From: Mycolicibacterium sp. TUM20985
GTDB taxonomy: Bacteria; Actinomycetota; Actinomycetes; Mycobacteriales; Mycobacteriaceae
Assembly (NCBI RefSeq): GCF_030295745.1
Contig: NZ_AP027291.1
Span: forward strand, 1,550,001-1,614,000
Length of the DNA stretch: 64,000 nucleotides
Reading direction: 5' to 3'
Shown here: positions 1-64,000 of the stretch, in pieces
How the letters are laid out: each line of letters opens with the position of its first letter
Numbering within the stretch: position 1 is the stretch's first letter
The notes under the pieces: model-generated
What the model was told of the DNA's origin: nothing
The model's input: the letters and a program-made list of their open reading frames with translations, nothing else
Database searches by the model: none
Position numbers and translations under genes: made by a program

Positions 1-2
1 CT

Positions 3-101
3 CATGAACTCCTGGAGAACAGGCGGTCCTATGCACTCCGCGGCAAGTTCGCGATCGACGTGGCGGGCGAGACCGTTGCGCTTCCCCGCCGCATCTCGTA
101 G
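3..101 (+). CDS. C-terminal end of an unidentified protein (5' partial)
   Basis: An open frame enters from the left edge and ends at TAG 99-101. It gives 32 residues, from HELLENRRSY through the charged stretch LRGKFAIDVAG to the end LPRRIS. The composition looks like real protein rather than a high-GC shadow frame. It stops five bases before the convergent stop codon of the AraC-type regulator, a spacing typical of two real genes. The rest of the gene lies outside the window and I do not recognise the family from this tail. Confidence 0.5.
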   Translation, partial: HELLENRRSYALRGKFAIDVAGETVALPRRIS

Positions 102-105
102 CGGA

Positions 106-1053
106 TCAACTCCGCCCGGCGAAGGTGGCGCGGTACTCCGAGGGGGACACATCCAGGAGCCGGCGGAAATGCAGTCGGAGGTTCGATCCGGTTCCCAGCC
201 CGACCTGGTCCGCGATGCGGTCGACCGACAGCCTCGTGCTCTCGAGGAGTCCGCGGGCGGTGTCGACCCGCGCCCGCAGGATCCACTGCAGCGGGGTGCT
301 GCCGGTCTCGTCGGCGAAGCGGCGCAGGAACGTGCGTGGCGACATTTGCGCGTGTGCGGCGAGTCCGGCGATCGTGAGCTGCTGGTCGAGCCGCGCCATG
401 GCCCATTCCCGCGTCGCGGCGAGGGTTTCGCCCTGGGCTGCCGAGCTGGTCTTCGGCAAGTACTGGGCCTGACCCCCGGTCCGATAGGGCGCGGTGACGA
501 GTCCTCGTGCGATCTCGTTCGCCGCGCTCACGCCGAGGTCGCGCCGAACGATGTGCAGGCACAGGTCTAGACCGGCGGCGGCCCCCGCCGAGGTGAGGAC
601 GGATCCCTCGTCGACGAAGAGCACGTTCGGCTCGACCGTGATCTGCGGATAAAGCTTCGCGAGCTTCTCCGCCGCATCCCAGTGCGTCGTCGCCCGCAGG
701 TCGTCGAGCAGGCCGGCATCCGCGAGGGCGAATGCGCCGTAGCAAATCGACGCGATACGTGTCCCGCGGGATGCGGCAGTCCGGAGCGCTTCGCGCACCT
801 CCACCGGTATCGGCCGACCCGCCGGCGCATACCCCGGGACGACGATCGTGTCCGCGTCGGCCAATGCATCCAGGCCCCGCGGGACCGCGTAGCCGAAGCC
901 CCCGTGGGACGGCACCGTTCCGGCGGTGACCCCGCAGGCCGACACCTCGTAGGGATACCCCGACTCCGGATGGAACACTTCCGCCGGGATCCCGACGTCC
1001 AGCGGGAGCGCCCCGTCGAGTATGAGGACCACCACCTGATGCGGTCGAAGCAT
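106..1053 (-). CDS. GlxA-type AraC family transcriptional regulator
   Basis: Two-domain regulator of about 315 residues. The first 180 residues form a DJ-1/PfpI (class I glutamine amidotransferase-like) sensor domain, with the nucleophile-elbow-like segment ASICYGAFALADAG. The C-terminal 100 residues form an AraC DNA-binding domain with two helix-turn-helix units (the stretch MSPRTFLRRFADETGSTPLQ and the final VGLGTGSNLRLHFRR). The open frame extends to 1134, but homology begins at MLRPHQVVVLIL, so ATG 1051-1053 is preferred. No target gene is evident. The neighbours are a convergent gene fragment and the MFS gene, which is read on the same strand and ends 231 bases upstream of this start. 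Confidence 0.85.
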   Translation of the reverse strand: MLRPHQVVVLILDGALPLDVGIPAEVFHPESGYPYEVSACGVTAGTVPSHGGFGYAVPRGLDALADADTIVVPGYAPAGRPIPVEVREALRTAASRGTRIASICYGAFALADAGLLDDLRATTHWDAAEKLAKLYPQITVEPNVLFVDEGSVLTSAGAAAGLDLCLHIVRRDLGVSAANEIARGLVTAPYRTGGQAQYLPKTSSAAQGETLAATREWAMARLDQQLTIAGLAAHAQMSPRTFLRRFADETGSTPLQWILRARVDTARGLLESTRLSVDRIADQVGLGTGSNLRLHFRRLLDVSPSEYRATFAGRS

Positions 1054-1284
1054 CACCCGACTCCGATCCGGTCGACGCGGGCCGACCGCGTCATCATCCT
1101 CGCACGTGTGGGCATTCCCGCCATGCGTGCGCATCTCGCCTCGCGGCGCTCACCGAGCATCGCAGCTGGTGGCTAGCGTCATGAGTGTGATCGATTTGCA
1201 GAACGGCGTCCGTTTCGAGCGCGGGCCGGGCGGCCCTTGCGCCGAACGCCGCCGAACTCGCATTGGTCGAACCGTTGTGAGCGT

Positions 1285-2778
1285 TTACTTTTCAGCTGCA
1301 CTGGAACGCAGCCGGTCCTCCGCTGATCGCGGTGTCGTCTCCGAAGATGCCGCCGCCGGGTTTCGCATCAGCATGATCGCCGGCATTGCAGCGAGGACGA
1401 AGAGCACTCCTGCCATGACGACGTAGACATAAACGCCGGTCGCCGCGCTCGCGGGGGCATCGTCGGTCGAGGTGCCAGAAATTTGGGTCGCCTTGAGCAC
1501 CTCACCCCCGGCAAAGTTGACGACGACCGAGCTGAGGGCGATCACGACCGACACCACACCGGCGATGGTGCCCTGCCGCTGGGGGGCTTCGAGGCTGGTC
1601 GCGAGGTTGTAACCGGAGGCGCCGATCGCACCGGCGGCCATGCCGAGCATGGCGCTGCAGGTGATCGCCAACGGGAGGACGGATACGCCCGCCAGCATCG
1701 CGAAGGTCGCCACCATCCCGAGGACGATTCCGCCGAGGAGGGGCAGTGCAGGACCGCACCGCCCTGCGATCCATCCGGCGCCGATGCCACCGATGGCGAT
1801 CCCGAAGTTGGCCGCCGCGAACAGGACTGCGATCGCCTCGCCGTCGCCCAGCCCGTAACCGAGCCCCGCGTCGGGGGGCACTTGGGCGACGATGCTGATC
1901 AATTGCAGCATGCTCCGGAAGGAGCCTGCCGCCAGTACCAGGGCCAGTAGCGTCAGCAAGATCGGGCGGCTCAGCGCCTTAATGTCGATGATGGGTTCGT
2001 CGACCCGCAGCGCGAGGACGGCCCAACCCGCCAACGCGGCGGCACCAGCCGCCGCCAAGGTGATCATGCCCCCGGACAGCCATCCGAAGTCACCGCCAAG
2101 GCTGAGGTAGGCCAGCACCGCGCCCAGGCCGCCGCCGAGCAGGAGCGCCCCGCCCACGTCGATGTGGCCGGTGTTGCGGACCGGCGACTGCGGGATGAAG
2201 GAACGCACGCTCAGCGCGGCCACCGCCGCGAGCAGCGCCGCCACGATGAACACGCTTCGGTACCCGAATACGTCGATGACCGGTTGCATCAGAAACGGTT
2301 CGACGATCCCGACGATCGACGAGCCGGACGTCACGAGTCCAACCACGGCCATCGCCACCCGCGGGGGGCAGATCTGGCGGGTGAGGGCCACCGTGAGGAA
2401 GATCGCGGCGAAGGCGGCGCCCTGGAGGAAGCGCCCCATCAGGAAGATCCAAACGTTGGGGGCGACGAGGCAGACCAGCGCCCCCACGCCTGCCAGGAGC
2501 AGGGTTTCGATGAGTATCCGGCGCGAGCCGAAGATGTCGGAACTCTTCGCCAGCAGCGGCGACCAGATGGCCCCGGCCAGCATTGCACTGGCATTCAGCC
2601 ACGCGGCCTGGTCGGTGTCGAAGTGCTCCAGCAACTGGGGCAGGACCATCATCGGCGAGCCGATGACCACGTCGGATAAGACGTTGGCGAGGGTGAGAAC
2701 GGTCGCCCACACGATGAGCCGTTTGCTCCAGTGGTGCTCTCGGGCGTCGGGGGAGGATGTCTCCTTCGTGTCTTCCAC
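1285..2778 (-). CDS. MFS drug exporter, DHA2 (14-TM) type
   Basis: Inner-membrane proton-coupled multidrug exporter of the EmrB/QacA type, about 497 residues and rich in hydrophobic segments compatible with 14 helices. The loop 2-3 motif is recognisable around SSDIFGSRRILIETLLL, and the antiporter-type motif around GRFLQGAAFAAIF. Two starts are possible. GTG 2778 lies seven bases after the stop of the monooxygenase behind a GAGAA-like ribosome site. GTG 2832 would overlap that gene by 47 bases. The first gives the tighter operon and is used here. The gene follows a TetX-like flavin monooxygenase and is transcribed away from a TetR gene, which suggests inducible drug modification plus export. 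The actual substrate cannot be read from the sequence. Confidence 0.88.
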   Translation of the reverse strand: MEDTKETSSPDAREHHWSKRLIVWATVLTLANVLSDVVIGSPMMVLPQLLEHFDTDQAAWLNASAMLAGAIWSPLLAKSSDIFGSRRILIETLLLAGVGALVCLVAPNVWIFLMGRFLQGAAFAAIFLTVALTRQICPPRVAMAVVGLVTSGSSIVGIVEPFLMQPVIDVFGYRSVFIVAALLAAVAALSVRSFIPQSPVRNTGHIDVGGALLLGGGLGAVLAYLSLGGDFGWLSGGMITLAAAGAAALAGWAVLALRVDEPIIDIKALSRPILLTLLALVLAAGSFRSMLQLISIVAQVPPDAGLGYGLGDGEAIAVLFAAANFGIAIGGIGAGWIAGRCGPALPLLGGIVLGMVATFAMLAGVSVLPLAITCSAMLGMAAGAIGASGYNLATSLEAPQRQGTIAGVVSVVIALSSVVVNFAGGEVLKATQISGTSTDDAPASAATGVYVYVVMAGVLFVLAAMPAIMLMRNPAAASSETTPRSAEDRLRSSAAEK

Positions 2779-2785
2779 GAGTTCT

Positions 2786-3931
2786 CTACCGTGCGTCGAC
2801 GGTTGAAGGATCCGGCGCACCGCGGTCGGCACCGGGTGCCTTCAGCGCCGCGTTGCGGGCGGCAATGGCCGCCCACGTGGTCGGCAGCATGCGGTCGCGG
2901 CCGCTGGAAGCACGACTCTGGGCGAGGGTGACGTAGGGGCGCTGCCGGGCCTCGTACCGCGCGAACGCGGTGGCGTGGTCGTTGCCGCACCCTTCGAGTT
3001 CTTCGGCAAGGAAGCGGGCGCCGGTGAGCGCAAGTGAGGTGCCCCGACCGGACAGGTAGGCCGGGCAGTAGCCGGCGTCCCCGACGAGGACGACGCGGCC
3101 GCGTTGCCAGGCCGGCAGGTGGACCTGGCTCGCGGCGGTGAAGTAGAAATCAGGATCGGCGCGCGCGGCATCGAGCAGCTCCGGGATCCGCCACGAGCGG
3201 TATTCCGCGAAGGCGTCGAGGAGGATTTCCTTCTGGGCGTCCAGGTCGTGGTGGTCATAGGCGATCGGTTCCGAGCGGAACTGAAATGCCCCGACGGCCT
3301 TGCCGTTGTACCGGAAGATGCCTGCCATTCGGCCGGGCACGTTGTGTATCGAGTTGGTGCCCTCCGATTGCGCATCGCCGGGGAGATCGGCGAGGGCGAA
3401 GTAGACACCTAGGTGCCGCAGGAAGTGCTTCTCGGGCCCGAACACCAGCCTGCGTACCGCGGAGTGTTGGCCGTCGGCACCGATCACCAGGTCATATCGT
3501 CCGGTGCGGCCCGCGGTGAAACGTACGTCGACGCCGCCGGCGCCGTGGGTCAGTGTCTCGATCGAGTCGCCGAAGCGGATTACGGCAGTGTCCGGGAGCG
3601 CATCGGCGAGGATGTGTACGAGATCCTCACGGAGAAGCTCGATGTCGTCGCCAAAGTCGCTGATCTCCGCCATCGGTATCCCCCCCACCGGCTTGCCGCC
3701 GCTGTCGACGAACTGGGTGAGCTCGGACATCCGGACCCGTCGCTGCTGGATCTTCGGGAGCAGTCCCATCCTGTTCACGGCCTCGATGGCGTCACCGCGG
3801 ATGTCGATGGGTGTGCCGGTGACCCGGAGGTGGCGGGCAGACTCGACGACGGTGACGTCGTGGCCGAGGGTGCCGAGGGTGAGTGTGCAGGCGAGCCCGG
3901 CGATACCGGCTCCCGAGATGAGGATTTTCAG
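2786..3931 (-). CDS. FAD-dependent monooxygenase (PHBH/TetX-like), probable CTG start
   Basis: Flavin monooxygenase of the p-hydroxybenzoate hydroxylase fold, 381 residues if it starts at CTG 3931-3929. No ATG, GTG or TTG lies upstream of GTG 3778 in this frame, yet the frame upstream of 3778 encodes an essential part of the fold: the dinucleotide motif ISGAGIAGL, the strand end VVES, and the FAD-contacting segment TGTPIDIRG. The CTG has a GGAG site six bases upstream. Further on are the DG motif GADGQHSAVRR and the GD motif VLVGDAGYCPAYLSGRG. The family oxidises aromatic compounds, and some members inactivate tetracycline or rifampicin. Together with the downstream exporter and divergent TetR this suggests a xenobiotic resistance or degradation role, which is inference. 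Confidence 0.88.
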   Translation of the reverse strand: MKILISGAGIAGLACTLTLGTLGHDVTVVESARHLRVTGTPIDIRGDAIEAVNRMGLLPKIQQRRVRMSELTQFVDSGGKPVGGIPMAEISDFGDDIELLREDLVHILADALPDTAVIRFGDSIETLTHGAGGVDVRFTAGRTGRYDLVIGADGQHSAVRRLVFGPEKHFLRHLGVYFALADLPGDAQSEGTNSIHNVPGRMAGIFRYNGKAVGAFQFRSEPIAYDHHDLDAQKEILLDAFAEYRSWRIPELLDAARADPDFYFTAASQVHLPAWQRGRVVLVGDAGYCPAYLSGRGTSLALTGARFLAEELEGCGNDHATAFARYEARQRPYVTLAQSRASSGRDRMLPTTWAAIAARNAALKAPGADRGAPDPSTVDAR

Positions 3932-4014
3932 TGTGCGCTCCAGATTTCGCTGAGGTCGGGGTCGATCGGATCGGCGGATCAGACGCCGAACCCGCGGCGG
4001 AGCGACGTCCCTGC

Positions 4015-4039
4015 TTAAAAAGACAAAATGTTGCTTTAA
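4015..4039. promoter_or_regulatory. Candidate TetR operator
   Basis: In the divergent gap between the monooxygenase and tetR lies a 25-base symmetric pattern, TTAAA-N3-ACA-N3-TGT-N3-TTTAA, inside the only AT-rich patch of the gap. The position, about 80 bases from each start, and the symmetry suit a TetR dimer controlling both directions. No binding data; inference from symmetry and context. Confidence 0.45.
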
Positions 4040-4115
4040 TCAGGACACTACCGATCATCGGCTTGCACGGCAACGCCGCACCTGGCGACAATCGGTCCCG
4101 GGCAGAGAACGGAAT

Positions 4116-4745
4116 GTGAGTGTGGTGGGCGGCGCGATGGACAAACGGAGCAGCGATCGGCCGCCCGCGCGGCGCCCCGGCGGCCGCAACGCGCGGGTGC
4201 GCGCGCGAATCCTCGACGCTACGGCCGAGCTCGTGGCACGCGACGGCATCGCGGGCTTCCGCTACGAGGAGGTCGCCGAGCTCGCCGGCGTACACAGGAC
4301 CAGCGTGTACCGAAATTGGCCCGACCGCGAGGAGCTGGTCACCGAGGCGCTGTTGCAGTACGCCGAGGACCTCGCGTCCATCGCCGACACCGGCGACCTC
4401 CATCGCGACCTGGTGGACTATCTGATGGCCCTCGCCGGGGGCCTGGACACGCCGTTCGGCCGGGCGCTCGAACTGGCGATGCAGCCCACCCGAGAAAACC
4501 CCGCGGTTCGGCAGACGGTCGCCAACATCCTCGAGCAACGCGGAGCAGACACGCAGCGGCGGGTGAACCTCGCCGTCGGCCGGGGCGAGCTGCCACCGGT
4601 CGACAGCGTCTTCCTCGGCGAGATGCTTTCCGGCCCGGTACGCCTGATCGTCAACCGCGGCATACGACCCTTCACCCTGATGGACGCGGAGCGCATCGTT
4701 GACGTGGTGCTCGCCGGCATCCGTGCCACGACACCGCATGTCTGA
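4116..4745 (+). CDS. TetR/AcrR family transcriptional regulator
   Basis: Predicted repressor of about 209 residues. A basic N-terminal extension is followed by the TetR helix-turn-helix: ARILDATAELVARDGIAGFR, then YEEVAELAGVHRTSVYRNWP. The C-terminal ligand domain is of the TetR_C type and lacks recognisable specificity residues. GTG 4116 and ATG 4137 are both possible starts; neither has a strong ribosome site, and the second loses nothing conserved. It is divergent from the flavin monooxygenase-exporter operon and most likely represses it. The candidate operator is at 4015-4039. Confidence 0.9.
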   Translation: MSVVGGAMDKRSSDRPPARRPGGRNARVRARILDATAELVARDGIAGFRYEEVAELAGVHRTSVYRNWPDREELVTEALLQYAEDLASIADTGDLHRDLVDYLMALAGGLDTPFGRALELAMQPTRENPAVRQTVANILEQRGADTQRRVNLAVGRGELPPVDSVFLGEMLSGPVRLIVNRGIRPFTLMDAERIVDVVLAGIRATTPHV

Positions 4746-4850
4746 GCGCTCGCGACCCCGGAAAACACTTTCCGTCGTCGAGAACCGGGAACCCCTCCGG
4801 GTGGTAACGGACTCAACGTCGTTCATCAAGCGCGCCTATGGTCGGGTGCC

Positions 4851-5063
4851 ATGACCGATCTCAGTGGGAAGTCGCGCGAGACCCTGGTAGCCGAACTGGT
4901 CAAGTTCGATCGCAAGAACGTCGTCGCCCAAGCGCAATTGCACGACCTGGACCCCGACGACACCGACGACCGCGTGATGGCCGAAGCCATGGGCAAGGTG
5001 GCCTACACCGAGCGCAAGCACCGCGAGGTCCTCGCCGAGCAGGAGAAACGGGGCACTGCGTAA
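4851..5063 (+). CDS. Small charged hypothetical protein (70 aa)
   Basis: A 70-residue, highly charged and probably all-helical protein with no membrane segment or cysteine (MTDLSGKSRETLVAELVKFD at the start, then a helix rich in Glu, Lys and Arg). I do not recognise a family. A TATGGT hexamer eight bases before the ATG could serve as the -10 of an almost leaderless transcript. It is convergent with the MFS gene that ends at 5111, and isolated from the TetR cassette. Confidence 0.6.
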   Translation: MTDLSGKSRETLVAELVKFDRKNVVAQAQLHDLDPDDTDDRVMAEAMGKVAYTERKHREVLAEQEKRGTA

Positions 5064-5110
5064 CGAGGGTGAACGACGAGCGGAACTCACTGAGCCACGG
5101 TGGGCCTACC

Positions 5111-6364
5111 TCAACTCCCGACCCGATTGGCCGAGGCAACGTCGGCCGTATAGCCGGCGGACTTGGCCTCAGGTTCGAGGTCTACCAGTGCTCGGGACAG
5201 GGCGACGGTGATGAGGACGACTAGCCACACGGCGATGATGGTGAGGCCGGCCGCGATGGGCGAACCGTACTCGGCAACGACCCCGGCCAGGCCGATGCCC
5301 GCTGGAGTAGCGACGTGTAGGCATGCGTTCTGCAGACTGAGCACCCGACCGCGGACCGCGTCCGGGATGCGTTCTGCCTGAAGGACTCCGAGCACCGCTC
5401 CCTGCACGGCGACGGCAACACCGAGCAGTGCGGCACCGACGAACACCACTGCCGGCGAGGCCAGCGTCGCGATCAGCACGAAGCCGGCCGTCGTCCCAGC
5501 CAGTGCGGCGGACACCCAGGACCAGCGTTTCCCGTTGGCGCCGATGATTGCGAAAATAGTTGTCCCGGTTAGCATTCCGGCAGCGAGCGAGGTCAGGACG
5601 AATCCAAGCAGGTCCGGCCGTGCGATGGCGCTGAAGTACAGTGGCAGCACCAGGCCCTGCAGCCCGCCCAGCGTCACCGCCATGCCTACCGTCAGAGCGA
5701 CGGTGCCGGTCAGAAGACGACTGCGGCGTAGCACCGCGGCACCTGACCCGAACTGCGCCCGCGGCGAGTCTCGTTGGTGGGGGCTGGCAACGACGGCGCC
5801 AAGGCGATGTGGCATGGCGGCGGTGAGCAGCGCAGCGGCACCGGAAGTTGCCGCGGTGACGAGCAGGACCGCTGTGCCGTCGAACAGCGTGAGCAAGGTG
5901 CCGGCGGCTGCGGGTCCGATGATCAGTGCCATCGAGGTCATCGACTGGCGCAGGCCCACCAGTCGTTCCAGTGGCATGCCGGTGTGTCGGGCCACCGCCG
6001 GGGCGAGTACCTGCCGCGCAGTCATTCCCGGGACGTCGCCGAAGGAGCCAATGATCGCGAGTGCGATCAGCGACCACAGGTTCAGGCCCCAGAGCACGTC
6101 GACCAGCGGGACGGCGCCGACCGCGCCAGCCGAGACGACGTCGGCGAGTATCGAGCACGATCGGCGGTTGACTCGATCCAACAGGACACCGGCGAACAGC
6201 CCGACGAGCAGCGCTGGTGCTGCCGTCGCAATGGAGACTGCTCCCATACTCAACGGGCTCAAGCCTGTCTGTAGGACGATCAGGGGTAACGCGACGGCGA
6301 GAATTCCGTTGCCGAGCAGGCTCAGGAAGTGCGAGCCGAGGTAGACGATCGCGACTCGTGGCAT
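5111..6364 (-). CDS. MFS transporter, 12-TM (MFS_3/enterobactin-exporter-like)
   Basis: Inner-membrane exporter of 417 residues. Its start is MPRVAIVYLGSHFLSLLGNG. The loop 2-3 motif appears as GLFAGVLLDRVNRRSCSILAD. The overall layout fits the MFS_3 group that includes enterobactin and macrolide exporters. The ATG at 6364 is supported by an unusual promoter exactly six bases upstream (AGTCAA at 6396-6401 read as TTGACT on the minus strand, 19-bp spacer, -10 at 6371-6376). The same promoter is found at the divergent S9 peptidase and at a second S9 peptidase near 10.8 kb. This places the exporter in the presumed MerR regulon. Substrate unknown. Confidence 0.87.
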   Translation of the reverse strand: MPRVAIVYLGSHFLSLLGNGILAVALPLIVLQTGLSPLSMGAVSIATAAPALLVGLFAGVLLDRVNRRSCSILADVVSAGAVGAVPLVDVLWGLNLWSLIALAIIGSFGDVPGMTARQVLAPAVARHTGMPLERLVGLRQSMTSMALIIGPAAAGTLLTLFDGTAVLLVTAATSGAAALLTAAMPHRLGAVVASPHQRDSPRAQFGSGAAVLRRSRLLTGTVALTVGMAVTLGGLQGLVLPLYFSAIARPDLLGFVLTSLAAGMLTGTTIFAIIGANGKRWSWVSAALAGTTAGFVLIATLASPAVVFVGAALLGVAVAVQGAVLGVLQAERIPDAVRGRVLSLQNACLHVATPAGIGLAGVVAEYGSPIAAGLTIIAVWLVVLITVALSRALVDLEPEAKSAGYTADVASANRVGS

Positions 6365-6370
6365 GCGTCC

Positions 6371-6401
6371 AGCAGAAACTGTGACGCTGCGGCGGAGTCA
6401 A
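6371..6401 (-). promoter_or_regulatory. MerR-type promoter/operator A (MFS gene)
   Basis: Read on the minus strand: TTGACT, a 19-base spacer containing CGCCGCAGCGTC, a poor -10 TCTGCT, then six bases to ATG 6364. The long 19-bp spacer is the hallmark of MerR-activated promoters. The core matches copies B and C (consensus NYGCCGCWRCGTC). The dyad GAC-N3-GCCGC-N3-GTC is complete here and flanked by T and A. Confidence 0.7.
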
Positions 6402-6405
6402 CCAC

Positions 6406-6436
6406 TTGACTGTGCCGCTACGTCCGGGTGTTCCAT
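6406..6436 (+). promoter_or_regulatory. MerR-type promoter/operator B (S9 peptidase 1)
   Basis: TTGACT 6406-6411, a 19-base spacer beginning GTGCCGCTACGTC, -10 TTCCAT 6431-6436, six bases, then GTG 6443. It lies only four bases from operator A and faces the other way. Geometry and core are shared with copies A and C. Confidence 0.7.
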
Positions 6437-6442
6437 CGAATA

Positions 6443-8707
6443 GTGACGCTCAACGACACAACACAGACACAGATTCACTTGACGGACTCCGACTACGCGC
6501 GTGCTGAGCAGATGCTCGCCCCCTACCGGATGCGGCGGGTGCCCGGAAGTTCGATACAGCCACAGTGGTTTTCCGAGGGTAAGCGATTTTGGTATCAGGT
6601 GGGGACGCGCTTCATCGTGGTGGATCTCGATGGTGGCGGTCGCCGCGACGCGTTCGACCACGATCGGTTGGCAGCTGCACTGTCGCTGGCGTCTGGCCAC
6701 GCAGTGAGTGCCGCCGACCTACCCATCACGGCCGTCGAGGTTGGAGAATCGTTGCGGTTCAGTGCATTCGAGTCGCGGTGGGCGTGGTCGGACGACGCGG
6801 GCACGTGCGTTCAGCTCGACGGTGACGAACCGTCTCCGTTCGGCGAGGTGGTGTCCCCGGACAAGTCTTGGGTGGCGTTTCGCCGGGACGGCAACATCTG
6901 GGTCCGGAGTCTGGATCGTGAGCAGGAGTTCCCGCTCACCGACGATGCCGAGCCGCAGTTCGACTACGGCGGGTTGCCCGATGCCACCGGGATGCGGGCG
7001 CTGATGCGACTGTTAGGTCTGCCACCGCTTTTCCACGTGTCGTGGTCGCCGGACTCGACCCGAATCCTGGTGCAGCGCATCGACCAACGCGACCTGCCCG
7101 AACTGGTGCTCGTCGAATCGTCTCCCCGCGATGGAGGCCGCCCGGTGGAGCACCGCACCCGCTACCCGATGCCCGGGGAAGAGGCGCAAGCGACGATGTC
7201 GTGGACGGTCCTGGACGTCGCCGAGCGCACCGTGGTCCGACAGCAGGACGAGCCGACCGTAATCACCCACCCGACTGCCATCGTGTACGCGTGGTGGACT
7301 GGGAAGGCGGGCGAGGCGGTGCACTTCCTGCGTCAAGCCCGCGATGCCCGCACACTGGAGCTGCGGCGTCTCGATCCCGCCAGCGGCGTCACCACCACGT
7401 TGATCAGTGAGACCGGTGAAACCCGGGTCGACCCGACTCCGCAGCTGGGCGACCCGGCGATGGTGCGGGTACTGGACTCCGGCGAGATCCTGTGGTGGTC
7501 GCAGCGTGACGGCTGGGGACACCTCTACCTGTATTCGGCTGATGGGCTACAGGTCACGCAGGTCACCATGGGGCAGTGGCTGGTACGCAGCCTGCTCTGG
7601 GTCGATGAAGATCAGCGCCAGGTGTGGTTCCTCGCGGGCGGGCTCCTCGAGCACGACCCCTACGTCCGCCAGATCTGCCGGATCGGTCTCGACGGCACCG
7701 GGTTCACCCGACTGACCGACGACCACCTCGACCACGACGCGGTGAGCCCAGACGAGGGCGGCTACCTCGTCGACCGAGCCTCCACGTCGAGCCAGCCGCC
7801 CCGTTCGGAGGTGCTCGACGGTGACGGGCAGGTTCTGGTCGAGCTCGAATCTCCCGACGTGGCTGCCCTGGAAGCCCTCGGCTGGAGTCCCCCCGAGCGG
7901 TTCCGCGCGACCGCCGCCGACGGCAAGACCCCGATCTACGGCCTGTTGTGGCGACCGCATGGTTTCGATCCGCAACGGCGCTATCCGGTGATCGAGCACG
8001 TCTATCCCGGGCCGCAGAACTTCCGGGCTGGCCCCTCGTTCAACGAGATGCACTACGGCGAGCCGGAGGCGTACGCCGCCCTAGGGTTTGCCGCGGTTGC
8101 GATAGACGGTCGGGGTACCGCGGGGCGTAGCAAGGCCTTTCACGACCACTCCTACGGTGACATGGGCAATGCCGGTGCCTTGGACGACCACATCAGCGCC
8201 ATCCGCGAACTGGGCCACCGGTATCCCTGGCTCGACACCGAGCGGGTCGGGATCACCGGCCAATCCGCAGGCGGCTTCGCCGCCGCCCGTGCTCTGCTGA
8301 TGTACCCGGAGTTCTACCGAGTCGCAGTAGCGGTGTCCGGCAACCACGACAACGGCGTGAACCTGACGATGTGGGCCGAGCACTACCACGGCGACGCCAG
8401 CGACGAGGGCAAGCGAGCCATCTCCAACGTAACTCTGGCCGCCAATCTGGAGGGCAAGCTGCTGCTCATCCACGGGGAGCTCGACGACAATGCGCATACC
8501 TATCAGACGATGCGCCTCGTCGATGCACTCATCAAGGCGGACAAGGACTTCGACATGTTGCTCATCCCGGGGGCCGAACACGCCCTGGTCGGCCGCCAGC
8601 ACTACTTCCTACGACGAACCTGGGACTACTTCACCCGTCACCTGCACGGCTCCGAGCCACCTACGTATCGGCTCGCGCCGTTGCCGATGCCAGCGCTAGG
8701 GGGCTGA
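6443..8707 (+). CDS. S9 family peptidase, DPP-IV-like (serine peptidase 1)
   Basis: Cytosolic serine peptidase of about 754 residues with the dipeptidyl-peptidase IV layout. An N-terminal beta-propeller (about residues 80-480) is followed by an alpha/beta-hydrolase peptidase domain. The nucleophile is in GQSAGGF, the acid in GELDDNAH and the histidine in PGAEHAL. No signal peptide is seen. The frame is open from GTG 6428, but GTG 6443 lies exactly six bases after the -10 of promoter B, so a leaderless start there is preferred. The family removes dipeptides or cleaves after proline or alanine in short peptides. It shares its promoter type with an exporter and a second S9 peptidase, suggesting a common inducer, perhaps a peptide compound (inference). 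Confidence 0.92.
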   Translation: MTLNDTTQTQIHLTDSDYARAEQMLAPYRMRRVPGSSIQPQWFSEGKRFWYQVGTRFIVVDLDGGGRRDAFDHDRLAAALSLASGHAVSAADLPITAVEVGESLRFSAFESRWAWSDDAGTCVQLDGDEPSPFGEVVSPDKSWVAFRRDGNIWVRSLDREQEFPLTDDAEPQFDYGGLPDATGMRALMRLLGLPPLFHVSWSPDSTRILVQRIDQRDLPELVLVESSPRDGGRPVEHRTRYPMPGEEAQATMSWTVLDVAERTVVRQQDEPTVITHPTAIVYAWWTGKAGEAVHFLRQARDARTLELRRLDPASGVTTTLISETGETRVDPTPQLGDPAMVRVLDSGEILWWSQRDGWGHLYLYSADGLQVTQVTMGQWLVRSLLWVDEDQRQVWFLAGGLLEHDPYVRQICRIGLDGTGFTRLTDDHLDHDAVSPDEGGYLVDRASTSSQPPRSEVLDGDGQVLVELESPDVAALEALGWSPPERFRATAADGKTPIYGLLWRPHGFDPQRRYPVIEHVYPGPQNFRAGPSFNEMHYGEPEAYAALGFAAVAIDGRGTAGRSKAFHDHSYGDMGNAGALDDHISAIRELGHRYPWLDTERVGITGQSAGGFAAARALLMYPEFYRVAVAVSGNHDNGVNLTMWAEHYHGDASDEGKRAISNVTLAANLEGKLLLIHGELDDNAHTYQTMRLVDALIKADKDFDMLLIPGAEHALVGRQHYFLRRTWDYFTRHLHGSEPPTYRLAPLPMPALGG

Positions 8708-8780
8708 GTTTTGGTAGAGCAGTGGTCAGAACCCATGGATGAGCCTCGGCGAAGGCCAGACACGAGCAAGGGGATTCGCG

Positions 8781-10082
8781 ATGGAACGGGATGCTGTCAC
8801 GACTGGTATGACGGTGATGCAGATGCTGCAGGCGGGCCGGTTCGCCGATGTCTGCGAGCTGCTCGTCCCGGCGCTGCGCGAGCTGGTCTCGCCAGACACA
8901 TTGCGGGCCCCCTGGCAGGGATTGATCGCGGCGCACGGCCCGGTCACGCTGGTCGGTACACCGTTGAGTGAGTCGGCCGGTCCGAACAAGACGATCGTGC
9001 AGATTCCCGTGACGTGTGAACGCGGCGCTATCACCGTGGTCATGGCGATCGACAAAGCGGGCAGCGTGGCGAGTCTGCAGTTCGCTCCGCCGGAAGCGAT
9101 TCAACCGTGGCAACCGCCGCCCTACGTGGACCCGACCAGCTTCACCGAGCACGAAGTCACGGTCGACTCCGGGCCGCTGGCGACACCGGGCACGCTGAGC
9201 CTGCCGAAGTCGCTGCGTCGGCTGCCGGCCATCGTGCTGCTCGCCGGTTCCGGGCCGCTCGACCGGGACGCGACACTTGGCCGCAACAAAGTGATGAAGG
9301 ACCTCGCGTGGGGCCTCGCGAGCCGGGGAATCGCGGTGCTGCGCTTCGACAAGGTCACCTACACCCACGGCGATTCGCTGGCTGGTGTCATCGACTTCAC
9401 CGTGATCGACGAATACGTGCGGCCCGCGGTCGCGGCGGTTCGGCTGTTGCGGGAGCACCCATCGGTCGACGCCGCGCGGGTGTTCCTGCTCGGTCACAGC
9501 CAGGGCGGCACCGTGGCCCCACGTATCGCAGCCGCCGAACCGGCCGTCGCGGGGCTGGTCGTCATGGCCGGCGCCACACAGCCACTGCACCACGCGGTGG
9601 TGCGCCAGTTTCGTTACCTCGCAGCCCTTCGTGAGCCTGGGGCGGACGTCGCCACCGATCCGGCAGTGCAGACGATTACCGGGCAGGCCGCGCTGGTCGA
9701 CAGCCCCGCCTTATCCCCTTCCACACCAGCCCGCCTGTTGCCATTGGGCGTCCCCGCCCCGTATTGGTGCGATCTACGCAGCTATGACCCGGTCGCGATG
9801 GCCGCGGAGCTAGACAAACCGATGCTCATCGTGCAAGGCGGACGCGACTACCAGGTGACCGTCGCCGACGACCTCGTCGGCTGGCAGACCGGCCTCACTC
9901 ATCGCAGCGACGTCACCATCCGCATCTACGATTCGGACAACCACTTGTTCTTTCCGGGCGCCGGACCATCCACACCCGCCGAATACGAACCGGCGCAACA
10001 CGTCGATGAAGCCGTCGTCGCCGACATCGCCGTCTGGTTTGCCCGCGGCGGCGAGCCTGACCAGACTCATGACTCTCGCTAA
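8781..10082 (+). CDS. Alpha/beta hydrolase with N-terminal DUF3887-like domain
   Basis: Predicted hydrolase of 433 residues. The first 110 residues resemble the DUF3887 domain that often precedes this hydrolase type. The alpha/beta hydrolase core follows, with the serine elbow LLGHSQGG, acid QGGRDYQV and histidine DNHLFF. ATG 8781 has AAGGGG seven bases upstream; the open frame to 8739 is not needed. It begins 73 bases after the DPP-IV-like gene on the same strand, with no copy of the MerR-type promoter in between, so it is probably co-transcribed. Its stop codon overlaps that of the convergent merR gene. Ester, lactone or peptide hydrolysis are all possible. Confidence 0.85.
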   Translation: MERDAVTTGMTVMQMLQAGRFADVCELLVPALRELVSPDTLRAPWQGLIAAHGPVTLVGTPLSESAGPNKTIVQIPVTCERGAITVVMAIDKAGSVASLQFAPPEAIQPWQPPPYVDPTSFTEHEVTVDSGPLATPGTLSLPKSLRRLPAIVLLAGSGPLDRDATLGRNKVMKDLAWGLASRGIAVLRFDKVTYTHGDSLAGVIDFTVIDEYVRPAVAAVRLLREHPSVDAARVFLLGHSQGGTVAPRIAAAEPAVAGLVVMAGATQPLHHAVVRQFRYLAALREPGADVATDPAVQTITGQAALVDSPALSPSTPARLLPLGVPAPYWCDLRSYDPVAMAAELDKPMLIVQGGRDYQVTVADDLVGWQTGLTHRSDVTIRIYDSDNHLFFPGAGPSTPAEYEPAQHVDEAVVADIAVWFARGGEPDQTHDSR

Positions 10083-10801
10083 GCCTGCAGGAGCTCATTC
10101 GCCCGGCGAAGTACGTCGAGTTGGGCCGCGTTGTACAGCTCCGCTACCGCTGCCGCGATGGTCTCATCGGCGAAGTGGGCCCCTCCAGGGGCGTCGGTTC
10201 GCGCTTCGGGCAAGCCGGGGTGCGCCGCACGCACCGCCCGGATGTGCGGGACGAGGTGTTCGGCAACCTCCTGTCGGGTCGACTCGTCGGCGTCGGCCGG
10301 TAGGTCGTCGAAGACGGCGACCGCAGGCTCGGCCGGGGCATCCTTCAGAAGGTCGGCGTAGACCTGCAGGCCCCGCGGTCCGAGCACGCGACTCAGGACG
10401 ACGACCAGCGAGCGGTCGGCGTCGGACAACGTGGCCACGGTGTCCGGTGCAATGAACTCCGGGGACAGGTCGGTGGGTGCCGAGCTCTGCAGAATCAGCC
10501 CCAGTTCCTCACGCGCCCGCTGCAGCCGTGCAATGGTGGCGGCGAGTTCGGCGTCCAACGCCCGCAGGGCATCTTCTGGGTGATCGCTGGTGTCGCCCAT
10601 GTCGGCGATTTGGGGGAGGGCGAATCCGAGATCGGTGAGTCGTTTGATCCGCACCAGCCGAACGAGGTGAGCGACGCCGTACTGCTTGTAGCCGTTGGAG
10701 TTCCGTTCGGGCTCGGGGAGCAATCCGATCTGGTGGTAGTGCCGCACCGCCCGCAGGCTGGTGCCTGCCAGCTCGGCGATTTCACGGGTGCTCCATGCCA
10801 C
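10079..10801 (-). CDS. MerR family transcriptional regulator
   Basis: Predicted activator of 240 residues. The N-terminal winged-helix MerR domain reads AWSTREIAELAGTSLRAVRH, then the typical NGYKQYGVAHLVRL and the wing/dimer helix. The C-terminal 130 residues are mostly helical, with no cysteine cluster, so it probably senses an organic ligand rather than a metal. GTG 10801 is chosen because related proteins begin at the AWST segment; the frame is open to 10819. It is divergent from S9 peptidase 2, and operator C lies between them. The two further copies of this operator at 6.4 kb suggest it also controls the MFS exporter and S9 peptidase 1. Confidence 0.9.
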   Translation of the reverse strand: MAWSTREIAELAGTSLRAVRHYHQIGLLPEPERNSNGYKQYGVAHLVRLVRIKRLTDLGFALPQIADMGDTSDHPEDALRALDAELAATIARLQRAREELGLILQSSAPTDLSPEFIAPDTVATLSDADRSLVVVLSRVLGPRGLQVYADLLKDAPAEPAVAVFDDLPADADESTRQEVAEHLVPHIRAVRAAHPGLPEARTDAPGGAHFADETIAAAVAELYNAAQLDVLRRANELLQA

Positions 10802-10830
10802 TGCTCCAGTGTGGCCCACGCCGACCGGAC

Positions 10831-10861
10831 TTGACTATGCCGCAACGTCCGGGTGTGTCCT
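10831..10861 (+). promoter_or_regulatory. MerR-type promoter/operator C (S9 peptidase 2)
   Basis: TTGACT 10831-10836, a 19-base spacer starting ATGCCGCAACGTC, -10 TGTCCT 10856-10861, six bases, then ATG 10868. Its conserved block is nearly identical to copy B 4.4 kb away. The distance from TTGACT to the start codon is 37 bases in both. This copy also has flanking arms CCGGAC 10825-10830 and GTCCGG 10847-10852. Confidence 0.75.
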
Positions 10862-10867
10862 GGTGAC

Positions 10868-12763
10868 ATGGCAACACACGAACACCTTTCCGTCGACGAT
10901 CTGTTTCGTTCTCCGACTCGGGCCCTGGCGACCATGTCGCCGGACGGCACCAGGATCGCCTACCTGGCGCCGTGGAAGGACCGCCTGAATGTGTGGGTAC
11001 ATAGCGTTGATTCCGATGGAGACGCACGATGCATCACCGCCGACGAAACCCGCAGCGTGGTCAACTATCAGTGGACCGACGATCCGCGGTGGATGCTCTA
11101 TACCCAGGACAACGGTGGCGACGAGAACTGGCACGTCTATCGCATCGATCTGACCGACCCGTCAGCGGCTGCCGTCGACCTCACACCGTTCCCCGGGGTC
11201 CGGACGTATTTCGAACTGCTGGCCGGACGCCCCGGCAAGGCGCTGGTCGGCATGAACAGGCGCACCCCGGAACTCGCCGACGCCTATGAACTCGACATCG
11301 CCACCGGCGAACTGACCCTGCTCGCCGAGAACCCCGGCAAGGTCGCCGGGTGGTTCGCCAGCCGCAACGGCGATCTGTTCGCGCTCTCGACCACCGTCAA
11401 GGGCGACGTCGAGCTGTCAACCTGGGAGCCGGCAGAGCGCACCCTGCGGTCCATTGCGCTCTACGACGGCGCCGACTACACGGTGGGGATCTGGCCCATG
11501 GCCGTCACCGCGGATGGCAAGGGCCTGCTGCTCGGCTCGAACCGGAACCCGGACCGGACGACGCTGATACGGCTGGACATCGCCACCGGCGAAGAGACCG
11601 ACGTCGACAGCCATCCGACCCTCAGCATCGACCCGAGGGCCGCGGTTTCTCCGACGCTGCCCTCGCCCCTCATCCTCAGCCAACGGACGGGTGACCTACT
11701 CGGGGTGCGCTATCTCGGTGAGCGACAGGTCATTCGCACACTGGATCCTGAATTCGCCGACGTGCTCGCCAATCTGGAAAAGCTGTCTGACGGCGACGTA
11801 TCCGCGATCTCCTCCGATGACGCAGGCCGGCTCTGGGTGGTCACCTTCACCCACGACCGTCAACCCGGCGTGACCTACTTCTACGATCACACCACCGGGC
11901 AGAGCCGGGAGCTGTTCCGCCCCTTCCCGCATCTGAATGCCGCGACGCTGGCACCCATGACACCGGTCACGATCCGTTCCCGCGACGGGCTGGACCTGCA
12001 CTCGTACCTGACGTTGCCAGTCGGTCTCGAGCCGCAGGGTCTGCCGATGGTGCTCGCGGTGCACGGCGGGCCGTGGGCGCGCGACACCTGGGGCTATCAA
12101 CCCGATGTGCAACTGCTGGCCAACCGTGGATATGCGGTGCTGCAGGTCAACTTTCGCGGCTCCACCGGCTACGGCCAAGGATTCGTCAAGGCGGCGGTCG
12201 GCGAGCTCGCCGGCAAGATGCACGACGATCTCATCGACGCGGTGAACTGGGCCGTCGAGCAAGGCGTTGCCGATCGCGATCGGGTGGCGATCTATGGGGG
12301 CTCCTATGGCGGTTACGCCGCGCTGGTCGGCGTGACCTTCACCCCGGATGTGTTCGCGGCGGCAATCGACTACGTGGGCATCTCCAGTCTGGCGAATTTC
12401 ATGCGGACCCTTCCTGACATCGCGCGGCCGCACCTGGCCAACAACTGGCACCTGTTCGTAGGTGACCCCGACATTCCGGAGCACGAGGCGGACATGCTGG
12501 CCCGTTCGCCGATCACGCGGGTGGATCAGATTCGCACCCCGCTGCTGGTGATCCAGGGCGCCAACGACTCTCGCGTCGTCAAGGCCGAATCAGACAACCT
12601 CGTGGAGGCGCTACGCGACCGCGGGGTCGGCGTCGAGTACATGGTCAAAGACGACGAGGGCCACGGTTTCCTCAACCCGGAGAACGTGATCGACATGTAC
12701 CGACTGGTCGATCGATTCCTCGCCGAGCACCTGGGCGTTTGGCGCAAGGAGCTCACGGCATGA
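10868..12763 (+). CDS. S9 family peptidase, prolyl-oligopeptidase/acylaminoacyl type (serine peptidase 2)
   Basis: Cytosolic serine peptidase of 631 residues. An N-terminal propeller (about 1-370) is followed by a peptidase S9 domain. The catalytic serine is in GGSYGGY, the acid in QGANDSRV and the histidine in EGHGFLN; the oxyanion segment is VHGGPWARD. ATG 10868 falls six bases after the -10 of promoter C, so the mRNA is probably leaderless; the frame is open from GTG 10853. The downstream DUF3159 gene overlaps its stop (ATGA), so the two are translationally coupled. A second S9 enzyme under the same promoter type as the first suggests successive processing of one class of peptide. Confidence 0.93.
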   Translation: MATHEHLSVDDLFRSPTRALATMSPDGTRIAYLAPWKDRLNVWVHSVDSDGDARCITADETRSVVNYQWTDDPRWMLYTQDNGGDENWHVYRIDLTDPSAAAVDLTPFPGVRTYFELLAGRPGKALVGMNRRTPELADAYELDIATGELTLLAENPGKVAGWFASRNGDLFALSTTVKGDVELSTWEPAERTLRSIALYDGADYTVGIWPMAVTADGKGLLLGSNRNPDRTTLIRLDIATGEETDVDSHPTLSIDPRAAVSPTLPSPLILSQRTGDLLGVRYLGERQVIRTLDPEFADVLANLEKLSDGDVSAISSDDAGRLWVVTFTHDRQPGVTYFYDHTTGQSRELFRPFPHLNAATLAPMTPVTIRSRDGLDLHSYLTLPVGLEPQGLPMVLAVHGGPWARDTWGYQPDVQLLANRGYAVLQVNFRGSTGYGQGFVKAAVGELAGKMHDDLIDAVNWAVEQGVADRDRVAIYGGSYGGYAALVGVTFTPDVFAAAIDYVGISSLANFMRTLPDIARPHLANNWHLFVGDPDIPEHEADMLARSPITRVDQIRTPLLVIQGANDSRVVKAESDNLVEALRDRGVGVEYMVKDDEGHGFLNPENVIDMYRLVDRFLAEHLGVWRKELTA

Positions 12764-13416
12764 CCGAGGCAGTCACCGATGACCGGGTACCGACCTTGCT
12801 CGAGCGGATGGGCGGTGTGTCGGGACTGGTGGTCGGCGCCGTACCGACCTTCGCCTACGTGATCGCGAATGCGATCGCTGGGTTGGACGCGGCGGTCTTG
12901 GTGGCCGTCAGCATCAGCATCGGGCTGATCGTGCTGAGGAGAATCCGCAAAGAGTCGATCCAGCCGGCTGTCTCCGGACTGCTGGGTGTGGTGGTCGCGT
13001 CGCTGATCGCGTTCTACACCGGATCAGCAGAAGGCTTTTTCCTGCCGGGCATCTGGGTGAGTCTGGTGATGGCCGTCGTCTTCGCGGCCTCCGTGCTGGT
13101 GCGACGGCCCCTGGTGGGAGTGATTTGGAACGTGCTGACCAGTGCCGGTGAGCGGAAATCATGGCGCACCGAGAAGGGCGCACTCCACGCGTTCGACATT
13201 GCGACGCTGGCGTTGGTGGCGGTCTTCGCCGCGAGGTACGTCGTCCAGGACTGGCTCTATGATGCCGGCTCCACTGGCTGGTTGGCCTTCGCGCGAATCG
13301 CGATGGGGTATCCGATGCTCGCTCTGGCTCTACTCGTCACCTACTGGGCGGTCCGGCATGCACGCAGAAAGCTCGACGTGGTGACCGACGAACAGTACGA
13401 GAAGCTGGCGACGTGA
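12760..13416 (+). CDS. DUF3159 family membrane protein
   Basis: Integral membrane protein of 218 residues with about six hydrophobic helices. It contains the family-like stretches ERMGGVSGLVVGAVP, IQPAVSGLLGVVVASLIAFY, TGSAEGFFLPGIWVSLV and RRPLVGVIWNVL. ATG 12760 overlaps the TGA of the S9 peptidase and has AAGGAG eight bases upstream. The function of DUF3159 is not established. Coupling to a cytosolic peptidase under a MerR-type promoter hints at transport or membrane anchoring of the process. Confidence 0.88.
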   Translation: MTEAVTDDRVPTLLERMGGVSGLVVGAVPTFAYVIANAIAGLDAAVLVAVSISIGLIVLRRIRKESIQPAVSGLLGVVVASLIAFYTGSAEGFFLPGIWVSLVMAVVFAASVLVRRPLVGVIWNVLTSAGERKSWRTEKGALHAFDIATLALVAVFAARYVVQDWLYDAGSTGWLAFARIAMGYPMLALALLVTYWAVRHARRKLDVVTDEQYEKLAT

Positions 13417-13422
13417 CGGTGC

Positions 13423-13866
13423 TTACTCCATCGCATAGCGGCTCACGGATTCCGGGTGGATGACGAGGCGAACCTGATCTTCGGCCAGGATGCCGGCGAG
13501 GTCGCCGGAACGTGCCGGATCGTCGAGGTCCCAATAACGCGCTGCGAGGCGCGCGGAGAGTTCGCGCGCTCCGTCGGGTTCCACGACGGTGCGGCCGGTG
13601 ACCGTCACCCACCGTTCGCGTTCACCGACCGGGGCGGCGACGACGATCGAGGCGCGAGGGTCCCGGCGCAAGTGACGAACCTTGAGAGTATCTGGGCCGG
13701 TGAACAATTGGATCGTGCCTTCGGCGGTAGCCTCGAACCACACCGGCCGAGGCTGGGGTGGTCGTGGCCCTGCGGCAACGGTCAGGAATCCGTACAGGGG
13801 GCGTCGGAGGAACTCGAGGTCATCCGCGGTCAGCAAAGCGGTCAGCGACGCGACGTCGGCGGTCAT
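13423..13866 (-). CDS. PPOX-class split beta-barrel protein, probably F420- or flavin-dependent
   Basis: A 147-residue protein of the pyridoxamine 5'-phosphate oxidase-like fold. The N-terminal segment LEFLRRPLYGFLTVAA, the strand PRPVWFEATAEGTIQLFTG and the cofactor-binding HLRRDPRASIVVAAP are typical of the TIGR-type F420-dependent PPOX proteins of mycobacteria. These reduce or bind F420, FMN or heme-like cofactors; the choice cannot be made here. Its ATG overlaps the stop of the RidA gene (TCAT at 13863-13866), so it is the second gene of a coupled pair, presumably under the divergent MarR regulator. Confidence 0.87.
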   Translation of the reverse strand: MTADVASLTALLTADDLEFLRRPLYGFLTVAAGPRPPQPRPVWFEATAEGTIQLFTGPDTLKVRHLRRDPRASIVVAAPVGERERWVTVTGRTVVEPDGARELSARLAARYWDLDDPARSGDLAGILAEDQVRLVIHPESVSRYAME

Positions 13867-14282
13867 ATTTGACCGACGATGGCGGTAACCCGGATCTCGA
13901 CACGCATCTTCGGGGCCCCTAGGGCGGCGACGCCTATCTCGGTCCAGATGGGCGCTTGGTCGCCCATCCGCTTGCGAAGTTGCTCCACCATGACTCGGTT
14001 GTGATCGTCTCCGATCGAGTCGCTAGAAGTGGGGATGTGGAACGAGTCCACGGCGATGACGTCACCCCAGGTAGCGCCGGCCAGGGCGATGGTGCGCTCG
14101 AGGTTGTCGAATGCCCGAACGATCTCGTCCTCGAGGGCCTCGGGGAAATTGAAGTCGTCGTCCCAACCCCCTTGCCCGGAGGTCTCGACACGGTCGCCGA
14201 TTCGGACCGCCTGGTGGTAGTGCATGTTGGCCAGCTGAGTGTCGCCGTACCCGGGGGTGGCGAAGAACTCCGTCGTTGACAT
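13863..14282 (-). CDS. RidA family protein
   Basis: A 139-residue protein of the YjgF/YER057c/UK114 (RidA) fold, which classically hydrolyses reactive enamine/imine intermediates. Typical are the N-terminal segment MHYHQAVRIGDRVETSGQGG, the middle ALEDEIVRAFDNLERTIALA and the C-terminal strand MRVEIRVTAIV. The usual catalytic Arg of the archetype (G-x-R-V/I-E near the end) appears as KMRVEIRV. AAAGGA lies seven bases before the ATG. It heads a two-gene operon with the PPOX protein and is divergent from marR across a gap with two palindromic operators, so it is likely repressed by that MarR. Confidence 0.9.
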   Translation of the reverse strand: MSTTEFFATPGYGDTQLANMHYHQAVRIGDRVETSGQGGWDDDFNFPEALEDEIVRAFDNLERTIALAGATWGDVIAVDSFHIPTSSDSIGDDHNRVMVEQLRKRMGDQAPIWTEIGVAALGAPKMRVEIRVTAIVGQI

Positions 14283-14334
14283 GTTGGGTCCTTTCGATTG
14301 CGCTTATCCCGAAGACGATGCGCCTTGAGGCATC

Positions 14335-14350
14335 ACTTCAAGCGTGAACT
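14335..14350. promoter_or_regulatory. Candidate MarR operator 1
   Basis: The imperfect palindrome ACTTCAAGCGTGAACT has the same half sites as operator 2 with one mismatch. Its centre is 33 bases from the centre of operator 2, about three helical turns, so two dimers would sit on similar faces of the DNA. It lies on the ridA side of the gap. Confidence 0.6.
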
Positions 14351-14367
14351 CAATATAGCACGTAGTT

Positions 14368-14383
14368 ACTTCACGGGTGAAGT
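14368..14383. promoter_or_regulatory. Candidate MarR operator 2
   Basis: A perfect 16-base palindrome with 7-bp arms, ACTTCAC-GG-GTGAAGT. It covers the -35 zone of the marR promoter, whose -10 TAGCAT is at 14395-14400, so binding should autorepress marR and block ridA transcription. Confidence 0.75.
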
Positions 14384-14394
14384 GTGGTCCGAGA

Positions 14395-14400
14395 TAGCAT
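14395..14400 (+). promoter_or_regulatory. -10 element for a leaderless marR transcript
   Basis: TAGCAT followed by exactly six bases and then ATG 14407. This TANNNT-N6-start geometry puts transcription start on the start codon. Confidence 0.5.
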
Positions 14401-14406
14401 GGCCCC

Positions 14407-14913
14407 ATGGCCGCCGATGTGCACTCGACTCCGAACCCTGGCGCAGACCTCCCCGACGAGGGGCTTTGGTTGACCGCCGACGAGAAGGAGGCATGGACCG
14501 GGCTGGTCTCGCTGGTTCTCCTGCTGCCGGGTCGACTGGAAACGCCGTTGCAGAGCGGTGCTGGTCTGACACTCTTCGACTACCTGACGCTGAGCCACAT
14601 CTCGGAGGCTCCGGAGCGGAGTTTGCGGATGAGTGAGCTGGCGTATCTCGCCAACGGCTCTCTGTCGCGGCTGTCAAACGTCGTCAAGCGGTTCGAGCAC
14701 AAGGGTTGGGTGGAGCGATCGCCGGACCCGAGCGATGGTCGCTTCACGATCGCGGCTCTCACCGACAGCGGTTACGCGGTCGTCGTGGCCGCCGCGCCCA
14801 TCCACGTGCGGACGGTGCGCGAGTTCGTGCTCGACCCACTCAACGCCACCGACCGGCGTGCGCTCGCCCGCATCGCCGCCAAGCTCCGAGCACGGCCCGT
14901 CGACCTGACCTAG
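14407..14913 (+). CDS. MarR family transcriptional regulator
   Basis: A 168-residue MarR-type repressor. After a disordered N-terminal 20 residues comes the dimer helix (WLTADEKEAWTGLVSLVLLL), then the winged helix: TLSHISEAPERSLRMSELAY, the recognition helix region SLSRLSNVVKRFEHKGWVER, and a wing with the conserved SPDPSDGRF (the D-x-R motif of MarR wings). Two palindromes in the divergent gap match a MarR dimer site. It probably represses itself and the ridA-PPOX pair and is relieved by a phenolic or oxidised ligand; the ligand is inference only. Confidence 0.93.
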   Translation: MAADVHSTPNPGADLPDEGLWLTADEKEAWTGLVSLVLLLPGRLETPLQSGAGLTLFDYLTLSHISEAPERSLRMSELAYLANGSLSRLSNVVKRFEHKGWVERSPDPSDGRFTIAALTDSGYAVVVAAAPIHVRTVREFVLDPLNATDRRALARIAAKLRARPVDLT

Positions 14914-14948
14914 TGGTGCGGTGGGCTGCGACATGGCCTGCTGATTGG

Positions 14949-16088
14949 CTAGGCCAAGAACGCGACCCGCGCGAAGCGTTGACCGATTAGATGATGGGTC
15001 GATGCGTCGGGGTGGAGGTTGTCGGGAAGGGGATGATCGTCGATGTCGCCGGGGCCGTAGAGGTCTCGGCCGTCGAGGTATTTCAGCGTGGGGTCGTCAA
15101 GCATCCGTTCGGACACGATGTGAGCGAGCTGGTCGCGGATGACGGACAGGGTAAGGCGGCCGCGGGCCGTGTCGGCGGGGTCGCCGGTCGCACGGAACCT
15201 GACCTCGCCGAGGGCGAGGGCGTCCAGGTCGAAGGTCACCGGCCCGGGGGTGTGTTCGTGCATGGGGCAGGACAATGGCCCGACGACGAGCAGCGGTGTG
15301 TCGGGGTGTCCGTCACGGATGGTGTCCAAGAAGCCGTGGACCGCCGGGCCGAAGGCGCGCTCCCGCATGACGTCGGCGTTGACGAGGTTGATGCCGATCT
15401 TGACGCTGAGGAAGTCAGCCGCAGTGTCGCGCATCGTGCGGGCCGTGAAGGGGTCGAGCATCGCGCTACCCGACAACCCGAGATTGATCAGCTCGACGCC
15501 GCCAAGCGACGCGGCGAGCGCGGGCCACGTGGTGCTGGGGCTCGCCGCGTTGGAACCCTGGCTGATGGAGCTTCCGTGGTGCAGCCAGGTTCGACGTTCC
15601 CCGGTCGGCGCACGAGTGATCGGTTCATCGGTGCGTACGGCGACGAGTTCGACTCGCTCGTAATGCGGCAGCCACATCGCCACGTCCTTGTCGTGCGCAG
15701 GCAAGGCGTCGAAGCGCACGGTCCCCGGCGCGCCGCGCTCGATCTCGGTCCGACCCGACGCCGGGTCGGTTCGCATGACGTCGCCGCCGGTGGTCCTCGC
15801 TTGCCGCGCCAACTTCCCATCGAGCAGGAGGTCGACGGTGCCGTCTGCGCGATCGGGCACTCCGACGAGGACTGCCGTTGTCCGCAGCAGATCGAGTTCG
15901 ATGACCGTGGCGCGGGTGCGAAAGACCAGCCGCACCCCTGCGGGTTGGGCCTCTACCGCGCGGAGCTGTGGATCGGGACATTGAGCGCGGGCGCGGGCAG
16001 GCAACCGGTGGGGCAGCCATCCTCGCTCGGTCCGTTCGAGTTCCGCCAGTCCGCGAAGGAGGCCGAGGTCGATGGAGTGGTCAATCAT
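14949..16088 (-). CDS. SGNH/GDSL-family hydrolase with N-terminal jelly-roll-like domain
   Basis: Predicted esterase of 379 residues. The C-terminal half has the SGNH blocks: the nucleophile serine in HHGSSISQG (block I), GLSGSAMLD (block II), GINLVNAD (block III) and the Asp/His block at the end, LHPDASTHHLIGQRF. The N-terminal 150 residues are beta-rich, resembling the non-catalytic domain of SsfX3-type GDSL enzymes. No signal peptide is apparent. ATG 16088 has AAGGAG nine bases upstream; the frame open to 16388 lies on the opposite strand of the next gene and is rejected. Substrate unknown; the enzymes of this subgroup act on acyl esters. Confidence 0.85.
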   Translation of the reverse strand: MIDHSIDLGLLRGLAELERTERGWLPHRLPARARAQCPDPQLRAVEAQPAGVRLVFRTRATVIELDLLRTTAVLVGVPDRADGTVDLLLDGKLARQARTTGGDVMRTDPASGRTEIERGAPGTVRFDALPAHDKDVAMWLPHYERVELVAVRTDEPITRAPTGERRTWLHHGSSISQGSNAASPSTTWPALAASLGGVELINLGLSGSAMLDPFTARTMRDTAADFLSVKIGINLVNADVMRERAFGPAVHGFLDTIRDGHPDTPLLVVGPLSCPMHEHTPGPVTFDLDALALGEVRFRATGDPADTARGRLTLSVIRDQLAHIVSERMLDDPTLKYLDGRDLYGPGDIDDHPLPDNLHPDASTHHLIGQRFARVAFLA

Positions 16089-16164
16089 CCAATGCAGCTC
16101 CTTCCGCGACAGGTTGTGGCATCGAGAATCGACATGGTCGTTTAGAAGAGTAGGTCGCGGCGCC

Positions 16165-16938
16165 ATGAGCGAGAATTTGGCCATGCCACTCATCCCCATG
16201 CCCACCGCCGAGATCGACGATGCCGACGTAGCCGGCGTCCTGGACCGTGCCGTTCGGATCATCAACCCCGTGATCGACGTGCTGTCCCGGGTCGACCCGT
16301 TCGGTCTGAAGGGCCGCAGCCACCATCTCGGAGACGCCGACGGCTCGGTGGACAAGGCGCTCGACGCGTTGGCCTGGGTGCTCAACACCGCCGACGTCCC
16401 CGGTACTCAGGCGTGGGCGGGCATGACGCTGGACGATCGGGTCCACTGGTGGGTGCGCAGGGTCGGCGCCGTGGACACCGTCATCGTCGCGTTCCCCGGG
16501 GTCTTCGGCGTGGTGGCCGACCGGCTGCCCGTCCAGGACGTCCTCGGTTTCGCCAGTCAGGCCATCGTGTTGTGCGCCGTGGCCCGTGAATGCGGCATCG
16601 ACGACTACGGACGACAGGTCCGCCTCCTCGCCTCGGTGATGTGTCACCGCGAGATCGGTGCCGCAGACGAGGCCGAGCCCTCCGCAGAGCCGGAGTCCCC
16701 GGACGCAGGCAGTGGGCCAGGCGCCTTCGTGGCCGCCCTGTGGCGGATCGCCGGGGTGATGCGGGCCATCGGCGGGGAGATCGCCAAGCGTCCGCGGCCG
16801 CGGCGCATCTTCCGCTATCTGGGCATGCTGCCTGCGGTGGGTGCCGTCGCCGACTACTTCGGTGAATACGGAGCCTTGGTCCGAGCGGCGAAGGCGGGAC
16901 GCAAGTGGATCGAACAGCAGACGGTTCTCGTTCCGTAG
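16165..16938 (+). CDS. Conserved-looking hypothetical protein (257 aa)
   Basis: I do not recognise a family. The protein is mostly helical. An N-terminal part has alternating amphipathic helices (VRIINPVIDVLSRVDPFGLK). A moderately hydrophobic middle follows (TVIVAFPGVFGVVADRLPVQ, then QAIVLCAVARECGIDDYGRQ). An acidic linker rich in Glu, Pro and Ala (about residues 167-188) leads to a basic C-terminal helix set (KRPRPRRIFRYLGMLPAVGA). It could associate with membranes peripherally. It is divergent from the SGNH hydrolase and precedes the secreted DUF1214 gene by 76 bases. ATG 16165 is preferred over the open upstream frame, which overlaps the hydrolase start. Confidence 0.7.
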   Translation: MSENLAMPLIPMPTAEIDDADVAGVLDRAVRIINPVIDVLSRVDPFGLKGRSHHLGDADGSVDKALDALAWVLNTADVPGTQAWAGMTLDDRVHWWVRRVGAVDTVIVAFPGVFGVVADRLPVQDVLGFASQAIVLCAVARECGIDDYGRQVRLLASVMCHREIGAADEAEPSAEPESPDAGSGPGAFVAALWRIAGVMRAIGGEIAKRPRPRRIFRYLGMLPAVGAVADYFGEYGALVRAAKAGRKWIEQQTVLVP

Positions 16939-17014
16939 CTGCCATCGCCATCGGGCGGCCGCCGATGCTGCTATAACCAGTCCAAGAGGTCACCCACAAC
17001 GGAGTGGAGCGTCG

Positions 17015-18943
17015 ATGTCGATCTCGAATCACGCCCGATACGTCGGCCGGGTGGGTGCCTTGGCCGTCGCGCTCGGGATCGGCGCAGCCATCGCCGGCGT
17101 CACTGGTACCGCGTGCGCCGACGACGGTGAGTCCGGCTCGTCGCCCGGCCCGTCCGCCTCCTCGACCTCGACCTCGACCTCGACGGACACCCACGAGTCC
17201 ACCGCGACCGCCGACCACGTGCGGCCCGATGCGCCTGCTACGGCTCGGGAGGACACCACCCGGGACGACGCTTCGACATCCGAACCGGCTACCACGCCGG
17301 ACGAACCGGTGACGTCGAAGAAGAGCAAGCGCTCGAGCACCGCGGCCGCCGAGAGTGCGGTCGCCGATAGCCAGGCCGAGGAGAGCCAGGCCGAGGGGGA
17401 GAGCGAGGGGGCCGCTGCGCGCCAGGTCGACAGCGCGCCGAAGACGCTCGCGCCCGCTGACACCGCGACGCGTCAGGTCTCCATCCCATCCGCCCCCGTC
17501 GTGAGTGCCGCGGCGGTGCCGATGACGGCCGCAGCGCCGGCGGCGGCCGTGACCGTGACCAGTCCGCTGGCGACACAGCAGCAACTCGACGCCGAGCGGT
17601 TGGCCACCCGCACCGTCAACACCCTGCCCGTCGCGCTGATGCAGTTGGTCCTGCGGTTCGGGTTCCTCATGGCGGCCCAGCAACAGTTCGCCCAAGTCGG
17701 CGGTCCCGATCGGGGCAACCTCGACCAGCTCGACGCTGCCGTGAACGAATACGCCATGGGTGCGGCGTTCCAACAGCAGATCCTGAACTCCAACGACCCC
17801 AGCGTCGTCATGCAGGTGGCGCCACCGCACACCTGGTACGGGATGGCGGTGCCCGGTTCGCGGATCTTGTACGACAACCCCGACACGATCTACCGGTTCA
17901 TGGGGGTCAACGCTGCCTCGTCCTACGTCATCCGTGGGCAGTTCACTGGCGACCGGCCCGCCGATACGACCTTCAGCGTCCTTACCGGGCTGTCGGGGAA
18001 CACCGCGTCGGTCCTCGGCGGTCGCGACCTCGTGGTCGATCAGGACGGTACCTTCACCATCACGGTCAGTCGCGACGCCGCGGCACCAGGTCAGACCAAT
18101 CATCTTCAGCTGACCAATGATTCGACGCTGATCGCCACCCGGAACACATTGTCTGACTGGGGTGCCGAGGTGCCGATGACGCTTGCGATCGAGCGGATCG
18201 GTGGCCCGCCGAACAGCCTCTTCAGTCAGCTCGGCGGGTTCGCTATTCCCGGTCTCGGACCGCTTGTGGTGGGCAATTCGGCGCTCACGACGTTGGTGTC
18301 ATTGATACCGCCGCTGCCCTACACGCCTCCGCTGCTGCGGGGCGCCGTCGCCGCCGTGATCATGGCGCTGGGAATTCAGCGCGAGGCCACCTACATGGCG
18401 GTGGCCACGACCGATCCGGTGACCGGACAACGGATTCCGCCCAACGTCTTGAAGGACCCCGCCCGCAACGCGGAATTCCTTGCCACGCAACTGCAGAGCG
18501 CAGGCTACTTCCAATTGGCCGACGGCGAAGCACTGGTCGTCACGATCGATCCGGGCAACGCCGGCTACTTCGTCCTGCCGGTGACCAACGACTGGACCAT
18601 CTCCAAGGACTACTGGAATCAACAGACCAGCCTGAACGATTCGCAGGCGATCGCCAACGCCGACGGCACCTACACGTTGGTGATCTCGAAGACCGATCCC
18701 GGTGTGGCGAACTGGGTGTCCACGGGCGGCCTCGACCAGGGGACCATCTCCATGCGGTTCCAGGATCTCGATCCCGACTCCTCGGATCTGCCCACGGTGA
18801 GATCGCAGGTGGTGGCGCTGGACCTGTTGGGCACCGTGCTGCCCCCCGGCACGGTGTACTACACCGAGGCGCAACGCGGCGCGCAGCTGTCCACCCGCAA
18901 GTCCGGCTACGACAACAGGTTCGCGCCGTACCCGCAGCCGTAG
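17015..18943 (+). CDS. Secreted DUF1214-domain protein with long Ser/Thr/Glu-rich linker
   Basis: A 642-residue exported protein. The Sec signal peptide (VGALAVALGIGAAIAGVTGT) ends near ACA-DDG. About 130 disordered residues rich in Ser, Thr, Asp and Glu follow, then a folded C-terminal part with the DUF1254/DUF1214 layout: WYGMAVPGSRILYDNPDTIY in the middle, and the DUF1214 signature GYFVLPVTNDWTISKDYW, ADGTYTLVISKTDPGVANWV near the end. The same ending occurs in the cytosolic paralogue at 58.9-60.1 kb (SYTYVIAPTDPGVANWIDSD). Ribosome site GGAG lies five bases before ATG 17015. Biochemical role unknown. The linker suggests the folded domain is displayed at or beyond the cell wall. Confidence 0.85.
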   Translation: MSISNHARYVGRVGALAVALGIGAAIAGVTGTACADDGESGSSPGPSASSTSTSTSTDTHESTATADHVRPDAPATAREDTTRDDASTSEPATTPDEPVTSKKSKRSSTAAAESAVADSQAEESQAEGESEGAAARQVDSAPKTLAPADTATRQVSIPSAPVVSAAAVPMTAAAPAAAVTVTSPLATQQQLDAERLATRTVNTLPVALMQLVLRFGFLMAAQQQFAQVGGPDRGNLDQLDAAVNEYAMGAAFQQQILNSNDPSVVMQVAPPHTWYGMAVPGSRILYDNPDTIYRFMGVNAASSYVIRGQFTGDRPADTTFSVLTGLSGNTASVLGGRDLVVDQDGTFTITVSRDAAAPGQTNHLQLTNDSTLIATRNTLSDWGAEVPMTLAIERIGGPPNSLFSQLGGFAIPGLGPLVVGNSALTTLVSLIPPLPYTPPLLRGAVAAVIMALGIQREATYMAVATTDPVTGQRIPPNVLKDPARNAEFLATQLQSAGYFQLADGEALVVTIDPGNAGYFVLPVTNDWTISKDYWNQQTSLNDSQAIANADGTYTLVISKTDPGVANWVSTGGLDQGTISMRFQDLDPDSSDLPTVRSQVVALDLLGTVLPPGTVYYTEAQRGAQLSTRKSGYDNRFAPYPQP

Positions 18944-18952
18944 CCGAGAACC

Positions 18953-18958
18953 TAGAAT
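18953..18958 (+). promoter_or_regulatory. -10 element for a leaderless glsA transcript
   Basis: TAGAAT, close to the mycobacterial -10 consensus, followed by six bases and then GTG 18965. It lies in the 21-base gap after the DUF1214 gene. Confidence 0.5.
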
Positions 18959-18964
18959 CCGAAC

Positions 18965-20251
18965 GTGGCCCGACTGGTACAGCGTTACCTGGACCGCATC
19001 CTCGACCAACACCGACCGGTGACCGAGGGCGCGCTCGCCAGCTACATCCCCGAGCTCACGCGCGTCGACCCGAACGGATTCGGCCTGACGCTGTCATCGG
19101 GCGACGGCTTCGTCTACGAATGCGGTGACGCGGGAATCGAATTCACGATTCAATCGATCTCGAAGCCGTTCACGTACGCGTTGGCGCTCGACCGGATCGG
19201 GCAGGACGCCGTCGACGCCAAGATCGGTGTCGAGCCCTCTGGTGAGGCGTTCAACGAAATCAGCGTCGACGAGACCACCAAGAGGCCGAAGAATCCGATG
19301 ATCAACGCCGGTGCGATCGCGGCGGTGTCGCTGGTTCCGGCCGGCTCTGCTGACGAACGCTTCGCGATGATCGCGGAGTTCTACTCGGCGTGTGCGGGTC
19401 GTCGGCTCGAGCTCGACCACGACGTCTACACCTCCGAGCGGGCGACGGGTAGCCGCAACCGCGCGATCGCCTACATGCTGCAGAGTTTCGGCGTCCTCGA
19501 CGACGATCCCGACGACGTGCTCGACGTGTACTTCCGGCAGTGTTCGTTGAAGGTCACGTCGACCGATCTGGCGCGGATGGCGGCCACGCTGGCCCGGGGC
19601 GGCGTCAATCCGCTGACGGGGCGGCGGGTGACCAACGCCTCGGTGGTCAGGCGCACGCTGTCGGTGATGGTCACGTGCGGTATGTACGACGCGGCGGGTG
19701 ACTGGGTCAGCGCCGTCGGCATGCCGGCCAAGAGTGGGGTGGGCGGTGGCATCGTCGCGGTCCTTCCCGGCCAGCTCGGCATCGGGGTGTACTCACCTCT
19801 ACTGGATGCCAAGGGCAACAGCGTGCGCGGAGTTCGCCTGTGCCGCAGCCTGTCCGAGCAACTTGGTCTGCACTTCCTGACGGTGGCCCGCGACTCGCGT
19901 GCCACGCTGCGGGCGGTGTACGAACCGCATGACGGCATCCGGGTCTACGAGACGCACGGCGATCTGCTGTTCAGTGGTGCCGAGCAGGTGGCCCGCACCA
20001 TCGACCGCGAGCGCGATGAGTTCGCAGCGGCCATCCTCGACGTGTCGAGGGTGGACGACATCGACGATGCCGCCCGAGAACTGCTGTCCGGCACCAGCGC
20101 TGCGCTGCGTGCGGAAGGCAAGATCGGCCTTCTCGTCGATCCGCAGGGAATCGTGATTCGCCACGAGCCAGGCTACGAGGCCATGCGCCATGCCACCGTC
20201 GACGACGCCGTGGCGGCAGCAGGAGACGCTCTGCGACGCGGTGGAAGGTGA
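18965..20251 (+). CDS. glsA: Glutaminase A with C-terminal STAS-like domain
   Basis: Hydrolyses L-glutamine to glutamate and ammonia in the cytosol. The 428 residues hold a serine-dependent beta-lactamase-like glutaminase domain (about 1-300) with the SxxK motif in FTIQSISKPFTYALALD, NPMINAGAIA, and the conserved stretch MPAKSGVGGGIVAVLPGQLG. A C-terminal 110-residue domain follows (ETHGDLLFSGAEQVARTIDR, then ILDVSRVDDIDDAARELLSG) that looks like a STAS domain, an architecture known for some bacterial glutaminases. GTG 18965 is the only sensible start and fits a leaderless promoter. M. tuberculosis lacks it at this locus. Confidence 0.95.
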   Translation: MARLVQRYLDRILDQHRPVTEGALASYIPELTRVDPNGFGLTLSSGDGFVYECGDAGIEFTIQSISKPFTYALALDRIGQDAVDAKIGVEPSGEAFNEISVDETTKRPKNPMINAGAIAAVSLVPAGSADERFAMIAEFYSACAGRRLELDHDVYTSERATGSRNRAIAYMLQSFGVLDDDPDDVLDVYFRQCSLKVTSTDLARMAATLARGGVNPLTGRRVTNASVVRRTLSVMVTCGMYDAAGDWVSAVGMPAKSGVGGGIVAVLPGQLGIGVYSPLLDAKGNSVRGVRLCRSLSEQLGLHFLTVARDSRATLRAVYEPHDGIRVYETHGDLLFSGAEQVARTIDRERDEFAAAILDVSRVDDIDDAARELLSGTSAALRAEGKIGLLVDPQGIVIRHEPGYEAMRHATVDDAVAAAGDALRRGGR

Positions 20252-20252
20252 G

Positions 20253-20555
20253 TCAGCCGTGGGTGATTGGACACGCCACGCTGACGTCGACCGCTCTGGT
20301 CTTCGTCGGGTCGGGCGTCGGCATGCCCGGATTGTGAATCGACGTCACGGTGCACGTGGTGAGCAGTGAGATGTCGCCGGCGGGGGATCCGTTCACCGTC
20401 ACCGGATATCCCTGTTTCTGCAGCTGGTCGATGACGGCCGCCGCCGATTCGCCGTCGCTGGTCGGTTCCGCCGCGCCGGGTGCCGCGAGACCGACTGCGG
20501 TGACGGCACCCAAGACGACCAATGCGGAGGCGAGACGTCGCGGTACCAGCGACAT
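20253..20555 (-). CDS. Small secreted protein with PASTA-like core
   Basis: A 100-residue protein. A signal peptide (SALVVLGAVTAVGLAAPGAA) is followed by a short mature domain with the pattern AAAVIDQLQKQGYPVTVNGS and two cysteines in LLTTCTVTS and VSVACP that may form a disulfide. This type of small exported protein is common in mycobacteria; the helix-strand pattern resembles a single PASTA-like unit, but function is unknown. ATG 20555 places the signal peptide correctly; the frame is open to 20582. Its stop lies one base from the convergent glsA stop. Confidence 0.75.
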   Translation of the reverse strand: MSLVPRRLASALVVLGAVTAVGLAAPGAAEPTSDGESAAAVIDQLQKQGYPVTVNGSPAGDISLLTTCTVTSIHNPGMPTPDPTKTRAVDVSVACPITHG

Positions 20556-20645
20556 GAGGTCTGTCCTCTCGGCAATGCTCAACTTCCGGGCCCCACCTGG
20601 GGAAACGGTCAGAGCCTAACTGCTGGGAGGAGCTGTTCCCGGCTT

Positions 20646-22250
20646 CTACACGGGTACGGCGAGCCGTGTCGGCTCGTCATGGCCGCGCAGCGTGACGGTC
20701 TCGCCAAGAGTCCAATGCGCGCTCTCGGCTTCGGATGCGCGGGCGACGACGGCGGACGAGGCGACGAGGTGCCCGTCGACCGTCTTCGAGAGCTCGCACA
20801 GCCGGGCCGCCTCGTTGACCGGTTCGCCGATCACCGTGTATTCGAAGCGATCCTTGGCGCCGATGTTGCCCGCCACGACCTGGCCCGCGGCCACCCCGAT
20901 GCCGGCCTCGCACTCGGGCACCTCGACGCGCAGCCGCTCCGCCATGCCACGGGCCGCGGCCAGGGCCTCTTCCTCGGCGTTTTCGAGTGTCACCGGGGCG
21001 CCGAACACGGCCAGCACCGCGTCGCCCTCGAATTTGTTGACCAAGCCGTGATGCTTGTCCACCTCGTCGACGACGACGGCGAAGAAGCGGTTGAGCAACT
21101 CGACGACTTCGACCGGAGGTCGGCTCGTCACCAACCGGGTCGATCCGATGATGTCCACGAAGATGACGGCGGCAGGCCGTTCCTCGCCACCGAGCTTGGG
21201 CCTCTCCTTCTCCGCAAGTGCCGCTACCTCGCGACCCACGTGTTGGCCGAACAGGTCCCGGACCCGTTCCCGCTCCCGCAAACCGGCGACCATCGAGTTG
21301 AATCCCCGCTGCAGCTGTCCCAATTCCGTGCCGTCGAAGACCACCAGGTTGGTGTCCAGGTCACCCTGCTCGACGCGGTTGAGCGCCGCGCGGACCACCC
21401 GGACCGGGGTGGCGATCAACCATGCCAGGATCCACATCAGGATGAAGCCGAACACCAACGCGAAGACTGCGAGAACTACGATCGCCCAGGCGAACTGGGT
21501 GGGGGTGAGATTCTCCAGGGTCAGGGCGAAGATGGCGGCCAAGAGGATGCCCAGTACGGGCACACCCGATCCGAGCAGCCACACCAGCATGATGCGGCCC
21601 ATGACACCGGGGGCGAAGCGCTGCGGCGGAGGGCCGACCTCGAGGGCCTGGGCAGCCACGGGGCGCAGCGCGAACTCGGTGAAGAGGTAGCAGCTGGCGG
21701 ACACGACGATGCCGGGAAAGCTAATGCCCAGCAGCCACTTCGGGATGAACTGACTGTCGACGAGTCCGTACATCGTGGTGAACACGACGGTGCCGGTGCC
21801 CCACAGGATCAGCAGTACGCGCGTCAGCCGCCACGGTGCGAAGAACGTGTGGTGCTGATCCGCCTTGGTGGGTTCGCGCTCCTCGATGGCCCAGCGGACG
21901 TTCATCATCACGCGCCGGGTGGCCCAGAACGTACCGACGATCAACGCGCAGAACAGATAGACCGGAACCGCGATGAACGTGATCCACCGGACGTCCGGAG
22001 CGAACACGTTCGGGCTGGGGAAGGCGACGATCACGACGAGCGCCGCAACGCCCATCCCGATCAGGTTCGCAATGATCACGAACGTCGTGAGGATGACCTG
22101 GATGCGAACGCGCCGGCGGACCTGGCTCTCGGAGACGCGACCAAGGATCCACGAGCCGTATTCGGGAGTGGTCGTCACCCGTGTGCTCTGATGTGTCACC
22201 GTCTCGAGGACCCGGCCGAGACGCTGAGCCGTGCTCATCTTCTCCGTCAT
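20646..22250 (-). CDS. Membrane class III adenylate/guanylate cyclase with HAMP domain (Rv1318c-Rv1320c family)
   Basis: Integral membrane nucleotide cyclase, 534 residues. Six hydrophobic segments fill residues 45-290. A HAMP domain follows ([20 protein letters not shown]), then a cyclase domain from about 365. The first metal aspartate is in FVDIIGST, the second in [13 protein letters not shown], and the transition-state Asn and Arg in NEAARLCE. The position that is normally Asp before this (GDPVN in typical members) is Glu here (VIGEPVN). Members of this family in M. tuberculosis are encoded just before nucS, as here. It should make cAMP, although the D-to-E change could alter activity. 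A TAGGCT element lies nine bases before the ATG. Confidence 0.92.
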
Positions 22251-22285
22251 CGTGGCGTCAGCCTAGCCACCTCGTTGCCGCCATC

Positions 22286-22291
22286 TATGGT
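22286..22291 (+). promoter_or_regulatory. -10 element for a leaderless nucS transcript
   Basis: TATGGT followed by six bases and then GTG 22298; the promoter is divergent from the cyclase promoter. Confidence 0.45.
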
Positions 22292-22297
22292 GGTTCG

Positions 22298-22969
22298 GTG
22301 CGCCTCGTCATCGCCCAGTGCACCGTCGATTACGTCGGCCGCCTCACCGCCCATCTGCCCTCCGCGCGTCGGCTGCTGCTGATCAAGTCGGACGGGTCGG
22401 TCAGCGTGCACGCCGACGACCGCGCCTACAAACCGCTGAACTGGATGAGCCCGCCGTGCTGGATCGTCGAGGAAGCCGGCGGCCCGAGTCCGGTCTGGGT
22501 GGTGGAGAACAAGGCCGGCGAACAGCTCCGCATCACCGTCGAGGACGTCGAGCACGACTCCAGCCACGAACTCGGCGTCGACCCGGGTCTGGTCAAGGAC
22601 GGTGTGGAAGCTCATCTGCAGGTGCTGCTCGCCGAGCACGTCGAGTTGCTTGGCGTCGGGTACACGCTCGTGCGGCGGGAGTACATGACCGCGATCGGCC
22701 CGGTGGACCTGATGTGCCGCGACGAACTGGGGCGTTCGGTGGCCGTCGAGATCAAGCGCAGGGGTGAGATCGACGGAGTCGAGCAGCTGACCCGTTACCT
22801 CGAACTGCTCAACCGCGACACCGTGCTGGCCCCGGTCAGTGGTGTCTTCGCCGCCCAGCAGATCAAACCGCAGGCCCGAACTCTGGCCGTCGACCGTGGA
22901 ATACGCTGTGTCACATTGGATTACGATCAGATGCGCGGATTGGACAGCAACGAGTTCCGGTTGTTCTGA
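22298..22969 (+). CDS. nucS: Mismatch-specific endonuclease NucS (EndoMS)
   Basis: Actinobacterial non-canonical mismatch-repair nuclease that cleaves both strands at G-T, G-G and T-T mispairs and works with the beta clamp. Its 223 residues hold an N-terminal DNA-binding domain ([20 protein letters not shown]) and a C-terminal RecB-like nuclease domain with the acidic/Lys motif around GPVDLMCRD and [13 protein letters not shown]. The C-terminal residues DSNEFRLF match a clamp-interacting tail. GTG 22298 matches the family start; the frame open to 22181 overlaps the divergent cyclase. It is the orthologue of Rv1321 by both sequence and place. Confidence 0.95.
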
Positions 22970-22986
22970 CGCCGTAGGATGGTCGG

Positions 22987-23283
22987 ATGGCCAAGCGCCG
23001 CAGCCCACCACGAAAGCAGCGGACGATGCCGCCGCTCCCGGCGCCGCGCCGCATCGAGGTCGGGCCGGACGGGTACGACTACGACGTCAAGGTGGTCGCC
23101 GCGTCGAGGGCCGTCAAGACCTATCGATGCCCAGGTTGCGACCACGAGATCAAGCCGAGCGTGTCGCATGTGGTGGTGTGGCCGGCCGATCTTGGCGAGT
23201 CCGCGGTCGAGGACCGCCGACACTGGCATACGCCGTGCTGGACCAACCGGTCGAACCGCGGACCGACCAGGACGTGGTCCTAG
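22987..23283 (+). CDS. Rv1322-like small zinc-ribbon-like protein
   Basis: A 98-residue basic protein that starts with an Arg/Lys/Pro-rich tail. It carries the pair CPGCDHEI and a later cysteine and histidines in HVVVWP and RHWHTPCW, which could bind one zinc ion. It is often annotated only as a nucleotide-binding-like hypothetical protein; function unknown. TAGGAT at 22975-22980 and six bases precede ATG 22987, so it probably also has its own leaderless start. It sits between nucS and the convergent epimerase, as in M. tuberculosis. Confidence 0.85.
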   Translation: MAKRRSPPRKQRTMPPLPAPRRIEVGPDGYDYDVKVVAASRAVKTYRCPGCDHEIKPSVSHVVVWPADLGESAVEDRRHWHTPCWTNRSNRGPTRTWS

Positions 23284-23296
23284 CCGTTAGTGCCGG

Positions 23297-23770
23297 TCAG
23301 TCCTCGTCGGCGGCGGGTTCGACGAGTTCGACGAGCACACCACCGGAGTCCTTGGGGTGGATGAAGTTGATCCGCGACTGCGCGGTGCCGCGTCGTGGCG
23401 TGTCGTAGATGAGCCGCACGCCGTCTTCGCGCAACCGCTCGGACAACGCATCGAGATCGCTCACCCGGTAGGCGAACTGCTGCAGTCCAGGTCCGCGCTT
23501 GTCGATGAACTTGGCGATGGTGGACGTCTCGTCCAGGGGTGACATCAGCTGGATCTGGGTGCTGCCCTTGGCGGCGCCACGGACCGACAGCATGGCCTCG
23601 CGGATGCCCTGATCGTCGTTGACCTCTTCGTGCAGCACGATCATCCCGAGGTGGTCGTGGTACCACTTGATCGCGACGTCCAGGTCGGGCACGGCGATGC
23701 CCACGTGGTCGACGGCGGTTACCAGTGCGCTGGCGAGGGCCGGACGTGCACCAACATGCTCGGTGGTCAT
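23297..23770 (-). CDS. mce: Methylmalonyl-CoA epimerase
   Basis: Interconverts (S)- and (R)-methylmalonyl-CoA, linking propionyl-CoA carboxylase to methylmalonyl-CoA mutase when cells grow on odd-chain fatty acids or cholesterol. The 157 residues are two vicinal-oxygen-chelate (glyoxalase-type) halves. Metal ligands are visible as the His of VDHVGIAVPDLD, the His in LQQFAYRVSDLD/INFIHPKDSGG and the Glu of VLVELVEP. Typical is the segment YHDHLGMIVLHEEVN. The gene is divergent from fadA4 with an 82-base gap. It corresponds to Rv1322A. Confidence 0.93.
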   Translation of the reverse strand: MTTEHVGARPALASALVTAVDHVGIAVPDLDVAIKWYHDHLGMIVLHEEVNDDQGIREAMLSVRGAAKGSTQIQLMSPLDETSTIAKFIDKRGPGLQQFAYRVSDLDALSERLREDGVRLIYDTPRRGTAQSRINFIHPKDSGGVLVELVEPAADED

Positions 23771-23852
23771 TTAGTCACGGTAACCTTTACCCGATTGTTT
23801 ACGTAAGTGTGATAGGCCACACAGTCCTTCACAACGCCTCTGGAGGTAGCAC

Positions 23853-25034
23853 ATGACGACGTCGGTGATCGTTGCGGGAGCTCGCACGCCGGTCGGCAAG
23901 TTGATGGGTTCGCTCAAGGACTTCTCGGGCAGTGACCTGGGTGCGATCGCCATCGCGGGCGCTCTCGACAAGGCCGGGGTGGCGGCCTCGGCGGTGGAGT
24001 ACGTGATCATGGGTCAGGTCCTGACCGCGGGCGCAGGGCAGATGCCCGCTCGTCAGGCCGCGGTGGCCGCAGGCATCGGCTGGGACGTGCCGTCGCTGAC
24101 CATCAACAAGATGTGCCTGTCCGGTATCGACGCGATCGCGCTTGCCGACCAGTTGATCCGGGCGGGCGAGTTCGACGTCGTCGTCGCAGGTGGCCAGGAG
24201 TCGATGACGCAGGCGCCGCACCTGCTGATGAACAGTCGGGCGGGGTACAAGTACGGCGACGTCACCGCGCTCGACAGCATGGCCTACGACGGTCTGCACG
24301 ACGTGTTCACCGACCAGCCGATGGGCGCCCTGACCGAGCAGCGCAACGACGTCGACGAATTCACCCGGGCTCAGCAGGACGAGTTCGCCGCACTCTCGCA
24401 TCAGAAGGCTGCGGCGGCCTGGAAGGACGGCGTGTACGCCGACGAGGTGGTGCCCGTGCAGATCCCGCAGCGCAAGGGCGACCCGATCGAGTTCACCACC
24501 GACGAGGGCATCCGCGCCAACACCACCGCCGAATCGCTGGCCGGGCTCAAGCCCGCGTTCCGCAAGGACGGCACCATCACCGCAGGCTCGGCATCGCAGA
24601 TCTCCGACGGCGCGTGCGCCGTCGTGGTGATGAACAAGGCCAAGGCCGAGGAGCTGGGCCTGACCTGGTTGTGTGAGATCGGCGCGCACGGCGTGGTCGC
24701 CGGACCCGATTCGACGCTGCAAAGCCAGCCCGCCAACGCGATCAAGAAGGCCATCGCCAAGGAGGGCATCAGCCTCGACGACCTCGACGTCATCGAGATC
24801 AACGAGGCGTTCTCGGCGGTAGCGCTGGCGTCGACGAAGGAGCTGGGCATCGCAAGTGAACGCGTCAACATCAGCGGCGGAGCGATCGCCATCGGGCACC
24901 CGATCGGAATGTCCGGCGCCCGGATCACCCTGCACGCGGCGCTGGAGTTGGCCCGCCGTGGTTCGGGGTATGCGGTCGCCGCGTTGTGCGGGGCCGGCGG
25001 GCAGGGCGACGCGCTGATCCTGCGGCGACCCTGA
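23853..25034 (+). CDS. fadA4: Acetyl-CoA C-acetyltransferase (thiolase) FadA4
   Basis: Thiolase of 393 residues that condenses or cleaves acetoacetyl-CoA. The acylated cysteine lies in [10 protein letters not shown] (about residue 90). The second thiolase signature is [20 protein letters not shown] with the catalytic His, and the final active-site Cys is in [14 protein letters not shown]. The strong ribosome site GGAGG lies six bases before ATG 23853. It is divergent from methylmalonyl-CoA epimerase, and the pair probably shares regulation in fatty-acid and propionate metabolism. It is the orthologue of Rv1323 in place and sequence. Confidence 0.95.
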
Positions 25035-25110
25035 GGGTTGCCGGACCGGTCGGCCCGACCTCAAACGACGCGACGTAGTAGCTGACGTCGCCGTCGGGCA
25101 CAATGGGGCC

Positions 25111-25473
25111 ATGAAGACCACCGTCGATCGTCACAGGGCTGCTGGCTGGTTCCGGATCATCGCCTTCACCGAAGCCGTCACCTGGGTGGGGCTGCTGGTC
25201 GGGATGTACTTCAAGTACCTGGGCTCGCCGCGCACCGAGGTCGGTGTGAAGATCTTTGGAATGGCCCACGGCCTGGTGTTCGTCGCGTTCGTCGCAACGG
25301 CGCTGCTGGTCGGAATCGCGTTCAAGTGGGCGGTGTCGACCTGGCTTCTGGCGTTGCTGGGGAGCATCGTGCCGCTGGGCAGTGTGATCTTCCTCATCTG
25401 GGCGGAACGATCGGGTCGGGTGAGCTTCGGCGGTACCACCGTGGCCACTCCGCCCGTCGCCGAAACGACGTGA
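25111..25473 (+). CDS. DUF3817 family membrane protein
   Basis: A 120-residue membrane protein with three or four helices. It contains the family-like segments FRIIAFTEAVTWVGLLVGMY, FGMAHGLVFVAFVATALL and VSTWLLALLGSIVPLGSVIF. A second, related DUF3817 protein is encoded at 48.4-48.8 kb (HGWVYFVYLLSAANLAVKVR). Function unknown. CACAAT six bases before the ATG may be the -10 of a leaderless transcript. It sits between fadA4 and the thioredoxin-TPR gene on the same strand, an insertion relative to my recollection of the M. tuberculosis order. Confidence 0.87.
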   Translation: MKTTVDRHRAAGWFRIIAFTEAVTWVGLLVGMYFKYLGSPRTEVGVKIFGMAHGLVFVAFVATALLVGIAFKWAVSTWLLALLGSIVPLGSVIFLIWAERSGRVSFGGTTVATPPVAETT

Positions 25474-25486
25474 CAAACTTGACCGC

Positions 25487-26377
25487 GTGACACGACCACG
25501 ACCTTCCGTCGGCCCCGCGCTGGCGGGTGCGGTTGACCTCTCGGCGCTCAAGCAACCCCCACCATCGCGTGAGGGCGCGGCCAGCGCCGGCCCCGTGGGT
25601 CTCGACATCACCGAGGCGAACCTCGAAGCCGAGGTGCTCGCCCGGTCCAACCAGGTTCCCGTCGTCGTGCTGCTGTGGACCCCGCGCAGCGAGGCCAGCA
25701 CCCAGCTTGGCGATGCGCTGGCGGCTCTCGCCAACGCCGATGGCGGCACGTGGGCACTCACCACGGTCAACGTCGACACCGCGCCTCGGGTCGCGCAGGT
25801 GTTCGGCGTGCAAGCCGTGCCCACGGTGGTCGCCGTCGCCGGTGGCCAGCCCATCTCGAGCTTCGAGGGCGTTCAGCCCCCGGAGCAACTGCGACGCTGG
25901 ATCGACTCGCTGCTCGGTGCCACGGCGGGAAAGCTGGCGGGCGACGAATCCGAGAACGCCGAGGAGGTCGACCCCGAGCTCGAGCGGGCGCGGTCCCTGT
26001 GGGACGACGCGGAGTTCGATGAGGCCATCGCCGCCTACCAGGCGATTCTGGACGCCCAGCCCAATCACGTCGAGGCCAAGGATGCGCTCCGCCAGATCGC
26101 GTTCCTCAAGCGTGCGACCGTCCAGCCCGCCGACGCCATCGCCGTCGCCGACGCCGCACCCGGCGACATCGAGGCCGCCTTCGCCGCCGCCGACGTCGAG
26201 GTGACCCAGGATCTGGTCGTCGAGGCCGTCAACCGCCTGATCGGTCTGGTGCGAACGACCGCCGGTGACGATCGCACCACGGTGCGCACTCGGTTGGTCG
26301 AGCTGTTCGAGCTGTTCCCGCAGGACGACCCGCGGGTCATCGCCGGCCGGCGCAACCTCGCCAACGCGCTCTACTGA
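25487..26377 (+). CDS. Thioredoxin-fold TPR protein (CnoX/YbbN-like, no active cysteines)
   Basis: A 296-residue cytosolic protein. A thioredoxin domain (about 40-150) is joined to a TPR-like helical domain (about 165-296). The site that holds WCGPC in thioredoxin reads LLWTPRSEAS, so both redox cysteines are gone. The cis-proline loop AVPTVVAVAGGQPI is kept. This matches the CnoX/YbbN co-chaperone group, in which the domain acts as a holdase rather than an oxidoreductase. GTG 25487 starts 13 bases after the DUF3817 stop. Orthologue of Rv1324 by position. A 53-bp palindromic repeat begins three bases after its TGA. Confidence 0.9.
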   Translation: MTRPRPSVGPALAGAVDLSALKQPPPSREGAASAGPVGLDITEANLEAEVLARSNQVPVVVLLWTPRSEASTQLGDALAALANADGGTWALTTVNVDTAPRVAQVFGVQAVPTVVAVAGGQPISSFEGVQPPEQLRRWIDSLLGATAGKLAGDESENAEEVDPELERARSLWDDAEFDEAIAAYQAILDAQPNHVEAKDALRQIAFLKRATVQPADAIAVADAAPGDIEAAFAAADVEVTQDLVVEAVNRLIGLVRTTAGDDRTTVRTRLVELFELFPQDDPRVIAGRRNLANALY

Positions 26378-26380
26378 CTC

Positions 26381-26433
26381 GCGATTTCGGCGCGTAAACG
26401 TTCGCTCAGCGAACGTCTACGCGCCGAAATCGC
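26381..26433. repeat. 53-bp nested palindrome, copy 1
   Basis: Almost perfect dyad centred on 26407. The outer 16-bp arms start GCGATTTCGGCGCG. After one mismatched pair (26397/26417), inner 9-bp arms ACGTTCGCT and AGCGAACGT flank a single centre base. The right part lies inside glgB and encodes its last residues (Asp-Phe-Gly-Ala) and TAG stop. It begins three bases after the TGA of the thioredoxin-TPR gene. It could act as a two-way transcription terminator; there is no U-run. Confidence 0.92.
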
Positions 26434-28654
26434 TTGGAGGACTTGGAGTAGAGGGTTCGAACCAGACCGCGGCCAGCGGTGGTAGCACCATGACCGCCGA
26501 CGCAGGGCGCCCGTGCGACGGCTCGTCGGTGGCCTCGACCGCACCGAAGTTGCCGATGCCCGAGCCGTTGTACACGTCGGAGTCGGTGTTGAGCACCTCA
26601 CGCCAGGTGCCGACGTGTGGCAGCCCGAGTCGGTAGTGCGCGTGCTCGGCTCCGGAGAAGTTGAACACGCAGGCCAACACGGACCCGTCGTCGCCGTACC
26701 GAAGGAAGCTCAGCACGTTGTTCGCCGAGTCGTTGGCGTCGATCCACGAGTAGCCCTCGTGGCTGGAGTCCCGCGACCAGAGGGCCCGACGGGACTTGTA
26801 GACCTCGTTGACGTCGCGAACCATGCGCTTGATGCCGCCGGAGAAGCCGTCCTCGTCCAACTGGAACCAGTCCAGGCCACGCTCCTCGGACCATTCGGCG
26901 CGTTGACCGAACTCCTGACCCATGAACAGCAGCTGCTTGCCCGGGTGAGCCCACTGGTAGGCGAGGAGACCGCGCACGCCGGCCGCCTTCATGTGGTCGT
27001 CACCCGGCATGCGTCCCCACAGAGTGCCCTTGCCGTGCACGACCTCGTCGTGGCTGATGGGCAGCACGAAGTTCTCGCTGAACGCATAGATCATCGAGAA
27101 TGTGATCTCGTGGTGGTGAAAGGTGCGGTGGATCGGGTCGCGCTGGATGAACGCCAGCGAGTCGTTCATCCAGCCCATGTTCCACTTCATCGAGAAGCCA
27201 AGGCCGCCAAGGCTCGTCGGTCGGGTGACGCCGGGCCACGACGTCGACTCCTCGGCGATGGTCACGATGCCGGGAGCGATCTTGTGGACGGTCGCGTTCA
27301 TCTCCTGCAGGAACTGCACCGCCTCGAGGTTCTCGCGCCCGCCGTAGATGTTGGGACTCCAGCCGCCCTCGGGTCGGGAGTAGTCGAGGTAGAGCATCGA
27401 CGCGACGGCGTCCACCCGCAACCCGTCGACGTGGTACTCCTGCAGCCAATAGAGCGCATTGGCCACCAGGAAGTTGCGCACCTCGGCGCGGCCGAAGTCG
27501 AATACGTAGGTGCCCCAGTCCAATTGCTCACCACGGCGGGGATCGGAGTGCTCATAGAGCGGGGTGCCGTCGAACCGCCCCAAAGCCCACGCGTCCTTCG
27601 GGAAGTGGGCGGGCACCCAGTCGACGAGTACGCCGATCCCTGCCTGGTGCAGCGAATCCACCAGGAAGCGGAAGTCATCGGGACTGCCCAGCCGCGACGT
27701 CGGCGCGTAGTACGAGGTGACCTGATAACCCCACGAACCGCCGAAGGGATGCTCGGCGACGGGCAGCAACTCGACGTGCGTAAATCCCTGTTCCACGACG
27801 TAATCGGTGAGCTCCGTGGCGAGTTCGCGATAGGTCAGACCCGGCCGCCACGACATCAGGTGCACCTCGTAGGTGCTCATCGGTTCGAACACCGGATTCT
27901 TCATGGCGCGTTCCGACATCCAGTCGTCGTCGCTCCACGTGTACTCGCTGATGTTGACGCGCGAGGCCCGCTGCGGCGGCACCTCGGTCGCGAACGCCAT
28001 GGGGTCGGCGCGCTCGGTGACGACGTCGTCGGCACCGTGGATGCGGAACTTGTAGAGCCCGTCGGTCGGGAAGCCGGGCCAGAAGACCTCCCAGACGCCC
28101 GTCGACCCGAGTGTGCGCAGCGGAGCCTCGTTGCCCGCCCAGTGGTTGAAGTCTGCGATCAGGCTGACGCCCTTGGCATTCGGCGCCCACACGGCGAAGG
28201 AAACACCTTCGACCTCGCCGTCGGGAGTGGTGAAGCTGCGCGGGTGGGCACCGAGGACCTCCCACAGCCGCTCGTGCCTGCCCTCGGAGAACAGGTGCAG
28301 GTCCATCTCGCCGAGGGTCGGCAGGAAGCGGTACGGGTCGGCCGCGGTGTGAACGTGGGGAGTGTCACCCTCGCCCGCATAGCTGACCTCCAGTCGGTAG
28401 TCGGCCAGGTCGGTGTACGGCACGGCCACGGCGAACAGGCCGGACTCGACGTGGGAGAACGGGAATCGTTCACCTCCGACGATCGCGACTACTGCCTGGG
28501 CATTCGGACGGAGCGTGCGGATGACGGTGTGGTCATCGTATTCGTGCGCTCCCAACACCGAGTGGGGATCGTGGTGGTGTCCACCCAGCAGGCGGCCGAG
28601 GTCGGCGTCGTCGGGGCGCAGGCGCGCTGTGGCGAGGTCATTGGTGCGGGTCAT
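26417..28654 (-). CDS. glgB: 1,4-alpha-glucan branching enzyme GlgB
   Basis: Introduces alpha-1,6 branches into the alpha-glucan. Its 745 residues give an N-terminal CBM48-type region (about 25-230), a GH13 barrel and an all-beta C-terminal domain. GH13 landmarks: DWVPAHFP (region I), [15 protein letters not shown] with the nucleophile Asp (region II), [10 protein letters not shown] with the acid Glu (region III) and [12 protein letters not shown] (region IV). ATG 28654 overlaps the TGA of glgE (TCAT 28651-28654), so the two are translationally coupled; the frame open to 28771 is not used. The C-terminus (SDFGA) is encoded within the palindromic repeat. Orthologue of Rv1326c. Confidence 0.97.
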
Positions 28655-30750
28655 GAGAGTTTTTCCCTCCGAAGCAACTCGAGCCGCTTGTCGATCGGTA
28701 TTGACGGCATGTTCAGGACGTGGGCGACGGCGCGCACTGGGTCGATGCGAACGTAATTGGCGTTGCCCCATTGGTATTCGTCGCCGGTGATTTCATCGCG
28801 CACCCAGAATCGGTCGTAGTCGGCCATCCCCAGCGCGGCCATGTCGAGCCACAGGGTGGATTCCTCCGGGCCGAACGGGTTCAACGTCACCACCACCAGC
28901 ACGCAATCGCCGGTGATGGGGTCGAACTTGCTGTAGGCCAGCAGCGCGTCGTTGTCGATGGCGTGGAACTTGATGGTGCGCAGTTGGCTCAACGCGGGGT
29001 GGAGTTTGCGGATTTCGTTCAGGCGCGTCAGGAACGGCTCGAGCGATCGACCCGACGCCAGGGCGGCATCGAAGTCGCGGGGTCGCAGTTCGTACTTCTC
29101 GGAGTCCAGGTACTCCTCGCTGCCCTCCCGGACGGCCTGATGCTCGAACAGTTCGTAGCCGGAGTAGACCCCCCACGTCGGGCTCATCGTCGCGGCCATC
29201 GCCGCCCGGATCGCGAACATTCCGGGCCCGCCGTACTGGAGGCTCTCGTGCAGAATGTCTGGCGTGTTGACCCACAAACTCTGGCGGGCGTAATCGGCGT
29301 GCTCGGCGATCTGCTCGCCGAACTCCTGCAACTCCCACTTGGCCGTGCGCCAGGTGAAGTAGGTGTACGACTGCGTGTATCCGAGCTTGGCCAGCCCGAA
29401 CAGACGCGCGGGGCGGGTGAAGGCCTCGGCCAGGAACAGCACGTCGGGGTCGACGTTCTTGGCCTCACCGATCAGCCAGGCCCAGAAGTTCGGCGGTTTG
29501 GTGTGCGGGTTGTCCACCCGAAACACCTTGACGCCGTGAGACATCCAGAACTTGACGACGCGAAGCACTTCGGCGTAGATGCCCGCCGGATCGTTGTCGA
29601 AGTTGACCGGATAGATGTCCTGGTACTTCTTGGGCGGGTTCTCGGCGTAGGCAATGGTGCCGTCGGGCAGGACGGTGAACCACTCGGGGTGGTCCTTGGC
29701 CCACGGGTGGTCCGGCGCGCACTGCAATGCCAAGTCGAGCGCGACCTCGAGGCCCTCGCCGCGGGCTTGTTCGACGAAGTCGTCGAAGTCCTCGATCGTG
29801 CCGAGGGCCGGATGCACCGCGTCGTGCCCGCCCTCGTCACTGCCGATCGCCCACGGCGAGCCCACGTCCCTCGGCGCCGCGGTCACGCTGTTGTTGCGCC
29901 CCTTGCGGTGCACCTTTCCGATCGGGTGGATCGGCGGCAGGTAGACGATGTCGAAACCCATCCGGGCGATGCGCGGCAGCGTCTTGGTGGCCGTCGCGAA
30001 CGTGCCGTGCACGGGTTTGCCGTCACCGTCCCAGCCACCCGTCGAGCGCGGAAAGATCTCGTACCAGGCGCTGAAGCGCGCCAGGGGTCGATCGACCCAC
30101 ACGCCGTACTGGTTTCCGCGCGTGATCAACTCCCGCAGCGGATAGTCGTGCAGCAGCACGGTCACTTCGGGGGCGAGCGCGGCACCGGCCCGGGTGAACG
30201 GGTCGCCCGCTGTGCGGAGGTTCTTCGCCGCCTCCAATAGGGGATAGCGGTCTTGGCGCGGCACACCGGTAGAGGCGCGTTCGAAGAGTTGCGCGCCGAT
30301 CAGGAGGTCGTTGTCGAGTTCGGCCTCACCTTGTCCGGCGTTCAGCTTGGCCGTGACGTTCTTGCGCCACGTGGCGATCGGGTCTCCCCAGCCGTCCACC
30401 CGGAACGTCCACAGCCCGACGGTGTCGGGAACGAACTGCCCGTGGAAGAAGTCGGGTTCAGCACCCGGCTCCATGGGCAGTCGCTGTGGCTTGACCCGCT
30501 GGGAGAGGCCGACGACCTCCTCGATCGGCACCGCCTCCACGTGGGGGGCGGCCAATCCGGCGGGCGCCGCCGCCAGCTGGGGATAGGTGTCTCCGTGATA
30601 GCGGACCACCAGCGTCGCAGACACCGCGTCATGGCCCTCTCGCCAGACCACCGCATTGACCGGGACCACTTCGCCGACCACGGCCTTGGCCGGATACCGG
30701 CCATGCGAAACCACGGGCGCGACGTCATCGATCTCGATTCGTCCGGCCAC
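28651..30750 (-). CDS. glgE: Alpha-1,4-glucan:maltose-1-phosphate maltosyltransferase GlgE
   Basis: Extends alpha-1,4-glucans with maltosyl units from alpha-maltose 1-phosphate, the key step of the mycobacterial GlgE pathway. About 699 residues: a beta-rich N-terminal domain, an inserted helical dimer region near 120-200 and a GH13_3 barrel. The nucleophile Asp is in [17 protein letters not shown] and the acid Glu in [10 protein letters not shown]. The phosphate-site segment [15 protein letters not shown] is typical. Two adjacent GTG codons (30753, 30750) can start; AGGAG has better spacing for 30750. It is divergent from glgP with a 156-base gap and co-transcribed with glgB. Orthologue of Rv1327c. 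Confidence 0.97.
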
Positions 30751-30909
30751 CACTTCTCCTCACGCCCACGGATCGACCGGGGGCTGTCGTGTCATCGATT
30801 ACCTCGTCGCGCCCTATACCCACCGTAGTGTCCGGCTCAACCCCATGGGCCGGATGTCATCACGATCGGTCTCCCGCGCGGACCCGTCGAGTCGGTAGGG
30901 TGAAGTCGC

Positions 30910-33537
30910 GTGAAGGCGCTACGAAGGTTCACCGTCCGTGCCCACCTACCCGAGCGTCTCGCGGCACTCGAACGACTCTCGGTCAACCTGCGATGGTCGT
31001 GGGATACGCCGACGCAAGAGTTGTTCGCCACAATCGATTCCGACCTGTGGGAACAGTTGGGTCAGGACCCGGTCGCGCTTCTTGGCGGGGTGAATCCCAA
31101 GCGACTCGACGAGCTTGCCGGCGATGACGCGTTCCTGAGTCGGCTCGACTACCTGGCGGCTGCGTTGGACACCTATCTGACCCGTCCCATGTGGTATCAG
31201 GAGATGCAGAAGGATGACGCGACAGGCTCCTGGCCGACCGGCATCGCCTACTTCTCCATGGAGTTCGGCGTCTCCGAGGTGCTGCCGAACTATTCGGGCG
31301 GGCTTGGCATCCTGGCCGGCGACCACCTGAAGTCGGCATCCGACCTCGGGCTTCCGCTGATCGCGGTGGGGTTGTACTACCGGTCGGGATACTTCCGCCA
31401 GTCCCTGACCGCCGACGGTTGGCAACACGAGGACTACCCACCACTCGATCCGCAGGGCTTGCCGTTGCGACTGTTGACCGACGCTGCGGGGCAACCCGTG
31501 CTGATCGGCCTCGCCATGCCCGACGCCGGCGAGCTCAAGGCCAGGGTGTGGGTGGCGCAGGTCGGACGAATTCCGTTGCTGCTGTTGGATTCCGACATCC
31601 CCGAAACCGAACACGAACTGCGCTCGGTGACCGATCGGCTGTATGGCGGCGATCAGGAGCACCGGATCAAGCAGGAACTCCTGGCCGGCATCGGCGGCGT
31701 GCGGGCGATCAGGGCGTTCACCGCCGTCGAGGGGTTGCCGGAACCGCAGGTGTTCCACATGAACGAGGGCCACGCCGGATTCCTGGGCGTCGAACGGATC
31801 CGTGAGCTCGTCACCGACGGGGGGCTCGACTTCGACACGGCGCTGGCCGTGGTCCGGTCGAGCACGGTGTTCACCACCCACACGCCGGTGCCCGCAGGCA
31901 TCGACCGGTTCCCCGTCGAGATGGTCGAACGGTACTTCGGCGGCCGCGGGACGACGGCAGATCTTGCAGCCAGTGACTCCTCCGCGCTGCTGCCCGGCGT
32001 GCCCGTCGATCGGATCATCGGGTTCGGCGCCGAGGAGGAGGACCCGTCGAAGTTCAACATGGCCCACATGGGTCTGCGGTTGGCGCAGCGCGCCAACGGG
32101 GTGTCTCTCTTGCACGGCCGGGTGAGCCGGGGCATGTTCAACGATCTGTGGCCGGGGTTCGATCAGGACGAGGTGCCCATCGGGTCCATCACCAACGGCG
32201 TGCACGCCCCGACGTGGGCTGCCCCGCAGTGGCTGGAACTCGGCCGCGAACTCGTCGGCGACGAAGGGTTGCGCTCGCCCAACGAGCCCGCGGTCTGGCA
32301 GCGGCTGCAGGAGGTCGACCCGGGGCACCTGTGGTGGATCCGGTCCCAGCTGCGCTCGCTGTTGATCGACGACGTGCGGCGACGGCTGCGGCGTTCGTGG
32401 CTGGAGCGGGGTGCGGCCGATGCCGAATTGGGTTGGATCGCAGATGCCTTCGATCCGAACGTGCTGACGGTCGGATTCGCCAGGCGGGTGCCGACCTACA
32501 AGCGGCTGACGTTGATGTTGCGGGACCCGGAGCGCTTGGAGAAGCTGCTACTCGACGAGCAGCGACCGGTGCAGTTGATCGTGGCGGGCAAGTCTCATCC
32601 CGCCGATGACGGCGGCAAGGCGTTGATCCAGCAGGTCGTGCGGTTCGCCGACCGGCCCGAGGTGCGCCATCGCATCGCCTTCCTACCCGACTACGACATG
32701 TCGATGGCCCGGTTCCTCTACTGGGGTTGCGACGTGTGGCTCAACAATCCGCTGCGACCTTTGGAGGCGTGTGGCACGTCGGGGATGAAGAGCGCCCTCA
32801 ATGGTGGTCTGAACCTGTCGATCCGCGACGGGTGGTGGGACGAGTGGTACGACGGCGAGAACGGCTGGGAGATCCCGACGGCCGACGGACTCGCCGACGA
32901 GGCGCGGCGCGACGACCTGGAGGCCGCCGCCCTCTACGAACTGCTCGAGAAGTCCGTGACGGCGCGATTCTACGAACGCGACGAACACGGGATCCCGCGT
33001 CGTTGGATGGAGATGGTGCGGCACACGCTGCAGGTGTTGGGGCCAAAGGTGTTGGCGTCGCGGATGGTTCGCGACTACACCGAGAAGTACTACGTACCGG
33101 CGGCGCAGTCGCTGCACCGCACCGTGGAGGCGGTCGAGGGCGTGCCGTTCGGCGCGGCACACGACCTGGCGGCGTACTGCGAGCGCGCCCGGAACGCCTG
33201 GCCGAAGGTGAAGATCACCGACGTCGACGGCTACGGGTTGCCGGACACTCCGCTGCTCGGCTCGGAACTGACGCTGACCGCCATGGTGCACCTCGAGGAC
33301 CTGCGGCCCGACGAGGTGGTCGTCCAGGCCGCCGTGGGCAGGGTGGACGCCAGCGATGCGCTGCTCGATCCCGTCACGGTGCCGATGACCCACACCGGCT
33401 CCGCCGACGGCAAGGAGATCTTCTCGACCACGACCGCTCTGCAGGTCGCCGGCCGGGTCGGATACACCGTTCGGGTGCTCCCTCACCATCGGTTGCTCGC
33501 CGCCGACGACGAGCTGGGTCTCGTCACGTTGGCGTGA
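30910..33537 (+). CDS. glgP: Alpha-glucan phosphorylase GlgP
   Basis: Releases glucose 1-phosphate from alpha-glucan using phosphate and pyridoxal phosphate. The 875 residues are of the short archaeal/actinobacterial type (DUF3417 N-terminal domain PERLAALERLSVNLRWSWDT, then the phosphorylase core). Visible are the substrate loop FSMEFGVSEVLPNYSGGLGI, VFHMNEGHAGF, and the PLP-binding lysine region EACGTSGMKSALNGGLNLSI. GTG 30910 is the natural start; TAGGGT lies eight bases before it. It is divergent from glgE-glgB and orthologous to Rv1328. The last bases of its gene overlap the start of the Vgb-like gene. Confidence 0.96.
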   Translation: MKALRRFTVRAHLPERLAALERLSVNLRWSWDTPTQELFATIDSDLWEQLGQDPVALLGGVNPKRLDELAGDDAFLSRLDYLAAALDTYLTRPMWYQEMQKDDATGSWPTGIAYFSMEFGVSEVLPNYSGGLGILAGDHLKSASDLGLPLIAVGLYYRSGYFRQSLTADGWQHEDYPPLDPQGLPLRLLTDAAGQPVLIGLAMPDAGELKARVWVAQVGRIPLLLLDSDIPETEHELRSVTDRLYGGDQEHRIKQELLAGIGGVRAIRAFTAVEGLPEPQVFHMNEGHAGFLGVERIRELVTDGGLDFDTALAVVRSSTVFTTHTPVPAGIDRFPVEMVERYFGGRGTTADLAASDSSALLPGVPVDRIIGFGAEEEDPSKFNMAHMGLRLAQRANGVSLLHGRVSRGMFNDLWPGFDQDEVPIGSITNGVHAPTWAAPQWLELGRELVGDEGLRSPNEPAVWQRLQEVDPGHLWWIRSQLRSLLIDDVRRRLRRSWLERGAADAELGWIADAFDPNVLTVGFARRVPTYKRLTLMLRDPERLEKLLLDEQRPVQLIVAGKSHPADDGGKALIQQVVRFADRPEVRHRIAFLPDYDMSMARFLYWGCDVWLNNPLRPLEACGTSGMKSALNGGLNLSIRDGWWDEWYDGENGWEIPTADGLADEARRDDLEAAALYELLEKSVTARFYERDEHGIPRRWMEMVRHTLQVLGPKVLASRMVRDYTEKYYVPAAQSLHRTVEAVEGVPFGAAHDLAAYCERARNAWPKVKITDVDGYGLPDTPLLGSELTLTAMVHLEDLRPDEVVVQAAVGRVDASDALLDPVTVPMTHTGSADGKEIFSTTTALQVAGRVGYTVRVLPHHRLLAADDELGLVTLA

Positions 33538-34382
33538 GCCGCATCTTCGAGGTCGCCGTCGACGGGGGGCCGTACGCGCTGGCGGCGGGATCGGACGGTG
33601 CCATGTGGGTGACGCTGGTGCACCGGGGTGCGATTGCGCGGGTCACCCACGACGGGGACCTGGAGGTGTATCCGCTGGCGCCGGACAGCAAGCCGTCGAT
33701 CATCACGGCCGGGCCCGACGGCGCGCTGTGGTTCACGTGTGCGGGCGACGACCGGATCGGGCGGATCTCGACGGAAGGTGAGCTCACGGCCTTCGAATTG
33801 CGTTCGGGCAGTGTGCCTCTCGGCATCACCGCCGGGGCGGACGGGGCGCTGTGGTTCGCCGCGTCGGGCACCGGCGTGATCGGCCGGATCACCGTCGACG
33901 GCGAGATCGGCGAGGTGGCCGCGCCGGGTGGGATGCCGTCGATGATCGCGTCCGGACCCGACGGCGCGCTGTGGTTCACGTTGAACCAGGCCAACGCGAT
34001 CGGTCGACTCGACCGCGACGTGGTGACCCTGCGCAAGCTGCCGACGCCGGGCGCCGGCCCCGTCGGCATCGCGGGCACGCACGACGACGCGGTGTGGTTC
34101 ACCGAGATCCTCGCCGACAAGGTGGGGCGCATTCCGTTGCACGAGGCGATGCAGGAGCTGGATCTGCCGGGCAAGCCGCACGCGGTGATCGCCGATCCGG
34201 TCGGTGGGGTGTGGGTCAGCCTGTGGGGTGCCGATCAGATCGCCCGCGTCAGCGCCGATGGCGAGGTGGCGATCATCGATCTCCCCGCGGGCAGTGATCC
34301 GCACGGGCTGGCGATCGGGCCCGACGGAGCATTGTGGGTGGCGCTGGAAGCCGGCTTCGTCATGCGTCTGCCGACGGTGTGA
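33534..34382 (+). CDS. Virginiamycin B lyase (Vgb)-like seven-bladed beta-propeller
   Basis: A 282-residue cytosolic propeller made of about seven repeats of the pattern (I)-T-A-G-P-D-G-A-L-W-F-T. True Vgb opens streptogramin B lactones by elimination, using His and Glu in the later blades. Here the last blade has PHGLAIGPDGALWVALE: the His is present but the Glu is one place later than in the WFTE pattern of an earlier blade (AVWFTEILADKVGRI), and the preceding blade reads VWVSLW. Lyase activity is therefore doubtful. GTG 33534 overlaps the TGA of glgP (GTGA), implying translational coupling to glycogen breakdown. It may instead be a binding or structural propeller. Confidence 0.8.
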   Translation: MSRIFEVAVDGGPYALAAGSDGAMWVTLVHRGAIARVTHDGDLEVYPLAPDSKPSIITAGPDGALWFTCAGDDRIGRISTEGELTAFELRSGSVPLGITAGADGALWFAASGTGVIGRITVDGEIGEVAAPGGMPSMIASGPDGALWFTLNQANAIGRLDRDVVTLRKLPTPGAGPVGIAGTHDDAVWFTEILADKVGRIPLHEAMQELDLPGKPHAVIADPVGGVWVSLWGADQIARVSADGEVAIIDLPAGSDPHGLAIGPDGALWVALEAGFVMRLPTV

Positions 34383-34401
34383 TCGACACGTTTGGGCACT
34401 C

Positions 34402-34424
34402 CGCGTAGCAGGCCCTACTACGCG
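34402..34424. repeat. Inverted repeat between the Vgb-like and mspA genes
   Basis: Perfect 7-bp arms CGCGTAG and CTACGCG around a 9-base loop, 20 bases after the Vgb-like stop. It could be a weak terminator or an operator in the porin promoter region. No T-run follows. Confidence 0.4.
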
Positions 34425-34463
34425 CTGTAAGTTCGGCCAGAACCGTCAATGAGGGAGTTCGTC

Positions 34464-35195
34464 GTGCGCCGTCGCCACCTGGAAGTCATGGCCGTCTGCG
34501 TGTCGATCGTCGTGTTGACTCCCGTGCCGGTGGCCGGCGCCGACCCCGATCCGGGTGGCCAACCGGTGGCGGCCGTGGAACCGGCACCCGACGCGGCGCC
34601 GCCCATCGACGACGGCCGTGTCGTATCGCCGCCGCCGCAGATGCTCAAGACGCCGGACGGCTGGACGCTGACCTTGTCGGCCAAGGACGAGACGCAGATG
34701 ATCAGTGCACCTCTGACCACCGCGCTCTCCTCACGCGAATACGTGGTCGGCGGGACGTTCACGGGTTCGCTGGCCGGCCCCGAGGAGGCCGAGGTTCCTG
34801 GCGGCACGATCGAGGTGGGCTACCAGATCGGCTGCGGCATCGACATGAGTACGTCGAACGGTGTCTCGCTGACCGGCACGGTCGGGCTCAACTCGTCGTT
34901 GGGCATCCTCGGGACCGATGTCATCTCCCCTGAGCCGGACGGCATCCTGCCGGGCATCGGCGGCAACATCGGCGGCGGTGTGACCGTAGGTCTGAAGCCG
35001 GGCATCATCAACGTCGTCCCGGTGACGAAGAAGGATTACGAGGGCGCCGAACCGTGGGTCATGATCAGTAACTTCCACGTCAAGATCGACGGCTGCGTGG
35101 GCCAGTCCTTCATTCGGTCGTACGCGTTCTTGAGCCGTTCGACCAAGATGTCCGACGCGATCGTGGCCTACTACGGCGAGACCAAGGTCGTCTGA
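34464..35195 (+). CDS. MspA family porin
   Basis: Outer-membrane (mycomembrane) porin of the MspA type, forming an octameric beta-barrel for small hydrophilic solutes. A signal peptide (VMAVCVSIVVLTPVPVAGA) and a Pro/Ala-rich spacer precede the porin domain. Typical stretches are TPDGWTLTLSAKDETQMISA, YVVGGTFTGSL, TIEVGYQIGCGIDMSTSNGV and YAFLSRSTKMSDAIVAYYGE. Compared with classic MspA it has two cysteines (in YQIGCGID and KIDGCVG) and no Asp-Asp constriction pair, so its selectivity probably differs. GTG 34464 has AGGGAG six bases upstream and is preferred to ATG 34449. Absence of this gene from M. tuberculosis fits a fast-growing host. Confidence 0.92.
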   Translation: MRRRHLEVMAVCVSIVVLTPVPVAGADPDPGGQPVAAVEPAPDAAPPIDDGRVVSPPPQMLKTPDGWTLTLSAKDETQMISAPLTTALSSREYVVGGTFTGSLAGPEEAEVPGGTIEVGYQIGCGIDMSTSNGVSLTGTVGLNSSLGILGTDVISPEPDGILPGIGGNIGGGVTVGLKPGIINVVPVTKKDYEGAEPWVMISNFHVKIDGCVGQSFIRSYAFLSRSTKMSDAIVAYYGETKVV

Positions 35196-35200
35196 GCCCA

Positions 35201-35253
35201 GCGATTTCGGCGCGTTCCCGTTCGCTCAACGAACGTTTTCGCGCCGAAATCGC
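35201..35253. repeat. 53-bp nested palindrome, copy 2
   Basis: Same length and outline as copy 1, centred on 35227. The outer 14-bp arms GCGATTTCGGCGCG are perfect, the junction bases differ (TTCC left, TTTT right), and the inner arms are CGTTCG and CGAACG. It begins five bases after the mspA stop and ends 14 bases before the convergent metallopeptidase stop, where a shared terminator would be useful. Confidence 0.92.
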
Positions 35254-35267
35254 GACGGGTGAGGGGT

Positions 35268-36704
35268 TTAGTCGAAGCGTTTGAAGCAGCGGTCCAGGTC
35301 GCCGAGCACGCCCACCCGGAAGGCGTCGATGCGCGAGAAGCCCGACGGCACCGAATCGCCGTTGACGTCGCTGGCCACCAGACCGTTGACCAGGATGCCC
35401 GACACGGCCTCGTCGACGTCGCCGGCCGTCAGCGCGATGGTGTCTCCGCCGGGGGTGGTGATGTTCTCGGTCATCTTGACGGTCGCGACTCCGGTCAGAC
35501 ACGCGGTGCGCAGCGCGGCCTCGGCGTTGTCGAGCGCAACGCCGCCGCGTTCGTTCTGGATCGACTGCATGAAGCGCGAGACCACCACCGAGTAGGCCGT
35601 GTTGTCGCCGGTGACGACCCCGCTGTCATCGGCGTTCTGCGCGCCCAACTCCTGGAGGGCGGGCAGGTCGACCGTGATCGTGTTGGTCGCCGGGCAGTAC
35701 GACGCCGGTCCGCCGACGCGGGCGTCGGGGCACTCGCCGTCGGTGAAGCTCAGCTGCGGCGGATCGGCGGGGCTGAAGACGACGTTCATGGCGTCGACGA
35801 TGGACTGCACCGACTCCCTGGTGACCGGCAGCTCGCCGGTCTGGTCGTCGGGCAGTAGCAGCGGCAGATCGCCGCGGCGCTGCTTGATCTCCTCGAGGTC
35901 GATCGCCGCGCACGACGCCGCGCCGTCGGTGAACCCGAACTGGAACGCCGACACCCGCTCGAAGGCCGAACCGTGTTCGTCCTCGCCGACCTCGGAGTCG
36001 CTCTCGTTGAGCAGCGGGTCGCGGAAGGCGATCACCGCCGCGAGCAGGTTGTTGAGGCCGTCGGCGGTGCTGAGCGTGAAGCGCGGGGAGTTGCCCTCGG
36101 CCACCCAGCGCATGTACACCCCCGCCAGGCAGTCGGCCTGCTGCTCGCCGACGATGGTCGGCGTCTTCTCACTGGTCAGATCCGCCTGGTGCGCCACCGA
36201 GTGCCCGTACTCATGGGCCAGCACCATGCTCACCGCCATGTCGCCGTTGGCGTCGCGCAACTGCGGAAGCAGCTCACCGCGGTCCCAGCCGATGGTGTTC
36301 TCGTCGAAGCAATACCCGGCGTTGACCAACCCGGCGACGTTGTCGCCACAGAACGCGACGTCCTCGTAGTCGGTGGAATCCCACGAGACCAGCTCCTCGA
36401 CGGGGGTGAACTCCCCGTCGAAGGTCTCACCGAAGCGGCTGGCCCAGAACTCCTCGATATCGCTGACCGCACTGGCGGCGAGGTCGTCGATCTTGCCGCC
36501 GTCGGTGTTGCTCACGTCGCGAGACGGAGCCTCGGCGTCATCGCGCAGGCCCGTCGGGCCGTTCACCGCGGGCATGCCCGCCACGCTGAAGGGGTCGGCG
36601 AACACCGAGACCGGCGTGCCCTGCAACGTCGTCGCGCACGACGTCAGGAGCAGGGTGGTGCCGACCAGACCCAACACGCTGCCCGCGAGGTGCCGTCGCT
36701 TCAT
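35268..36704 (-). CDS. Predicted zinc metallopeptidase lipoprotein (YpfJ-like)
   Basis: A 478-residue exported lipoprotein. The signal peptide (GSVLGLVGTTLLLTSC) has the lipobox LTSC, and anchoring at that Cys is expected. The catalytic zinc motif HExxH is in VLAHEYGHSVAHQ. A further conserved stretch, QADCLAGVYMRWVA, supplies the family D-C-x-x-G pattern of putative neutral zinc metallopeptidases. Substrates of this family are unknown. ATG 36704 is preferred because it places the lipobox correctly; the frame is open to 36749. The gene lies between the mspA porin and dinG, an insertion relative to M. tuberculosis. Confidence 0.88.
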   Translation of the reverse strand: MKRRHLAGSVLGLVGTTLLLTSCATTLQGTPVSVFADPFSVAGMPAVNGPTGLRDDAEAPSRDVSNTDGGKIDDLAASAVSDIEEFWASRFGETFDGEFTPVEELVSWDSTDYEDVAFCGDNVAGLVNAGYCFDENTIGWDRGELLPQLRDANGDMAVSMVLAHEYGHSVAHQADLTSEKTPTIVGEQQADCLAGVYMRWVAEGNSPRFTLSTADGLNNLLAAVIAFRDPLLNESDSEVGEDEHGSAFERVSAFQFGFTDGAASCAAIDLEEIKQRRGDLPLLLPDDQTGELPVTRESVQSIVDAMNVVFSPADPPQLSFTDGECPDARVGGPASYCPATNTITVDLPALQELGAQNADDSGVVTGDNTAYSVVVSRFMQSIQNERGGVALDNAEAALRTACLTGVATVKMTENITTPGGDTIALTAGDVDEAVSGILVNGLVASDVNGDSVPSGFSRIDAFRVGVLGDLDRCFKRFD

Positions 36705-36821
36705 CGCCGCCCTTTCGTCTCCGTCCGGCCGGGACGGCGCGCACGTCAATTTCAGCCAGGATAGTGACAGCGGAGCACCCCGATCCCAAGTTCGGCCGCC
36801 GACGCCGACGTGACCTGCGCC

Positions 36822-38723
36822 TCACGTCGTGCGCAAGCGCTCCAGCGCCTTGCGGACCTGCCCCGGATCGGTGGTCGCCCAGAACGGCGGCAGCGAGGCA
36901 CGCAGGAAGCCCGCGTAACGGGCGGTGGCCATCCGCGAGTCGAGAACGGCGATGACACCGCGGTCGTCGACGTGGCGGAGCAGTCGTCCGGCGCCCTGGG
37001 CGAGGAGTAGCGCGGCGTGGCTGGCCGCGACCGCCATGAACCCGTTCCCGCCGTGCGCGGCGACCGCGCGCTGGCGTGCGGTGATGAGCGGGTCGTCGGG
37101 GCGGGGGAACGGAATTCGGTCGATCAGCACCAACGACAGCGACGGCCCCGGCACGTCGACGCCCTGCCACAGCGACAGCGTGCCGAAGAGTGACGTCTCG
37201 GCGTCCTCGGCGAAGCGGCGAACCAACGCCGAGGTGGTGTCCTCGCCCTGGCAGAGCACCGGTGTGTCGAGTCGGCCCCGCATCGCCTCGGCGGTGGCCT
37301 TCGCGGCGCGCATCGACGAGAAGAGCCCCAACGTCCGGCCCCCGGCCGCGGTGATGAGCCCCTCGATCTCGTCGAGTTGCTCGGCCGATCCGCTGCCGTC
37401 GCGTCCCGGCGGCGGCAGGTGGGCGGCGACGTAGAGGATGCCCGCCTTGGCGTGCGCGAAGGGGGAGCCGACGTCGATCCCCTTCCAGCCGGTCTTCGAC
37501 TCGCCGTCCATCGCGAGCCCCCACGCCCGCGCCATCGCATCGAAGTTCCCGCCGATGGTCAGGGTCGCGGACGTGAGCACGACGGTGCCTTGCTCGAACA
37601 GCCTGTTGCGCAACAGATTCGCCACCGACAGCGGTGCCACCCGCAGGATTGCGCGTTTGCCCGATGCCCGTCCCTCCTCGTGGTCCAGCCACACCACGTC
37701 GGAACGGTCGGGGATGGCAGGCCCGTACGACGTCAGGATGCGCGAGGCGATATCGCTGACGTCGTTCAACGCCGTCACGGCCTCGTTGCGCGCGGCAGCG
37801 GCCTTGGGATCGGTGGGCGCGGTGTCGATCGCCGAGCGGACCTTGTCCGCGGCGTCCCTCAGCACGGTCAGGTAGGTCGACATCTCCTCGTCGAGGACGT
37901 CCTTGCGCCCGGGCTCGGCGTCGTAGAGGGCCGACGAGAAGGTGGCGGTCGCGGCCTCGAACCGTTGCGCGAGTTCGGGATCGACGAGCCGGGACGCGCG
38001 GCGCAGAGCGACGCCGAGCATGGTGGCCGACAACTCGCCGGTGGCCACACTGGTCACTCTGTCGACGAGTTCGTGGGCCTCGTCGACGACGAGAAGTTCA
38101 TGCTCGGGCAGCACGTTGACCTCGGAGATGGCGTCGATGGCCAGCAGTGCATGGTTGGTGACGACGATGTCTGCCGAGCCGGCGGCACCCCGTGCCTTCT
38201 CGGCGAAGCAGTCGGTGCCGAAGGGGCAGCGCGCCGCGCCCATGCACTCCCTGGCCGAGACACTGACCTGGCTCCACGACCGGTCGGCGACGCCTGGCGT
38301 GACCTCGTCGCGGTCACCGGTCTCGGTGTCCGACGCCCATTCGGTCAGGCGCTTGACCTCGCGGCCCAGTGCCGTCGTGGCCACGGCATCGAACAGCTCA
38401 TCCTGCGGCACGTCGTCGGCGGACTCGGCTGAACCATTGTGAATCTTGTTCAGGCACAGATAGTTTCCGCGTCCCTTGAGAAGTGCGAACTCGGGGCGGC
38501 GGGGTACCTCGCCGGTCAGGGCGTCGGCCAGTCGCGGCAGGTCGCGGTCGAACAACTGACGTTGCAGCGCGATGGTGGCGGTCGAGATGATCACCGGCTC
38601 GGCGCGTTCCATGGCCCGTTTGATGGCGGGCACCAGATAGGCCAGCGACTTCCCGGTCCCGGTGCCTGCCTGGACGGCGAGGTGCTCACCGGTCTCGAAG
38701 GCATGATCGACCGCCTCGGCCAT
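36822..38723 (-). CDS. dinG: ATP-dependent DNA helicase DinG (true start probably upstream, non-ATG)
   Basis: Superfamily 2 XPD-type 5'-3' helicase with an iron-sulfur cluster, acting on forks and R-loops. Walker A is in QAGTGTGKSLAY. Cluster cysteines are in NYLCLNKI and ARECMGAARCPFGTDC, the Walker B box is LLVVDEAHELVD, and the late motif is LLLAQGAGRLLRHVDDRG. The first ATG is 38723, yet the frame continues upstream to the in-frame TGA of pncB (38808-38810). It encodes ELLDTAVAALGGTERSGQIE, which I recognise as the normal DinG N-terminus. That stretch contains no ATG, GTG or TTG; CTG 38780 or 38777, or ACG 38798 next to the AGGAGG site, are the candidates. Orthologue of Rv1329c. Confidence 0.93.
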   Translation of the reverse strand: MAEAVDHAFETGEHLAVQAGTGTGKSLAYLVPAIKRAMERAEPVIISTATIALQRQLFDRDLPRLADALTGEVPRRPEFALLKGRGNYLCLNKIHNGSAESADDVPQDELFDAVATTALGREVKRLTEWASDTETGDRDEVTPGVADRSWSQVSVSARECMGAARCPFGTDCFAEKARGAAGSADIVVTNHALLAIDAISEVNVLPEHELLVVDEAHELVDRVTSVATGELSATMLGVALRRASRLVDPELAQRFEAATATFSSALYDAEPGRKDVLDEEMSTYLTVLRDAADKVRSAIDTAPTDPKAAAARNEAVTALNDVSDIASRILTSYGPAIPDRSDVVWLDHEEGRASGKRAILRVAPLSVANLLRNRLFEQGTVVLTSATLTIGGNFDAMARAWGLAMDGESKTGWKGIDVGSPFAHAKAGILYVAAHLPPPGRDGSGSAEQLDEIEGLITAAGGRTLGLFSSMRAAKATAEAMRGRLDTPVLCQGEDTTSALVRRFAEDAETSLFGTLSLWQGVDVPGPSLSLVLIDRIPFPRPDDPLITARQRAVAAHGGNGFMAVAASHAALLLAQGAGRLLRHVDDRGVIAVLDSRMATARYAGFLRASLPPFWATTDPGQVRKALERLRTT

Positions 38724-38807
38724 CTCGATCTGACCGCTCCGCTCCGTACCGCCGAGGGCGGCAACGGCCGTGTCCAGCAGCTCTCTGACGCCGCCCGTGT
38801 CTCCTCC

Positions 38808-40133
38808 TCAGGCCTGGCGCGTGGCGTCGACCATGCGGGTGGGAATCGCGGGCTCGCCGCGGGAGAGCTTCAACCCGTCCCACGGGAGGCTGTGCAGACT
38901 CGCCGCGACACGCTCGCGAGCCCGGGCGATGTCGAGGTCGGCGACCGTCTGCCCGCCGCGCACGAGCGGCTGGGCCAGCTCGGTGGCGACCAGTCCCCGG
39001 GGCGTCGCGGGGGGCTGGTCGGCCAGGTGCACGATCTCCTCGACGACGGTGCCGGTCGACTTGGCCAGCCGGTGGGCCTGCTTGCGGCCGCCGTGAGACT
39101 CCTTGTGGCTGCTGCGCTTCGCGACCGGAATGCCATCGACCTCGACGAGTTTGTAGACCATGCCCGCCGTCGGCGCGCCAGACCCCGTGACGAGGGACGT
39201 GCCGACCCCGTAGGAATCGACGGGTTCGGCGCGCAGGGCGGCGATGGCGAACTCGTCGAGATCGCTCGTCACGACGATGCGGGTGGCTGTGGCGCCCAAC
39301 TCGTCGAGCTGGCTTCGGACCTGCCTGGCGAGCACGCCGAGATCGCCGGAGTCGATGCGGACGGCGCCCAACCCGGGACCCGCGACGGCGATGGCATTCG
39401 CCACGCCCGCACTGATGTCGTAGGTGTCGACGAGCAGGGTGGTGCCGACGCCGAGGGCGTTGACCTGCGCGCGGAACGCGGCCCGTTCGTCGGGCCCGTC
39501 GGGGGAGGCGTACAGCAGGGTGAATGCGTGGGCGCTGGTGCCCAACGCGGGAACGCCGTACCGCCGCTGCGCCTCGAGATTCGACGTACCCGTGAAGCCT
39601 GCGACGTACGCGGCGCGGGCGGCGGCGACGGCGGACATCTCGTGAGTGCGCCGCGACCCCATCTCGATGAGAGGCCGCCCCTCGGCCGCGCTGACCATGC
39701 GCGCAGCTGCCGAGGCGATCGCGCAGTCGTGATTGAAGATGGACAGCGCCAAGGTCTCCAACAGCACGCACTCGGCGAACGTGCCGTGCACCGACAGCAC
39801 CGGGGAGCCGGGAAAGTACAGCTCACCCTCGGCGTAGCCGTCGACGTCGCCGGTGAACCGGTAATCGGCCAGATACGCCAAGGTGTCCGGGTCCAGGAAG
39901 TCCGCGAGCACCGCGAGCGCGGTGTCGTCGAAGGTGAACTGCGGCAACACTTCCAGGAACCGGCCCGTGCCGGCGACGATGCCGTATCGCCGACCGTCGG
40001 GGAGCCGGCGCGCGAAGATCTCGAACGTGGTCCGTCGGTGGGCGGTGCCGTCGCGAAGTGCGGCCGCCAGCATCGTCAGCTCGTACTTGTCGGTGAGCAG
40101 AGCCGTCGCCGCATGCACCTGATCGGTAGCCAC
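38808..40133 (-). CDS. pncB: Nicotinate phosphoribosyltransferase PncB
   Basis: Preiss-Handler NAD salvage enzyme that makes nicotinate mononucleotide from nicotinate and PRPP with ATP hydrolysis. Its 441 residues include the family start ALLTDKYELTMLAAALRDGT, the phosphorylated-histidine loop MGSRRTHEMSAVAAARAAY, the DTYD motif in LLVDTYDISAGVANA and RIDSGDLGVLARQVR. GTG 40133 is preceded by TACGGT and seven bases, close to a leaderless layout. Its TGA lies in the same frame as dinG, and an AGGAGG site overlaps it, so the two genes form an operon. Orthologue of Rv1330c; divergent from clpS. Confidence 0.96.
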   Translation of the reverse strand: MATDQVHAATALLTDKYELTMLAAALRDGTAHRRTTFEIFARRLPDGRRYGIVAGTGRFLEVLPQFTFDDTALAVLADFLDPDTLAYLADYRFTGDVDGYAEGELYFPGSPVLSVHGTFAECVLLETLALSIFNHDCAIASAAARMVSAAEGRPLIEMGSRRTHEMSAVAAARAAYVAGFTGTSNLEAQRRYGVPALGTSAHAFTLLYASPDGPDERAAFRAQVNALGVGTTLLVDTYDISAGVANAIAVAGPGLGAVRIDSGDLGVLARQVRSQLDELGATATRIVVTSDLDEFAIAALRAEPVDSYGVGTSLVTGSGAPTAGMVYKLVEVDGIPVAKRSSHKESHGGRKQAHRLAKSTGTVVEEIVHLADQPPATPRGLVATELAQPLVRGGQTVADLDIARARERVAASLHSLPWDGLKLSRGEPAIPTRMVDATRQA

Positions 40134-40189
40134 AGCGCCAACCGTAGCCGTTCGGACCGTCGCCGAGGTCGGTGTCTATCCTGGGCGGC

Positions 40190-40504
40190 ATGGTTACGCC
40201 GGCGCGAACCCAGCCAGGGACTCGCGAGGAACGCGTGGTGGATCCGGCGACGGACGAGCAGGAAGCCACCGACAGTCCGTGGGTGACGCTGGTCTGGGAC
40301 GATCCCGTGAACCTGATGTCGTACGTGACGTACGTGTTCCAGAAGCTCTTCGGCTACAGCGAGCAGCACGCCAACAAGCTGATGCTCCAGGTGCACGAGG
40401 AAGGCAAGGCCGTGGTCTCGTCGGGCAGCCGCGAATCCATGGAGGTCGACGTGACCAAACTGCACGCAGCGGGGCTCTGGGCCACGATGCAGCAGGATCG
40501 CTGA
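40190..40504 (+). CDS. clpS: ATP-dependent Clp protease adaptor ClpS
   Basis: N-degron receptor that delivers proteins with bulky hydrophobic N-termini to ClpC-ClpP. 104 residues: a disordered N-terminal tail of about 30 residues, then the ClpS fold with the pocket residues [20 protein letters not shown] and the His of [14 protein letters not shown] 40190 is favoured, with TATCCT seven bases before it; the frame is open from 40172. It leads a plus-strand run with aosR and the cysteine genes. Orthologue of Rv1331. Confidence 0.95.
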
Positions 40505-40522
40505 GCTCCGGGAGTACATGGC

Positions 40523-41104
40523 GTGCGCAAGTGGAAGCGTGTTGAGACGGCTCAGGGTGTGCGTTTTCGGTCGACCCTCGCCGCCCACGAGGCGACGTTG
40601 CTGCAGAGCCTGGTCAACTCGTTGATGGACATGCTGGTCGATCGCGAGAGCTCTTCGCCCACAGATGAACTCGAAGAGTTGACGGGTATGCGGACCGGTC
40701 ATTCGCAGCCGCCCGACGATGACACGATGTTGCGCCTGCTGCCCGACTTCTTCCGGCCGCAGCATGACCACCCCGCCGGTTCCCGTACCGCCGAGAGTCT
40801 CAACAGTGCGCTGCGCAGTCTGCACGAACCGGAGATCATCGACGCGAAAAGACATGCCGGACAACGACTGTTGGCCACGCTACCCCTGGCCGGCGGCAGG
40901 TTCGAGATCACCGAGGACGACGCGCACTGCTGGACCGCCTGCGTCAACGACATCCGGCTCGCACTCGGCACGATGCTCGAGATTGGCCCCGAGGGTCCGG
41001 ACCACCTGCCCGCCGAACATCCGATGGCCGGGCATCTCGACGTATACCAATGGCTGACCGTGCTGCAGGAGTACCTGGTTCTCGGGCTGATGGGCAAGCG
41101 CTGA
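40523..41104 (+). CDS. aosR: Oxidation-sensing regulator AosR (DUF2017)
   Basis: A 193-residue DUF2017 protein, orthologue of Rv1332, reported as the actinomycete redox sensor that with SigH induces the CysO-dependent cysteine genes. The sensing cysteines are visible as CWTAC in DDAHCWTACVNDIRLALGTM. An N-terminal helical segment (RFRSTLAAHEATLLQSLVNS) and the C-terminal YQWLTVLQEYLVLGLMGKR are typical. GTG 40523 lies 18 bases after clpS, with a GGGAG site. Its presumed target operon mec-cysO-cysM begins 1.1 kb downstream. A 53-bp palindrome starts three bases after its TGA, inside the otherwise continuous gene run. Confidence 0.92.
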   Translation: MRKWKRVETAQGVRFRSTLAAHEATLLQSLVNSLMDMLVDRESSSPTDELEELTGMRTGHSQPPDDDTMLRLLPDFFRPQHDHPAGSRTAESLNSALRSLHEPEIIDAKRHAGQRLLATLPLAGGRFEITEDDAHCWTACVNDIRLALGTMLEIGPEGPDHLPAEHPMAGHLDVYQWLTVLQEYLVLGLMGKR

Positions 41105-41107
41105 TGC

Positions 41108-41160
41108 GCGATTTCGGCGCGCAAACGGTCGCTGAGCGAACGAAAGCGCGCCGAAATCGC
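41108..41160. repeat. 53-bp nested palindrome, copy 3
   Basis: Centred on 41134. The outer 15-bp arms begin GCGATTTCGGCGCG and are perfect. The inner arms, CGGTCGCT and AGCGAACG, have one mismatch. It begins three bases after the aosR stop and ends 14 bases before the start of the next gene. Unlike copies 1 and 2 both neighbours point the same way, so it would sit inside a transcript. Confidence 0.92.
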
Positions 41161-41174
41161 GGGGGCGGGCGGAC

Positions 41175-42245
41175 GTGACGGGCTCGATCACCGACGTGTC
41201 GGGCATCCTCGTCGGGAACCATCACCGGTTGGACGCCGATGCGACGCTGGGCACCGGCTGGGCGTGCGGCACCACGGTCGTCCTCACCCCGCCGGGCACC
41301 ACCGGTGCGGTCGACGTGCGCGGCGGCGCGCCCGGCACCAGGGAGACCGACCTGCTCGATCCGGCCAACAGCGTCCGCTACGTCGACGCCGTCGTCCTGA
41401 CGGGCGGCAGCGCGTACGGACTCGCCGCGGCCGACGGTGTCATGCAATGGCTCGAGCAGCACGACCGCGGCGTGGTGATGGATGGCGGCCTCGTCCCGAT
41501 CGTGCCCGCCGCGGTCATCTTCGACCTTCCGGTCGGCGGCTGGCAGTGCCGCCCGACCGCGGAGTTTGGGTTCGCTGCCGCAGAGGCGGCGGGGGTCGAG
41601 GTGCCGGTCGGCAACGTCGGCGCGGGCGTCGGTGCGCGCGCCGGAGTCCTCAAGGGCGGCCTGGGCACGGCATCGGTGACCCTCGACGAACTCGGGGTGA
41701 CCGTCGGCGCGATCGTGGCGGTGAACTCCGCGGGCAACGTCGTCGATCCGCAGACCGGACTGCCGTGGATGGCCGACCTCATCGCGGCGCTAGGGCTGAC
41801 GGCACCGCCCGCCGACGAGATTGCCGCCTACGCCGCACGCGACGCTGACGAGTCGCCGCTGAACACCACCATCGCCGTCATCGCCACCGATGCCGCGCTC
41901 AGCAAGGCCGCCTGCAAGCGGGTGGCCGTGGCCGCCCAGGACGGCCTGGCGCGCACCATGCGGCCCGCGCACACGCCGTTGGACGGTGACACCGTGTTCG
42001 TGCTCTCGACCGGCGCCGTGGAGATCGTGCCGACGGGCAAGGGGGTCACCCCGGCGGCGATGTCCCCCGAGACCAAGTTGACGACGATCGTCGGGGCGGC
42101 CGCCGCCGACTGTCTGGCGCGTGCGGTGATGGTCGGCGCGCTGGCCGCCGAGACGGTGGCTGGAATACCCACCTACCGCAGCATGTTGCCCGGAGCGTTC
42201 GCAAACGTGCGGGCGACGGGGCAATACCGGGAAGGGCCGTCTTGA
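41175..42245 (+). CDS. P1 family (DmpA-like) aminopeptidase/hydrolase
   Basis: N-terminal-nucleophile hydrolase of 356 residues, orthologue of Rv1333. Family P1 enzymes self-cleave in front of a Ser or Thr that becomes the nucleophile; here the likely site is the Asn-Thr bond in SPLNTTIAVIATDAALSK (about residue 233). Other conserved parts are GGAPGTRETDLLDP, VVLTGGSAYGLAAADGVMQW and VPVGNVGAGVGARAG. The physiological substrate is unknown; related enzymes trim N-terminal residues or beta-peptides. The gene sits one base before mec, so it belongs to the cysteine operon and may cooperate with it. Confidence 0.92.
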   Translation: MTGSITDVSGILVGNHHRLDADATLGTGWACGTTVVLTPPGTTGAVDVRGGAPGTRETDLLDPANSVRYVDAVVLTGGSAYGLAAADGVMQWLEQHDRGVVMDGGLVPIVPAAVIFDLPVGGWQCRPTAEFGFAAAEAAGVEVPVGNVGAGVGARAGVLKGGLGTASVTLDELGVTVGAIVAVNSAGNVVDPQTGLPWMADLIAALGLTAPPADEIAAYAARDADESPLNTTIAVIATDAALSKAACKRVAVAAQDGLARTMRPAHTPLDGDTVFVLSTGAVEIVPTGKGVTPAAMSPETKLTTIVGAAAADCLARAVMVGALAAETVAGIPTYRSMLPGAFANVRATGQYREGPS

Positions 42246-42246
42246 C

Positions 42247-42669
42247 GTGCTGACGATTCGACGCGAGTTGGTGGAGGCCATGGTGGCCCATGCGCGCGCC
42301 GATCACCCCGACGAGGCGTGTGGAGTGATTGCCGGGCCAGAGGGGACCGCGCGGCCGGAGCGCTTCATCGCGATGGACAACGCCGAGCGGTCCCCGACGT
42401 TCTACCGCTTCGACTCGGGTGAACAGCTCAAGGTGTGGCGCGCGATGGACGACGCCGACGAGGTACCCGTCGTCATCTACCACTCCCACACCGCGACCGA
42501 GGCCTACCCCAGCCGGACCGACGTGAGCTACGCCTCCGAACCCGACGCGCACTACGTCCTCGTCTCGACGCGCGACCCCGACGAGCACGAGCTGCGCAGC
42601 TACCGCATCGTCGACGGCGTCGTCACCGAGGAACCCGTCACCATCGTCGAGCAATACCAGAAGATCTGA
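42247..42669 (+). CDS. mec: [CysO sulfur-carrier protein]-S-L-cysteine hydrolase Mec
   Basis: Zinc JAMM/MPN+ peptidase of 140 residues that releases cysteine from the C-terminus of CysO-cysteine. The JAMM ligands are visible as HSHTATEAYPSRTD, with the general-base Glu in DEACGVIAG. It starts with GTG 42247, one base after the P1 peptidase stop. The gene order mec-cysO-cysM is complete here. Orthologue of Rv1334. Confidence 0.96.
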   Translation: MLTIRRELVEAMVAHARADHPDEACGVIAGPEGTARPERFIAMDNAERSPTFYRFDSGEQLKVWRAMDDADEVPVVIYHSHTATEAYPSRTDVSYASEPDAHYVLVSTRDPDEHELRSYRIVDGVVTEEPVTIVEQYQKI

Positions 42670-42682
42670 AGGAGACCGTCAC

Positions 42683-42955
42683 ATGTCCGTTTCTGTGTCC
42701 ATCCCGACCATCCTGCGCACCCACACCGGCGGCGAGAAGCGTGTCACCGCCACCGGTGACACGCTTCAGGCCGTCATCACAGACCTCGAAGCCAACTATT
42801 CGGGCATCACCGAACGCATCGTCGACGGCGACAAGTTGCACCGATTCGTCAACGTCTACGTCAACGACGAAGACGTCCGGTTCTCCGGTGGGCTGGCGAC
42901 GGAGATCGCCGACGGCGACTCGGTGACGATCCTGCCCGCCGTAGCTGGCGGGTGA
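42683..42955 (+). CDS. cysO: Sulfur-carrier protein CysO
   Basis: Ubiquitin-fold (ThiS/MoaD-like) sulfur carrier of 90 residues. Its C-terminus is AVAGG, the di-glycine that is thiocarboxylated and then supplies sulfur to CysM. AAGGAG stands nine bases before ATG 42683. It is flanked by mec and cysM, its hydrolase and its acceptor enzyme. Orthologue of Rv1335. Confidence 0.97.
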   Translation: MSVSVSIPTILRTHTGGEKRVTATGDTLQAVITDLEANYSGITERIVDGDKLHRFVNVYVNDEDVRFSGGLATEIADGDSVTILPAVAGG

Positions 42956-42959
42956 GTGA

Positions 42960-44587
<1,628 letters not shown>

Positions 44588-44618
44588 CCCCTTGCTGAAT
44601 TGAGGCGTTCGCCACACC

Positions 44619-44634
44619 GGCCCGCGCGGGGGCC
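44619..44634. terminator. GC-rich hairpin after the rhomboid gene
   Basis: GGCCC and GGGCC arms around a six-base loop (with an alternative register CCCGC-GCGGG), 32 bases after the rhomboid stop. No T-run follows, so termination is only suggested. Confidence 0.3.
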
Positions 44635-44748
44635 TCTGCATCGCGATCGCCCCGTCGCAGGTCACGCGTCACGATGGCGTCAGATCATGACACTCGGTGC
44701 GCAATGCGGTGATGTTTTCGTCACACGCTCATCGGGCATGGCAAGCTA

Positions 44749-45522
44749 ATGGGCGTGCGAATCACCGTACTGGGCTGTTCCGGTAGCGTCACCGGGCCGG
44801 ATTCGCCTGCTTCGGGCTATCTGGTGACGGCGCCGCACACGCCCCCGCTGGTCGTCGACTTCGGCGGCGGCGTGCTGGGCGCGCTGCAGCGTCACGCCGA
44901 CCCGGGCACCGTCAGCGTTCTCCTCTCGCACCTGCACGCCGACCACTGCCTGGACCTTCCCGGCCTCTTCGTCTGGCGCCGCTACCACCCGTCGCCTCCC
45001 GAGGGTCGTGCGCTGATGTACGGCCCGGCCGATACGTGGTCGCGGCTGGGGGCGGCGTCCTCACCCGAGGGCGGCGAGATCGATGACTTCTCCGACATCT
45101 TCGACATCCATCAGTGGGTGGACAACGAAGAGGTTCAGATCGGCGAGCTCACCGTCTTGCCGCGGCTGGTGTGCCACCCCACGGAGTCCTACGGCATGCG
45201 CTTCACCGATCCGTCGGGCGCGACGCTGGTCTACAGCGGCGACACCGGGTACTGCCCCCAGCTGATCGAGCTCGCCCGCGATGCTGACGTCTTCCTCTGC
45301 GAGGCGTCGTGGACCGATTCCCCCGACCGGCCTCCGCGACTGCACCTCTCCGGTGCCGAAGCCGGACGTACCGCGGCCAAGGCCGGTGTGCGCGAACTGC
45401 TGCTGACGCACATCCCGCCGTGGACCTCGCGTGAGGACGTCATCAGCGAGGCGAAGGCCGAGTTCGACGGACCGGTGCACGCCGTGGTGTGCAACGAGAC
45501 CTTCGAGGTCGTCGCGCACTAG
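44749..45522 (+). CDS. Metallo-beta-lactamase-fold cyclic nucleotide phosphodiesterase (Rv1339-like)
   Basis: A 257-residue MBL-fold hydrolase, orthologue of Rv1339, which has been described as an atypical class II cAMP phosphodiesterase. The metal motif is LLSHLHADHCLDLPG. Further ligands are the His in LVCHPTESYG, the Asp in LVYSGDTGYCPQLIELA and the His in LLLTHIPPWTSREDV; LCEASWTDSP is also typical. Translation begins at ATG 44749 or GTG 44755. Together with the cyclase at 20.6 kb the window holds both synthesis and breakdown of cyclic nucleotides. Confidence 0.93.
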   Translation: MGVRITVLGCSGSVTGPDSPASGYLVTAPHTPPLVVDFGGGVLGALQRHADPGTVSVLLSHLHADHCLDLPGLFVWRRYHPSPPEGRALMYGPADTWSRLGAASSPEGGEIDDFSDIFDIHQWVDNEEVQIGELTVLPRLVCHPTESYGMRFTDPSGATLVYSGDTGYCPQLIELARDADVFLCEASWTDSPDRPPRLHLSGAEAGRTAAKAGVRELLLTHIPPWTSREDVISEAKAEFDGPVHAVVCNETFEVVAH

Positions 45523-45530
45523 TCGTCGTT

Positions 45531-45536
45531 TAGGGT
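45531..45536 (+). promoter_or_regulatory. -10 element for a leaderless rph transcript
   Basis: TAGGGT followed by six bases and then GTG 45543, in the 20-base gap after the phosphodiesterase gene. Confidence 0.4.
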
Positions 45537-45542
45537 TGGCCG

Positions 45543-46325
45543 GTGTCCAGACGAGAAGACGGACGACTCGACGACGAGTTGCGACCGGTAGTCATCACCC
45601 GTGGTTTCACCAAGCATCCGGCCGGATCGGTGCTCGTCGAGTTCGGTCAGACCAGGGTCATGTGCACGGCCAGCGTCACCGAGGGCGTGCCGCGCTGGCG
45701 CAAGGGCTCGGGCCAGGGCTGGCTGACCGCGGAGTACGCCATGCTGCCCGCCGCCACCCATACCCGTTCGGACCGTGAATCGGTCAGGGGCAAGGTCGGC
45801 GGTCGGACCCAGGAGATCAGCCGCCTCGTCGGGCGGTCGCTGCGGGCGTGCATCGACCTCGGTGCACTCGGCGAGAACACGATCGCCATCGACTGCGACG
45901 TCCTCCAGGCCGACGGCGGCACCCGCACCGCGGCGATCACCGGTGCTTACGTGGCGCTCGCGGATGCAGTGACCTATCTTTCGGCGGCCGGGCGGCTGTC
46001 GGACCCGCGGCCGCTGTCGTGTGCCATCGCCGCGGTATCCGTCGGCGTGGTGGACGGGCGCGTGCGCACCGACCTGCCGTACGAGGAGGATTCGCGCGCC
46101 GAGGTCGACATGAACGTGGTGGCCACCGACACCGGAACGTTGGTCGAGATTCAGGGCACCGGCGAGGGCGCGACGTTCCCGCGGTCGACGCTGGACAAGA
46201 TGCTCGACGCGGCCCTTGCCGCGTGCGAGCAGCTGTTCGTCGTGCAGCGTGAGGCACTCGAGCTGCCGTACCCCGGTGAGCTCCCGGAGCCGACGTCCCC
46301 TAGCAAGAAGGCATTCGGAATCTGA
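45543..46325 (+). CDS. rph: Ribonuclease PH
   Basis: Phosphorolytic 3'-5' exoribonuclease that trims tRNA 3' ends. The 260 residues include [57 protein letters not shown] (phosphate and RNA contacts), [19 protein letters not shown] and [20 protein letters not shown]. The enzyme forms a hexameric ring. Its stop overlaps the probable rdgB start. Orthologue of Rv1340. Confidence 0.97.
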
Positions 46326-46921
46326 CCGAATTGCTGGTCGCCAGCCGCAACCCCAAGAAGCTGGCCGAACTCCGCCGCGTGCTCGACGGCGCAGGCGTGA
46401 CCGGTTTGCAACTGCTGTCATTGGCCGACGTCGCTCCGTTCGACGAGGCTCCCGAGACGGGCGCGACGTTCGAGGCGAACGCGTTGGCCAAGGCGCGCGA
46501 CGCGTTCACCGCATCCGGACTCCCGGCCGTTGCCGACGACTCCGGGCTCTCGGTGGACGCACTGAACGGGATGCCCGGCGTGCTGTCGGCCCGGTGGGCG
46601 GGCGCGCACGGTGACGACGGGGCGAACCTTCGATTGCTCCTCGGTCAACTGGGGGACGTACCCGATGACCGTCGCGGCGCGGCGTTCGTGTCGGCCTGCG
46701 CGCTGGTGTCTGCCGCGGGGGAGACCGTGGTGCGGGGGGAGTGGACCGGCAGCATCGCGAGAGCGCCGCGCGGTGACGGCGGGTTCGGCTACGACCCGAT
46801 CTTCGTGCCGGACGGTTCGAATCGTTCGGCTGCCGAGCTGAGCCCGGCCGAGAAGGACGCGGCGTCGCATCGAGGCCGCGCGCTCGCACTGTTGCTCCCG
46901 GCGTTGCGTGCCCTGGTCTGA
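46322..46921 (+). CDS. rdgB: RdgB/HAM1 family XTP/dITP diphosphatase, probable CTG start
   Basis: House-cleaning NTP pyrophosphatase that removes dITP, XTP and related damaged purine nucleotides. Key motifs are [18 protein letters not shown] (triphosphate contacts), [25 protein letters not shown] with the metal acids, and [14 protein letters not shown]. The first conventional start is TTG 46331. However CTG 46322 (giving Met-Thr-Glu-Leu-Leu-Val-Ala-Ser) matches the usual N-terminus of mycobacterial RdgB and overlaps the rph TGA as CTGA, so it is preferred. Orthologue of Rv1341. Confidence 0.93.
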
Positions 46922-46976
46922 CGGTCCTCGCGGCGGAAGTTTTGCCTAGCGCAACTAACGTGTAGCGTTCGGCCAC

Positions 46977-48440
46977 GTGGGTCGACGCGCCTCTGGGCCT
47001 GAATCGCAGTCCTCGGCGACGGCGCATCCCGGCATCCTGGTCGCCGTGTTGTCCGCGGCTGGCATCAGCGTGTCGCTGATGCAGACGTTGATCATTCCAC
47101 TGATTCCCGAACTACCGAAATTGTTGAACGCCAACCCGTCCGATGCGTCATGGGCGATCACGGCGACGTTGTTGACGGCCGCCGTGGCGACTCCGGTCTT
47201 CGGCAGGCTCGGCGACATGTACGGCCCCAAGCGGATCCTGACCGCCTGCGCGCTGATCCTCACCGCCGGGTCGCTCATCGCGGCGCTGACCAGTTCCCTG
47301 CTGCCGTTCATCGTCGGACGTGGCCTTCAGGGTTTCGGCATGCCGATCATCCCGCTGGGCATCAGTGTGCTGCGTGCCTGTGTACCCGCCGAGAGGGTCG
47401 GGGCCGCAATGGGATTGATGAGCGCATCGCTGGGAGTCGGCGGCGCGCTCGGGTTGCCGCTGTCCGCGGTGATCGCACAGCAATTCGACTGGCACGTCCT
47501 GTTCTGGTTCGCCGCGGCCCTCGGAGTCACGTCGTCGCTGCTGTTCTTCTTCCTGGTGCCCGGCGTGGCCGCCGTGTCCGCGGACCGGCTCGACGTCCCC
47601 GGCGTGATCGGCCTCGCCGCCGGCCTGGTGACGCTGCTGCTCGGCATCACCAAGGGACAGACCTGGGGCTGGACCAGTCCGACCACACTGGCCATGTTCG
47701 GCGCGTCGGCCGTGGTGTTCGCACTGTTCGGCTTCTGGCAGCTGCGGTCGGCGTCGCCGATCGTCGACCTGCGCACCACCGCTCGGCGGCCGGTGCTCAC
47801 CACCAACCTGGCGTCGATCGGCATCGGCTTCTCCATGTTCGCGATGTCGCTCATCGGACCGCAGATCCTGGAGCTACCCGCCGAGACGGGGTACGGCCTG
47901 GGACAGTCGATGCTCCACACCGGTTTGTGGCTTGCGCCAGGCGGATTGGCGATGATGCTGGCAGCGCCGATCGCGGCGAGGATCGCGGGCCGTCGTGGTC
48001 CCCGGTTCACCCTCGTAGTTGGGGGCGCCATCATCTGCGTCGCATACCTGGCCGGGCTGTGGATGATCGGCAGCGCGCCGCTGATGCTGGTCTTCAACGT
48101 GGCGGTGAGCGTCGGTGTCGGCTTCGCGTTCGCGTCGATGCCCGCGCTGATCAACGCGTCCGTACCCGTGTCGGAGACGGCGGCCGCCAACGGGATCAAC
48201 TCCCTGGCGCGATCGCTTGGCACGTCCATCTCCAGTGCGGTGATGGCCGCCATCCTGGCGGGGTTGACGATGTCCTTCGCGGGCGGCGAGCTACCGACGT
48301 TGACGGCGTTCCGGATCGCCGTGCTGGTCGCTGCGGCTGCCGCGGGCGTGGCCGTGGTGTTCGCGCTGCTGATTCCCACCGCCGGTGCCGAGCCGGGGCG
48401 CGACCGCCTCTACGAGCAGCGGGCGGCCGTCGACGTCTGA
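46977..48440 (+). CDS. MFS transporter, DHA2 (14-TM) type
   Basis: Inner-membrane drug:proton antiporter of 487 residues with many hydrophobic helices. The loop 2-3 motif is FGRLGDMYGPKRIL; the antiporter motif C region is MGLMSASLGVGGALGLPLSA. The first 20 residues are polar and cytosolic. GTG 46977 starts 55 bases after rdgB. It is not part of the M. tuberculosis order here. No regulator is adjacent, so substrate and control are unknown. Confidence 0.88.
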   Translation: MGRRASGPESQSSATAHPGILVAVLSAAGISVSLMQTLIIPLIPELPKLLNANPSDASWAITATLLTAAVATPVFGRLGDMYGPKRILTACALILTAGSLIAALTSSLLPFIVGRGLQGFGMPIIPLGISVLRACVPAERVGAAMGLMSASLGVGGALGLPLSAVIAQQFDWHVLFWFAAALGVTSSLLFFFLVPGVAAVSADRLDVPGVIGLAAGLVTLLLGITKGQTWGWTSPTTLAMFGASAVVFALFGFWQLRSASPIVDLRTTARRPVLTTNLASIGIGFSMFAMSLIGPQILELPAETGYGLGQSMLHTGLWLAPGGLAMMLAAPIAARIAGRRGPRFTLVVGGAIICVAYLAGLWMIGSAPLMLVFNVAVSVGVGFAFASMPALINASVPVSETAAANGINSLARSLGTSISSAVMAAILAGLTMSFAGGELPTLTAFRIAVLVAAAAAGVAVVFALLIPTAGAEPGRDRLYEQRAAVDV

Positions 48441-48452
48441 CGGACCGCTGAC

Positions 48453-48833
48453 TCAGAGGTCGTAGGCGGCCTTGATCTGCTTGGTCTGAAAGTGCTCGAC
48501 GATGATGCCGAGAAACGGGATGGTGCCGGCGAGCAACACGCCGATGGTCTTGCCAATGGGCCAGCGCACCTTCACCGCAAGGTTGGCGGCGGACAGCAGG
48601 TAGACGAAGTACACCCAGCCGTGCACGACGCCGATCCAGCTCGGCGGATCGTCGACCTTGACGATGTACTTCAGCACCATCTCGTAGCAGAGCGCGATCA
48701 GCCACAGGCCCGTCGTCCAGGCCAGCACGCGGTAGGCGGTCAACGCCTTGCGGACGACGTCCTTCGGAGTCGTCGGCGACGGGTTGTCGGCTTCCGGTGC
48801 GTCGCTGGGGGCTTCGGGGTCCGGGCTGCTCAT
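48453..48833 (-). CDS. DUF3817 family membrane protein (Rv1342c-like)
   Basis: A 126-residue protein. About 30 acidic/Pro-rich N-terminal residues are followed by three or four membrane helices with TAYRVLAWTTGLWLIALCYE, GVVHGWVYFVYLLSAANLAV and IPFLGIIVEHFQ. It is a paralogue of the DUF3817 protein at 25.1 kb. ATG 48833 overlaps the stop of the upstream lipoprotein gene (TCAT 48830-48833), so the pair is coupled. The stop lies 12 bases from the convergent MFS stop. Function unknown. Confidence 0.9.
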   Translation of the reverse strand: MSSPDPEAPSDAPEADNPSPTTPKDVVRKALTAYRVLAWTTGLWLIALCYEMVLKYIVKVDDPPSWIGVVHGWVYFVYLLSAANLAVKVRWPIGKTIGVLLAGTIPFLGIIVEHFQTKQIKAAYDL

Positions 48834-49216
48834 CTCGTCGTCCTGTCGTCGGTGTCGGGGCGGCAATCGGCCTTGGCGAGCTCGGCCAAGTAGGCGTTGT
48901 ACTCGGTGAGTGTCGGGTCGGCGTCGAGTGAGGTGTCGGCCTTCGGCCGCTCGGGCAGCAGACCGTCGGGGATCTCGGTCGGCTGGTTCTGGTCTGGCTT
49001 CGGCGGCGGCGCCTCTTCGTAGCGGACGAATTTGTAGTACGCGTAGAAGCAGAAGCCGGCGAACATCGGCCACTGCAGGGCGTAGCCGAGGTTCTGGAAG
49101 GACCCCGATGCGGACTCGTACCGTGTCCACTGCCACCAGCCCAGGGCCAGGCAGCCCGCGGCGCCGATGACGACCAACGCGATGAGCGCCGGCCTCCTAC
49201 GGCGTGTAGTGGACAT
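48830..49216 (-). CDS. lprD: LprD-like membrane/lipoprotein (Rv1343c)
   Basis: A 128-residue protein. The N-terminal hydrophobic stretch ALIALVVIGAAGCLALGWWQ contains a lipobox-like AAGC, although the helix continues after the Cys, so it may be an anchored membrane protein rather than a processed lipoprotein. A second hydrophobic part (WPMFAGFCFYAYYKFVRY) follows, then a Pro/Asp-rich tail. ATG 49216 is used; the frame extending to 49447 runs through the antisense of the tRNA gene and is spurious. Function unknown. Confidence 0.82.
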   Translation of the reverse strand: MSTTRRRRPALIALVVIGAAGCLALGWWQWTRYESASGSFQNLGYALQWPMFAGFCFYAYYKFVRYEEAPPPKPDQNQPTEIPDGLLPERPKADTSLDADPTLTEYNAYLAELAKADCRPDTDDRTTR

Positions 49217-49345
49217 TCGTCCACGGTACCGCGATGGCCTTGGGTCCGATGAACTCGTCGAGCCTCGCGGTGTCGGCCTTGCGGCTGCCTTCCTGTCGGG
49301 AAGGTACGACTCAGCACCGACAGGGTTTCGAAACGGGGAAGCGGG

Positions 49346-49351
49346 TACGAT
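49346..49351 (+). promoter_or_regulatory. -10 element of the tRNA-Leu promoter
   Basis: TACGAT ends ten bases before the first base of the tRNA; no clear -35 is visible. The position fits a tRNA promoter with a few bases of 5' leader. Confidence 0.4.
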
Positions 49352-49361
49352 CTCTCGCATT

Positions 49362-49446
49362 GCGGGCGTGGCGAAATTGGCGATACGCGCGGGCTTTAGG
49401 TGCCCGTGTTCGAAAGAACGTGTGGGTTCGAGTCCCACCGCCCGCA
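49362..49446 (+). tRNA. tRNA-Leu (anticodon UAG)
   Basis: An 85-base class II tRNA. The acceptor stem GCGGGCG pairs with CGCCCGC. The T arm GTGGG-TTCGAGT-CCCAC is intact. The anticodon stem CGGGC/GCCCG encloses the loop TTTAGGT with anticodon TAG, and a long variable arm (TGTTCGAAAGAACG) is typical of leucine tRNAs. CCA is not encoded. It should read CUA and, depending on modification, other CUN codons. Confidence 0.95.
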
Positions 49447-49462
49447 CGAGTAAGAGCGTCGG

Positions 49463-49801
49463 TCAGTACCCCAGGAGCTTGCGAAACCGTTGGCCGACCG
49501 CCATCGACTGGCCCATCCTGACCACCCAGCCATCGAGGGCAGCCTGCGTGTCCGCCGGATCCCACCCGCGCTCCTCGCCCAGCCTCACCATGCCGGCCAT
49601 GTCGGTGATGCCCTTGGCTTGGGCGTCGCGAGCGAGGCCGGCGTAATCCTCGAGCGAGATGCCGTTGATCGGCGCCCAGATCGGGTCGTCCGATGCCACC
49701 GACCGGGTCGACGGCCCGCCCAGGATGGCCGGGTCGACCAAACCCGCGCCCTTGACGTGAACCATTCCGGCGGCGTCCTTCGCCTTCTTGAAGATGCCCA
49801 T
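49463..49801 (-). CDS. Hypothetical protein (112 aa) with short two-helix repeat
   Basis: A 112-residue soluble protein that begins MGIFKKAKDAAGMVHVKGAG. It contains a segment DPIWAPINGISLEDYAGLAR followed by helical stretches (GMVRLGEERGWDPADTQAAL) reminiscent of the short helical domains in actinobacterial DUF1707-like or DUF2510-like proteins, but I cannot assign a family. GGAGAG lies seven bases before ATG 49801; the open frame to 49894 is not used. It is convergent with the tRNA gene. Confidence 0.75.
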   Translation of the reverse strand: MGIFKKAKDAAGMVHVKGAGLVDPAILGGPSTRSVASDDPIWAPINGISLEDYAGLARDAQAKGITDMAGMVRLGEERGWDPADTQAALDGWVVRMGQSMAVGQRFRKLLGY

Positions 49802-49919
49802 GTCGATACTCTCCGATCCTCGTGCCCAACGTTGCGCCGGGTCTGCGTCGATTGTCGCGCTCCAGTACACGGCGGAGGGGCGACTACCGATCACGAGAAG
49901 GGGAGCGGGCCGGAGTGAG

Positions 49920-51734
49920 CTACAACCCGACGCGCCCCAGCACCCGTCGGACCACGCCCTCGGACTCCCCGGTCGGCGGTTGCCGATCGGCGTAGGGCCA
50001 CGGCCGGTTGCGTTCCGGCACCGACGTCGCCCGCGCCTGCTTGAGCTGCATCCGCAGGTGGGCTCGCAGCTCGTGCAATGCCGGGTCGGCCCAGCGGTTC
50101 TCGGCCTCGATGGGGTCGGCGGTCAGGTCGTAGAGCTCCCACTGATCGTCGAGCGGATCGGTTCGGTAGGCCTCGCCGCCGATCCCGTTGGTGGCCAGTT
50201 GGCGCACACCCGGTTCGGTCCACGTGGACGGATCGTCGAAGGTGCGCACCAGCTTCCACAGATGTCCAGCGCCGAGTGGCGCGTCCGCGTCGTCGACGCG
50301 GACCACCAGACCCTCGAAGTTGGAGGCGACGTGCGCGGGGATTCGGATCCGCAGTGGCGCAGGGGGATTGACGTCTAGTCCCATGCCCCTGGCTGCCGCC
50401 GAGGCGCCGGTATCACCTTCGAGCACGTTGTCCCGCGTCATCAGATAGATGGCCCGCTCCTCGTCGGCCGGCGCTCCGTGCACCACCGGCATCAGGTCGC
50501 GCCCCGGCAGGGGGTGGACTTCCGAGAAGGACTCGGAGAGCACGTCGGCGACCACGTCGACGTCGACACCCGCCGCGCCGAGCAGGGTCGGTACCAGGTC
50601 CACGTGTGACGTCGGTGCCGAGACGACGCGTGGCTGGGTCGGGCCCTCGCCGATGCGCGCGATCACGAAGGGCACCCGGGTGGCCTCGTCGTAGAGGTTG
50701 AACCACTTCTGATGCAGTCCGCCGTGCGCGCCGAGCAGATCGCCGTGGTCGGAGGTGCGCACCAGGACGGCGTTCTCCGAACCGCCCTCGGTGACCGCGC
50801 GGCGCACCCGGTCGAGTGGCCCGTCGACTTCGGCGTGCAGGCGGTAGTAGAGGTCGCGGTACTTCTGCGCATTGCGCTTGTAGCTGCGGCTGATCGCGGG
50901 GGCGGGGCCGTACCCGGAGTAGTACGCCTCGCGGAACGCGATCTGCGCGGCCGGCTTGGTGCGCAGGTCCTCGTCAGCGGTCGGCGCCGCGGGGACGTGC
51001 GGTGGGTCCATCGAGGTATAGGGCGTCAGCGGGTTGCGTCGCACCCACGCCGGAAACAGCACGATGTCATGCGGGTTGACGAAGCTGGCCACCAGGAGGA
51101 ACGGCCGCAGGGCGGCCGTATCGCCAGCGCGACGGCGCTCATACCGGTCGCTCAGCCAGGCGACGATGCGGTCGGCGAACAACGGGTCGCGTCGAAAACC
51201 GCTGTTGGACATGGCTGCACCGTGTGGTTCGGGTCCCACCCAGCCGGAGAACCCGTAGGGCCCAAGGGGATCGGCGTCGAGGTAGCGTTGCACGGCGGCG
51301 GGGTCGACCGTACCTCCGTCGTCGTTGGTCGCCAGGGGTTCGCCCGTTTCCGGGTCCTCCAGATCGGCATGCGAGATGTGCCACTTGCCGTCGTAGTGCG
51401 TGTCGTAACCCGCGGCGCGGAACCAATTGCCGAGCGTCGGCACCTCGCCGGCCCGCAGCCACCGCAGCCGCGAGTCGTCGTACCGCTTGCCGATGCCGTC
51501 GGTCTGGGTGACGCCGTGCAGATCGGGATACTGCCCGGTGAAGATGGTCGGGCGGCTCGGCACGCAGGCCAGCGAGCCCGTGTAGTGCCGGGCGAAGCTG
51601 ATGCCGTGCTCGTCGAACCAACGGCGCCCGCCGAGGGCGCGTCGGCGCCAGGCCAACACGTCGGGCGCCTCGTACGGTGGTATAGCGCGCTCCTCGTCGG
51701 TCATGATGATGACGATGTCGGGCCGATCAGACAT
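49920..51734 (-). CDS. Type I (formylglycine-dependent) sulfatase
   Basis: Sulfate-ester hydrolase of 604 residues. The cysteine converted to formylglycine is Cys57 in the signature GSLACVPSRPTIFTGQYP, and an N-terminal metal Asp is in IIMTDEE. Further metal ligands lie in RTSDHGDLLGAHGGLHQKW. No signal peptide is present, so it acts in the cytosol. ATG 51734 overlaps the end of the SRPBCC gene by eight bases; the frame open to 51839 lies inside that gene. The natural sulfate ester is unknown. It is the counterpart of the sulfotransferase gene about 9 kb away, but a link is unproven. Confidence 0.93.
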   Translation of the reverse strand: MSDRPDIVIIMTDEERAIPPYEAPDVLAWRRRALGGRRWFDEHGISFARHYTGSLACVPSRPTIFTGQYPDLHGVTQTDGIGKRYDDSRLRWLRAGEVPTLGNWFRAAGYDTHYDGKWHISHADLEDPETGEPLATNDDGGTVDPAAVQRYLDADPLGPYGFSGWVGPEPHGAAMSNSGFRRDPLFADRIVAWLSDRYERRRAGDTAALRPFLLVASFVNPHDIVLFPAWVRRNPLTPYTSMDPPHVPAAPTADEDLRTKPAAQIAFREAYYSGYGPAPAISRSYKRNAQKYRDLYYRLHAEVDGPLDRVRRAVTEGGSENAVLVRTSDHGDLLGAHGGLHQKWFNLYDEATRVPFVIARIGEGPTQPRVVSAPTSHVDLVPTLLGAAGVDVDVVADVLSESFSEVHPLPGRDLMPVVHGAPADEERAIYLMTRDNVLEGDTGASAAARGMGLDVNPPAPLRIRIPAHVASNFEGLVVRVDDADAPLGAGHLWKLVRTFDDPSTWTEPGVRQLATNGIGGEAYRTDPLDDQWELYDLTADPIEAENRWADPALHELRAHLRMQLKQARATSVPERNRPWPYADRQPPTGESEGVVRRVLGRVGL

Positions 51735-52194
51735 GAAGCTCCTCCGTTCGTCGCGCCAAACCCGCGAGCATCGAGTCCGACGCCTTGGCCAGGCCCCGGC
51801 ACACGGCCCATTCCGCCGTCCGGGCAAGGGGACCCGCACCGATTTCCACCGTGCTCGTCAGCGTGACCTCGGTGGCCTCGCCCACCGGCCGCAGCGTCCA
51901 GCGGTTCGCGACGGCGCGCAACCTGCGGGGCAGACCCTCGATGTCGTAGGCCAGCACGGAAGGCGGGGCGAACTCGCTGATGCGCTCCACCAGCACGTTG
52001 CGGCCGACCTGTACACGGCGCGTCGTTCCCACAGTGGCGCCGTCCGGACCCCGGTTGAGGACGCACGAATGATCGACGTCGACCGCCCATGAACTCAAGG
52101 AACCGAAGTCGGCGAGTACGTCCCAGATGGCCTGCGGCGGGGCGGATATCGTTCGGCTGCGGCTGATGTCTGCCACACCGTCATCAAACACCAT
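51727..52194 (-). CDS. SRPBCC (START/polyketide-cyclase-like) family protein
   Basis: A 155-residue ligand-binding helix-grip protein with the N-terminal family pattern ISAPPQAIWDVLADFGSLSS, the middle strand VLVERISEFAPPSVLAYDIE and the final long helix. Such proteins bind hydrophobic molecules in a deep cavity; some are cyclases or dehydratases. Its stop is inside the sulfatase gene (eight-base overlap), so the two are translationally coupled and might handle the same hydrophobic sulfate ester. The start may be GTG 52194. Confidence 0.87.
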   Translation of the reverse strand: MVFDDGVADISRSRTISAPPQAIWDVLADFGSLSSWAVDVDHSCVLNRGPDGATVGTTRRVQVGRNVLVERISEFAPPSVLAYDIEGLPRRLRAVANRWTLRPVGEATEVTLTSTVEIGAGPLARTAEWAVCRGLAKASDSMLAGLARRTEELHV

Positions 52195-52234
52195 CGCAGG
52201 CGTCGATGTGGCGCGACGTCGAGACTGGTGACCT

Positions 52235-54640
52235 CTAGATCATGTCGTTTCTGGTGAGCCACCTCATCACCGGCCAGCCGACGAACACCGGCAGCCAGCA
52301 GGTGAGGACCCGGTACAACAGCACCGACGGGACGGCGACGGCGGCGGGCACGCCGAAGGCCGCCAGACCACCGATCAGCGCTGCCTCGACCGCGCCGACA
52401 CCGCCGGGGGTCGGGGCAGCCGAGGCCAGTGTTCCGCCGATCATCGTCACGACGGTGACGGTGACGAAGGTGGTGCCGCCGCCGAAGGCCTCCACACTGG
52501 CCCACAACGCCAAGGCCGCACCGAGAGTCGTTGCTGCACAGCCGAGCACGATCAGCGTCAGCCGCTTGGGCTCACGGGCCAAATCGACCAGTTCGCCACC
52601 CAGTTCCTTGAGCCGGGGCCGCAGTTCGGTGCCGAGCCAGCGTCGTAGCGTCGGCACGAACGTGAAGGTGCCGACGATTCCCAGGGCCACGCCTCCGATT
52701 AGGTACAGCACCGTCGTCTTCGGCACGAAGTGCTCGAGGTTGGCCGAGGTCCCGGCGATCACGCTGAAGAGGACCAGCAGTGCGACGTGCGTGATGACCT
52801 GTACCGACTGCTGCATCGCGACCGCCGCCGTCGCCCGCAGCGCACCGAGACCACCCTTCTGCAGAAAGCGCGTGCTCAGCGCCAGGCCGCCGACACCGGC
52901 AGGCGTCGTGGTGGCCGCGAACGTGTTGGCCACCTGCATGATCGCCAGGTTGCGGAAGCTCACCAGCCCCGAAGCGCAGGCCCACAGCGCCGCCGCGGCA
53001 CCCAGGTACGTCAATGCCGACACCGCCAGTCCGAGCAGCGCCCACCACCAGTTCGCGGTGCGCAACTCGGAGAAGAAGGCAGGCACCGTGCTGATGAAGG
53101 GGTAGGCCACGTAGACCAGTGCGACCAGCAGCACCAGTTGGATCACCTGAGTTCTGGTGAAGCGGGTGATCGTCTCGGCCTTTATCTGGTCGGCGCCGGT
53201 CTGATGCATCACCTCGTCGCGGGCCGCCGTCATGACGGTCCCCGGATCGGCGACCGAGGCTCGAACATGTTTGGGGAGAGCGGATTTCGTCAGACGACGC
53301 GAAGCGGCGAGGACGGTGCCCTCGCCGAACTCCACGATGGCGGCGCGCACCGCGGCCCCGGCGCCGAAGATGGCCGTCGTCGACACCAGCAACGCGGCGA
53401 TGTCTGCCTGCAGGAGGACGTCGGTCGCGCCGTACTCGGCGCTGCCGAAGCCCCCGAATCGGGCCTCGCCATCGTCGAGGGTGATCTCCTTGCCACGGAG
53501 GTCGCCGTGCGAGATCTGATGTCGGTGAAGGACTCCGAGCGCCTTCCACACCGGACCCACGAGGGACTCGTCGGCGCTGCAGTCATCGAGCGGGACACCC
53601 CGCACCGGGGTGTGGGCGTACAGCGTCCAGCCTCGGTCGAGTGCCGCCAGCGCGACGGTCGTACTGTTCGCCAGGTCGAGATCGCCGATGGCGATGGCCA
53701 TCAGCCCGCGGTGCTCGACGGCGCGGCGCATGGAGGCGTGCAGGGGCGCGGTCTCGCTGTTGCGCAACCGCACTCGTCGCCAGACCTGGCTCATGATGCC
53801 GCCGCTGCGCTGGTTCGGCCCGTACATCTCGACGATCACCCGCGCCGGATCGCCTGCCGCCGACTCGTCGCGATCCGCCCCGTCGGCCGCCGCCCACAGC
53901 ACCAGCGGCCCCGGTCCGGCCGGCCGCACCACGGTCAACCCCGTCACGGCGAACCCACGCCGTCGCAATGCCCGTACCGCGCCGTCGAGCGGCACCTCCA
54001 GCGCCGGGGTGCCGACGACGAGGACCGTCAGCGCGCCGACGAACCAGCCCACCGCAAGACCCAGTAGTGACCGCGCCGGAACCACGGCGCTGACGACGAG
54101 GTGGATGGGGACGAAGGCCAGCAGCAGGGTCCACCACCAACGACGCCACCGCGCGTCCAACCACGGGCCCGACACCGTGAGCACCGCGGCGAGCATGGCA
54201 ATCCATCGCGGATCGTCCAGAAACTGTGAGAGCAGGGTCCGCAACCGGTCGTTCAGATCGAAGTGCCATCGCGGTGCGGCAAAGCCGCTCGAGTTGATCG
54301 ACAGCGCCAGTACCGCGATCACCCCCGCCGCGGCGTACGCGCCGAGCAGCCGCCACTGACGGGCGGTGATCAGCCCGATGAGGATGGCGAAGGGCAAGAC
54401 CAGGATGGCGACCCCGTAGGCCAGATACACCAGGTTGGACTGCGTCGGGGTGAGGAATTCGACGATCCCCGAGATCGACCGCTCCAGGGCGACCCAGTCC
54501 CTGCGCGTGATGAGCGAGCTGATGACGACGACGGCCAGGAAGGCCGCCGCCAGGACGAGGCGGAAGATGTCGTTGGTCCGCCGAACGAGCGGCTGAAGCA
54601 AATCGCCGGTAACGGAGACATCCCGCCCGTCAACTCGCAT
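52235..54640 (-). CDS. Large membrane protein: kinase-like domain fused to LPG-synthase-type flippase domain
   Basis: An 801-residue, three-part protein. An N-terminal membrane part has about six helices (residues 25-210). A soluble middle (about 215-470) resembles a protein or small-molecule kinase, with the catalytic-loop-like HRHQISHGDLRGKEITLDDG followed by ARFGGFGSA where a kinase would have Asp-Phe-Gly. The C-terminal 320 residues form an UPF0104/LPG-synthase transmembrane (flippase-like) domain with FAATTTPAGVGGLALSTRFL and SAAPTPGGVGAVEAALIGGL. The missing DFG Asp suggests a pseudokinase or a changed metal site. It probably moves a lipid or isoprenoid-linked substrate, perhaps gated by the middle domain. 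No coupling to the sulfatase is seen. Confidence 0.82.
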   Translation of the reverse strand: MRVDGRDVSVTGDLLQPLVRRTNDIFRLVLAAAFLAVVVISSLITRRDWVALERSISGIVEFLTPTQSNLVYLAYGVAILVLPFAILIGLITARQWRLLGAYAAAGVIAVLALSINSSGFAAPRWHFDLNDRLRTLLSQFLDDPRWIAMLAAVLTVSGPWLDARWRRWWWTLLLAFVPIHLVVSAVVPARSLLGLAVGWFVGALTVLVVGTPALEVPLDGAVRALRRRGFAVTGLTVVRPAGPGPLVLWAAADGADRDESAAGDPARVIVEMYGPNQRSGGIMSQVWRRVRLRNSETAPLHASMRRAVEHRGLMAIAIGDLDLANSTTVALAALDRGWTLYAHTPVRGVPLDDCSADESLVGPVWKALGVLHRHQISHGDLRGKEITLDDGEARFGGFGSAEYGATDVLLQADIAALLVSTTAIFGAGAAVRAAIVEFGEGTVLAASRRLTKSALPKHVRASVADPGTVMTAARDEVMHQTGADQIKAETITRFTRTQVIQLVLLVALVYVAYPFISTVPAFFSELRTANWWWALLGLAVSALTYLGAAAALWACASGLVSFRNLAIMQVANTFAATTTPAGVGGLALSTRFLQKGGLGALRATAAVAMQQSVQVITHVALLVLFSVIAGTSANLEHFVPKTTVLYLIGGVALGIVGTFTFVPTLRRWLGTELRPRLKELGGELVDLAREPKRLTLIVLGCAATTLGAALALWASVEAFGGGTTFVTVTVVTMIGGTLASAAPTPGGVGAVEAALIGGLAAFGVPAAVAVPSVLLYRVLTCWLPVFVGWPVMRWLTRNDMI

Positions 54641-54753
54641 GTTTGAGGATCTCTCGGATCGGTGCCGGCACCGCGTGGGTCAGCGGCGTGCGGCCAACCT
54701 ATCCCAGCCCGCGGTCTGTGCCCCCGATTGTGTCCCGCAGCGTCGGACCCGAG

Positions 54754-55563
54754 CTAGGTGTGGGTACCACCGTCGACCCGCACCTCGGTGCCCGTGATCC
54801 AGTAGGCGTCCGACGATCCCAGCATCGCCACGACACTGGCCACCGCGTCGGGCCTGGCGAACATCGCACCGTCGTCGGTCGGCAGCACGGACATGATCTT
54901 GCCCAGCAATGAGAAGTCCATGTCGTCGGGCAGTCCCGGCCCCACGCTCTGCTTCGACTCACCGACGCCGTCGGTCATGCCGGAGGAGATCGAACCCGGT
55001 TGCACGCAGTTGAACCTGATGCGCTCCTTGCTGAATTCCAGCGCCAGGGCGTGCGTCATCGCCTGGATGCCGCCCTTGGAGGCGGCATAGGCCGCCATGT
55101 AGGGGTGGGCGAAGTTGGCCGAGGTGGAGCTGAAGTTGACGACGGCGGCCGCATTGCCTTGTCGCAGAGCGGGAATGGCTTCACGCGTGACGAGGAACGT
55201 GCCGATCAGATTCACCCGCACGATCGTCTCGAAGTCGGCCAGCGTGGTGTCGACGAAGTGCGACGACCGCAGGATGCCCGCCGCGTTGACCAGCGTGTCC
55301 AGCCCGCCCGCCAGGCCGACCGCCTCGGCCACCCCCGCCTGCACCGACGATTCGTTGCCGACGTCCATCTGCACCGTCGACAGCCGCGTGCGGTACGCGT
55401 CGGCCTTGGCGACGGTGTCCTTCAAACCGGAGTCGCTGATGTCGGCGGCCACGACCCGGCCACCCTCTTCGAGGAGGCGCAGGACGGTCGCCTGGCCGAT
55501 GCCCGAGCCGCCGCCGGTGACGAGGACGCGGCGGTCGGCGTAGCGCGCAAGTGTGGAAGACAT
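54754..55563 (-). CDS. SDR family oxidoreductase 1
   Basis: A classical short-chain dehydrogenase of 269 residues. The nucleotide motif is TGGGSGIGQA. VVAADISD suggests NAD preference (Asp after the second strand). NAAG precedes the catalytic Ser in VVNFSSTSANF and the YxxxK pair in AAYAASKGG. The C-terminus YWITGTEVRVDGG is typical. ATG 55563 is used. It is the last gene of a minus-strand block from 61.8 to 54.7 kb that appears catabolic. The substrate is probably an alcohol on a steroid, terpenoid or fatty ring compound, which is inference. Confidence 0.92.
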   Translation of the reverse strand: MSSTLARYADRRVLVTGGGSGIGQATVLRLLEEGGRVVAADISDSGLKDTVAKADAYRTRLSTVQMDVGNESSVQAGVAEAVGLAGGLDTLVNAAGILRSSHFVDTTLADFETIVRVNLIGTFLVTREAIPALRQGNAAAVVNFSSTSANFAHPYMAAYAASKGGIQAMTHALALEFSKERIRFNCVQPGSISSGMTDGVGESKQSVGPGLPDDMDFSLLGKIMSVLPTDDGAMFARPDAVASVVAMLGSSDAYWITGTEVRVDGGTHT

Positions 55564-55611
55564 GGGCCGAATGATGCCTGCCAAAAACGTCGGTGTCAGC
55601 CGGTCGGCGGA

Positions 55612-57195
55612 TCAGCGTGGAGCCGGGCGTCCGGCCATGTGCAGTGCGGCGAGGTGGCTGAACAACATGGAGGCGCCGATCGGGTTGCCGCCGCCGGGGT
55701 ACACGGTGCCACTGACGGCGGCCATCGTGTTGCCGGCGGCGTACAGCCCGGGAATGGGCCGACCGTCGTCGTCGAGCACGCGCGCGTCGGCGTCGGTGAC
55801 CAGCCCGCCCTTGGTGCCCAGGTCGGACAGGCCGAACGCCGCGGCGTGGAAGGGCGGCTGATCGATCGCTACCAGCGGCGAGGCACCGCCCGTGAAAGTG
55901 CGATCGTAGGCCTCGTCGCCACGTCCGAAGTCCCGGTCGACGCCCTCGGCGACCAGCTCGTTGAAGCGCGCGACCGTGGCCTGCAGTTCGGCGGGCGGTA
56001 CCCCGATGATCACGGCGAGGTCCTCCAGAGTGTCTGCGGTGTGCCACAACCCGGCATCGCGATAGCGTTCGGTCGCCACCAGCGATACGCTGGCCGACTT
56101 CACCGGTGGCACCCCGCCGTCGGCGTCGTCGTAGATCATCCAGAACGGCAAACCCACTGCGCCAGCGGCAATCTGGTCGACGACCGTCCGCCCCAGCCGG
56201 TCGTACGGGCCGGATTCGTTGACGAACCGCCGCCCGCCGGAGTCGACGAAGATGCCGCCGGTGAACCACAGCGAGAACGTCGACCGGCCGTCGGGGTGCG
56301 TCAATCCCGGTGACCACCATGCCTGATCCATCAGGTCGGTGGCCGCGCCGACGCCGATGGCGGCCCGGTGCGCGGCGCCGTCGTTGCCCGGCGCGCCCAT
56401 CGTGTCCGCGACCCTGCCGGGGACGCCGAACGAGCGACGCATCTCCGCATTCTGCTCGAAACCGCCTGCGGCGAGGAGCACGCCGCGTCGGGCGCGGATG
56501 CGCACCTGCTCGCCGTGGCGCTGCACGACGGCTCCGGTGACGACGCCGTCCTCGAGCACCAGATCGGTGAGCGGAGACTCGAGGTGGATCGCTGCGTCGG
56601 GGAAGCGGCGAAGCGCGGCAAGGAAGCGACCGATCAGGGCGCGACCACCCGTGAGCAGATCCGGTGCGGGCACGCCGAGACGTTCGGTGTCCAACGGTCC
56701 ACGGACCCGGTCGGCGTAGGGGCCGAGGGCGTCCGCATGCAACGCCCGGGACACGATGTGGCGCATACCGTCCAGGCGTGCGCCGGGCGCACCACCGAAG
56801 TAGTCGGGCCACGGCAGCACCTTGAACTTGAACGTCCCCTCCTCCGGGTCCGCCTCGAGGTATTCGATGAGCCGCGCGCCACCGCGAACGTAGGCGTCCT
56901 GCAGTGCACGTGGCGTGCGGTCGCCGACGACGGCGTGGAAGTACTTCAGGGCCTCGTCGATGGTGTCGTCGACGCCGGCGCGGCGCAACACCGGATTGCA
57001 CGGGAACCACATGCCGCCGCCGCCGGAGTAGGCCGTGGTCCCGCCGAACTGGTCACTCCCCTCGACGAGTGCGACGGACAAGCCCTCCCGTGCGGCGGTA
57101 TAGGCGCCCGTGATCCCGCCGCCAGAGCCGACGACGACGACGTCGACGGTCTCGTCCCAGTCGGGGGAGGTGGCGGCTGACACTTCGGTGGTCAT
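55612..57195 (-). CDS. FAD-binding dehydrogenase of the 3-ketosteroid-delta1-dehydrogenase (KstD) type
   Basis: A flavoprotein of 527 residues. The N-terminal FAD motif is VVVVGSGGGITGAYTAAREG, followed by GSDQFGGTTAYSGGGGMWFP. The C-terminal FAD site is GLYAAGNTMAAVSGTVYPGG, followed by NPIGASMLFSHLAALHMAG. This layout is that of KstD and related fumarate-reductase-like dehydrogenases that oxidise ring ketones, but many paralogues exist in actinobacteria and the true substrate may not be a steroid. It lies between SDR genes, with ten bases to the next gene upstream, in one operon. Confidence 0.9.
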   Translation of the reverse strand: MTTEVSAATSPDWDETVDVVVVGSGGGITGAYTAAREGLSVALVEGSDQFGGTTAYSGGGGMWFPCNPVLRRAGVDDTIDEALKYFHAVVGDRTPRALQDAYVRGGARLIEYLEADPEEGTFKFKVLPWPDYFGGAPGARLDGMRHIVSRALHADALGPYADRVRGPLDTERLGVPAPDLLTGGRALIGRFLAALRRFPDAAIHLESPLTDLVLEDGVVTGAVVQRHGEQVRIRARRGVLLAAGGFEQNAEMRRSFGVPGRVADTMGAPGNDGAAHRAAIGVGAATDLMDQAWWSPGLTHPDGRSTFSLWFTGGIFVDSGGRRFVNESGPYDRLGRTVVDQIAAGAVGLPFWMIYDDADGGVPPVKSASVSLVATERYRDAGLWHTADTLEDLAVIIGVPPAELQATVARFNELVAEGVDRDFGRGDEAYDRTFTGGASPLVAIDQPPFHAAAFGLSDLGTKGGLVTDADARVLDDDGRPIPGLYAAGNTMAAVSGTVYPGGGNPIGASMLFSHLAALHMAGRPAPR

Positions 57196-57204
57196 GGCGA
57201 ATTC

Positions 57205-58023
57205 CTAACTCCGGAGGGTGAATCCGGCATCCAGCGGCCACGACGTGCCGGTGATGAACGCTGCGTCGTCGGAGACCAGCCAGGCCACCGCGGTCGCGAT
57301 CTGCTCGGGCTGGAGCAGTGCTATCGGGAGGGCATTGAGCTGGCTGGCGAGCCAGGGGTCACCGGCGGCGGACAACCTCATCGTGGTCTCGTTGAGGATC
57401 ATGTCGGTCGCCACGCCGCTGGGGTGGATCGTGTTGACCCGGATGGAGTGCTCGGCGAGTTGGTCGGCCCACACCTGCATCAGGGCGACCAGGCCGCGCT
57501 TGGACGCGGCGTACCCCTGGACGCCCGCACGCTCGGTGCCCGCGGCCCTGATGCCCTGGGTGGAACTGACCAGCACGATGGAGCCGCCACGGCCACCGGC
57601 GATCAGGGCGGGGATGGCCGCATCCACGGTGTTCCAGGCGCCGATCAGGTTCACCTCCACGACGTCGCGGAACGTGGTGGCCCGCTCGAGGGTGTCGCTG
57701 ACGCGGATGATGCCGGCGTTGGCGATGACGACGTCGAGGCGGCCGAACTCCTCGACGCCGGCTGCGACGGCCTCGCCGACCGCCTCGGGATCGCGTACGT
57801 CGGCTTGGCGGACCAAGATTCGACGTCCCCGACCCTGGACCAGTCCGACCGTCTCGGCGAGGTCGTCGGCGGTCGAGCCGGGGTAGTCGGTGGAGTCGAA
57901 CTCGGCGCAGACGTCGATCGCGATGACGTCGGCGCCCTCGCTGGCGAGCTTTACGGCGTGCGCGCGACCCATCCCGCGTGCGGCTCCGGTGATGAGCGCG
58001 ACCTTGCCGGTCATGGTTGCCAT
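57205..58023 (-). CDS. Mycofactocin-coupled SDR family oxidoreductase
   Basis: A short-chain dehydrogenase of about 272 residues with the features of the mycofactocin-dependent group: TGAARGMGRAHAVKLASEGA, VIAIDVCAEFDST and an insertion with STADDLAETVGLVQGRGRR before the strand RQADVRD, which helps keep the nicotinamide cofactor bound. The catalytic parts are SIVLVSSTQGIRA and QGYAASKRG. Such enzymes pass electrons to the peptide-derived redox cofactor mycofactocin rather than free NAD. ATG 58023 has AAGGAC upstream; ATG 58014 is also possible. It belongs to the catabolic block. Confidence 0.9.
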   Translation of the reverse strand: MATMTGKVALITGAARGMGRAHAVKLASEGADVIAIDVCAEFDSTDYPGSTADDLAETVGLVQGRGRRILVRQADVRDPEAVGEAVAAGVEEFGRLDVVIANAGIIRVSDTLERATTFRDVVEVNLIGAWNTVDAAIPALIAGGRGGSIVLVSSTQGIRAAGTERAGVQGYAASKRGLVALMQVWADQLAEHSIRVNTIHPSGVATDMILNETTMRLSAAGDPWLASQLNALPIALLQPEQIATAVAWLVSDDAAFITGTSWPLDAGFTLRS

Positions 58024-58029
58024 GTGTAC

Positions 58030-58863
58030 TCAGTCCTTGGGGAAGTTGACGTTCTTGGTCACGGATTCCCACTCGTCGATCGACGCGGAGAAGGCGGCGA
58101 GCTTGTCGCGCACCGCCTTCAGCACGTCCCTCCCGAGCAGCAGGCGAAGGGGTGGCTCGTCGAGGGTGGTCACCATGAGCACGGCCTCGGCGACCTTGCG
58201 GGGATCGCCGGGCAGGTGGTTGGCGAACTCCTTGATCATCGTCTTGCGGGTGCCGACGCCGTCGTCGTAATCGCCGATCGGAGTGGCCGACTCCCACATG
58301 GACCGAGCCGCCCAGTCGGTGCGGAACGCTCCGGGCTCGATCGCGGTCACCTTGATGCCGAACGGCTTGACCTCTTGCGCCAGCGCCTCGGTCAACGCCT
58401 CGAGGGCGAACTTCGTCGAGGAGTAGTACGCATTGGGCGGGTTGGCCACCAAGCCCGTCATCGACGAGATGTTCACGATGTGCCCGGACTGGCGGGCCCG
58501 CATGCCGGGCAGCACGGCCTTGATGGTGTCCACGACCCCGAAGTAGTTGGTGTCGAACAGCTTTCGGACCTGCGCGTCCTCGCCCTCCTCGATCGCGGAC
58601 AGGTAGCCATTGCCCGCGTTGTTGACCAGGACGTCGATCCCGCCGAACGCCTCGTCGGTGGCGCGCACCGCCGCGGCGATCTGGTCGGAGTCGGTGACGT
58701 CGAGGGCGACGACCACCGCGCGGTCGCCGAAGTCCTCGGCGAAGTCGGCCACGGTCTCGGTGCGGCGCGCGGTCACGACCACGGAGTGGCCGGCTTCCAA
58801 GGCAGCACGGGCGATCTCGCGACCGATGCCGGTGGAGCACCCGGTGATCAACCAGCGGCTCAT
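58030..58863 (-). CDS. SDR family oxidoreductase 2
   Basis: A short-chain dehydrogenase of 277 residues. It has the motif ITGCSTGIGREIARAALEAG, with a basic residue pattern (VTARRTETV) that favours NADP, NNAGNGYLSA, and catalytic HIVNISSMTG and NAYYSSTKFALE. The long C-terminal tail with LLLGRDVLKAVRDKLA is typical of the actinobacterial retinol-dehydrogenase-like group. ATG 58863 lies one base after the stop of the DUF1214 gene, and six bases separate it from the next SDR, so they are in one operon. Confidence 0.92.
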   Translation of the reverse strand: MSRWLITGCSTGIGREIARAALEAGHSVVVTARRTETVADFAEDFGDRAVVVALDVTDSDQIAAAVRATDEAFGGIDVLVNNAGNGYLSAIEEGEDAQVRKLFDTNYFGVVDTIKAVLPGMRARQSGHIVNISSMTGLVANPPNAYYSSTKFALEALTEALAQEVKPFGIKVTAIEPGAFRTDWAARSMWESATPIGDYDDGVGTRKTMIKEFANHLPGDPRKVAEAVLMVTTLDEPPLRLLLGRDVLKAVRDKLAAFSASIDEWESVTKNVNFPKD

Positions 58864-58864
58864 G

Positions 58865-60118
58865 TCAAAGTGTCCCTTCGGGAAGGCGCCGCAGATATGC
58901 CGTGCGGCGATCGGCGAGCTGTTGCGCGCGTTCGGCTTCCGAGACCCGGCGCAGGCCCGGCACCACCCGTGCGAGGTCATCGAGCCTCACCACCCGGCCC
59001 CGGGCTCCGAGGTCGGCGGTCGGACCGTCGCCACCGAATTCGGCCATCCGCAGCGTCAGGATGCCCTCGTGGAGGCCATCGGAGTCGATCCAATTGGCCA
59101 CGCCGGGATCGGTGGGGGCGATGACGTAGGTGTAGCTGCCGTCCTCGTTGGCTTCGGACTGCGCCTTGTTCAGGCTGCCGGTGCGATCGACGAGGTTCAA
59201 CGTGGTGCCCCAGATGTTGCTCAGCGGCACGGTGAAGTACTCGGCGCCGCCGTCGCCGACGTCGACGACGAAGGCCTCGCCGGGGTTCAGCTCGAACCGG
59301 CCCATGACGTACACCTGGCTGCGCATCGCCCCGACCTTGTCCGCCGACCAGGCCAGGTCGAAGTGGTTGGGTGCCATCTTGTAGACGCCGTGGCTGAGCT
59401 TTCCCGTGAAGTTGGCGAAGTGCGCCATCATCGCCGCCGTGGCATCGGCCTGTTCGTCCAAGGTCCTGGCCGCAGTGCGCGGAGCATCGCCGAGTCGTTG
59501 CACGACGAGATGATTCGCGTCGTCGCGGTCCCAGTTCAGCAGCACGTCGCGGATGTAGAACTCGTGGGCGTCCGGCGTGGACTGCACGTGGTTGGGGCGG
59601 TCACCCGCCGGGTCGGCGTCGACGGTGATGGTGAAGGACCCGTCGGCGTCGACGTCCATGGTGCGGCCGTTGAGCACCGCGACGGTGCCCATGTTCGCGT
59701 CCCACAGCGTGAAGTAGTTCTCGGTCATGCGATGTTCGCCGACTCGACCGTGAATCTCGTAGCGTTCGTCACCGGAGATCGGGATCACGCGGTAGACGCT
59801 GTCGGGATTGTCGATGCCCCAACGGGATCCGGGGATCTGGCGGTCCGCCACCGGGTGGGCCAGCCGGGTGATGCAGCTGACCTTGGGCCGGAGCTTGTCC
59901 TGGTTCGACGACCACACCGCGGCGGAGAACATCACTTCGGCGAACGCGTCGTCGAAGCGCTCGCGCATGGCCACCGACGCCTTGGCCCGCCCCAGCCACG
60001 TCTCGGCCACGCTGCGGTACGCCGCCCTGACGGTCGGGTGATTGGTGAGTTCGAGCGCCGCCAGCTCCTGCTCGTGCTGCGACGTCGTGGCTACCGGGTC
60101 ACCGGTGAAGTCAGGCAT
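58865..60118 (-). CDS. DUF1214-domain protein (cytosolic)
   Basis: A 417-residue protein without signal peptide. Its second half has the DUF1214 pattern: EAFVVDVGDGGAEYFTVPLS, then GSYTYVIAPTDPGVANWIDS and EGILTLRMAEFG. The secreted paralogue at 17.0-18.9 kb ends with a related series of motifs. The biochemical role of DUF1214 is not established; such genes often stand next to dehydrogenases and sulfotransferases. ATG 60118 overlaps the sulfotransferase end by eight bases. The longer frame to 60289 is rejected as it lies within that gene. Confidence 0.87.
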   Translation of the reverse strand: MPDFTGDPVATTSQHEQELAALELTNHPTVRAAYRSVAETWLGRAKASVAMRERFDDAFAEVMFSAAVWSSNQDKLRPKVSCITRLAHPVADRQIPGSRWGIDNPDSVYRVIPISGDERYEIHGRVGEHRMTENYFTLWDANMGTVAVLNGRTMDVDADGSFTITVDADPAGDRPNHVQSTPDAHEFYIRDVLLNWDRDDANHLVVQRLGDAPRTAARTLDEQADATAAMMAHFANFTGKLSHGVYKMAPNHFDLAWSADKVGAMRSQVYVMGRFELNPGEAFVVDVGDGGAEYFTVPLSNIWGTTLNLVDRTGSLNKAQSEANEDGSYTYVIAPTDPGVANWIDSDGLHEGILTLRMAEFGGDGPTADLGARGRVVRLDDLARVVPGLRRVSEAERAQQLADRRTAYLRRLPEGTL

Positions 60119-61346
60119 GGTTCCCTCCTCGGGATCGGGCGCCCGTGCGGAACCGGGCATCGTAGCTGGTGAACCGCTCGTCGATCTGGGCGTCGGTGAG
60201 CCCGAAGTCGTTGGCGGCGTAGGCCGGTCGGGCGGCCTCCCGCGGACGCTCGACGAGCCAGCGTCGCATCGCCGTCTCCGCTTCGACACTCAGCGGCACG
60301 CCGATCGCGTCGTAGACCCGGGACACCTGACCGATCGGATCGGCGACCGCGTCGGTGAACTCCACGTCGGTACAGACCGCGGATTCGTCGGCCCATCGGT
60401 CCCGGGTGGCCATCGCGCGGTCGTTCGTCCAGCCCATCCGGTGCAGCCATTCGACGCCGACACGATGCCGGTCGACCCGGTCGGCGTGCATCGCGTGCAG
60501 CGTGGCGTTGAGGCTGGCGCCGGACGGGATGGTCTCGCGGGGGTCGCGGTGCATGTGGACGACGTGGAGGTCGGGGAATTGGGCGCGTAGCGCGTCGAGG
60601 TACCCGAGGTGGGCCGGCGACTTCAGCACCCAGCGCTCGGCGTGGCTCGAACCGTCCCGGCCCGCCTGGCGCTTCTGCCACTGCAGGAACTGCAGCATCC
60701 GGTGCAGATACGCGTACGCGGGGGCGAAGTCCTGACGGTCGAGCCAGGACCGGTAGCGCGGCACGTGCGCGCCGGACTCCGGTACGTGCGACAGGAAGGC
60801 GTCGGAGAGGAACACGATCTCCTCTTCGGGTTCGCGGGCGTACATGGGGTGGATGGCGAACAGTTCGGGGGCGAGCTCACGCGTCGCGGCTTCACGCTTC
60901 TCGCTGACGACGATGCGAGGGTCTTCGGTCGCCTTGGCGAGCGAAGCGCCGGCAGGATGATCCGACCACCGGTAGTCGAGTTTCGGCGCCACCTCGACGA
61001 CCTCCCAGCCGTACGCACAGTGAAAGCGGTTGTCTGCGGCCAGGAGTCGTTGCAGCAGCGTGGTGCCGCTGCGCATCATGCCGACGACCACGATGGGCGC
61101 GACGATCGTCTCCTCGAGAATCTCGGGATGCCGCCGGATCCATTCCTGCGCCCGCAGACGCATCCGCAGACTGTGCACCAGACCGGAACGCAGGATGTGC
61201 ACGCCGACGTCGTTGAGGTCTGCGGCGGCGTAGTCCTCGGTCAGGACGGCGAGCGCCGCCTCGAACGGCACGGGACCCCCGTCGGCCAACCCCTCCTTCT
61301 GCTGCGCGCTGTGCAGGAGCAGCGCCGGGTCGAACGGATGCGGCAC
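60111..61346 (-). CDS. Sulfotransferase family protein
   Basis: Predicted PAPS-dependent sulfotransferase of 411 residues. The 5'-phosphosulfate loop is VVVGMMRSGTTLLQRLL; the 3'-phosphate region is LHVVHMHRDPRETIPSGASL. The conserved stretch WVLKSPAHLGYLDALRAQFP is typical of the Stf group with many members in mycobacteria (lipid, sterol or trehalose sulfation). GTG/ATG 61346 lies four bases from the end of the NTF2-like gene, indicating one operon. The substrate may be a hydroxyl made or consumed by the neighbouring SDRs; this is inference. Confidence 0.92.
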   Translation of the reverse strand: MPHPFDPALLLHSAQQKEGLADGGPVPFEAALAVLTEDYAAADLNDVGVHILRSGLVHSLRMRLRAQEWIRRHPEILEETIVAPIVVVGMMRSGTTLLQRLLAADNRFHCAYGWEVVEVAPKLDYRWSDHPAGASLAKATEDPRIVVSEKREAATRELAPELFAIHPMYAREPEEEIVFLSDAFLSHVPESGAHVPRYRSWLDRQDFAPAYAYLHRMLQFLQWQKRQAGRDGSSHAERWVLKSPAHLGYLDALRAQFPDLHVVHMHRDPRETIPSGASLNATLHAMHADRVDRHRVGVEWLHRMGWTNDRAMATRDRWADESAVCTDVEFTDAVADPIGQVSRVYDAIGVPLSVEAETAMRRWLVERPREAARPAYAANDFGLTDAQIDERFTSYDARFRTGARSRGGNHA

Positions 61347-61350
61347 GGGC

Positions 61351-61815
61351 TCAGAACTTCAAGTGTTGGCTGGTGTCGCCGATCTGATCGACGTACATGG
61401 TCCTGGTGTCGAACCACCACGAGCCGTCGATCCGCTGAAAGGTGTCGTGATAATGGCCCGTCACGATGACCTGCAGAGGCAGTTCGGGCGTGGCCTGGGT
61501 GACGCAGTAGTAGGCGCTCGAGCGCGCCGTGCCCGCGTCATCGTCGACGTGCACGTGCACGTTGGTGGTCAGATGCTTGGTCTTGGGGGTGCCGTCGTCG
61601 TAGATGCGCGTGGCCATCTCGTACAGCCGACGTACCCCGGTGGCGCCGGTGAACACCGTCTCCGGTGGGCCGTCCTCGACACCGCAGATGCGGCCGTGCT
61701 CGAAGAGCGCGGCAACCCCGTCGAGATCGCCTGCATCGAGTCGCTCTGCGTAGGTGTAGAGAAGGTTCTCGATCGTGCGTGCGCTGTCAGTCATCAGCGC
61801 CAGTTTGGTAGACAT
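61351..61815 (-). CDS. NTF2-like (SnoaL-type) family protein
   Basis: A 154-residue cone-fold protein with the common start ENLLYTYAERLDAGDLDGVA, ALFEHGRI and the strands VIVTGHYHDTFQRIDGSWWF. Relatives bind small hydrophobic ligands or act as isomerases and dehydratases (delta5-3-ketosteroid isomerase fold). It is the first gene of the minus-strand block, divergent from the SDR at 61.9 kb across a 60-base gap that carries a dyad. ATG 61815 is used; ATG 61794 is an alternative. Confidence 0.87.
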   Translation of the reverse strand: MSTKLALMTDSARTIENLLYTYAERLDAGDLDGVAALFEHGRICGVEDGPPETVFTGATGVRRLYEMATRIYDDGTPKTKHLTTNVHVHVDDDAGTARSSAYYCVTQATPELPLQVIVTGHYHDTFQRIDGSWWFDTRTMYVDQIGDTSQHLKF

Positions 61816-61844
61816 GACCGGATTTGTGTCTAGTTTCCGGGAAA

Positions 61845-61860
61845 GCTCTCTCGAGAGTGC
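61845..61860. promoter_or_regulatory. Dyad in the divergent promoter of the catabolic block
   Basis: GCTCTCTCGAGAGTGC, with a perfect core CTCTCGAGAG (61848-61857) and GC/GC ends. It sits between the NTF2-like gene and the divergent SDR, so one regulator could control both. No regulator gene is close by. Confidence 0.4.
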
Positions 61861-61863
61861 AGT

Positions 61864-61869
61864 TAGTCT
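61864..61869 (+). promoter_or_regulatory. -10 element for a leaderless SDR transcript
   Basis: TAGTCT followed by six bases and then GTG 61876; the dyad at 61845-61860 lies just upstream. Confidence 0.35.
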
Positions 61870-61875
61870 CAGCCG

Positions 61876-62766
61876 GTGACGTCACTGTGGTCTCCGACCC
61901 GACTCGGCAATCTGACCGGCAAGCGCATCATCGTGACGGGAGCCACCAACGGCGTAGGTCTGGCGACGGCAGGTACCCTCGCCCGCGCGGGTGCCCACGT
62001 GATCCTCGCGGTGCGCAACGTCGAATTGGGCGCCCAGCGCGCTGCCGAGATCGGTGGCGACACGTCGGTGGTGAAGCTCGACCTCGCCGATCAGGCGTCG
62101 GTGCGGGCCTTTCCCGATCTGTTCGACGGTGACGTCGACGTCCTGATCAACAACGCCGGGGTGGTCGTGCAGAGCCGGTCGGACACCGTTGATGGTTTCG
62201 AGATGACGCTGGGTACGAACTTCCTCGGCCCGTTCGCGTTGACCAATCTCCTGTTCGGCCGGGTGCGTTCGCACATCGTCAACGTTGCCTCCGACGCGCA
62301 CAGGTCGGCCGTGATCGCGATGGACGATCCGCATCTGCGCACCCGCAAGTGGTCGGCGTTCCCCGCCTACGGACGCTCGAAGCTCGCGGTGATGCTGTGG
62401 GGTCTCGAGCTCGACCGTCGGCTGCGCGCCGCGGGGTCACCGGTCACCAGCCAACTGACCCATCCCGGCTGGGTGGCCTCCAACCTGTCGAACGTCTCCG
62501 ACAAGCGGGTGATGTCGGCATTCCACGCGGTGGTGAAGTCGGCGGCAGGAGTGCTGGCCAATGACCTCGACGCGGGTGCCGCGCCGACTCTGTACTGCAT
62601 CAGCGAACCGATTCCGCCGGGAAGCTACGTGGGCATCGACAGCAGATTCGGGCTCAAGGGCGGTCCGACGTTGAGTGGGCGTTCGGCGGGGGCCTGTGAT
62701 TACGAGCTCGCCGCTCGATTGGTGACCTTTGCCGAGAAGGAAACGGGCACAACGATTCCCGTCTGA
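61876..62766 (+). CDS. SDR family oxidoreductase 3 (WWOX/retinol-dehydrogenase-like)
   Basis: A short-chain dehydrogenase of 296 residues. The cofactor motif is IIVTGATNGVGLATAGTLA, and VILAVRNVELG suggests NADP. VLINNAGVVVQ is followed by the catalytic Ser in HIVNVASDAHRSA and Tyr/Lys in FPAYGRSKLAVML. It is divergent from the catabolic block and probably belongs to it functionally. GTG 61876 fits a leaderless transcript. Confidence 0.92.
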   Translation: MTSLWSPTRLGNLTGKRIIVTGATNGVGLATAGTLARAGAHVILAVRNVELGAQRAAEIGGDTSVVKLDLADQASVRAFPDLFDGDVDVLINNAGVVVQSRSDTVDGFEMTLGTNFLGPFALTNLLFGRVRSHIVNVASDAHRSAVIAMDDPHLRTRKWSAFPAYGRSKLAVMLWGLELDRRLRAAGSPVTSQLTHPGWVASNLSNVSDKRVMSAFHAVVKSAAGVLANDLDAGAAPTLYCISEPIPPGSYVGIDSRFGLKGGPTLSGRSAGACDYELAARLVTFAEKETGTTIPV

Positions 62767-62772
62767 TCAACC

Positions 62773-63627
62773 TCAGCCGCGGTCGAGGGCCCAGCGGATG
62801 CCACCGACCAGGGTCCGGCCGGCCACGCGCACGGCAGTGCCCTCCAGCGGCGGTAGGTAGGGCAGTCGCAGCGGCAGCCGCGCCCAGGCGGGCAGCATGG
62901 CCACCGAAGTGGCGGCGAGGACCGCATACGGCGGTTTGGCCAGCAGCGGTAACGGCGGGGTCAGCAGCAGGAACTTCGCGGCCTCCCGCGCCGCCGCGGT
63001 GCCGATCAGTTCGGGCCGATAGTCCGCCAGCCGCTGCTTCAACTCGCGCTCGGTGCGTGGCGGGTCGAGCACCCCGAGCGCGGCGGCGACCCGCGCGGTG
63101 TCGGCGACGTAGCCGTCACGGCCCTCCTGATCCAAGGGGTTGGCCCCGTAGAGCTGATGCGCCATGAGGAAACTGTCGATCTCCGCGATGTGCACCCATT
63201 CGAGGAGATGCGGGTCCGACGCGGCGTACGGACGCCCGTCTTCGGCCGTTCCCTGCACCCGCCGGTGGATTCCGCGGACCTTGTCGACGGCGCGCTGAGC
63301 GTCGTCTTCCGGGCCGAACGTGGTGACGGCGAGGAACGTGCTGGTGCGCTGCAGCCGACCCCATGGATCGCCCTTGTAGTCGGAGTGACCGGCGACCCCC
63401 GCCATCGCCAGGGGATGCAGTGACTGGAGAAGGAGTGCTCTCAGTCCGCCGACGAACATCGACGCGTCACCGTGAACCCGCCTGATCGGGCGGTCCTCGC
63501 CGAACCACCGCGGCCCGGGGGTGTCATGGATGCGGGCTCGATTGGCGGGGCCGTCGGGACCGGCGACCATGCCGAAGAGTCTCTGACCGAGGCCGTCGCG
63601 GACCGTCGTCAATCCAGGCAATGCCAC
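62773..63627 (-). CDS. Oxygenase MpaB-type (DUF2236) protein
   Basis: A 284-residue protein of the DUF2236 group, to which the fungal oxygenase MpaB and bacterial latex-clearing heme proteins belong. The conserved His-rich parts LLQSLHPLAMAGVAGHSDYK and LLEWVHIAEIDSFLMAHQLY fit a heme-binding site. The group cleaves isoprenoid or polyprenyl double bonds in characterised cases. Its stop lies six bases from the convergent SDR stop. It might act on the same class of compound as the catabolic block, which is speculative. Confidence 0.85.
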   Translation of the reverse strand: MALPGLTTVRDGLGQRLFGMVAGPDGPANRARIHDTPGPRWFGEDRPIRRVHGDASMFVGGLRALLLQSLHPLAMAGVAGHSDYKGDPWGRLQRTSTFLAVTTFGPEDDAQRAVDKVRGIHRRVQGTAEDGRPYAASDPHLLEWVHIAEIDSFLMAHQLYGANPLDQEGRDGYVADTARVAAALGVLDPPRTERELKQRLADYRPELIGTAAAREAAKFLLLTPPLPLLAKPPYAVLAATSVAMLPAWARLPLRLPYLPPLEGTAVRVAGRTLVGGIRWALDRG

Positions 63628-63719
63628 GCCTTCGACAGTACGCCCGGCGTCCCGGGGTGGGATTTGGCGAAGGTGCGACGGAAGGGTGACGCCGTGGCGA
63701 TGCCGTCCTCATCGACCGT

Positions 63720-64000
63720 CTAGCGGTACCTCGCGGCCAACTGCCGTCGATGCGAGGCGGGGGAGCCGTACAGCGAGCGGTTCAGGATGGCGCGTTTGAG
63801 GTACACGTGGAGCCCGCTCTCCCAGGTGTAACCGATGCCACCGTGCAGCTGCATGGCCTTCCCGACGACGTCGACCGCGGCGGCGCAGGTGTAGGACTTC
63901 GCCATGGCCGCGGTGGTCTTCGAGTCGCCCGTGGCCAATGCCTCGGCGGCGGCGGCGACCAACTCCCGGGCCACCGAGAGCTGCACCAGCATGTCCGCAC
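63720..64000 (-). CDS. Acyl-CoA dehydrogenase, C-terminal part (5' end outside the window)
   Basis: The last 93 codons of an acyl-CoA dehydrogenase: the final helix bundle with ELVAAAAEALATGDSKTTAA and the FAD-contacting stretch QLHGGIGYTWESGLHVYLKR, ending at 63720. The frame is open to the window edge, so the catalytic domain is missing here. It is a flavin-dependent enzyme of fatty-acid or sterol side-chain oxidation. The 92-base gap to the MpaB gene holds nothing notable. Confidence 0.9.
   Translation of the reverse strand, partial: ADMLVQLSVARELVAAAAEALATGDSKTTAAMAKSYTCAAAVDVVGKAMQLHGGIGYTWESGLHVYLKRAILNRSLYGSPASHRRQLAARYR

Follow-up and report, generated by a model that had tools for sequence, protein, structure and literature searches.

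A MerR-type promoter shared by an exporter gene and two S9 peptidase genes in Mycolicibacterium sp. TUM20985: a probable regulon

Among the genes found in the window analyzed here (64,000 nucleotides of Mycolicibacterium sp. TUM20985, contig NZ_AP027291.1), those for an exporter-like MFS transporter and two S9 peptidases (S9A and S9B) are preceded by copies of one conserved site, and the MerR regulator encoded next to S9B probably switches on all three together with the genes behind them, so that a peptide-like toxic compound would be degraded and expelled. The regulatory part alone, i.e., a MerR-activated regulon, is very probable on the sequence evidence. That the ligand is a peptide-like or ester natural product, to be hydrolyzed by the S9 peptidases and the EstD-like hydrolase and pumped out by the MFS protein, is about an even prospect.

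Results

Three copies of one promoter

By direct reading, all three start codons are preceded by TTGACT, a 19-base spacer, a hexamer of the form T-N4-T and six further bases, with the same spacer length and the same distance to the start codon at each gene (Table 1). The preliminary description had reported this arrangement and, if anything, understated it: the common core that it gave is present in all three sites but is incomplete for S9A and S9B, which also share CGTCCGGGTGT. The site is laid out as a 21-bp dyad inside the 19-bp spacer between TTGACT and the hexamer, and seven bases separate TTGACT from the central base of the dyad, as expected of 21-bp MerR sites. According to PMC5045206, a MerR dyad sits centrally in the spacer and, in 21-bp sites, lies about 7 bp away from the -35 box; PMC9909328 treats a strict 19-base spacer as a sign of MerR activation by distortion. 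The spacer falls within the 19-20 bp characteristic of promoters targeted by the MerR family, and with the position of the dyad it lends strong computational support to the proposed MerR-type promoter. No promoter with a 16-18-bp spacer was found by a promoter scanner in positions 5000-13500, which is weak evidence because just 0.7 matches were expected by chance.

Table 1. Genes, promoter/operator sites and dyads in the window (positions are those of the window)
Feature	Position	Strand	Description
MFS transporter gene	5111..6364	-	Exporter-like, 417 aa; PF07690 (MFS_1) 80.7 bits (cut-off 33.4)
MFS promoter/operator	6371..6401	-	TTGACT 6401-6396, spacer 6395-6377, TCTGCT 6376-6371, six bases, ATG 6364
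MFS site dyad	6398-6378	-	7/10 arm matches; exact core match
S9A promoter/operator	6406..6436	+	TTGACT 6406-6411, spacer 6412-6430, TTCCAT 6431-6436, six bases, GTG 6443
S9A site dyad	6409-6429	+	5/10 arm matches; exact core match
S9A gene	6443..8707	+	S9 peptidase with DPPIV_N-type propeller, 754 aa, GTG start; PF00930 145.7 bits, PF00326 132.3 bits
EstD-like hydrolase gene	8739..10082	+	Alpha/beta hydrolase, 447 aa; PF12146 42 bits; behind S9A, without own site in the window
merR	10079..10801	-	240 aa, GTG start; PF13411 56.5 bits; HTH, coiled coil and helical sensor domain of about 120 residues
S9B promoter/operator	10831..10861	+	In the merR/S9B gap; TTGACT 10831-10836, spacer 10837-10855, TGTCCT 10856-10861, six bases, ATG 10868
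S9B site dyad	10834-10854	+	5/10 arm matches; exact core match
S9B gene	10868..12763	+	S9 peptidase of the acylaminoacyl-peptidase/POP kind, 631 aa; PF00326 159.7 bits
DUF3159 membrane protein gene	12739..13416	+	PF11361 202.1 bits; overlaps the end of S9B; start codon uncertain

In a pattern search of the whole 6.05-Mb genome, TTGACTNNGCCGCNNCGTC was found in three exact copies, all at these promoters, against an expectation from the base composition of the window of 0.026 per genome (0.0003 per 64 kb). There were no copies with one mismatch and 25 with two, and the reversed pattern, used as a control with up to two mismatches, gave 16 matches. Occurrence of the motif at many unrelated genes, named beforehand as the result that would speak against a regulon, was thus not seen.

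The regulator and the target proteins

The merR product carries the HTH domain and coiled coil of the MerR family. A structure model has a pLDDT of 88.4. Residues 1-108 align to MerR structures, and no solved chain was hit by a profile of the sensor domain (best E 0.15). Sequence comparison rejected a TipAS identity for this domain: no PF07739 match was obtained at E up to 1, none was present in the whole genome, and comparison with 12 TipAS sequences gave an hhalign probability of 0.1. The NmlR model scored 20.9 bits versus its cut-off of 175. A defense system was also considered and rejected, as the only PADLOC result was a short HTH alignment with mads_1 (36.5 bits).

The MFS protein matched the NCBIfam H+ antiporter model 2A0121 below its cut-off, and scored 112.3 bits with the Tap model versus a cut-off of 625. 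S9A had been described as DPP-IV-like. A Glu-Glu motif in the DPP-IV propeller anchors the substrate N-terminus; on alignment of S9A to 5yp1 and of seven homologues it is absent in all seven S9A proteins, in which the Ser-Asp-His motifs are intact, so the description is restricted here to the fold and the catalytic triad. The hydrolase behind S9A has EstD as its best NCBIfam model (293.5 bits, cut-off 600), and its earlier DUF3887 label was dropped, since the match lies below the Pfam cut-off (17.5 versus 31.8 bits). In S9B the GGSYGG, Asp and His motifs are intact and the nearest solved relative is an amino acyl peptidase (5l8s).

The site occurs with merR and follows its target genes

In a sample of 198 genomes of the genus (31 merR-positive and 167 merR-negative), the site was found in 29, all of them merR-positive, and in none of the 167 merR-negative genomes (reversed control 0), figures that are inflated by kinship and linkage. 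In the remaining two merR genomes the site is closer to a palindrome. Named relatives in which the cassette occurs include M. canariasense and M. iranicum. This distribution strongly supports, at the computational level, the proposal of a single regulon with the neighboring merR as its regulator. A looser pattern searched in 100 relatives was rejected as unusable alone, because it matched in 9 of 54 merR-negative genomes of the genus and its reversed control gave 10 matches in the 100 genomes. A phylum-wide sample of 396 genomes, useful solely as a negative control, yielded two sites in a single genome.

The site accompanies the genes rather than the location. S9A is present in 19 of the 198 genomes, each merR-positive, and all 20 of its copies have the site (18 within one mismatch, G754 with two mismatches, and a second copy in G756); six of these copies lie at least 91 kb from merR or on a different contig. 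The site also precedes 21 of 23 S9B genes, the two copies lacking it being fragments of one broken gene, and 5 of 5 MFS genes. DUF3159 has its own site wherever it is the first gene (9/9) and never where it stands behind S9B (0/19). Upstream of S9B paralogues outside the cassette the site is absent in all 18 usable upstream regions, out of approximately 51 such genes. S9B itself was rejected as a marker of the regulon because 35 of the 66 genomes (among 198) with S9B-like genes are merR-negative. Three sites in G702 (L141, L152 and L157) have no clear target, with LuxR-, YbaB- and WXG-type genes nearby, and the link to EstD in G733 consists of a single site with one mismatch and no start codon at 37.

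An ordinary constitutive promoter copied along with the cassette, on which MerR does not act, could account for S9A and S9B sites that are almost identical and mostly near merR, but it can practically be dismissed given the absence of the site from the 167 merR-negative genomes and the 18 S9B paralogues, the presence of the site at S9A copies distant from merR, the dyad kept within the 19-bp spacer across genera and, weakly, the scanner result above.

The site in other actinomycetes

Outside the genus, a near-palindromic site lies next to merR, DUF3159, S9, S33, MFS, P450 and other genes. The full site within one mismatch was detected at 34 of 47 named loci and at none of the same loci after shuffling. 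It was missing at the other 13 (L053, L061, L062, L076, L090 and L092-L099), each with a merR relative; eight of these hold the most distant relatives. Four plasmid loci were examined and carry variant sites only, one with one mismatch and three with two. The arms of the dyad match at eight or more of 10 positions in 47 of 60 sites, while the dyad in the genus is weaker, with a degenerate right half and 4 to 10 arm matches of 10. A start codon stands at 37 or 38 in only 15 of the 60 sites, which makes leaderlessness mostly specific to the genus.

T-N4-T at exactly 19 bases is kept at 53 of 53 sites in the genus and 59 of 60 outside (112/113 together), and a hexamer without A at position 2 is likewise found in 112 of 113. 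This strict distance, an activation mark according to PMC9909328, argues against MerR binding the sites purely as a repressor that the ligand merely releases; CvkR, described as a MerR-type repressor, offers a precedent, and we consider such a mode very improbable here.

The hydrolases behind the site in other genera are S33 TAP-like proteins that look secreted and, in one case, an S15-type protein. Candidate sites at two hydrolase genes, S33 in L053 and S15-type in L064, failed the T-N4-T test and were not counted as targets. Non-peptidase genes under the site encode VTT-like (an assignment below the Pfam cut-off), P450, SDR, DUF4177 and GPP34 proteins.

Discussion

We propose that MerR binds all three sites, beside the third of which its gene lies. 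By analogy with the MerR family, the over-long promoter would be kept silent without ligand, and MerR with bound ligand would kink and untwist the spacer, allowing RNA polymerase to engage both hexamers. The MFS, S9A-hydrolase and S9B-DUF3159 mRNAs are predicted to be leaderless because the start codon lies six bases beyond the hexamer.

The reading of the cassette as one of peptide sensing, export and degradation is plausible, because in other genera further families of serine hydrolases also stand behind this site; the non-peptidase targets count against it. The same regulon might instead answer membrane or cell-envelope stress, with lipophilic or membrane-active agents sensed and the DUF3159, VTT-like and GPP34 membrane proteins as the core response. 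DUF3159 is indeed the most persistent partner, occurring in the regions of 28 of the 31 merR genomes, and VTT-like and GPP34 genes stand under the site elsewhere, but the serine hydrolases are constant too and DUF3159, mentioned in two open-licence PMC papers, has no known function, so that we rate this as unlikely. A nutritional role, in which free peptides are sensed, intracellular peptidases are induced for scavenging and the MFS protein exports surplus amino acids or small peptides, would suit the two S9 peptidases of the cassette and the S33 and S15-type hydrolases elsewhere; the patchy occurrence of the cassette (31/198 genomes) and the P450, SDR and VTT-like targets make it rather improbable, and to our knowledge nutrient-sensing MerR proteins are not usual.

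Beyond the degradation and export of a toxic compound, we tentatively suggest, as a proposal more doubtful than not, an undescribed subfamily of actinomycete MerR proteins with a new helical sensor domain, whose dispersed targets are an exporter, serine peptidases, and DUF3159 along with other membrane proteins. It would confer an inducible immunity in which peptide antibiotics made by competitors are broken down and pumped out. Its promoters would form a new class with a 19-bp spacer and a T-N4-T -10 box without the -11 adenine, and would therefore be silent unless the activator reshapes them. Such a -10 box bears on the share of promoter opening that a MerR activator can supply.

With this analysis the initial guess becomes a regulon that can be tested, of one regulator, one site and named targets in several actinomycete genera, with relatives of the regulator also on plasmids, and it provides a first functional context for DUF3159 and several unnamed proteins. 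Were the ligand to be identified, the system would provide a biosensor responding to drugs or peptides.

Our literature search of open-licence PMC papers found no published account of this regulator or regulon. TipAL of Streptomyces, which responds to thiopeptides and is presented in PMC7762955 as an autoregulated antibiotic response, shares the order of HTH, coiled coil and helical sensor domain, and no solved structure matches better in sequence than its N-terminal domain (2vz4, E 2.5e-15); this MerR, however, lacks a TipAS domain by Pfam and by profile comparison, and its regulon consists of hydrolases, DUF3159 and a pump. Matches to the multidrug activators BmrR and Mta span residues 1-108 only and leave the sensor domain unaligned, and the regulon here differs in being dominated by hydrolases. 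NmlR, a formaldehyde-responsive MerR protein, targets adhC and, in a table of PMC9909328, an esterase whose name, estD, recurs in the EstD-like hydrolase here; the structures matched are, judged by their titles, without a sensor domain. Finally, the bacterial DPP-IV WmDPP4 (5yp1) aligns with its propeller and S9 domain over S9A residues 136-734 (E 2.2e-53), and the two enzymes differ in the Glu-Glu motif and have the Ser, Asp and His motifs in common.

Results

The cassette runs in the order exporter-like transporter (MFS, minus), first S9 peptidase (S9A), alpha/beta hydrolase (EstD-like), merR (minus), second S9 peptidase (S9B) and DUF3159 membrane protein (Table). The three promoters assigned in the preliminary description to the transporter and the two peptidases were confirmed by direct reading to share one layout, i.e. 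TTGACT, 19 bases, a T-N4-T hexamer, six bases and the start codon. Four bases separate the TTGACT boxes of the MFS and S9A promoters, which stand back to back; the S9B promoter sits between merR and S9B, at 30 bases from where merR starts. Across the whole genome (6,054,104 bases) TTGACTNNGCCGCNNCGTC matches exactly at these three promoters only, compared with 0.026 matches expected from base composition, and one-mismatch copies are absent. A PPOX-type (F420-like) oxidoreductase gene and a RidA-like gene, both without a site, adjoin the cassette. Matches of a FAD-binding monooxygenase frame to family models begin only around model position 50, which means that the N-terminus of this frame is absent or misread; the preceding frame matches nothing in Pfam.

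Coordinates of the features (window positions unless a locus is named)
Feature	Coordinates	Strand
FAD-binding monooxygenase frame	2786-3778	-
Frame before it	3792-4829	
MFS	5111-6364	-
Site at S9A	6409-6429	
S9A	6443-8707	+
EstD-like	8739-10082	+
merR	10079-10801	-
Site at S9B	10834-10854	
S9B	10868-12763	+
DUF3159	12739-13416	+
PPOX-type oxidoreductase and RidA-like genes	13423-14282	-
Broken merR/S9B copy (G780)	L246:3207-4606	
~207-residue family	L130:1530-2150	
~207-residue family	L143:832-1455	
~207-residue family	L159:4159-4701	
~207-residue family, beside their sites	L072, L073	
Variant dyad, plasmid	L159:7770-7798	
Variant dyad, plasmid	L160:4447	

Beyond the genus, the site takes a nearly palindromic form of the type ACYRTGCCGC-N-GCGGCAYRGT, and at least 8 of 10 arm positions match in 47 of the 60 distinct sites. 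Exactly 19 bases is the distance of the T-N4-T hexamer in 59 of these 60 sites and in 53/53 genus sites; the pattern by which the 60 were collected did not include this hexamer, and shifted by 1 to 3 bases it was found in 0 to 2 sites. The arrangement is MerR geometry, in which spacers of 19-20 bp are needed for regulation (PMC9909328) and 21-bp sites have their centre 7 bp from the -35 box (PMC5045206). At the S9A, S9B and DUF3159 sites of the genus the right dyad half is mostly CGTCCGGGTG or CGTCCGAGTG where the palindrome would have CGGCAYRGT; this conserved asymmetry is not shared by the MFS sites. At 48/53 genus sites an in-frame start codon follows at 37 or 38 bases, counted from the first base of TTGA (the exceptions being the S9B genes of G050, G752, G756, G825 and G844); outside the genus ATG or GTG occurs at that distance in only 15/60. 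Leaderless mRNAs are frequent in mycobacteria, at 24% in M. smegmatis (PMC6448022).

The nearest merR relatives are found in eight named mycobacterial loci (67-74% identical), from which the host is taken to be a Mycobacterium/Mycolicibacterium. Of 47 named loci carrying a merR relative, 34 contain a site that deviates from TTGASYNTGCCGYNNCGKC by at most one mismatch and has the T-N4-T hexamer at the 19-base distance; such sites adjoin merR, DUF3159, S9A, S9B and MFS genes. The other 13 have no TTGASYNTGCCGYNNCGKC-type site (L053, L061, L062, L076, L090, L092-L099), and shuffling the 47 loci gave 0 sites. Among 198 sampled genus genomes 31 have merR (E up to 1e-60); the site in its genus form, TTGACYRTGCCGYNNCGTCCKRGTG, at up to one mismatch, is present in 29 (reversed control, 0), all merR-positive, as against 0/167 merR-negative genomes (Fisher p = 9e-33, kinship ignored). 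The remaining two merR genomes, G803 and G825, have the palindromic form at merR, and both carry S9B sites as well. Physical linkage accounts for part of this co-occurrence. One genome, G780, holds a second, broken merR/S9B copy beside its intact cassette; the copy has a one-mismatch site that looks intact.

S9A (E up to 1e-200) occurs in 19/198 genus genomes, every one merR-positive. It lies at least 1.9 Mb from merR in contig coordinates in G050 and G752, 91 kb away in G756 (which has a second copy elsewhere) and on a different contig in G799 and G844; all six of these distant copies have the site. Gene by gene, in the 31 merR genomes (regions of 8-20 kb around merR plus unlinked loci), the site within one mismatch precedes 18/19 S9A genes (the nineteenth, in G754, at two mismatches), 21/23 S9B genes (both misses being fragments of a single disrupted G780 gene), 5/5 MFS genes and 6 of 33 merR matches (31 genes and two pieces). 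EstD-like genes have their own site in 0/3; a shortened EstD-like gene of G733, though, directly follows a one-mismatch site. DUF3159 has a site in 9/28 cases, namely 9/9 without a preceding S9B and 0/19 behind S9B, and therefore the promoter is placed directly on DUF3159 where S9B is absent. S9B-like genes that lie outside cassettes and share 68-74% identity with S9B served as a negative control: a site within one mismatch was present in 0/18 usable upstream regions, 12 from merR-negative and 6 from merR-positive genomes, out of about 51 such genes; one more region, wrongly delimited, was left out of the count. The site is loyal to a fixed gene set, close or distant. Close S9B paralogues (64-74%) occur in 66/198 genus genomes, many without merR and without the site.

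The DNA pattern alone was searched in overlapping samples of the order (30 sites in 18/298 genomes) and phylum (2 sites in 1/396), with 0 in both reversed controls. Behind these 32 sites lie merR (9), S9B (4), S33 TAP-like (4), DUF3159 (3), VTT-like (2, below the Pfam cut-off), DUF4177 (2), a ~207-residue family (2), S9A, MFS and P450 (one each) and three without an assigned target; S9B, TAP-like and S9A together place S9 or S33-type hydrolases behind 9/23 non-merR sites. Targets in named loci include S33 TAP-like (L073, L078, L081, L083), S15-type (L075), SDR (L065, L083, one-mismatch sites), DUF4177 (L083) and GPP34 (L074). Members of the ~207-residue family, which neither Pfam nor NCBIfam models match, repeatedly stand immediately after the site, and a Streptomyces plasmid bears a relative close to merR.

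Six plasmid records, from Streptomyces, Prescottella, Pseudonocardia and Tsukamurella, carry regulator relatives (48-58%). The four plasmid regions examined contain variant sites only, and two have TAP-like hydrolases near the regulator relative. Plasmid-borne variant dyads (TTGACCGTGCCCCAGGGGCACGG type, T-N4-T likewise at 19 bases) were seen in the neighbourhood of more distant relatives of this MerR and perhaps represent a sister specificity.

Discussion

A conserved site with MerR geometry co-occurs near-strictly with merR. Hexamer position 2 is A in just 1 of 113 sites (genus and others), compared with ANNNT in 79% of M. smegmatis promoters (PMC6448022), and for this reason the promoter on its own would be weak; such predicted weakness would fit tight activator dependence. 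We propose that MerR binds the site and activates through spacer distortion, as in its family. With less confidence, the ligand may be a peptide-like or ester compound, which the hydrolases might cleave and the pump might expel. No description of the regulator subfamily, the site or the regulon make-up was found in open-licence papers; the mechanism is already known in kind.
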